Source of the DNA: a virus | Strand: one strand, 5' to 3' | DNA: 29,403 nt | Virus record (IMG/VR): IMGVR_UViG_3300027963_000242 | Location: 1-29,403 of that record | Shown: positions 1 through 29,403 of the stretch, in pieces | How positions within the stretch are numbered: the first letter of the stretch is position 1 | How the letters are laid out: each line of letters opens with the position of its first letter | Program-made: the position numbers and the translations under genes | The notes under the pieces: generated by a model | What the model saw: the letters and a program-made list of their open reading frames with translations, nothing else | Databases searched by the model: none | What the model was told of the DNA's origin: nothing

Positions 1-2078
1 GGAAAGTTATCTATTCTACCATTTGCGGTATTATTAATAAAAAACTTTGTATAAAAGAATGTGAAGGCCAATCCTGCGGCGGTTAAAAATAATGCTTTAA
101 AACCTTGAGCAATGATCTGTAAAATAGTCGCTGGTGATATTACAGGACCAACTGCGGTTACGTTAGTTAAACTTAATATATAATAACCTAAATCTATACC
201 TGCAGAAACACCAAAATATACAATAAGTGGTCCTAAAAATAATAAAAGATATTTAAGAACAGGCCATAGAAGTGCGATTAAATGTGCAACAAATAAAAGA
301 GTTAATATCGGAAAAGTTAAAATGTTTATTAAAATATTAAAAACAAAAAATATAAAATCGAAATTTCTAATAATATCGTTTACAGGAAAAGTATTAACTG
401 TTGATTTACAACTTCTATTATCAATTTCTTTAATACCCAAATGTTTTGCCCTACCAATCCCATTTTTATATCGATCCAAAAACATTGCCGTTGTATAAAC
501 TTTATTGTATTTAAATTCATAAAAAGTATCTTCACAATCTATTGCATCTTGAGTATTAGCATAATCATCCCAATCGGTGCTAAACGCATACGATTTATAC
601 ACATCAAATAAATCTTGAGGATATGATGTAAATGAAATTGATTGAGGTGATGATGGATTAACCGGTGTTGCAATAATCTGAAACTGATCCCCCGCATTAA
701 GTTGTATTGATTCAATACTTCCTAAATAAACTTGACCGTTAATTAATATTTGATATGAGTCTACGTTTGTTGTTTGTGGGCTCGCGAAACCAACATTCTG
801 TGGAATAACGGCCGTAAATCCTGAAATCTGTCCCGCAGCCAATGTGTAGTTATATGTTCCTGCGTTATTAGGATCAAAAGGATCTGTATTTGAATTAACC
901 CACCCATATTCTTTAACATTTGGAACTAAAAAGTCTGCTCTAAGAAAACTACCTTGAAGTCCTTGTTCGTTTTGCCATTTAAACTTGAATCTGTATTTTC
1001 CTTTTGTTGGTATACCTTTTGTTGGGTCGTTTGATATAACTTGTTGACCAAATTCATTAGTGAACACATAATCCAAATTCATAGGGACATTTAATAAATA
1101 AGTCCCGTTATCATCAATAACTTTTCCACCTTCTTCTATTTCATATCTTTCTAAAATTGGTAATCCGTTAACATCAGAAAATATGGTTTGTCTAATTGCT
1201 TGTATTTCACCAGGTCCTGCAACTAATTCACAAAGATTTCCTGTATTATTTTTTGGTTTACAACTCACCTTCAACGCATCATCATCTGTTGTTGATATGA
1301 TTGATCCCATGAATATGGCGGTTGGTTGTATATTAATATTTGCTTGTTTAGTTAAATCAAAATCAACTCTTGTGATACCAACTTGACATAACTCAGCATC
1401 ACCCCAAAAAGGACGAACATCAACATCAAATACCAAATTTTTAATTTGTGGTAATTCTCTAAGGTTTGTGGATGATTTAAATCTAGCACCATTAACTTGA
1501 GTTTCAGTTGCCAAACCTTGTTGTATTAAATCTTGTGGTGCCAAAGAAAAACAACCAATATCAGATAAGTCAACATCCATTACGATTGTTTGAGTTCCAA
1601 CAGGAACACCAAAGATCATAAAGTCACCACTTTCATTTGTTGTTACAGTAAAACGATAATACTTATCATATACCTCAATATACGAATTATCCATTAGAAC
1701 ATCACCTTTGTTCGGAAATGAACCTGTTGATGTATGTCCGTTATAAGATGGTAATTTAGGTAATAAGTTATATCTATAACCTTCCTCGTTAGTGTCCGTT
1801 ATACTCTTATACGGATATAGTTCAGAAATTACAGGGTTTAATTCATCCGCATCTTCCAATGGTATGAAGACGGAAACTTTGGCGTTTGGAAGACCAAACC
1901 CATTGTTCACAAAAACTCGACCAACTACGACACCGTAGTCAGCACAAAATCTAGTATAAAGATCGTTGGCTAATATCTTTAAGGATAGTATCTCTAAAGA
2001 TTCCCAATCTTGTTCTAAATTTACATTTATATATTTGTCTTGACCGACTTCGGTTCTTATTCTATACGACTTTGGCAT
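1..2078 (-). CDS. Large baseplate-region structural protein, partial (3' end outside window)
   Basis: The frame is open from ATG at 2078 to the left edge (692 codons) with no stop, so the C-terminus lies outside the window. After a short N-terminus, residues about 49-170 look like a carboxypeptidase-regulatory-type beta sandwich: a VVVGRVFVNNGFGLPNAKVS strand pair, then TTNESGDFMIFGVPVG, with a loop of about 75 residues inserted between. The middle is beta-rich with scattered cysteines. From about residue 573 the protein becomes strongly hydrophobic, with three or four stretches long enough for membrane helices (about 573-605, 608-635, 665-685). The gene follows the gp6-like gene, the place of gp7 in T4, but I see no gp7 similarity. 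I infer a virion protein at the baseplate periphery that may contact membrane. The family is not identified. Confidence 0.75.
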   Translation of the reverse strand, partial: MPKSYRIRTEVGQDKYINVNLEQDWESLEILSLKILANDLYTRFCADYGVVVGRVFVNNGFGLPNAKVSVFIPLEDADELNPVISELYPYKSITDTNEEGYRYNLLPKLPSYNGHTSTGSFPNKGDVLMDNSYIEVYDKYYRFTVTTNESGDFMIFGVPVGTQTIVMDVDLSDIGCFSLAPQDLIQQGLATETQVNGARFKSSTNLRELPQIKNLVFDVDVRPFWGDAELCQVGITRVDFDLTKQANINIQPTAIFMGSIISTTDDDALKVSCKPKNNTGNLCELVAGPGEIQAIRQTIFSDVNGLPILERYEIEEGGKVIDDNGTYLLNVPMNLDYVFTNEFGQQVISNDPTKGIPTKGKYRFKFKWQNEQGLQGSFLRADFLVPNVKEYGWVNSNTDPFDPNNAGTYNYTLAAGQISGFTAVIPQNVGFASPQTTNVDSYQILINGQVYLGSIESIQLNAGDQFQIIATPVNPSSPQSISFTSYPQDLFDVYKSYAFSTDWDDYANTQDAIDCEDTFYEFKYNKVYTTAMFLDRYKNGIGRAKHLGIKEIDNRSCKSTVNTFPVNDIIRNFDFIFFVFNILINILTFPILTLLFVAHLIALLWPVLKYLLLFLGPLIVYFGVSAGIDLGYYILSLTNVTAVGPVISPATILQIIAQGFKALFLTAAGLAFTFFYTKFFINNTANGRIDNF

Positions 2079-2096
2079 TAAAAAATCAGTTTTTTC

Positions 2097-2107
2097 ATAA
2101 ATAGTTT
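2097..2107 (-). promoter_or_regulatory. Late-type motif AAACTATTTAT upstream of the partial gene
   Basis: The minus strand reads AAACTATTTAT, ending 18 nt before the ATG at 2078. The same 11-mer occurs before the genes starting at 5449 and 29333. It is proposed as a late promoter core or similar control element; the function is inferred from recurrence only. Confidence 0.45.
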
Positions 2108-2112
2108 ATTTC

Positions 2113-2152
2113 CTATTTTGATAAAAATAATTCTATTTTGAAAAAAATAAAT
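2113..2152. repeat. Two tandem 20-bp AT-rich units
   Basis: Two adjacent 20-base units, each beginning ctattttga, match at 18 of 20 positions. They fill most of the gap between the gp6-like gene and the next gene, just upstream of the AAACTATTTAT motif. They could be a regulatory duplication or slippage in AT-rich DNA. Confidence 0.6.
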
Positions 2153-2154
2153 CT

Positions 2155-3996
2155 CTAAGAGAAATTGACTGATTTTAAGTTCAAAACTCTAATATTAATA
2201 TCTTTGTTTGGATACCTTACTTGGTATATTTGTGTTGGTGTTGCGAACAAAGTATCTGCCGTTGGTTGGATTTGTCTTGTTGCAGGATCTGAATATGGCA
2301 TTGATGTTTGTGCTGATGAATATTGACCTCCGACTTGGTTGAAGAATGAAATGTCAGATATACTAACAATACCATTTTCAGCCTGTATTAATCTTCTAAG
2401 TTCAGAGATATTAACATTTTGCCCTAATTGTCTAACTAAAGGATTAAAGAAGTCTCCAACTATTTGAATTGTTTTAGAAATTATTGCCCCTTGATTTTGA
2501 CTATTATCTAATACAACATCTACCGTAACTGCCAAGTCAATAATATCCGCAGATTCGATTGATATGTAATCATTTATCATTCTATAGTTAGATAGATAAT
2601 TTGCAACATTTTGTTTTAAAGTATTAGACACAACATTTGTTAATGTTCCTGTTGTATCATAAGACAACATTTTAATTCTAATTTTATTATTTTCTTCAGT
2701 GATTGCGACTTTAGCAGGAGCCCCAAACTGAGATGGCATTGTTCTAATAATAGAATCGTAATCGTTTACGGTTACCGCTCTTTTTTGTGCTGCGAAATTA
2801 AATGAAACCATGTTTCTAACATCTTCAGTTGTTGGTGGGTTTGCCCCTCCAATTGCCGCAGTTACGTTATTACATTGTAAACTATTGATTACACTTCGGT
2901 TTACACTATCAGATGGTCCATTAACGGCAAATGACACAGTTCCAACTTGGTTAATTGTGTTAATACCCAAATTACTTGATAAGCCACCACCAATTCTATA
3001 CTGAACAAATAGTGTTGTATTTGGTGGAAGAGCGGCTCCCATCGCGTAATTGTTAGTATATCTACTTAAATCAAAACCTTTTCCATCAATCGCAAATTGT
3101 CTTAATTGTTCATCGGCAGATATATTTCCACCACCAAAAGTCATTTTACAAAAACCTTCAGGTGTATATTCAGAAATAAACTTGTTTGTTGTTGTGATGT
3201 ATGTTCCAACCTTAAGTCCAGGTTGATCAGATGTTTTAGTTGGGTCTTCAACAAATACTCTATCTTGAACCAATGCGTCAACCTCAAACCATCTTTCTTG
3301 ACCTAATATTAAAAAGTCTTGTGGATTAGGTATTGTGGAGTATTGTGTTCCCGATTTTAATAAGACACTTGTAATTCCTAAAACATTTTTTTCAGGTAAA
3401 AATAATTCTAAATATGGTTTAGAATCATTTGGCGTAATAACTCTTTTATATACTTTTGTTATACCATTAACAACAACTTCTCTTTTAACGATTGTATAAT
3501 TCAATAATTTACCACTTGAATCGAAGTTAGGTATTTTAACTCTATTTGGTGATCCTTCAGCATTTATTGGTGATGCGAAATCAATATCATAAACGGTTTC
3601 AAATGGTTGTCCACCACCATTAACTTGTGATCCTCTTCGTAGAATACCACAATATCTTAAATCTTCTCTATCACCAAAAGCAGGAACCGTAATTGAAAAG
3701 TCAATTAACGCAACCGATGGTCTTTGTCCTGGAACTTTAAGACCATAAGTTCTAGCGATATTATATACTGAATTTTTTTGTTGTGCAAATTGTAATACGG
3801 TTTCTTGGATACTTCTATCAATTTGATAATTTAAATTATCTGTTACCGCCGCATTCATATCTAACATTACCGAGAAAATACCGGCATCGTTAAAGTTTTG
3901 AACTAAATCAGGATAATAAGTTCTTGTAAAATTAATTAACTCGGTTCTAACTCCTTGAAAGTCTCTTACTGTATATGATATCTTTTTTTCTGCCAT
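2155..3996 (-). CDS. Baseplate wedge protein, gp6 / baseplate_J-like
   Basis: This is a 613-residue protein, close to T4 gp6 (660 residues). The N-terminus (KKISYTVRDFQGVRTELINF, then a YYPDL and a FNDAGIF segment) is the usual opening of gp6/baseplate_J proteins, followed by helices that pack the wedge. The middle is beta-rich. Around residues 395-425 the segment TTEDVRNMVSFNFAAQKRAV leading into VNDYDSIIRTMP matches the conserved part of baseplate_J proteins, where a domain turns into the C-terminal ring-forming part. In T4, gp6 dimers build the inner baseplate ring around the hub. It starts 6 nt after the gp25-like stop, so the two are co-transcribed, as expected for wedge partners. The wedge role is well supported; the exact orthology to gp6 is inferred. 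Confidence 0.87.
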   Translation of the reverse strand: MAEKKISYTVRDFQGVRTELINFTRTYYPDLVQNFNDAGIFSVMLDMNAAVTDNLNYQIDRSIQETVLQFAQQKNSVYNIARTYGLKVPGQRPSVALIDFSITVPAFGDREDLRYCGILRRGSQVNGGGQPFETVYDIDFASPINAEGSPNRVKIPNFDSSGKLLNYTIVKREVVVNGITKVYKRVITPNDSKPYLELFLPEKNVLGITSVLLKSGTQYSTIPNPQDFLILGQERWFEVDALVQDRVFVEDPTKTSDQPGLKVGTYITTTNKFISEYTPEGFCKMTFGGGNISADEQLRQFAIDGKGFDLSRYTNNYAMGAALPPNTTLFVQYRIGGGLSSNLGINTINQVGTVSFAVNGPSDSVNRSVINSLQCNNVTAAIGGANPPTTEDVRNMVSFNFAAQKRAVTVNDYDSIIRTMPSQFGAPAKVAITEENNKIRIKMLSYDTTGTLTNVVSNTLKQNVANYLSNYRMINDYISIESADIIDLAVTVDVVLDNSQNQGAIISKTIQIVGDFFNPLVRQLGQNVNISELRRLIQAENGIVSISDISFFNQVGGQYSSAQTSMPYSDPATRQIQPTADTLFATPTQIYQVRYPNKDINIRVLNLKSVNFS

Positions 3997-4002
3997 ATAA
4001 TA

Positions 4003-4461
4003 TTAAATATTGATAATAATAAAATCACTCGATTCAAAAGCCGAATCTGTTATTCTATAATCTATTTTGATTTTTGCTGTGTGTTCTAATGTTCCAATGT
4101 TTGTAACACGAAACTCTCTTTCTCCATTTTTATTTACCGTGTAACCTTTATCTTCTAAACCAGCAGAACCTGGTTCAACGGATATGTTAGTGATTTGTAA
4201 ATTTGGCATGTATGTCCCAACACTACTTTTGATCTCTGCTTCTATATCAGAAAAAGTTGGTCCGTCTAATGGTTCAAAAATAAATTCATAAAGTCTTGTT
4301 CCAAAATCAGGTAGAAAATATCTAGATCCCTTTCTTGTTAAAATTAAATGAACTAAACTTGACCTTATTTCACCTTCAGTTGAATTAGTAACGTCTAAAT
4401 ATCTTCCCGTAAAAGAATCTACAAAAGGAAAAGAAATACCATAAGTTATACCATTTGCCAT
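4003..4461 (-). CDS. Baseplate wedge protein, gp25-like
   Basis: A 152-residue protein of the GPW/gp25 family, which links the baseplate wedge to the sheath and is conserved from phages to type VI secretion (TssE). Residues 30-57 hold the family signature: GEIRSSLVHLILTRKGSR, then the aromatic-Leu-Pro-Asp-Phe-Gly turn (YFLPDFG) and the following Arg-Leu. Next comes an amphipathic helix (DIEAEIKSSVGTYMPNLQI) and C-terminal strands. T4 gp25 has 132 residues, so the length fits. The start chosen is the ATG at 4461; there is no Shine-Dalgarno sequence, but a TATATTTAT motif lies just upstream. It is immediately followed by the gp6-like gene. Confidence 0.92.
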   Translation of the reverse strand: MANGITYGISFPFVDSFTGRYLDVTNSTEGEIRSSLVHLILTRKGSRYFLPDFGTRLYEFIFEPLDGPTFSDIEAEIKSSVGTYMPNLQITNISVEPGSAGLEDKGYTVNKNGEREFRVTNIGTLEHTAKIKIDYRITDSAFESSDFIIINI

Positions 4462-4468
4462 ATCACAT

Positions 4469-4476
4469 ATAAATAT
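4469..4476 (-). promoter_or_regulatory. Variant late-type motif upstream of the gp25-like gene
   Basis: The minus strand reads ATATTTAT, 7 nt before the ATG at 4461; the opposite strand reads TATAAATA, the classical T4 late core. It matches AAACTATTTAT in its last seven bases. Tentative. Confidence 0.3.
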
Positions 4477-4509
4477 AAGTTAGGTTTTTTTTAAGTAAAA
4501 ATCCTGTAA

Positions 4510-4698
4510 TTAAATTAATACAACAATTTTACCATCAATAGTCTTTATATCATTAGATTCGTATTCAAACTCAACAAATTTTTGATTAAGTATGTATTCG
4601 TTAATAGATTCGTTTATAGGATAACAACTCAAACATTCTATAATCGGTGTTGTTGTTGATTTATATTTATAATATCCTATTTCATAACCCCATATCAT
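4510..4698 (-). CDS. Small hypothetical protein overlapping the flavodoxin-like gene
   Basis: About 62 residues if started at the ATG at 4698, which overlaps the last 17 bases of the flavodoxin-like gene in another frame. The product begins MIWGYEIGYYKY and ends IKTIDGKIVVLI. It has two cysteines close together (ECLSC) and an acidic, aromatic middle (KFVEFEYESND). In-frame ATGs lie further up at 4746, 4752 and 4908, but those versions sit deep inside the flavodoxin-like gene and add a Lys/Leu-rich stretch typical of an out-of-frame shadow. I therefore prefer the short form. I do not recognise the family. It probably uses translational coupling from the upstream gene. Confidence 0.5.
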   Translation of the reverse strand: MIWGYEIGYYKYKSTTTPIIECLSCYPINESINEYILNQKFVEFEYESNDIKTIDGKIVVLI

Positions 4699-5449
4699 CA
4701 ATGAATTTTTTGTGGGATTTTTTGTAAGAAGATTTACTTTCGTCATACGCATCGGTTGTATATTGCCAATTCCAATATAGTTCTTTATTAGGACTAAATC
4801 CATAGAATTTGTGGACCTCTTTTTGAATTTCTGTAACATTTTCACCATTCCAATTTTGACCAACACAAATAAAACCTGTTTCAATATCTTTAACAATATT
4901 TTTTTCACCTAAAGTGGTATGCATGTTTTCGATCCAATTTAATCTTTCTATTAGATTTTGATAAAACATATTGGCTTGTCCCCACCTTACTGAACTAAAG
5001 AATACCACAGCGTCTGATTCAAATAATTCTTTACTGATCTTCCATAATTCATCAGTTTTATTATTTAAACTTGCCCAACACCTATGATGACCTGAAGGGT
5101 TTTTTTTATCATCTTTAAGTAATGATTTTAAAATACCACAACTATTCCCTTCTTCCCTTGAAACATTACCTTCACAAGGAAATATTTTAAGTTCTGACAC
5201 ATCCATAAATACAGATTTTTTTCCAAGTTCCTCATTCAAATACATTGCAAGTATCTTTGATTTTGGAACGTCTATCTTTTTAGGATCCCAATTAAATCTA
5301 TTTGAGCAACTCAACAATAAAACTTTGTCTTTTTTTTGTAGAATGTCTAAAGTTTGTTTTAATTTTTTTGCACCATCTTCTTGGACTAGTTCTTCCAAGA
5401 GCATCATTTTTCTAATCTTTTGAATTTCTTCTTGAATAATGTTTGACAT
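4682..5449 (-). CDS. Flavodoxin-fold oxidoreductase (NAD(P)H-dependent FMN reductase-like) with N-terminal extension
   Basis: 255 residues. From about residue 41 it looks like a flavodoxin-fold FMN reductase: a KVLLLSCSNRFN strand and phosphate-binding loop (C48-N53), then AVVFFSSVRWGQANMF (148-162), the usual Ser-Pro-x-Tyr-Trp-Gly-type flavin loop leading into a helix, then a third strand GFICVGQNW (192-200). Cysteines at 48, 92, 104, 124 and 195 do not form the compact cluster of iron-sulfur flavoproteins, but C92/C104/C124 might bind a metal or form disulfides. The first 40 residues are an extra helix (EEIQKIRKMMLLEE) ahead of the fold. It lies after nrdA but behind a terminator and next to an AAACTATTTAT motif, so it appears to belong to the late block. 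It is not clearly NrdI. The substrate is unknown. Confidence 0.72.
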   Translation of the reverse strand: MSNIIQEEIQKIRKMMLLEELVQEDGAKKLKQTLDILQKKDKVLLLSCSNRFNWDPKKIDVPKSKILAMYLNEELGKKSVFMDVSELKIFPCEGNVSREEGNSCGILKSLLKDDKKNPSGHHRCWASLNNKTDELWKISKELFESDAVVFFSSVRWGQANMFYQNLIERLNWIENMHTTLGEKNIVKDIETGFICVGQNWNGENVTEIQKEVHKFYGFSPNKELYWNWQYTTDAYDESKSSYKKSHKKFIDDMGL

Positions 5450-5453
5450 ACAA

Positions 5454-5464
5454 ATAAATAGTTT
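5454..5464 (-). promoter_or_regulatory. Late-type motif AAACTATTTAT upstream of the flavodoxin-like gene
   Basis: Exact copy of the 11-mer on the minus strand, only 4 nt before the ATG at 5449 and downstream of the terminator that ends the nrd operon. At this spacing a -10 element would give a leaderless or nearly leaderless transcript, so either such a transcript or a non-promoter role must be considered. Confidence 0.4.
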
Positions 5465-5485
5465 AGATATGTAAAAAAACTAATA

Positions 5486-5513
5486 AATAAAAAATCCCGA
5501 CATAGCTCGGGAT
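5486..5513 (-). terminator. Rho-independent terminator after nrdA
   Basis: On the minus strand a perfect 7-bp stem ATCCCGA/TCGGGAT (5507-5513 with 5494-5500) with a 6-nt loop is followed by a T-run. It lies 26 nt after the nrdA stop and closes the replication/nucleotide operon. Confidence 0.88.
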
Positions 5514-5538
5514 AACACATTGGATATTTGTTTTTGTT

Positions 5539-7968
5539 CTATGAAGAACACCCAAAACATTCAAAATCAGAATTGTTTGGTTTTGGTGGTAAGTTTAAGT
5601 GAGAATAGTCAATTTTCGGTGGTTCAGGAGTTACTCTTGGTTTTTCTTTTTTTGAAATATCCATCGCCAAGTGTTTTGCTCCTGTTGAAATGGCTTTAGT
5701 CCTAACATAATAACAAAGAGTCTTCAAACCTTTTTCCCAAGAATGGAAATGTGATGATGTAATCTTTGATAAAGTTGGATTTGCCATATAGATATTCATC
5801 GACTGTGATTGATCAATGAATGGTGCTCTTTCGGCCGCCATATCAATTAATTCTCTTTGTGAGATTTCCCAAATAGTTTTATACTTAGGAATTAAATGCT
5901 CAATTCGTTTAACTTTCTTATTGTAGTTTTTGTCTTCAGGATCTAAATAATTATTAAAATTGATATTTTGAATTGATCCTTCGTTGAAGATAATTTCATT
6001 CTTCAAGTCTTCTGACCATATTCCAATTTTTTCAAAGTCATTAATTAAGTATTTATTCACAATTAAAATTTCACCCCCAACTACTCGTCGGTTAAATAAC
6101 GCTGAGTGAGCTGGTTCTGTCATTTCAAATGAACCTGTAATTTTAGCTGAAGATGCCACGGGCATTTGTGCTGTGAATAATGAATTACAAACGCCATACT
6201 GAGACACACTATTTTTCAACTTGTTCCAATCCCACATTCCTGAAAGTTGTGACTCATTCAATCCCCACATATCAAATTGGAATTCTCCTTTTGACATCGG
6301 TGATCCTTTAAAGAAAGTATATGGTTCATAATTACCATTCATACATAACTGATTACTTTCATAGATCGCCGCGTAATAAATGGTTTCAAAAATGTCTTTA
6401 TTTAACTTTCGAGCTTCTTCAGACGTAAAGATATAATCCATAAGATAAAACACATCAGCCAATCCTTGTGTTCCAATCGCAATTGCTCTTTGTTCTAATC
6501 CACCTTTTCTTCCTTTTTCAGTAGAATAATTGTTTATTTCAATAACTTTATTTAATGAACGAACAACTTTTCTAACTTCAGAAAATAATAATTCAAAATC
6601 AAATTTATTATTAACAACAAAGTTTTTCAAAACCATAGATGACAAAGTGCAAATCGCTGTGGTCTTTTCATCTGTATATTGGTAAATCTCATTACACAAA
6701 TTAGATTGTTTAATTACACCAATATTTTGGTGGTTTGACTTTCTATTAGCACTATCTTTAGAACATAAATACGGAACACCAGTTTCAACTTGAGACTCAA
6801 TGATTTTTGTCCATATATCTTGTGCTTTGATTTTCTTTCCAAGACCTAAACTAACAGCTTTATTATAGTTTGTTTCATATTCATCACCATAACATTCTTG
6901 TAGTGGTTTTAGTCCTGCTTTTACTATATCATTTGGACAAAACAAATACCAATCTGAATTGTTTTTAACCGCTCTCATAAAGTTATCAGGTATCCAAATC
7001 GCGGTAAATAAATCACGAGCTCTAAGTTCTTCAGCACCTGTATTCTTTTTTATTTCAAGAAGATCAATAATATCTTTATGCCATGGTTCTAAATAAATTG
7101 CGGCACTTCCCGGTCTTCTTCCTTGTTGATTAAAGAATCTAAGAGACTCATTAACAATTTTCAAATACTTTAAAAGACCACCCGCATAACCACCTGAAGT
7201 TGTGATTCGACTTTCTTTACTTCTAATGTTAGACATTGATAAACCAATACCTGCAGCATCAGAAGAGAAAGTTGATATATCATTTAAAGTATCCAACAAT
7301 CCTTGTCTTGAATCTGAATTGTTATAGTGAAGAACACAAGATGCCAACTGAGGAACTTTTGTTCCTGAATTGATCATAATTGGTGTTGCTTTAGAAATTA
7401 ACTGATTTGAAAGTGAGTTGTAGTATTCTAAAGCCTCAGTTAAATTATTTGTAACCCAAAGAGAAACTCTCATATACATGTGTTGTGGTCTTTCAATAAC
7501 TCTACCATTAGGTCTTTTCAACAAATACATTTCTTGTAAAGATCTCCAAGCAAAATAATCAAAGTTGTAATCATTTTCGTGGTTAATAGCCGCGTCAATA
7601 GTATCTTCACCATATTCTTTAATGGTTTCCATTAGTTTTTCATTAATAATACCATCTTCGTAAAGAACCATCATAGTTTCTGAAAAACTATCATTTGTTT
7701 CTTTATGATATGATGAAATCGCAACATGAGCCGCCAATTTAGAATAGTCATAATGACTTCCCGTATATGCCGCAGCAATTTCATAGATTAACTTATCTAA
7801 TTCTTTTGTTGTTACTTCCCCCTCAGTCGGAACTGAAGTAATAACTTTGATGAAAATTTCATCTGAATTTACGTTTAGACCTTTCGCAGCTCTTTTAACT
7901 CTTTGATAAATTTTCTGAGGGTTAAAAGATGCCGATTCGCCGTCTCTTTTATTTATTTTTAATGACAT
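5539..7968 (-). CDS. nrdA: Ribonucleoside-diphosphate reductase, class I alpha subunit
   Basis: 809 residues. It reduces ribonucleoside diphosphates to deoxy forms for phage DNA synthesis. The N-terminus is an ATP-cone (KRDG at 7-10; VTTKELDKL about 52-60 with the activity-site Asp). Catalytic residues are visible: C211 in QLASC; N423-L-C425-x-E427 (thiyl-radical Cys with its Asn and Glu partners); C440 in AICTLSS. The paired radical-transfer tyrosines are at about 753-754 (CYYVRT). The C-terminal redox pair is C804-x-x-C807. The sequence looks closer to eukaryotic R1 than to E. coli NrdA (for example YLEPWHKDI, SNLCNEI, ERAPFIDQSQS). It follows nrdB by 10 nt and is the last gene before a terminator. 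No intein or intron is seen. All key residues are present, so it should be active. Confidence 0.97.
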   Translation of the reverse strand: MSLKINKRDGESASFNPQKIYQRVKRAAKGLNVNSDEIFIKVITSVPTEGEVTTKELDKLIYEIAAAYTGSHYDYSKLAAHVAISSYHKETNDSFSETMMVLYEDGIINEKLMETIKEYGEDTIDAAINHENDYNFDYFAWRSLQEMYLLKRPNGRVIERPQHMYMRVSLWVTNNLTEALEYYNSLSNQLISKATPIMINSGTKVPQLASCVLHYNNSDSRQGLLDTLNDISTFSSDAAGIGLSMSNIRSKESRITTSGGYAGGLLKYLKIVNESLRFFNQQGRRPGSAAIYLEPWHKDIIDLLEIKKNTGAEELRARDLFTAIWIPDNFMRAVKNNSDWYLFCPNDIVKAGLKPLQECYGDEYETNYNKAVSLGLGKKIKAQDIWTKIIESQVETGVPYLCSKDSANRKSNHQNIGVIKQSNLCNEIYQYTDEKTTAICTLSSMVLKNFVVNNKFDFELLFSEVRKVVRSLNKVIEINNYSTEKGRKGGLEQRAIAIGTQGLADVFYLMDYIFTSEEARKLNKDIFETIYYAAIYESNQLCMNGNYEPYTFFKGSPMSKGEFQFDMWGLNESQLSGMWDWNKLKNSVSQYGVCNSLFTAQMPVASSAKITGSFEMTEPAHSALFNRRVVGGEILIVNKYLINDFEKIGIWSEDLKNEIIFNEGSIQNINFNNYLDPEDKNYNKKVKRIEHLIPKYKTIWEISQRELIDMAAERAPFIDQSQSMNIYMANPTLSKITSSHFHSWEKGLKTLCYYVRTKAISTGAKHLAMDISKKEKPRVTPEPPKIDYSHLNLPPKPNNSDFECFGCSS

Positions 7969-7978
7969 AATATAAAAT

Positions 7979-8926
7979 TTAAAAATCGTCTGTAAAACTT
8001 ATTGATTCATTTAACTTGGCTTTTTGGTATTCCATAGTTCTTGACTCGAAGAAATTACCTTTTGTTTCAATCGCAATTTGTTCCATGAATTTAAATGGTT
8101 GCTCAACATTGAATTCTTTACTACAACCCATTTTTACTAATAAACCATCAACAACAAACTCTAAGTATTGTTTCATTAGATTTGAGTTCATACCGATTAG
8201 TGATACTGGAAGTGATTCAGTAATAAATTCTTTTTCAATTTCTAATGCTGAAAGTAAAATTTCTTTAATTCTTTGTTCAGAAGGTTTTTCTTCTAAATGA
8301 TTGTTTAACAAATGGATTGCAAAATCACAGTGTAGGTTTTCATCTTTGAATATAAGTGAATTTGCATTACATAATCCTTGCATAATTCCTCGTGATTTCA
8401 TCCAAAAAATAGAACAGAATGAACCTGAAAAGAAAATACCTTCAACGGCCGCAAACGCAACTAATCTTTCTGCGAATGACGCTTTTTCAATCCACTCTAA
8501 AGCCCACTTAGCTTTCTTCTGAACCGCAGGTAAACGATCAATTGCATTAAAACATTCATCTTTTTCTTTCGGATTATTGATGTATGTGTCGATCAATAAT
8601 GAATACATAAGTGAGTGAATGTTCTCCATCGCCAACTGAAATCCATAGAAGAATTTTGCTTCAGGATATTGCACTTCACGATAGAAGTTTTCAGCCAAGT
8701 TTTCATTTACGATACCATCAGATGCCGCGAAAAATGATAGAATATTTTTAATAAAATATTGTTCTTTTTCTGTAAGTTTTTCCCAATCTCTAATATCGTT
8801 AGTTAGATCAACTTCTTCGGCCGTCCAAAAGGCCGCTTGATGTTGTTTGTAGTATTCCCATATATCATTGTGTTCGATAGGGAAAATAACAAACCTGTTT
8901 GGGTTTTCAACTAATATTTTTTCCAT
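7979..8926 (-). CDS. nrdB: Ribonucleoside-diphosphate reductase, class I beta subunit
   Basis: 315 residues. This is the radical-generating partner of NrdA. The di-iron ligands can be placed by comparison with mammalian R2: D40 (EEVDLT), E101 and H104 (AMENIH), then the Glu of [13 protein letters not shown] and the Glu and His of KDENLHCDF. The radical Tyr is Y108, four residues after H104. [13 protein letters not shown] (65-77) and the acidic-aromatic C-terminus FTDDF, which docks onto the alpha subunit, are typical of the eukaryotic-like R2 lineage. It begins 4 nt after the helicase stop and ends 10 nt before nrdA, so helicase, nrdB and nrdA form one unit. It looks intact and of normal length. 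Confidence 0.97.
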
Positions 8927-8930
8927 GTTT

Positions 8931-10316
8931 TTAATTATTTGTTTGTGTTTCTCTTTGTTTTCTTTTTTCTAAAAGTTCTTTGACACGTTGTCTTTGTCTT
9001 TCTTCTTTTTGTTCTTCAAGTCCTAAGAATGTCATAGAACTTTCAGTGTCAATGTCGATCATTGCGTTATCGAACTTACAGTTCTCAAACACAACACCAT
9101 CATCACCAATTCTTGATTTTGTTATGGCTATAGTTGCCAACTTTAACTCTTTTTGTTGTAGAGTTTTAGCGACTGAAATGATTACGTGTCCCACTTGAGC
9201 CTTTTTGATTGATCCTCCCATTTGATCCGTAGTAACCACTTCGGAAGATATTGAGGATCTATTACCTTGAGTTGCTGTCCAACCTACAATATTCATTTCG
9301 TGACACATAGCCTCAAACGCTCTCATTACAGACCCTTCACTCTTCCACTCATCACCCAAGTTTTTATCTGGTACTATACAATCAATATAATCTAAAACAA
9401 TCATATCGACTTTAATTCCATCAGAAACCATTTTTCTAATTTGGTTTTTGATTTGTAACATCGTCATAGTATCCGATGGTAACTTCTTCATAATTAACTT
9501 GTTTGGCATTGACTCTTCGATTTCTCTAACCTTAGCCATTACCTCATCTTTTTTCTCTGACAAATCGTCAGGATGAACCTTAGTCCATAAGGTGAAGTGT
9601 TTTCTTTGAATAACCTTTGGGTTGTCTTCAAAAAATATCTGTAGGACATTAAATCCAAGATTAAATGCGTGGTTTGAAATCTTAGTTAGAACAGTTGACT
9701 TACCAACACCTGTAGGTGCTAAGATAACACCAATCTCTCCTTTTGCCAAACCACCTTTCAACAATCTGTCAATACCAGGAATTCCCATTGGAATTGGATG
9801 TCTATAATCCTCTTCGAGAACTTGATCAAGGTTTGAAAACACATCTAACATGGATGTATCTTTCGCCCCAACTTGAAGTGCTGTCTTAACTAACTCTTCT
9901 AAAGTGTCGTAGTTCTCAAACTCCCCACCATCAATGATTTTTTGTGCCTTTCCCATAACCTTTTGAAGTTCTTGTTGTTTACAGAATTTCAAGGCCTTTT
10001 CTTGCACGAAACCTACGCCATCAATAGGTGCGTCTTTAATTTTCTTAATTGTGTCTAATACAATTTTAGACGCCAATGCTTGTTGTAATTCAGATTTTGT
10101 GATTTGTTCTAATGTCTCAAAGGAAGGTGTGTGATCGTATTTTACATAATACTCACGAATCATTTGAATAATAATTTTAAAATATTTGTTTTCAAAATAA
10201 TTGTTTTCAATCACATCGATAATCGAGTGTGAAAAGTCTTTATCAACTACAATTTGATTTAATAATTGTAGTTGAAAAGTGTTCCCCAAATATTCAAAAT
10301 TTTTACCTGTCGCCAT
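8931..10316 (-). CDS. Replicative DNA helicase, gp41/DnaB-like
   Basis: 461 residues, close to T4 gp41 (475). The N-terminal helical domain (about 1-165) resembles the DnaB primase/loader-interaction region. The RecA-like motor follows: [16 protein letters not shown] lead-in (175-190), Walker [10 protein letters not shown] (200-208), the conserved FFEDNP Glu (about 228-233), Walker [10 protein letters not shown] (305-313) and the ATQGNR sensor (348-353). It unwinds DNA ahead of the fork as a hexamer and normally works with a primase, which is not in this window. It is the first gene of a tight trio with nrdB and nrdA. A start at 10316 is supported by the typical N-terminal domain length. There is no Shine-Dalgarno sequence. 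Confidence 0.93.
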
Positions 10317-10338
10317 ATTGTTTCTTTTGTTAGTAATG

Positions 10339-10346
10339 ATAAATAC
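10339..10346 (-). promoter_or_regulatory. Weak variant of the late-type motif upstream of the helicase
   Basis: The minus strand reads GTATTTAT, 22 nt before the helicase ATG (AACAGTATTTAT in context). It matches the last seven bases of the recurrent motif. It may be a secondary promoter inside the replication operon, or chance in AT-rich DNA. Confidence 0.2.
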
Positions 10347-10348
10347 TG

Positions 10349-10798
10349 TTAGTTTTTAATAAAACTCGGATATTCAAAATTAAAATTTTTACCTGAAAAA
10401 ATGTCAGTCAACCCAGTCATGATTGATTTTAACTTTGGGCGTAGGTCTACGGTGTATCTGACCTTTGGTGGGTATGGTTTCGCATCGAATTGTCTATGAC
10501 AAATTGTCATATCTCCAACCTTAATAATTAGATTAAAAAACTCTGGACCTTCCGTAATTGAGGTGTTTAAGATCTCAGGATTCTCAGAAATTTCATATTG
10601 ATTTTCCAACATATAAGACACCGATCTCATTTTCAAACCATACATTAACTCATTTGTTAATCCTTTCATGTGGTTATAAAATTCGATTGATTTGTGAGCG
10701 TTTTTATTAAACCCTCTTACGTTGAAAAATCTTTGAACTACGATGTTCTCATTACACATTAACAAAAATTCTACTTTTGTTATATCTTGCTCTTTCAT
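10349..10798 (-). CDS. Hypothetical protein in the replication operon
   Basis: 149 residues, no family recognised. It starts MKEQDITKVEFLLMCNENIV, has an amphipathic helix around residues 35-60 (IEFYNHMKGLTNELMYGLKM), then strands (FFNLIIKVGDMTICHRQF) and a basic stretch (KVRYTVDLRPKLKS), suggesting a small alpha/beta protein. No Walker or nuclease motif is visible. It lies 16 nt after the 5' nuclease gene and 32 nt before the helicase, which places it among replication proteins. A helicase-loader or accessory role (as T4 gp59 plays) is possible by position only; I see no sequence similarity to gp59. Confidence 0.85.
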   Translation of the reverse strand: MKEQDITKVEFLLMCNENIVVQRFFNVRGFNKNAHKSIEFYNHMKGLTNELMYGLKMRSVSYMLENQYEISENPEILNTSITEGPEFFNLIIKVGDMTICHRQFDAKPYPPKVRYTVDLRPKLKSIMTGLTDIFSGKNFNFEYPSFIKN

Positions 10799-10814
10799 GT
10801 TTTTTTTTTGGTTT

Positions 10815-11822
10815 TTACTTTTTGTTTCTAAACTTGTTTTTTTCTTTTCTTGTTAGTTTTAAAAATGGTTTTAAAAAACTCACCCAAGCGTCGTCACCCT
10901 TTGGTAAGTATTTAAAAAACCCGTCCTCCATCATCATTCGAATTAGATTTCTATACCCTCTTCCATCTGGATCCAACGATTCAGAGTAATATAGTCCCAC
11001 CAATTCTTTTTCCTCTTCATTTAAAAGGGGTTCATCCAAATCGACAAGTTTTTTGTTTATTTCAAAAAATTCATCTCCGAATATACCTTCTTTTGTTTTA
11101 CCACTTAATAGGTTTTGAAGAGCAATATTTCCCTTTTCTTCTTTTAAGAGTTGTTCTCCTTTTTGTAAAATATAGGGTAATTCAACTCTATCTTTAAGTA
11201 GCTCAGGAAATAATTTGATTAATGTTTTTTCTCCCAAATAAAATATTCCATCAATATTATCGGAACTATCTCCTGTGAGAATTTTAATTGTTTTAACATT
11301 ATAGTATGGAACTTCAATATCGTGAAGTTTTATCTTATTATTAATACCATAATATTGTTTTGTGGATGGTGAATAAATTGATACTTTTTCAGATATAAGT
11401 TGAGTTAAATCTCTATCACTTGAAAAGATCGTTTTTTCTTCATCTAACGACACTTTACAGTAATAAGCGATTAAGTCATCAGCTTCTGCATGTTCTGTTT
11501 CCAGTTGTCTTACAAACATCTCCTCGAGGTATTGTTTAACCCTTTGTTTTTGTTCTAAAAAAGACTCCTCTTTTGATTCGGTTTCTGATGATTTACGATT
11601 TAACTTATACTTTGGATATATCAATCTTCTTTGTGAAGATGATGTTTTAGAATCCCAAAACACAACAACTTTATTGTAATTATGTTCTTCTAAAAATTTT
11701 CGAAGAGTATTTAGAAAGTGCCAAACACCACCAACGTGTTTTCCATTATGGTAGAAATCTCTAACACCATGAAATCCAATTTTCAATAAATTATTTCCGT
11801 CTACTAATAATGTTTTAGACAC
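10815..11822 (-). CDS. rnh: 5'-3' exonuclease / RNase H (FEN family)
   Basis: 335 residues (T4 RNase H has 305). It removes RNA primers and flaps from lagging strands. Acidic metal ligands are in the expected order: D8 (LLVDGNN), D57 (VVFWDSK), the E113-A-D115-D116 cluster (HAEADDL), D136 and D138 (SSDRDLT), and D185/D188 in GDSSDNIDG, which opens the helix-three-turn-helix DNA-binding part. The basic bridge region (QRRLIYPKYKLNRK, 64-77) is also present. The C-terminus is strongly basic (KLTRKEKNKFRNKK). The start at 11822 is GTG, preceded by AGAGA; the D8 motif follows at the normal distance. It lies 22 nt after uvsX. Confidence 0.93.
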   Translation of the reverse strand: MSKTLLVDGNNLLKIGFHGVRDFYHNGKHVGGVWHFLNTLRKFLEEHNYNKVVVFWDSKTSSSQRRLIYPKYKLNRKSSETESKEESFLEQKQRVKQYLEEMFVRQLETEHAEADDLIAYYCKVSLDEEKTIFSSDRDLTQLISEKVSIYSPSTKQYYGINNKIKLHDIEVPYYNVKTIKILTGDSSDNIDGIFYLGEKTLIKLFPELLKDRVELPYILQKGEQLLKEEKGNIALQNLLSGKTKEGIFGDEFFEINKKLVDLDEPLLNEEEKELVGLYYSESLDPDGRGYRNLIRMMMEDGFFKYLPKGDDAWVSFLKPFLKLTRKEKNKFRNKK

Positions 11823-11844
11823 TCTCTAATATCTTAAATGATTC

Positions 11845-12852
11845 TTACTCTACTTCTTCTTTTTCTGTTTTCAAATCAAAGTCACCATCAACTCCGATTA
11901 TATCTTTCCAATAGTCAGCATATTCTTTCTTATACTTTTCTATTGATGCTTTTTCTTCTGTCGTATCTTTACCCGGTAAAAATCCGTGTGGAGTTACAAT
12001 AATTCTTCCGTCTTCAAACCCAAGTCCATTGATGTGGTTTTTCATAACCGACACTTTTGTTCTTGACGCAAACTTCACAGTTCGTTTGTCTTTTGTTGCC
12101 GTGATCTTTGTTGTTCCCGCACCTTTTTGATTTCCAAATAAAAATACCAAAGAAGAGTTTAACCAAATTGCCTCACCACCTTTTGCTTTAATCTTAGGTT
12201 GACCAAATGGATTGTCAGGTAATTCTACCCAAGGTTGATTAACAATGATTAAGGTATTTTCATGTTTCGAATCAGATTTACGTGATCCTGAAATACGTTG
12301 GTTAATACCCATACCAATTTTGTCCGCCAAAGTGGAAGCGTTGTGTTGTTTTCCACCTTTGCCTTCATAGGTCATTTTACAAGGAACTGATCCAACTGAA
12401 TCCCACATAATACAAAGAGAATAATCTAATTCACCTTTTTCTTGTGCGTCCAATAGGTCGTTGATGTAATCTGTAATTTGTTCAATATAACTAAAGTTAT
12501 TGTTAAACAAAAAGAATCCGTCCCAAGTTAATTCACCCGTTTCTTCATCAACAACTTCTTCACATTCAAATCCCATAAGTTTCGCATGTTCAAAAGACCA
12601 TTTTTGTTCTGTAATAATAAACACAGGTAAAACACCTTTCTTTTGTGCATCAACCGCTGTTTTAACTAACGCTGTTGTTTTTCCTGTATCTGAGTGACCC
12701 AAATACATATTAAGGTGTCCCATTGCAGGACCAGGTAAACCAACCGCATCCAAGAAATCAGGACCAAGATCAAAAAATCTTTGTGGTTTATATTTTGCAT
12801 CCGAAGAAAACTTTTTCTTCAACGAACTAAAATCATTCTTTTTTAGTGCCAT
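11845..12852 (-). CDS. uvsX: RecA-like recombinase, UvsX family
   Basis: 335 residues. It forms filaments on ssDNA and drives strand exchange and recombination-dependent replication. Walker A is GHSDTGKTT (52-60). The catalytic-Glu region follows (FIITEQKWSFE, 78-88), then Walker B CIMWDSVGS (147-155) and an L2-type region with INQ (about 185) and the LIIVNQPW strand (about 202-209). The GGEAIWLNSSL segment is typical of UvsX/RecA. The tail is acidic (KEEVE), as in T4 UvsX. Its ATG overlaps the stop of the 73-residue gene by one base (TAATG), so translation is coupled. The first 25 residues are Lys/Ser-rich, as expected for the polymerisation arm. Confidence 0.95.
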   Translation of the reverse strand: MALKKNDFSSLKKKFSSDAKYKPQRFFDLGPDFLDAVGLPGPAMGHLNMYLGHSDTGKTTALVKTAVDAQKKGVLPVFIITEQKWSFEHAKLMGFECEEVVDEETGELTWDGFFLFNNNFSYIEQITDYINDLLDAQEKGELDYSLCIMWDSVGSVPCKMTYEGKGGKQHNASTLADKIGMGINQRISGSRKSDSKHENTLIIVNQPWVELPDNPFGQPKIKAKGGEAIWLNSSLVFLFGNQKGAGTTKITATKDKRTVKFASRTKVSVMKNHINGLGFEDGRIIVTPHGFLPGKDTTEEKASIEKYKKEYADYWKDIIGVDGDFDLKTEKEEVE

Positions 12853-13073
12853 TATACTTCGTAAATTTTAAAGTTTTTAATTGTTTCTAATTTGTCGTTT
12901 GCGTTTGTGAGTTGTTCAACTAAATTATCCATTTCTTCGGTGTGTTGTGGATGTTCTCCAATACCAACCGAACTTGTGAAATAAACATAAAGTCTTGCCT
13001 CGGCGTCTGCGATTTCTGCCTCATATTTTTTTATAAGGGCTTCTTTTAATTTTTCTGCGATAAATGTTTTCAT
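12852..13073 (-). CDS. Hypothetical small coiled-coil protein coupled to uvsX
   Basis: 73 residues. Two helices rich in Ala, Glu and Lys (EKLKEALIKKYEAEIADAEA and EEMDNLVEQLTNANDKLETI) flank a short His/Pro-containing turn (GIGEHPQH), which suggests a helical hairpin or coiled coil. Its stop overlaps the uvsX start by one base. It lies between the ssDNA-binding protein and the recombinase, where a recombination mediator would be useful, but it is half the length of T4 UvsY (137) and I see no UvsY signature. Function unknown. Confidence 0.82.
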   Translation of the reverse strand: MKTFIAEKLKEALIKKYEAEIADAEARLYVYFTSSVGIGEHPQHTEEMDNLVEQLTNANDKLETIKNFKIYEV

Positions 13074-13094
13074 AATTTTTTTTTAAAAATATAG

Positions 13095-13127
13095 ACAAAA
13101 AAACGGGAACAATAAACTGCTCCCGTT
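13095..13127 (-). terminator. Rho-independent terminator after the ssDNA-binding protein gene
   Basis: On the minus strand a 7-bp stem AACGGGA/TCCCGTT (13121-13127 with 13102-13108) has a 12-nt loop and is followed by a T-run. It lies 19 nt after the ssb stop. It probably lets ssb be made in excess, with partial read-through or a weak promoter serving uvsX and later genes. Confidence 0.8.
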
Positions 13128-13146
13128 ACATTTTTTTTCTAATTAA

Positions 13147-14013
13147 TTAGAATGGTAATTCTTCATCAACTTCCTCGTTAACCTGTGGGTCAGCGACTTC
13201 ATTGATAGATTTTGGTGCTGGTTTTCCTCCCATAGAAACTTCAGATGTTTCATCGTTAGAATAAACATATCCACCTTTTTCAGAATCCCAACGTGGTGTT
13301 TCACCTCGAGCGATCGCCTCTAAATATTCTAAAGGTTTTTTAGAATAAACATCTTCCCATGTCAATACATCTCCAACCCAATCTGCCATTTGATCTGCGT
13401 CATCTGAGATAGGTGATGGATCATCATACATAACAGTTTGAATTACTGTGTAGAAGGCTCCTTTAGGTGTTTTTGCTTTTGTAAGTTCAAGGATTAAATC
13501 TCGTCCTTTATCAGGATCTGTTACATCTCCTTTTGCTTTCCAAATTGGAATGATTTTATCAAGGATTCCTTCTTGTTTGTAGTTGTGTTTAAATCTCCAA
13601 AATTTAACTCCGTCTTGTTCGTTATCGCGATCGATTACTTTTACGATATAAAACTTACGAGCTTTATATTGTTTCGCTAATTCTTTATCTGCGTCACGTC
13701 CTGTCGACATTAACTCTTCATATACCTCATTTAAAGGTGAACGTTCATTGTCATTTTTTCCTGGATCGTAAAATTTTTGGTATTTACCGTCCACGGGAAT
13801 TTCGTGGAACCATACTTCTTTGAACGGTGAAGATCCGTCTGTTGTAGGAAGAATACGAACTCGTCTCTGTCCTTGTTTTTCATTGTCCTTCAAAAGAGCT
13901 GCGAAATATTTTTTCATTCGATCTTCTGATGACATTTTAGAACCGCCCGATGTGCTGTTCTGTGTTGATTGTTCATACTGTGCTAATACTGCATCTAAAA
14001 CGTTTGCCGCCAT
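13147..14013 (-). CDS. ssDNA-binding protein, gp32-like
   Basis: 288 residues (T4 gp32 has 301). The N-terminal part is short and polar (SSEDRMKKYFAALLKDNEKQ). The core (about 48-225) has the gp32-type OB-fold pattern: RRVRILPT, EVWFHEIPVDGKYQKFYDPG, ARKFYIVKVIDRDN, GVKFWRFKH and GRDLILELTKAK. The C-terminal tail is acidic and flexible and ends VDEELPF. There is no cysteine in the whole protein, so the zinc ribbon of T4 gp32 is absent. It coats ssDNA and organises the replication and recombination proteins encoded just downstream. It has its own sigma70-type promoter and its own terminator, fitting the very high expression expected of gp32-like proteins. Confidence 0.88.
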   Translation of the reverse strand: MAANVLDAVLAQYEQSTQNSTSGGSKMSSEDRMKKYFAALLKDNEKQGQRRVRILPTTDGSSPFKEVWFHEIPVDGKYQKFYDPGKNDNERSPLNEVYEELMSTGRDADKELAKQYKARKFYIVKVIDRDNEQDGVKFWRFKHNYKQEGILDKIIPIWKAKGDVTDPDKGRDLILELTKAKTPKGAFYTVIQTVMYDDPSPISDDADQMADWVGDVLTWEDVYSKKPLEYLEAIARGETPRWDSEKGGYVYSNDETSEVSMGGKPAPKSINEVADPQVNEEVDEELPF

Positions 14014-14043
14014 GTGTAAAAAAAATTAAAGGTTTATGTGTAA

Positions 14044-14072
14044 ATTATAAGTGTATAAAAAGTTATAGTCAA
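14044..14072 (-). promoter_or_regulatory. Sigma70-type promoter for the ssDNA-binding protein gene
   Basis: The minus strand has TTGACT (14072-14067), a 17-nt spacer, then TATAAT (14049-14044), an almost perfect housekeeping promoter. The expected start of transcription is near 14037, leaving a leader of about 23 nt before the ATG at 14013. It sits directly after the terminator of the preceding gene. Confidence 0.85.
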
Positions 14073-14082
14073 ATAGTGTCGC

Positions 14083-14117
14083 CAAAAAAAAAATAAAGGT
14101 CACATTTCTGTGACCTT
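14083..14117 (-). terminator. Rho-independent terminator after the Pro/Ala-rich protein gene
   Basis: On the minus strand a perfect 9-bp stem AAGGTCACA/TGTGACCTT (14109-14117 with 14096-14104) with a 4-nt loop is followed by TATTTTTTTTT. It begins 4 nt after the stop and separates the structural block from the replication operon. Confidence 0.9.
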
Positions 14118-14121
14118 ATAA

Positions 14122-14805
14122 TTATGAATTAAATCTGTTTAATAAAATATCGTCTTCATCTTCCATTGGTTCATTAAATGATTGTTCAATATCAGAAGGA
14201 CTAAAGTTTTCAACTTCGTCTTGTGTTAAGACATATTCATTTTTACCTGTTTTTTCCATTTCTTCTTCTTTGTCTTTAAAGAAGTCTGACAAGTTTTGTT
14301 TGAATGGTCCTGAATCTAAAGATCGTAATTGTAGTTTTTCTTGTGCCGTTCTTGGTCTATATTTTTCTACTTTAGCATCTAAAGAATCAATTTTAGAAAC
14401 TAAACTATCCATCTCGGCCAATTTTTCTTCCATTTTTTGAATTTGACCAAACAAGTTGTTAAAGTATTCTTCTTGTTTGTCTGCCATAGTTTTTTGAGAG
14501 TCAACTAAGTCTGTGATGTCTAACTCTTCAGTTTCTCCTTCACCTTCTTTTCCAACTTCTTCAACATCAGGATCTGCAGCAACATCAATCGGTTCTCCTT
14601 CAGGGGCTGCTGGTGGGGCTGGTGCCGCACCTGCATCAGGTGCCGGTGCTCCTCCCGCCGCAGGATCGGCAGGTGGTGGTGGAACGTCTCCTCCTGCCGC
14701 AGGATCAGCTGGCGGTGGTGGTAGTGGTGCGTCTTGTTCCATTATATATTTGTTGATACTTCTATATCTTTCAATTTCATTTAATATTTTTTCGTCTATT
14801 CTCAT
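14122..14805 (-). CDS. Pro/Ala-rich acidic coiled-coil protein, possible prohead core component
   Basis: 227 residues, no family recognised. Three parts: an N-terminal helix (DEKILNEIERYRSINKYIME, 4-23); a low-complexity Pro/Ala/Gly linker (about 25-75) with two copies of PPPPADPAAGG; and an acidic region with a coiled coil (QEEYFNNLFGQIQKMEEKLA and DSLVSKIDSLDAKVEKY) ending in an acidic tail with DEDD. The N-terminal helix resembles that of the flavodoxin-like protein (EI-x-[RK]-x-R pattern followed by Glu). High acidity, a coiled coil and small size fit an internal scaffold or core protein, but this is inference. It starts 1 nt after the stop of the 74-residue gene and ends at a strong terminator. 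Confidence 0.85.
   Translation of the reverse strand: MRIDEKILNEIERYRSINKYIMEQDAPLPPPPADPAAGGDVPPPPADPAAGGAPAPDAGAAPAPPAAPEGEPIDVAADPDVEEVGKEGEGETEELDITDLVDSQKTMADKQEEYFNNLFGQIQKMEEKLAEMDSLVSKIDSLDAKVEKYRPRTAQEKLQLRSLDSGPFKQNLSDFFKDKEEEMEKTGKNEYVLTQDEVENFSPSDIEQSFNEPMEDEDDILLNRFNS
14650..14721. repeat. GC-rich direct repeat encoding PPPPADPAAGG twice
   Basis: Two in-frame copies encode residues 29-39 and 42-52 of the Pro/Ala-rich protein. The stretch is much richer in G+C than the surrounding AT-rich genome, because of the CCN and GCN codons. Units of this type are prone to copy-number change. Confidence 0.85.
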
Positions 14806-14806
14806 C

Positions 14807-15031
14807 TTATCCGTTTAATAATGTTTTTATACCACTTTTGGTTTCAACTTGTATTTTTCTAAATTGTTTCATGGTGTTGTCAACTCTTTCAATAAGACCA
14901 TCTTTCATTCTTAATGTATAACAGTCGCCAGTGTCTAAATCACAAACTTGTTTAGTTCCGTCACCATTATCTTTCTCTGAAACTCTTGTGTTTTTACCCA
15001 AGTAGTTATCTAATAATATTTTTGTGTTCAT
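14807..15031 (-). CDS. Hypothetical small protein
   Basis: 74 residues, family not recognised. Two cysteines flank an acidic turn (CDLDTGDC, about residues 30-37), followed by strands (YTLRMKDGLIERV) and a basic C-terminal half (KQFRKIQVETKSGIKTLL), so it looks like a small beta-rich protein. It is followed after 1 nt by the Pro/Ala-rich gene, and the two share the motif upstream of 15031. The preceding giant gene ends 21 nt before its start. Confidence 0.8.
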   Translation of the reverse strand: MNTKILLDNYLGKNTRVSEKDNGDGTKQVCDLDTGDCYTLRMKDGLIERVDNTMKQFRKIQVETKSGIKTLLNG

Positions 15032-15040
15032 ATTTTATTT

Positions 15041-15053
15041 TATTTATAAATAT
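15041..15053 (-). promoter_or_regulatory. Late-promoter-like site upstream of the 74-residue gene
   Basis: The minus strand reads ATATTTATAAATA, which contains both the ATTTAT core of the recurrent motif and an exact T4-type TATAAATA (15048-15041), 9 nt before the ATG at 15031. It touches the stop of the giant gene. A promoter role is plausible but unproven. Confidence 0.35.
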
Positions 15054-18000
15054 CAACTAATTGTGAAAGTTTGGACTTCTTGGTATTTATTCCACGCAAG
15101 TTCAAATTCTTGTCTCAAAGTAAGTTTATCTTGTTCGGACATTGTAGTATAAACATTCTCAGGTTGGTTTATTGGGAAATTAAGAACATATTGTTTAGCA
15201 TAAGCGGTTGCTCGATCTTGTGGGTTGGCTAAATCTAAATTATTTGTTGTTGCATTAGCAGCTATCAAATTAGGTATTTGTGAAGTTTTATTTATTACAA
15301 ATTTGATGAAGTCTTTAGTTGACGTAAAACTAGCAACAGGTAGATTAAATTTAGATCCTCGAGAAACACAAAAATAACTTTTGTTTATATAGTTTGTGAA
15401 AGAGTCCCCGTATATCTCTTGTAAGTTTATTGTGCTATAGTTATTTTCATAACCTGAAATTCCAGTTCCATTTCCAGAGTCAACATAAATAAACGAGAAG
15501 ATTATTGATGTCATAATTGGTGTGGTTTGACCTGTAGAACTATAACCTTGTGATATTAACTCTTTTTTAATTTCCTCAAACAATTGTTTAGTTGTTAAAG
15601 ATGTTTGTCTTGGAGTATCAACAGGTGTGTATCTGAAATATCTAGCATTAATATTTTCTTGACAATCTTGATTTTTGGTTAAAGTTTCTTGGGATTTTAT
15701 GTTCGCCAAAACATTGTCTTGTTGTGATTTTACATTTTCTGATTTTTCTCTGTTTTGTTTTTCAACTTGTCGATATTTTTCTTCTATTGTTGATAATATT
15801 TTAATATTTAATGATTGTAAAAAATTATCAATTTTTGGTAAACTATAAAAAGGTTGTCTTGTTCCTTCAAAAGTTGTTGAAAATTCTCCTGGTGATATGT
15901 TGTGTTGGACTCCTGTAATCATATAAGGTCCTGAAAACATTGGAACATTTCTTAAATTAAAATACATCATAGGTTGTATCAAGGCGCATCCCATCATTTC
16001 AACAGTGCATTTATAACTTCTATTTTTATATAAATTATACAATGAAACCGATTGTGTTGTGGTTCTTCTGTTTCTTTGGACGTTTGCCATTTGATTTAAA
16101 ACTTCTAATGATTCTGAAGTTGGTTTACCTATATCTTGTCCGAGACTGAAGTTTTTAAATGTTTGTTGATTTTGTCTACCAAAGTCTACGTTAAATCCTA
16201 CCACTTTATTAGATTTATCCCAATCTGTTTTGTTCGCTTGATTTTCGGTAAGTGGGTTATCACTTGCTCTTCTTAAATCAAAAGCATCATCCCTATATTT
16301 GTAATCTACATTTTCTTTCATTTGCAAGTGTTGACTTGGAACACTTGTATAATAACATAAAAATTTTGGTGAACTTTCTCTGTAGTCAACATTTAAATAA
16401 GTTCCAAATAAAGTATTGGCAAAATCTAAAGTTCCTTCAGTTCTTGGTGTTGGATTTTTTTGAACATCTTGAACGTTATAAAAATTAACAAATGCTGGTA
16501 ACATGAAGTGTTGGAAATTATTTTGAACCAATATTGTAGTAATCATATCTAACAAAGTCGCCTTATAATTTCCATTCTCAACAAGGTCTTGAACTTCAAA
16601 TATATCAACTAAAATTTTATCTCCAAGATCTCTACTCGCTCTATCTACCAACATCACGTCTTCAAATAATGTTTTGTTTTGAAAATCAAATCCCGCAATC
16701 CATGTATCATTCAAACTTTTAAATGTATCCCAAAGTTCTGTTCTTGTTTGTTCGGTATAACCAGCCTCTAAAGGAGCTCTCGTATCACTTTCATCGGCAT
16801 TAATAATAACATTTGGTAATTGTTTTCTAACATAAGGTAACATTGTATTTATCACATTATTTATATAATTGTCAGATTGTATAAAATAATCATCCATCAA
16901 AGAATAAAACTTAGTTAGATTTAAATTATTATCTTTTAATTTTTCAGATGCATATATTTTTATAATCGGTGCAAAGTCTTTAACATTTTTTTCATTAAAC
17001 TGAACATTCATGTCAATAAAAAAGTCCGTTATATATGATCCACTATTTTTGTATTCTAATTGTGGAATTGAAGATTTACCAACATAATATTCCAAAGCTT
17101 CCCATGTTTTAGGGTTTTGTTGTTTTGATTGTTGTAGCGTAACTTGTGGTGGTAAATTTCCAAAGTTATATGGTGAATATATTATTGGGTCTTGTATAAA
17201 TCTTGTAGAAAATGTCAAAAATAATCTTCTATCAAAATTAGATGGATTTCCATATTTAAAAGCCACGTCATAGTTCATAAATGAACTTAATAACTTTTGG
17301 AATGTTTGATTTTGGCTTTCTATAATACTTGATAATTTTGTTTCTGGTGAACTACCCACAGGAACTGTTACCTTTAAAAGTTCTCTCATAAAGTAATGAA
17401 AGTTTTTAAACCCTTTGTCAGATTCCAAACTTATTGTTCCGTCAGGATTACTTTCATTTTTTGTTGTCTCTAATTCGTATGTCTTATTTTCAGGTAATGT
17501 ATCAACATAGTCGTAAACAGATCTACTGTAATTTAAAAACTCCGATTCAAAATAATCTAAAATTTTAGTATCGAATGTTGTGAACAATTCTTCAAAATCA
17601 GTATAGTCAGTATTTTTTCCTGTAATTAAAAAGTTTTGTTGGTCTTTTTGATCATTAATTATTTTTTTCAAATAAGTTTTAGGATTGTTTTTGACAACTT
17701 TTGTATTGTCAAACCAACCATATTGTGGTAAATTCCAAAATAATCTAACACTTCCATTAAACATTGCAGGATTATTTGAAAGTTCAACTTTCATATTACC
17801 ATTTTTAAATGCTTCAAACTTAGCCTGATTTAAATTCGCACCGAAAGATGGAACAACAAAATAAGTATTCGCGTCCGTTATTTGTCTCAATACAACAGAC
17901 CACGGACTAACTCTCATAGATCTTTGAAGATTGTTAGTGTCAAAACCAGGTGTTTCAAATATTGTTGAATTGGTGGTATTCATCAAAACCAATTTACCAT

Positions 18001-21000
18001 TATTAATCAAATTTTGAATTTGTTGCGATCCGATTCCTTGAACGAATGCTCCTTGAACAACAAATGGTGATGATGTTGGTGGTTGTATATTTGTAATATT
18101 ATATAAACCAACACCTCCTGTTGTTCCTGATATTTGAGATGCTATTTTTATATTACCATTCAAATTTGGCCCATTAAGTATTGTTCCTCCTGAAATTACG
18201 TTTGAACCTATTGCAACAATTTGTAAGGGAGGATTCGCCACAGTGTAATTAAATGTTTCCGCAGATATTTTACTTACTTCATAAATTGATGTAGTTCCCG
18301 TTGACGCACTATAAACACTCTGAATTGTAATTGCCGAAACAGAAGAACTACCACTTAAAATTTGACCCACCTGATTTGGGTATTGTGTGGTATTAGTAAT
18401 GTCTGCAAACGATCCCAAGACAAAATTAAGATTACTAAACGCAGCATTAAAGTTTAGTGGTGTTGTATAATAACCTGTTCCTCCCGTTGTTCCACTTACT
18501 TGTGAAACTAATTGTATTGTTGCGTTAAGTTGTGGAACAAAAATAGTGTGTGGTGTTGTTATGTAATTCTTTGAAATAGAATTGATTGTAATACCTGTCC
18601 CTGTTGTAGAACAAGTTCCCGTAACTTCATAGGTATTACATGTTCCAGTAATTTGTTGACTAACACACGTTCCACTAACTTGTGTCTGTCCGCTAAATAT
18701 TTTTAACCCTTGAATGAATACACTAAAGTCATCAACTAATTGTGGATAAAATCCTGTATTAATATCTGTAAAAGACGGTGTTCCACTTGTTGTGTCTAAA
18801 ACTAAATCTCTTTGTGTCCCATCAATAACTAAATTATAGTTTAATGTGGTTGCCGAATTAACTGGATCCCAATTTTCTTTATAATTAAAGTCAGTCCAAA
18901 CCTCATCTAAAATGTCTTGTCCCGTTTCTTTGTATATTTTATAACGATGCCAAATTGATCCATATTTTAAAATCCAAGCATATGGTAATTTATGAACCGC
19001 ACCAAACTTTTTAAAAGTGGATAAAATATAATTTAAATCCGTAGTTGAATTTCCATTTTTGGAAACATATTTTTCTCTTAATGTTGCCAATGGTAAACTA
19101 TTCAAAAACAAATATGCCGCTAACTTATATGGGTATTGGTCTCTTTGTTCGTATCTAAAGTTAAATACCCCTTTTTGTATTGCATTTATAAAATATGGTG
19201 TATTCAACATTGATGTTGATTGCATGTCAGTTAGATAGTTCGAATAATTATCGTATTCTAAATTACCTTCTGTTATTAGTTGATCTGTTAGTTTTCTATT
19301 TTCATAAAAGTTTTTCAGATCATTCGTATCCAATGTGACGTTTAAATTTTCATAATTAAAATATGTTACAGGCCTTTTGGTTGTTGTTGTATCATCTATA
19401 TCAAAATTTGTAATTGTTTTGTGAATATCATTATATTCTAAAACTAATTTGGTATCAAACGCTTCATTAGCATTATTTAAACTTTTTCCGTTTGCCAAAT
19501 TATTTTGATCCCAATTTAGATTGATAATTGGGTATGTGTCACCAAAAACATATTCATTATTAGTCGATGTTTGTGTTATATAGTTTTCTAAGTTTGTAAG
19601 ATCTTTAGCGTTAACCAAAGAGACACTAGGTTGTGATTTAGTAGAACTAAAAATATCTCCGTTATATAATACAGCAGAATTATCGACATCGTTTTTAATA
19701 TATGATGTAACAAATTCACCTCTTATAAAAGATTGCCAACTTTCACCTTGACCTTCATTAGATATATGTCTTAAAAATGGTAAGTAATTTGTTCCATCTA
19801 AAAGATATTCTTTTATCGTTTTTGATAAATACGGATTATCTGTTCCTAAACTTTTTAATATGTTTGTTCCTTCATTGTCCGCTTCAACTTCATACATAGC
19901 CGAGTTATAACCAGATTGTCTATTGAAAAGGCTATAATACGAGTTTAATATTAATCTTTCATAAATTTCAAAAAAGTATTTCGATTCTTCTTTGTTTTGA
20001 AACACGTCATTTGAAACAGGAAAATCAATCGCGTTTAATGAAATTCTTTGTGGTTGTTGATCTGATTCATCAAATTCAGCACCTCGTTTGTTGGCATCAT
20101 TTTGTCTTTGTGTAAACCCTTTTATGAATTGTTCAACAAATTCTACTTCAGGCCATATTTCAGTATTGTATGATCTGTAGATTCCGGCAACATTTTGAGC
20201 ACCCGGATATATTGTTTCAAATTTTTCTTTACCGTCTTCACCCGTAGATTCTTTTATAATCTGTGGCCATGGATATATTGGTTCATTATTTTGTGTTGAT
20301 GTTGTTAAATCAACACTTGGTGCGGTTGATGCATTCCCAAAAATCGCCGCTCGTCTAAATGGATTTTCTCTTTGATCCCAAGCTTTTTTATGAACCTCAT
20401 CCATCAATCTTAAAAATGCTTCACCCTGACAATAAAATATTGCTAAAATATTTCTAATAGATGGTGTAAATCCTAATCCTTTGTCACCTTTCTGACTAAA
20501 TTTAACTGCCAAATTTTCTGTTATCTGTTGTTCTACTTGTGTTCGAAGTTTGGATGCGTCTTTTCCAATTTGATCCGTAACACTCATGAATGAATTTTTT
20601 CCTTCAAAGAAATAATACGATTCACCAGTTGGGTTAAATGTTTTTATAAAATTATTTGTAAAGGTAATAAAGGCCAAGTCAGTTTTTGTAAGTGCAGATG
20701 GTGGTGTGTTAAATGGTGACAATTCACCTTTTGGTGCCGTTTCTGATGCTGCAAATGTTTTTTTAGTATCAATATCATTTAATGTTATACCAGATACCTG
20801 ACAAGTTGCCAAATTAATATTAACCGGTATTTGTGTTTTGATTGTTTTGTTACCTACAGTATAACTTCCATTTATTCCATAGATACCATTTTGATTTAAC
20901 TTAGTGTTATAATTTTTTATAATACCATCTAACTCAGTGCTTAGATCTTGTTTTTTTTGTGGTTCATTTAATGTTTTTTTAAAACCATAAACATTTTGAC

Positions 21001-22126
21001 CACTTTTTAAAACTATAGGATTTTTTATATCCAAATACTTATTAAACCATGAGTTACTTCCTGTAAACACATTTTTTTGGTAATCCAACAAGTTGTTTGT
21101 ATATTCTGTCATAGTTGTCAAAGCCCCTAAATTTTCTTTGGCATAACTGTCTAAGACATCTTTAATAAAAACTTGTAATCTATACTTTAATTGATTCAAT
21201 GTTATTTCGGGAAAATCATCAGCAATTAATCCTTTTGATTTATATATCGAATAAATTTCTTTCATTTTTTGATAACCCTTACTAACAATAGTCGGACTTT
21301 GTAATACGTTTTCGTTTGTATTGGTTCCTTGTTCTGTTGATGCTGTTGTTTGAGATACAACATTGTTATACATATGTGGAACTGCCATAAGGTTTGCAAA
21401 ATTAACATATGAAAGAAGAGTATATTTATACCCTAAAAATTTTAAATCTATTGTAAAATTACCTGTTGATGGTTCAAATCTCGAATTGAAATTTTGAAGC
21501 ATAATTGGTAATTTAACCGCCTTTCCATAATAACCTTTGAGAGTTAATGTAAATTGTGGATATGGTAGTTGAAAAAATGCCGCATATGGTGAATTATTTC
21601 CCGCTTCAAACAAAGCCCTCCCTTTAACATCTTCAAGTGTTATGGTTATTTCAGGAACAAATGTTGTATTGTAACTTACACGGATATATTTAATACCCAA
21701 TAAACCATTATCAACCGCACCAGGATTTCCATTTGATAATATGTTTTGTGTTAAATAATAATCATCAGGTAAGTTGGGATTTTTAACCGCAGTTAATTTA
21801 GGTTGATTTACACCTTTACCTGTTAACGTGTCTTTCCCTGTTAATTCATCAGTCCATTTTGTGTCTAAAAACTGTTTGTTTCCAGGATTTAAAAAATTAA
21901 TTTTTCCAACCGAGATTGTTCTTTGGGAGTCGTTCATTGCTGAACCAACAGCTAATTTGGTTCTAGGTAAAACATTACATTCCAAATTGGCATACATTAC
22001 CAAGTCTTCTTGTTTGACCGTTCTTTCTTTAACATTTCCTTGTTCGTCTACAACGTTGTTTGGATCTATTAAAGTAATGTTATCATAATCAAATTCTACA
22101 AGTATATTTTCTTGGTTACCTACCAT
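15053..22126 (-). CDS. Giant multidomain baseplate hub-like protein
   Basis: 2357 residues in one open frame. Near the N-terminus (about 165-250) is a beta-rich domain with YPQFTLTLKGYYGKAVKLPI and a GNFTIDLKFLGYKYTLL segment. Residues about 1149-1375 are a Ser/Thr/Gly-rich insertion with three GTC triplets (1149-1180) and two SQ[VI]SGTTGG[TV]G repeats. A hub/tube-type segment lies at about 2045-2097 (LIQPMMYFNLRNVPMFSGPY, then MITGVQHNISPGEFSTTFEG). After a charged coiled linker, the last 175 residues (VDSGNGTGISGYENNYSTIN and on) resemble phage tail lysozyme-like domains. The start overlaps the LysM gene by 11 bases. A fusion of hub functions is my inference from position and these segments. 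No single family covers it. Confidence 0.8.
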   Translation of the reverse strand: MVGNQENILVEFDYDNITLIDPNNVVDEQGNVKERTVKQEDLVMYANLECNVLPRTKLAVGSAMNDSQRTISVGKINFLNPGNKQFLDTKWTDELTGKDTLTGKGVNQPKLTAVKNPNLPDDYYLTQNILSNGNPGAVDNGLLGIKYIRVSYNTTFVPEITITLEDVKGRALFEAGNNSPYAAFFQLPYPQFTLTLKGYYGKAVKLPIMLQNFNSRFEPSTGNFTIDLKFLGYKYTLLSYVNFANLMAVPHMYNNVVSQTTASTEQGTNTNENVLQSPTIVSKGYQKMKEIYSIYKSKGLIADDFPEITLNQLKYRLQVFIKDVLDSYAKENLGALTTMTEYTNNLLDYQKNVFTGSNSWFNKYLDIKNPIVLKSGQNVYGFKKTLNEPQKKQDLSTELDGIIKNYNTKLNQNGIYGINGSYTVGNKTIKTQIPVNINLATCQVSGITLNDIDTKKTFAASETAPKGELSPFNTPPSALTKTDLAFITFTNNFIKTFNPTGESYYFFEGKNSFMSVTDQIGKDASKLRTQVEQQITENLAVKFSQKGDKGLGFTPSIRNILAIFYCQGEAFLRLMDEVHKKAWDQRENPFRRAAIFGNASTAPSVDLTTSTQNNEPIYPWPQIIKESTGEDGKEKFETIYPGAQNVAGIYRSYNTEIWPEVEFVEQFIKGFTQRQNDANKRGAEFDESDQQPQRISLNAIDFPVSNDVFQNKEESKYFFEIYERLILNSYYSLFNRQSGYNSAMYEVEADNEGTNILKSLGTDNPYLSKTIKEYLLDGTNYLPFLRHISNEGQGESWQSFIRGEFVTSYIKNDVDNSAVLYNGDIFSSTKSQPSVSLVNAKDLTNLENYITQTSTNNEYVFGDTYPIINLNWDQNNLANGKSLNNANEAFDTKLVLEYNDIHKTITNFDIDDTTTTKRPVTYFNYENLNVTLDTNDLKNFYENRKLTDQLITEGNLEYDNYSNYLTDMQSTSMLNTPYFINAIQKGVFNFRYEQRDQYPYKLAAYLFLNSLPLATLREKYVSKNGNSTTDLNYILSTFKKFGAVHKLPYAWILKYGSIWHRYKIYKETGQDILDEVWTDFNYKENWDPVNSATTLNYNLVIDGTQRDLVLDTTSGTPSFTDINTGFYPQLVDDFSVFIQGLKIFSGQTQVSGTCVSQQITGTCNTYEVTGTCSTTGTGITINSISKNYITTPHTIFVPQLNATIQLVSQVSGTTGGTGYYTTPLNFNAAFSNLNFVLGSFADITNTTQYPNQVGQILSGSSSVSAITIQSVYSASTGTTSIYEVSKISAETFNYTVANPPLQIVAIGSNVISGGTILNGPNLNGNIKIASQISGTTGGVGLYNITNIQPPTSSPFVVQGAFVQGIGSQQIQNLINNGKLVLMNTTNSTIFETPGFDTNNLQRSMRVSPWSVVLRQITDANTYFVVPSFGANLNQAKFEAFKNGNMKVELSNNPAMFNGSVRLFWNLPQYGWFDNTKVVKNNPKTYLKKIINDQKDQQNFLITGKNTDYTDFEELFTTFDTKILDYFESEFLNYSRSVYDYVDTLPENKTYELETTKNESNPDGTISLESDKGFKNFHYFMRELLKVTVPVGSSPETKLSSIIESQNQTFQKLLSSFMNYDVAFKYGNPSNFDRRLFLTFSTRFIQDPIIYSPYNFGNLPPQVTLQQSKQQNPKTWEALEYYVGKSSIPQLEYKNSGSYITDFFIDMNVQFNEKNVKDFAPIIKIYASEKLKDNNLNLTKFYSLMDDYFIQSDNYINNVINTMLPYVRKQLPNVIINADESDTRAPLEAGYTEQTRTELWDTFKSLNDTWIAGFDFQNKTLFEDVMLVDRASRDLGDKILVDIFEVQDLVENGNYKATLLDMITTILVQNNFQHFMLPAFVNFYNVQDVQKNPTPRTEGTLDFANTLFGTYLNVDYRESSPKFLCYYTSVPSQHLQMKENVDYKYRDDAFDLRRASDNPLTENQANKTDWDKSNKVVGFNVDFGRQNQQTFKNFSLGQDIGKPTSESLEVLNQMANVQRNRRTTTQSVSLYNLYKNRSYKCTVEMMGCALIQPMMYFNLRNVPMFSGPYMITGVQHNISPGEFSTTFEGTRQPFYSLPKIDNFLQSLNIKILSTIEEKYRQVEKQNREKSENVKSQQDNVLANIKSQETLTKNQDCQENINARYFRYTPVDTPRQTSLTTKQLFEEIKKELISQGYSSTGQTTPIMTSIIFSFIYVDSGNGTGISGYENNYSTINLQEIYGDSFTNYINKSYFCVSRGSKFNLPVASFTSTKDFIKFVINKTSQIPNLIAANATTNNLDLANPQDRATAYAKQYVLNFPINQPENVYTTMSEQDKLTLRQEFELAWNKYQEVQTFTIS

Positions 22127-22439
22127 AATAAAAGAAGTAATTTTCGTAAGAGTTTTTATAGTCTTGTAATGAAGCTATTAAAGGAAATGGAATAGTCAAT
22201 ACTGCACCATCAGGTATTGAAAATTCGCTACCTGAATATTGTGGATTTGCAACCTGTATTAACCAACCAAAGTATGGTGTTCCATAAAATTGTTGTGATA
22301 TTTTATCAAGTCTTGATTGGGCAACTTTATAAATATAATTTTTATCTGTTGTCTTAGATGGTAATTGAATATACGGAACAACGGTCTGTTGTCCATTTAA
22401 TAAAAAATCGGTATATCTATTCCAATATTGTTGTGCCAT
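22116..22439 (-). CDS. LysM-like baseplate protein, gp53-like
   Basis: 107 residues. Residues about 37-86 fit a phage-type LysM: YKVAQSRLDKISQQFYGTPY, then FGWLIQVAN and, after a loop, IPDGAVLTIPFP. In T4, gp53 carries such a fold and joins wedges around the hub; shorter gpX-type LysM proteins do the same in other contractile tails. The N-terminus (MAQQYWNRYTDFL) is short. It lies 1 nt after the 1692-residue gene and overlaps the giant hub-like gene by 11 bases, so these three are made together. T4 gp53 is longer (196), so strict orthology is uncertain. Confidence 0.8.
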   Translation of the reverse strand: MAQQYWNRYTDFLLNGQQTVVPYIQLPSKTTDKNYIYKVAQSRLDKISQQFYGTPYFGWLIQVANPQYSGSEFSIPDGAVLTIPFPLIASLQDYKNSYENYFFYYGR

Positions 22440-22440
22440 T

Positions 22441-25400
22441 TTAATTGAGTGTTACTTTTCCATTAAAAGTGTCTTTATCACTATTAAGGTTTATATTTGA
22501 ATATAAGTCTTTAATTCTTTTAGTTTTTGTTTGAACGTCTTGCGTAACGTTTGTCGTATAGTTACATTTTTTAATTGTATTATCGGGTAACTTCCAAGTA
22601 GTTGCACTAACATATCTTTGATCACCAACAACTTTATCAAAATAATTTTGTTTAGTTAAATCTTGAAAATTAACACATTCCACTTTAAAAGTTTCACAAG
22701 ATTTTTTTATACCTTCTACGACTATTGGGTTTGTTTTAATTTCAGGTCCTTCAGTTAAAAAGTTTTGTAGTTTTGTAAAACTATCTGGATTTAAAAACTC
22801 TGGAGTCATATAAATACCAAATCTATTATATGGACATTTAACCCAATAATCATTACCTCCATCAATGATTTGAAAAGAACAATTATTTTGGTCACTAATT
22901 ACTGACTCAGATTTGTTATAAAAATCTTTAGTTATGTTAAATTCTAATAGTAATGAATTATAACTATCAATAATGTTTTTTAAACTTTCTGTATATACAC
23001 TATATATCGAACCAGAATTAGTTGTGATATTAAAAAAAGAATCTCCACTTAAATCATATAGTTTAGGTTCATTACTTTGTAATAATTCTCCATCAAGTTT
23101 AGAAGCTACCACATCTAATTGTCTAAAAATATAATTTAACTCATCTTCAATTTTTACAATGTTTGACATGTTGTTATTAATAGTGTCTAACATTTTTGTC
23201 TGTTGATTATTGACTAAAGTTTGTAATCTTTCCTGAAATTCTCTTTTTTGTTTTCCCGTAATTGAACTTTTAACATCTCCGGGTAAACCGTCATAGATTG
23301 GATCTTTTTCTTCTGTTATATCTTTGTTTATCCTACCTTTAAGTGTTTCAACTAATTCTTGATATGCATTACTTTTACCAAATAATTCTAAATCTTTCTT
23401 TTCATTCGTATATTCACTTATTTTACCTTTTACATAACTTCTATCTTTAATACCCAACTGAACGGCACCATAAGAATAGTTGTCATTTAATTTTTGAAGT
23501 GCTTCAAAGTAAGTTTTAAAATACTCTTGTGTTTTAGATTGAAGGGAATCGTAAATTCCGGTATAATCTATTTCAGTATCACTTAGTATTTGACCCACTG
23601 TAGATCCTCCCTTTTTTGGTTGAACGCTATTAATTTGAGCTTGTTGTTGTTGACTAACAGGTGGAACTCCACCATTTATTTGTTCTATAACATATTTGTC
23701 ATTTTTTTCTGTGCTTTCAATATCTGTTGCGGTTGCCCTTTCGTCATATATTTCAGTGTTTGCATAATAGTTAAAAGAAAGTGCCGTTTGTATTTCATCA
23801 ACAGGACCTTTTAATCCCATACCACCAATTATATTAAAACCAATACTAACGTCTACCATCATTGGTTGTAATCCAATACCTTCTGGATTAATATCAAATA
23901 TTGGTGTTTTGTTACTCAATGTAATTGTTGTTGGAACTACTTTACAATGATAAAAGTCACCAACTCTAATTACAAGTATTGGTGGTGCGCCAAATGAAGT
24001 GTTTAGAGCATCATTGTATTTTGGTCTTCCATCAGGACCTATAACAGGAATAGTTTGACCAGGTCTTGAGCATTGATTTAAGAATGTAAGTCTACTATTC
24101 AATCCTTCAGGTGTCATGGAGTGAAATGCCGGACTAAAATATTTTATCTGTTCTTTGATGCCGTCATACATCATAGGATCTGTCTGTTTTATCACTTCAA
24201 AATAGTCACATTCTGAAAATAAATTTCTTAAAATCTTTTTAGAAATACCCTCTTTTAACTTTTGTTCAACAGTAATTTTAGGTTCCGGTTTAATACTTTG
24301 AGTAATTGCTGTCAAAGGATTTTGGGGGTTATTAGTCGTAGTAGTTGTAGTGTTTTCTATTTTTGGTTCTGGTGGTGGAATAACGGCCGTAATTTTTTGA
24401 ATTGCAACTCTTCTACAAGCCATAGCTGGTATACTATACCATTGAGCCTCATTAGGAAAAGTTTGATCGGGTATTTTAGTTCCATTTTGAGTTACAGCAA
24501 ATGAATCAACATTACAATTGATACTTGAAGATAAAACATCACCACCTTGTGCGTTTGATACACTTATATCGTTTGTTTCAGGAGTTCCTGATGCAATTGC
24601 CTTTGTTTGTGGAATTACAGTAACTTCACCCTGTGGTGATAAAATCATTTTGAATTTTTCACCATATTCCGATATTTTTTTTCCGTTTGATAAAGTAACA
24701 TTTAAAAACCATTTTCTAACAGAATCATTTCTTCTTTCAGATAACTTTTTATTATAAGATTCTTCTTGTGGTGCCGATGCGGACCCTATCATTTCCATAG
24801 TTATACTACCGTTGTTTTTTACTAAAACATCATCAATTTGTTTAATTAATTCAGTTTGAACCGTATTAAAATTTCCTTCAACAACTTGTGTGAAGAAATT
24901 AGGAATACCCGTAGATTCAAATATCTTGCCATCCGAGTTTACGTATTTTGGCGCCTTTTGATTATACACCGTTTTCAATCCAATATATTGATTATAGTAT
25001 ACATCAAAGTTTGACGCTGAAGTTCCTCCTTCTTTATTTTCACCAGGTTTTGTTCCGTTAGGTCCTCCAGGAACGTCATTTTCAAAATAGAATCCTAAAC
25101 CTTCGTATTGAGACCAATTAAAATCAGGCGGTGGATTTTCCGCAGTTTGAGTTCCTGCAGCAGTTGAATTTGGTAATTGGTCAGCAGCGGGAGTTTGACC
25201 TTGAGTGGTTACTGTTTGATCTGCCGGTATACTTTCTAATACCTGAAGTTGTTCTTCTTCTGTTAATCTTGGATTGTTTAAAATCTCTTGATATGTGTAT
25301 AAATCTTTTGTTGGTATAGTATTAAACTTCGCAGCCAATTCATATAAGTCATATTTTACACAACCAGCGTAAAATGAATCGACAACACTTTGAATTCTTT

Positions 25401-27519
25401 CTTTTTGAACCCCTTGTAGTTGTTTTTCTATTATTGTGTTCATCGCGGAAGGGTGGTCAACAATAATTGTAAAACCTATTGTTCCTGATCTTGATGAATT
25501 TTTATAAGTATATATTGGTTCAGGTCTTCCTAAAAATTCGGTTGGGGTAAAACTAACAGATGGACTATCAGTATAAGTTAAATTATAAGGTGGAAACCAC
25601 ATAATTCTACCACCGTTTGGTCCTTTTTCACAAACAGGTAATTCATCATAAGTGAATCCTGGTCTGTCAGATGTTCTCCATGCCAAATTTTCAATCGACA
25701 ACATATATTTTTTCACTCGACCATCAACAATATTTGTGGATCCAGGATTTCTAATTGGAGCGATATTCAAATTATATGTATTATCAAATACTGAATATTC
25801 CATTCTTCTACCTGAAGTTGTAATCCCGTCTGTTTTTTGAAGATCATTATATGTATAATACGGTGTATCTTTTTGGAATACTCTACAATATTCAATTCCG
25901 GCTTCTGATCCGTCTGTTTGGTTTACATATGATAATACCCTTGAACCTTTTGTTAATTCTTTATAACCATCATTAAAAACTTTGGAAACTTGATTAATAG
26001 CGTTTCCAACATGCTTTAAACGTGCTTGACCTTGAACTAAATCTCCGGAATTTACTAATTGTTGTGTTTGATCTAAAATTGATCCCGGTTTAAAATCAAT
26101 ATCGGTTGATTGATATTGTAGGTAGTCAGCAGATATTTGATTAAAGTCGTCATCTAAAGAACCTGATCCACCACCAGGTGTTGCTTTAAATCCGGCATTA
26201 GGTTTGTATTTTGGTGATGTCCATACAAGTTGTCCTGATGTTCCTCCACCATCTGAATAAGATTTTCCCGCTAAACCAAATTTTATTTGTTCAATATTAC
26301 CTTCATACAACACACCCAACTCTTGTGGGCCATAAACTATGGTTGCTTGTTGTTCTCCAAAATCATTAACAGGAACCTGATTTGGTGGAGAATCAATTAA
26401 ACTTGGTTCAGCATTAGGACTACCAACATAGTAAGTTCCTGATGCTGGCGAATCTTGATCAACGATTGCGTTTGCAATTGCAGACAATCCTTGAACTAAA
26501 CCTATATTATATGATGGTCTATATTGGTTGTAATTTAAAGTTGCAAATAATACAGATCTCGTTCCATTACCTGTGTTTGCAACAAATATTTCGGATGGGT
26601 TTCTAGTTTTATTTAAAATTGGTGATAATAAACCACCTGTTAAATTATTAATTGTATTAACCGCATTACTAGTTTGTTGTGGATTTGTATATGGTGTATT
26701 TTCATCAAAGTAATCGCCAGGAATAAAAGACACAGGAAAATAAGTTCCTGTTAATCTATTTGCTAACGCTACAGCGGCTAAAGCCGGATTTTCAGGAACA
26801 GTAATTCTCCAATCTCTAATAAAGAAAGGTTGTTGACCTGTTGCTAAAAGAGATGCCGAAAAAGGATCTGTGATTGTATCTAAATTAATCGATCCAACAG
26901 TTGCCTGATTTATTTCTTGAGCAATCCTTTCGTTGAAGGCAAATTTTAATTGTGTCGCACCAATTTGAGCTAAATAACTATCTTGTGATAATAAACCATT
27001 TGATCCATTTGGGTCGTCTTGGAATACAATATTAAATGTTGGGTATGATGAAAAATTAAAATACCCTGGATCCCAATACGGTTGATATATTCCTTGAACT
27101 GATGATAAATCAGTTATAATTACTAAATCTTTAAACCCACCTGCAGGTCCCCATTTATTTGTTACATAAGCAGACTCAATATAAAATTCATTAACAACAT
27201 CTAAAATTGTTCCACTATTAGGATAATACGGTCCTTGATTTGGGTTTAATACAGGTGTCACATTCACACCTATTGGACCTGTAAATCCACCTTCAGGCCC
27301 ATATTCGTTTAAAGGATATAAATCATTTGCAAATAGATTTGTGGAAACAAAATTATTCGGTGAGTCAACAACATTATAAACACTTAAATTAGTTTCATAA
27401 TTTACTGGGTTCTCAGGTGAAGTATATGCACCGGGAACGTTGTATGGTGGTAAATTTCTTACCAACAACTGTTTTCTAAATAATTCCGAATTACCAAACG
27501 ATAAAAAACTTTCAGACAT
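22441..27519 (-). CDS. Large baseplate protein with tube-adaptor-like and OmpA-like domains
   Basis: 1692 residues. The N-terminal 450 residues are rich in Asn, Pro, Gly and Tyr and beta-like. At about 648-693 a segment (PSVSFTPTEFLGRPEPIYTY, then SGTIGFTIIVDHP) resembles the LysM-associated tube or baseplate adaptor proteins of contractile tails. At about 870-960 is an OmpA C-terminal-like domain: ITMEMIGSASAP, then YNKKLSERRNDSVRKWFL; the Arg pair is present but the usual Asp after Gly-His/Tyr-Thr is missing. A second adaptor-like segment lies at about 1193-1231 (VVPTTITLSNKTPIFDINP and PMMVDVSIGFNIIGG). The rest is charged and coiled (about 1290-1500). It follows the tape-measure-like gene and precedes the LysM gene by 1 nt. 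Role inferred: baseplate body around the tube base. Confidence 0.8.
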   Translation of the reverse strand: MSESFLSFGNSELFRKQLLVRNLPPYNVPGAYTSPENPVNYETNLSVYNVVDSPNNFVSTNLFANDLYPLNEYGPEGGFTGPIGVNVTPVLNPNQGPYYPNSGTILDVVNEFYIESAYVTNKWGPAGGFKDLVIITDLSSVQGIYQPYWDPGYFNFSSYPTFNIVFQDDPNGSNGLLSQDSYLAQIGATQLKFAFNERIAQEINQATVGSINLDTITDPFSASLLATGQQPFFIRDWRITVPENPALAAVALANRLTGTYFPVSFIPGDYFDENTPYTNPQQTSNAVNTINNLTGGLLSPILNKTRNPSEIFVANTGNGTRSVLFATLNYNQYRPSYNIGLVQGLSAIANAIVDQDSPASGTYYVGSPNAEPSLIDSPPNQVPVNDFGEQQATIVYGPQELGVLYEGNIEQIKFGLAGKSYSDGGGTSGQLVWTSPKYKPNAGFKATPGGGSGSLDDDFNQISADYLQYQSTDIDFKPGSILDQTQQLVNSGDLVQGQARLKHVGNAINQVSKVFNDGYKELTKGSRVLSYVNQTDGSEAGIEYCRVFQKDTPYYTYNDLQKTDGITTSGRRMEYSVFDNTYNLNIAPIRNPGSTNIVDGRVKKYMLSIENLAWRTSDRPGFTYDELPVCEKGPNGGRIMWFPPYNLTYTDSPSVSFTPTEFLGRPEPIYTYKNSSRSGTIGFTIIVDHPSAMNTIIEKQLQGVQKERIQSVVDSFYAGCVKYDLYELAAKFNTIPTKDLYTYQEILNNPRLTEEEQLQVLESIPADQTVTTQGQTPAADQLPNSTAAGTQTAENPPPDFNWSQYEGLGFYFENDVPGGPNGTKPGENKEGGTSASNFDVYYNQYIGLKTVYNQKAPKYVNSDGKIFESTGIPNFFTQVVEGNFNTVQTELIKQIDDVLVKNNGSITMEMIGSASAPQEESYNKKLSERRNDSVRKWFLNVTLSNGKKISEYGEKFKMILSPQGEVTVIPQTKAIASGTPETNDISVSNAQGGDVLSSSINCNVDSFAVTQNGTKIPDQTFPNEAQWYSIPAMACRRVAIQKITAVIPPPEPKIENTTTTTTNNPQNPLTAITQSIKPEPKITVEQKLKEGISKKILRNLFSECDYFEVIKQTDPMMYDGIKEQIKYFSPAFHSMTPEGLNSRLTFLNQCSRPGQTIPVIGPDGRPKYNDALNTSFGAPPILVIRVGDFYHCKVVPTTITLSNKTPIFDINPEGIGLQPMMVDVSIGFNIIGGMGLKGPVDEIQTALSFNYYANTEIYDERATATDIESTEKNDKYVIEQINGGVPPVSQQQQAQINSVQPKKGGSTVGQILSDTEIDYTGIYDSLQSKTQEYFKTYFEALQKLNDNYSYGAVQLGIKDRSYVKGKISEYTNEKKDLELFGKSNAYQELVETLKGRINKDITEEKDPIYDGLPGDVKSSITGKQKREFQERLQTLVNNQQTKMLDTINNNMSNIVKIEDELNYIFRQLDVVASKLDGELLQSNEPKLYDLSGDSFFNITTNSGSIYSVYTESLKNIIDSYNSLLLEFNITKDFYNKSESVISDQNNCSFQIIDGGNDYWVKCPYNRFGIYMTPEFLNPDSFTKLQNFLTEGPEIKTNPIVVEGIKKSCETFKVECVNFQDLTKQNYFDKVVGDQRYVSATTWKLPDNTIKKCNYTTNVTQDVQTKTKRIKDLYSNINLNSDKDTFNGKVTLN

Positions 27520-27531
27520 AGTTTTTTTATT

Positions 27532-27539
27532 ATAAATAG
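27532..27539 (-). promoter_or_regulatory. Late-type motif CTATTTAT upstream of the 1692-residue gene
   Basis: The minus strand reads TTATCTATTTATAATAAA, 12 nt before the ATG at 27519. It matches eight of the eleven bases of AAACTATTTAT exactly and contiguously (CTATTTAT). It lies in the 53-nt gap after the tape-measure-like gene. Confidence 0.4.
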
Positions 27540-27572
27540 ATAATAGTATATTTTTTTAGAAATTGTAATTTA

Positions 27573-29333
27573 CTAAGGTTTCTTTGGTCCTACCTCGGCT
27601 GAAGGTAAATTGGCACCACCAAAAATATCTTTGAATGTATTTAACCAAGTGGGGTCATTTAATTTTTGATTCCATATAGTGTCCCAATTAGCCTCTGTTA
27701 AGTTTTGTGTATTTTCATTTCCTTCAACTTTAAATGTGCTATTAATACTCATATCCACTTTTGATTTAGTTTCTTTCGGTGTTTCATATGCCTTTTTGAA
27801 ATTTTCTCCAATATTTTTTATAGTTTCTTCAAAATATTTTTGTTGATTGGCCATAACTTTTTCTTCTAAAGCAACCAAGTTTGCACCAAATTCTTCTTTA
27901 GCCCTGACTTGTGCCTTATCATCACCTTTTAAACCTGAAACCACATAATCTTCCATTTTTTGTGTCAAGGAACTTACGTCTTCTCTAACCCCTTCAGTTT
28001 TTGTTCTAGACGCATAATCCCTCGAAATGGTTGTTTGAACTCCCATCATGGATTCATATAATCTTTCCATAGGTGCTGATGTGGCTCTTCCGAGTGCTGA
28101 TGCGGTTCTAACACCATTAATTCCAGCATTAATACCTTTCAACTGATCTAATTGTTCTACCGCCAACTGTTCAACACTTTTTCCTTGTTCTTCTTGTGAC
28201 GTTTTAAGTTTTTCTATATCTTCAGGTGTTAATTGGTCTACTTGTTTTAAAACAACTTCACCCGTTTTTTGATCTTTTATATTAATTGTTGCAACACCAT
28301 CTTTAATTTGTGCCATTGATGCGATTAACTCTTTTGTTTCTTTACTATCTGAAGCAAAATCAGGTAATTTAAGTTGGGATAATTTTCTATCAAAGTCTGA
28401 AGCCTTGATTGCCATTGCAGCAAACTCATCTTTATCATATCCAAGTTCGGTGGCAATTTCTCTTAACCTTCTTTTTGCACCCGGCATAATTTCCATTTTA
28501 CCAGTCTCTTCATTGAATTTGGTAAATTGTTTTGATAATTCAACCATTTGGTTTTGAAGTTCTTCAGGATCATTTTGAGCCAAATCCATAGCTCTCAACG
28601 GATCTAATAATTGACTTGATGTTACACCAAGTCTTTGGAGAGCTGATGACATTTCGATAGCCCTTTCAGGTGATAAAAGACTTTCCGCTAAATTCATTGT
28701 TGTTTGCATAGATGCACCCAATCTTTCAGATTGTATTGCCATTTTTGTAATACCTTCAACTCCGTTACTAAAGTTAAATAAATTTAATTGTTTTAAATTT
28801 GATGACACTGCAGTTGCAACCGCAGAAACGGCAACCCCTGCCTTTTTAGCATCATTAACAACTTCTTTCATTTCTTTGCCTACGTCATAGATAGAAACAC
28901 CAACATTTCTAAAATTTGTAGCCAATTCACCTACACCAACAGTTGTTAGTTTACTAACCGCTGCTAACTCTACCATAGTGGATTTACCTATTGTTCCAGT
29001 ACTCTTGAGCCCTTTCATAAGTTCTTCGGTATTCTTAGCTGCATCCTCTAACGGTAAACCCATTTTTACCAATTCAGGACCAACATCGGCAACAATTTGT
29101 TTAAATTCGGACATCCTTTCCTTACTTAAACCAAAAGCATTTTGAATTGATGTTGCCTGTTCGTCTAAAAATTTAAAGGGTTCAGAATCGTTGAAATTGA
29201 ATGCTTGTGCCGCCGCTTTACCTACTTCTTTAATAACATCCATAGCCTTAAGTGGATTTATACTCCACTCAGTAACCACATCTTTCGGTAAATAATTACC
29301 TATGTCGTTTTGGGTATTTCCAGTATCTGCCAT
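27573..29333 (-). CDS. Tail tape-measure-like protein
   Basis: 586 residues, almost the length of T4 gp29 (590). It is mainly helical with long Ala/Ser/Glu/Lys-rich stretches and repeated short tape-measure patterns: helices around VELAAVSKLTTVGVGELATN (about 120-145), VSAVATAVSSNLKQL (about 175-190) and SALQRLGVTSSQLLDPLRAM (about 235-255), where phage tape measures typically say that a unit is chosen from a sample set. No membrane helix or lytic domain is evident. It is the first complete gene of the tail block and is followed by the baseplate gene. If tail length scales as in other phages, the tail should be of T4 size. It could instead be another internal tail protein; the fold class is the secure part. 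Confidence 0.75.
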   Translation of the reverse strand: MADTGNTQNDIGNYLPKDVVTEWSINPLKAMDVIKEVGKAAAQAFNFNDSEPFKFLDEQATSIQNAFGLSKERMSEFKQIVADVGPELVKMGLPLEDAAKNTEELMKGLKSTGTIGKSTMVELAAVSKLTTVGVGELATNFRNVGVSIYDVGKEMKEVVNDAKKAGVAVSAVATAVSSNLKQLNLFNFSNGVEGITKMAIQSERLGASMQTTMNLAESLLSPERAIEMSSALQRLGVTSSQLLDPLRAMDLAQNDPEELQNQMVELSKQFTKFNEETGKMEIMPGAKRRLREIATELGYDKDEFAAMAIKASDFDRKLSQLKLPDFASDSKETKELIASMAQIKDGVATINIKDQKTGEVVLKQVDQLTPEDIEKLKTSQEEQGKSVEQLAVEQLDQLKGINAGINGVRTASALGRATSAPMERLYESMMGVQTTISRDYASRTKTEGVREDVSSLTQKMEDYVVSGLKGDDKAQVRAKEEFGANLVALEEKVMANQQKYFEETIKNIGENFKKAYETPKETKSKVDMSINSTFKVEGNENTQNLTEANWDTIWNQKLNDPTWLNTFKDIFGGANLPSAEVGPKKP

Positions 29334-29350
29334 ATATTTTCTTATTAACG

Positions 29351-29372
29351 ATAAATAGTTTTATAACTATTT
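29351..29372 (-). promoter_or_regulatory. Late-type motif AAACTATTTAT within a palindrome, upstream of the tape-measure-like gene
   Basis: Exact 11-mer on the minus strand at 29361-29351, 17 nt before the ATG at 29333. The motif forms one arm of an inverted repeat (AAATAGTT / AACTATTT, 4-nt spacer, 29353-29372). The upstream gene lies outside the window. Confidence 0.45.
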
Positions 29373-29403
29373 TTCTTGTTTTTCTTCAATATATTTGTTT
29401 ATA

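What the first reader, a model, noticed from the sequence alone, without database searches (positions are those of the whole stretch)
4682..5464. A flavodoxin-fold enzyme placed in the late structural block, with an extra N-terminal helix
Position after nrdA suggests an RNR helper, yet a strong terminator separates the two, and the gene has its own AAACTATTTAT motif and is followed by gp25- and gp6-like genes. Ahead of the FMN-binding loop (C48-N53) are 40 extra residues forming a charged helix ending in LLEE, similar in character to T4 capsid-targeting leaders, which are cut after [LI]-x-E. A redox enzyme carried inside the virion or acting late would be unusual. Seen: motif, terminator, extension. 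Inferred: packaging.
Basis: partly seen in the sequence, partly recalled or inferred. Interest (0 to 1): 0.65.

Follow-up and report, generated by a model that had tools for sequence, protein, structure and literature searches.

The report
Redox enzyme with capsid-packaging leader
A large uncultured phage carries a flavin-reductase-like enzyme whose first 19 residues resemble the cleavable tags that T4 uses to load proteins into its head, and related phages put the same kinds of tag on many other proteins, so this enzyme is probably packed in the virus particle and injected into the host.

Summary
The gene is real: 4682-5449 (-), 255 aa, in a fragment of a T4-like phage group distantly related to Flavobacterium phage immuto. 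The body is predicted to be an FMN reductase/quinone-reductase-type flavodoxin fold. Across 67 distinct homologous N-termini the leader sequence changes, even in type, but every one meets the body at [LI]-x-E (one V-S-E), the T4 gp21 prohead-protease rule. The same leader types occur on at least 90 N-termini in nine related genomes, almost only at N-termini, on thioredoxin, polyphosphate kinase PPK2, lysozyme, peptidoglycan hydrolases and many unknowns. These viruses encode a gp21-type (S77) protease, and their capsid proteins carry the same [IL]-[NS]-E junction. Leader genes are enriched for the TATTTAT upstream motif. In other genomes the enzyme lies beside capsid or terminase genes, or among leader genes, not next to nrdA. 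Best reading: a capsid-targeted, protease-trimmed internal virion enzyme delivered at infection. Packaging and cleavage are inferred, not shown. It is a new variant of the T4 internal-protein strategy.

The parts
4682..5449 (-). 255-aa protein: leader plus flavodoxin-fold (FMN reductase-like) enzyme
   Evidence: ORF; more than 300 relatives in IMG/VR; fold
5393..5449 (-). Leader, residues 1-19 (MSNIIQEEIQKIRKMMLLE), predicted propeptide; cleavage predicted after E19 (L-L-E)
   Evidence: [LI]-x-E junction in 66 of 67 distinct homologous N-termini, V-S-E in the other; same leader type on unrelated proteins; pN/pS 0.078
4682..5392 (-). Predicted mature enzyme from E20; includes conserved helix 25-38 and five invariant Cys (48, 92, 104, 124, 195)
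   Evidence: Alignment A3; model m0db71e21a3a3
5454..5464 (-). AAACTATTTAT, late-promoter-like motif, 4 nt upstream of the ATG
   Evidence: TATTTAT present upstream in 32 of 67 distinct homologous leaders
5484..5513 (-). Intrinsic terminator separating nrdA from this gene
4510..4698 (-). 62-aa ORF overlapping the stop of the enzyme gene; probably co-expressed; function unknown
   Evidence: Homologous sequence in 50 loci; similar small ORF in G001 at 149985-150161
14122..14805 (-). Second protein in the window with a possible leader (MRIDEKILNEIERYRSINKYIME|QDAPLPPPP...), acidic coiled-coil-like
   Evidence: Sequence; G002 homologue ends ...INNYITE|Q; score with leader model B is only 2.7 bits, so visual similarity only

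Best explanation
The protein is a late-expressed internal virion enzyme. Residues 1-19 form an amphipathic helix that works like a T4 capsid-targeting sequence: it draws the protein into the prohead core, and the phage's gp21-type (S77) protease then cuts after E19 in L-L-E, freeing a ~236-residue FMN-dependent NAD(P)H reductase inside the head. On infection it would be injected with the DNA and act before phage genes are expressed, most plausibly as a reductase of quinones or flavins, or as a guard against oxidative or redox-based defence. Shown by computation: gene, fold class, leader conservation and swapping, junction motif, protease, shared leaders, motif enrichment. Inferred: packaging, cleavage, injection, substrate.
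For: 1) 67 distinct homologous N-termini: leaders of clearly different sequence (MSNIIQEEIQKIRKMMLLE, MNLQENIQRIREMMISE, MISLTEIVREIMLNE, MSDIRLKIKEEVLKFRKEILSE, MGNLNEEISRIKSIMGVITE), yet all meet the conserved body at [LI]-x-E, once V-S-E. 2) Leader models A (LTESDLVRIVKRVI-x-E) and B (NLQENIQRIREMMGLNE): 90 N-termini of 2416 at >=10 bits against 7 of 6486 internal segments; models of only the first 12 columns find proteins with [LI]-x-E in the next 10 residues in 44/56 and 29/33 cases, against 9-12% in controls. 3) Leaders sit on thioredoxin, PPK2, lysozyme, M23 and glucosaminidase. 4) Leader exchange on another protein: the 'RYMFFSNL' protein carries different leader types in different genomes. 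5) S77 protease in 13 of 23 related records (one record, G005, was searched in both). 6) gp23-like capsid proteins have LINE|S, LINE|A, LLNE|S or IVSE|V at the gp23 cleavage region. 7) TATTTAT upstream: 53/90 leader genes against 390/1667 others, Fisher p 5e-12. 8) In G014 the enzyme is about 1.4 kb from the capsid gene, in G017 near the terminase gene, in G013 and G016 among leader genes. 9) gp21 cuts after L/I-X-E and a 10-residue CTS suffices for packaging in T4 (PMC9026906); T-even internal proteins are diverse with only a conserved CTS (PMC3012670).
Against: No proteomic data. TATTTAT also precedes the dnaB helicase in the window, so it is not exclusive to late genes. Leader HMM seeds were picked by eye with patterns that included the final acidic residue; the 12-column test reduces but does not remove this circularity. 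Leaders are longer than T4's 10 residues and no homology to them was shown. Peptidoglycan hydrolases among leader proteins could mean another destination. Model confidence is moderate (mean pLDDT 69.8; 93-129 below 50).
Confidence: 0.68

Rival explanations
1. A cytosolic redox helper of the phage ribonucleotide reductase (electron donor or NrdI-like activator), encoded next to nrdA; the N-terminal helix is merely structural.
For: nrdB-nrdA-enzyme-gp25 order in 59 of 153 loci; flavodoxin fold; residues 25-38 are part of the domain.
Against: In 61 loci with room on both sides neither nrdA nor gp25 is found nearby, and five more have gp25 without nrdA upstream; terminator and own promoter-like motif in between; the related phage immuto has nrdBA without the enzyme beside it; leader shared with unrelated proteins; length and fold hits are FMN/quinone reductases, not NrdI.
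Confidence: 0.13
2. The leaders are a real shared targeting module but for another destination: tail or baseplate, inner membrane or periplasm, or a phage-made compartment; the [LI]-x-E ending is a helix cap or cut by another protease.
For: Several leader proteins are peptidoglycan hydrolases; leaders are amphipathic helices; in the window the gene sits beside baseplate genes.
Against: The junction matches the capsid-protein junction down to N/S at P2; S77 protease present; most leader genes are not next to tail genes.
Confidence: 0.14
3. The shared N-termini reflect frequent recombination of a 5' gene segment (start region and promoter) with no function at the protein level.
For: Promoter-like motif and leader often occur together.
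Against: Strong protein-level selection on residues 2-19: pN 0.047, pS 0.601, ratio 0.078, lower than the core's 0.109.
Confidence: 0.05

Closest known systems
T4 internal proteins IPI, IPII, IPIII and Alt with capsid-targeting sequences (CTS)
   Same: N-terminal leader ending in [LI]-x-E; diverse proteins sharing only the leader; genome encodes a gp21-type protease; enzyme cargo has precedent (Alt ADP-ribosyltransferase) (PMC9026906, PMC3012670)
   Different: Leaders about 15-23 residues, several interchangeable sequence types, no shown homology to the T4 CTS; many more bearers per genome; redox and PPK2 cargo; packaging untested
FMN-dependent NAD(P)H reductases / quinone reductases (Pfam FMN_red; SP1951 1sqs/2oys, indigo reductase 6jxn, SsuE, AzoR, NQO1, WrbA)
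   Same: Predicted five-stranded flavodoxin-like fold with an FMN-loop position at 47-53; Foldseek best E 5.5e-5
   Different: No significant Pfam hit for the window protein (FMN_red E 0.22; best member 0.011); loop SCSNR-x-N; long insertion 88-132 with Cys 92/104/124; TM-scores only about 0.4-0.6
Ejection proteins with propeptides of giant phages (phiKZ, SPN3US)
   Same: Proteins packaged with the DNA and trimmed by a prohead protease (PMC5694885, PMC10052503)
   Different: More diverged protease; no shared exchangeable leaders were compared here
NrdI flavodoxin of class Ib ribonucleotide reductase
   Same: Flavodoxin fold; beside nrdA in about 40% of the loci
   Different: NrdI in a jumbo phage is 134 aa (PMC10638138) against 255 aa here; link to nrdA not conserved; not among the listed fold matches

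Membership tests
T4-type capsid-targeted internal protein | N-terminal leader with a gp21-type cleavage site [LI]-x-E | tested here: met
   66 of 67 distinct homologous N-termini, V-S-E in the other
T4-type capsid-targeted internal protein | Same leader shared by otherwise unrelated proteins of the same virus | tested here: met
   90 bearers in nine related genomes; in the window itself only a weak second case
T4-type capsid-targeted internal protein | Genome encodes a gp21-family (S77) prohead protease | tested here: met
   Found in relatives that carry the enzyme; the window fragment does not contain the head genes
T4-type capsid-targeted internal protein | Sequence homology to the T4 CTS | not tested
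   No alignment to the T4 CTS was run; a 10-residue CTS would be too short for a meaningful homology test
T4-type capsid-targeted internal protein | Protein present in the virion head and cleaved | not testable with these tools
   Needs mass spectrometry of virions
FMN_red / flavodoxin-like quinone reductase | Flavodoxin-like alpha/beta fold | tested here: met
   Model pTM 0.75; top Foldseek hits are FMN or quinone reductases
FMN_red / flavodoxin-like quinone reductase | Curated profile score | tested here: not met
   FMN_red 11.5 bits against a cut-off of 24; so it is not filed as an FMN_red member, only as having that fold
FMN_red / flavodoxin-like quinone reductase | FMN binding and NAD(P)H oxidation | not testable with these tools
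   Needs the purified protein
NrdI / RNR helper | Conserved operon with nrdA | tested here: not met
   61 loci with room show neither nrdA nor gp25 beside it

The most novel reading that the evidence does not exclude
A group of large T4-like phages, probably infecting Bacteroidota, uses a modular set of exchangeable, protease-removed N-terminal leaders to load a large, fast-changing cargo of proteins, including redox enzymes (this FMN reductase, thioredoxin), a polyphosphate kinase and cell-wall hydrolases, into the head for injection: a capsid-borne effector arsenal readable from sequence alone.
Probability: 0.58. Interest if true: 0.8.

Novelty: new variant of a known kind. Interest (0 to 1): 0.66.

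Why it matters
If the leaders are capsid-targeting propeptides, they label the internal virion cargo of an abundant, mostly uncultured group of large phages directly in the sequence. That would turn many hypothetical proteins into candidate injected effectors, show that phages deliver ready-made redox and energy enzymes before their own genes are expressed, and provide new leader/protease pairs for packaging foreign proteins.

Tried and rejected
Pfam, PHROGs and NCBIfam on the window protein: nothing. PDB by sequence: only 1sqs at E 0.16 and one unrelated chain; the profile of the core: nothing. tblastn against cultured phages with the whole protein: no real match; with 23-residue leaders alone: nothing, though such short, compositionally biased queries are probably unsuited to BLAST. 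Cellular homologues: 17 pattern matches, none confirmed, but only two peptide patterns were usable, so absence is weakly supported. A first strict leader regex found few cases and was replaced by profile models. Literature searches for these leaders or for a virion-packaged flavodoxin found none; the library holds only open-licence papers. A jumbo phage paper naming flavodoxin proved to be a NrdI annotation, not a virion protein. The RNR-helper reading was rejected as the main one because the nrdA linkage is not conserved.

Full report
What the window is. The window is a 29.4-kb virus contig. All long genes lie on the minus strand: gp32, uvsX, RNase H, DnaB helicase, nrdB, nrdA, the gene in question, gp25, a gp6-like wedge protein and large tail proteins. 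Part of this order (gp32, recombinase, exonuclease, helicase, nrdB, nrdA) is also found in Flavobacterium phage vB_FspM_immuto, which lacks the enzyme beside nrdA. The capsid proteins of larger relatives have immuto among their best cultured matches, at 41% identity. A Bacteroidota host is therefore likely but not shown.

The observation. The 255-aa ORF 4682-5449 (-) is real and has more than 300 relatives in IMG/VR (173 confirmed, 312) but none in annotated phage genomes. The AAACTATTTAT motif at 5454-5464 and the terminator at 5494-5513 are as described. In the window, TATTTAT occurs within 60 bases upstream of 7 of 18 genes: mostly tail or baseplate genes, also dnaB and the gene ending at 15031, and not nrdA, nrdB, uvsX or gp32. 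It resembles a late promoter but is not proven to be one.

The enzyme. Two AlphaFold models, with 18 and 44 sequences, agree on a flavodoxin-like fold (pTM 0.72 and 0.75). Fold search puts SP1951 (crystallised with FMN), indigo reductase, SsuE, AzoR, quinone reductases and WrbA at the top; the best viral matches are a WrbA and an NADPH-dependent oxidoreductase. Sequence profiles give only faint support (FMN_red, best E 0.011). C48, C92, C104, C124 and C195 are invariant across 44 diverse members. The stretch 93-129 is modelled with low confidence, so a metal or disulfide site there cannot be judged. The substrate is unknown; quinone or flavin reduction is inferred from the fold.

The leader. 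In 154 loci I found 68 distinct N-terminal readings, 67 with a usable start. Residues 1-18 vary widely between lineages and even change type, but the junction to the conserved body is [LI]-x-E in all but one, which has V-S-E (two apparent exceptions come from a mis-called start; they read L-Q-E). The model shows helix 3-17, a weak hinge at 20-23, then a confident helix 25-38 that belongs to the domain. The true extension is thus about 19 residues, with E19 as the predicted last residue. Among close relatives the leader evolves under strong protein-level constraint (pN/pS 0.078 against 0.109 for the core).

The same leaders elsewhere. I fetched nine related virus genomes or large fragments, 56-294 kb. 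Two leader models, 'LTESDLVRIVKRVI-x-E' (A) and 'NLQENIQRIREMMGLNE' (B), match 90 gene starts at 10 bits or more, against 7 internal segments among 6486, some of which may be mis-called starts. Models restricted to the first 12 columns still pick proteins that have [LI]-x-E within the next 10 residues in 79% and 88% of cases, against 9-12% in controls, with N or S the commonest middle residue. Bearers include thioredoxin (E 1.1e-21), PPK2 (E 1.8e-72), phage lysozyme, M23 peptidase, a 1006-aa glucosaminidase/M23/VanY protein and a peptidoglycan-binding protein; most have no known family. One protein family ('RYMFFSNL') carries different leader types in different genomes, as the enzyme does, which suggests that the leaders are functionally interchangeable.

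The protease and the capsid. A Peptidase_S77 (T4 gp21) gene was found in 5 of 12 records and 8 of 12; apart from the window itself and one record searched twice, the rest without it may be fragments. It lies with portal-, scaffold- and gp23-like genes. The gp23-like proteins align with mature T4 gp23, and just ahead of the conserved region they carry LINE|S, LINE|A, LLNE|S or IVSE|V, the same [IL]-[NS]-E pattern as the leaders. In G002 a leader ends YVNE|STSTGDAGSY, close to the G001 capsid LINE|STSTADSGSF. In T4, gp21 cuts after L/I-X-E, and the first 10 residues of IPIII suffice for packaging (PMC9026906); the T-even internal proteins are diverse and share only the CTS (PMC3012670).

Context and timing. 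nrdA and gp25 flank the enzyme in 59 of 153 loci, but 61 loci with enough sequence have neither. There the enzyme sits, for example, about 1.4 kb from the capsid gene (G014), near the terminase gene (G017), or in a run of leader genes (G013, G016). TATTTAT lies upstream of 53 of 90 leader genes against 390 of 1667 others (odds ratio 4.7, p 5e-12).

Conclusion. The pattern is that of T4 internal proteins: diverse cargo, shared N-terminal leader, prohead-protease junction, late-type expression. I judge it 68% likely that this enzyme is targeted to the prohead, cut after E19 and delivered with the DNA. Computation shows the gene, the fold class, the leader family, the junction and the protease; packaging, cutting, injection and substrate are inferred. 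It works like a CTS-tagged internal protein; formal membership awaits proteomics.

Noticed in passing
L214:18394-18774 (G012:151394-151777): Thioredoxin (WCGPC, PF00085 E 1.1e-21) with an N-terminal type-A leader ending VISE|Q: a second candidate packaged redox protein.
   Followed up: partly
L088:6306-7403 (G001:25806-26906): Polyphosphate kinase 2 with a leader ending SLNE|S; PPK2 also occurs in G002 and G005, and a PPK2-like protein in the 642-kb phage LR756502 begins MINNFIKFINE|E.
   Followed up: partly
L266:11719-15209 (LR756502.1): In a 642-kb uncultured huge phage, neighbouring genes begin with short N-termini such as MKYLKRFNE|E, MENIKSFDSFNE|K and MQYIKKFEDLDF: possibly another leader type.
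   Followed up: no
L126:25470-25865 and L128:14631-15095 (immuto): The cultured Flavobacterium phage immuto has two proteins starting MKKQILSEQF-RMQ-LAGIITE|S, a leader-like N-terminus testable in the laboratory.
   Followed up: partly
window 4510-4698 (-): 62-aa ORF with a C-x-x-C (CLSC), overlapping the enzyme's stop codon; homologous sequence in 50 loci.
   Followed up: partly
L259:1087-4104 (G016:39087-42107): 1006-aa protein with glucosaminidase, VanY and M23 domains behind a leader (MKRIILTESQYKRLIKKNLNE|Q): a possible packaged cell-wall hydrolase.
   Followed up: partly
G001:1186-2847 (L087): Four similar small genes in a row, each starting MKY[LI]ITESQ[IL]D..IFKYLDNQDF: a duplicated family with a leader-like start but no [LI]-x-E.
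   Followed up: no
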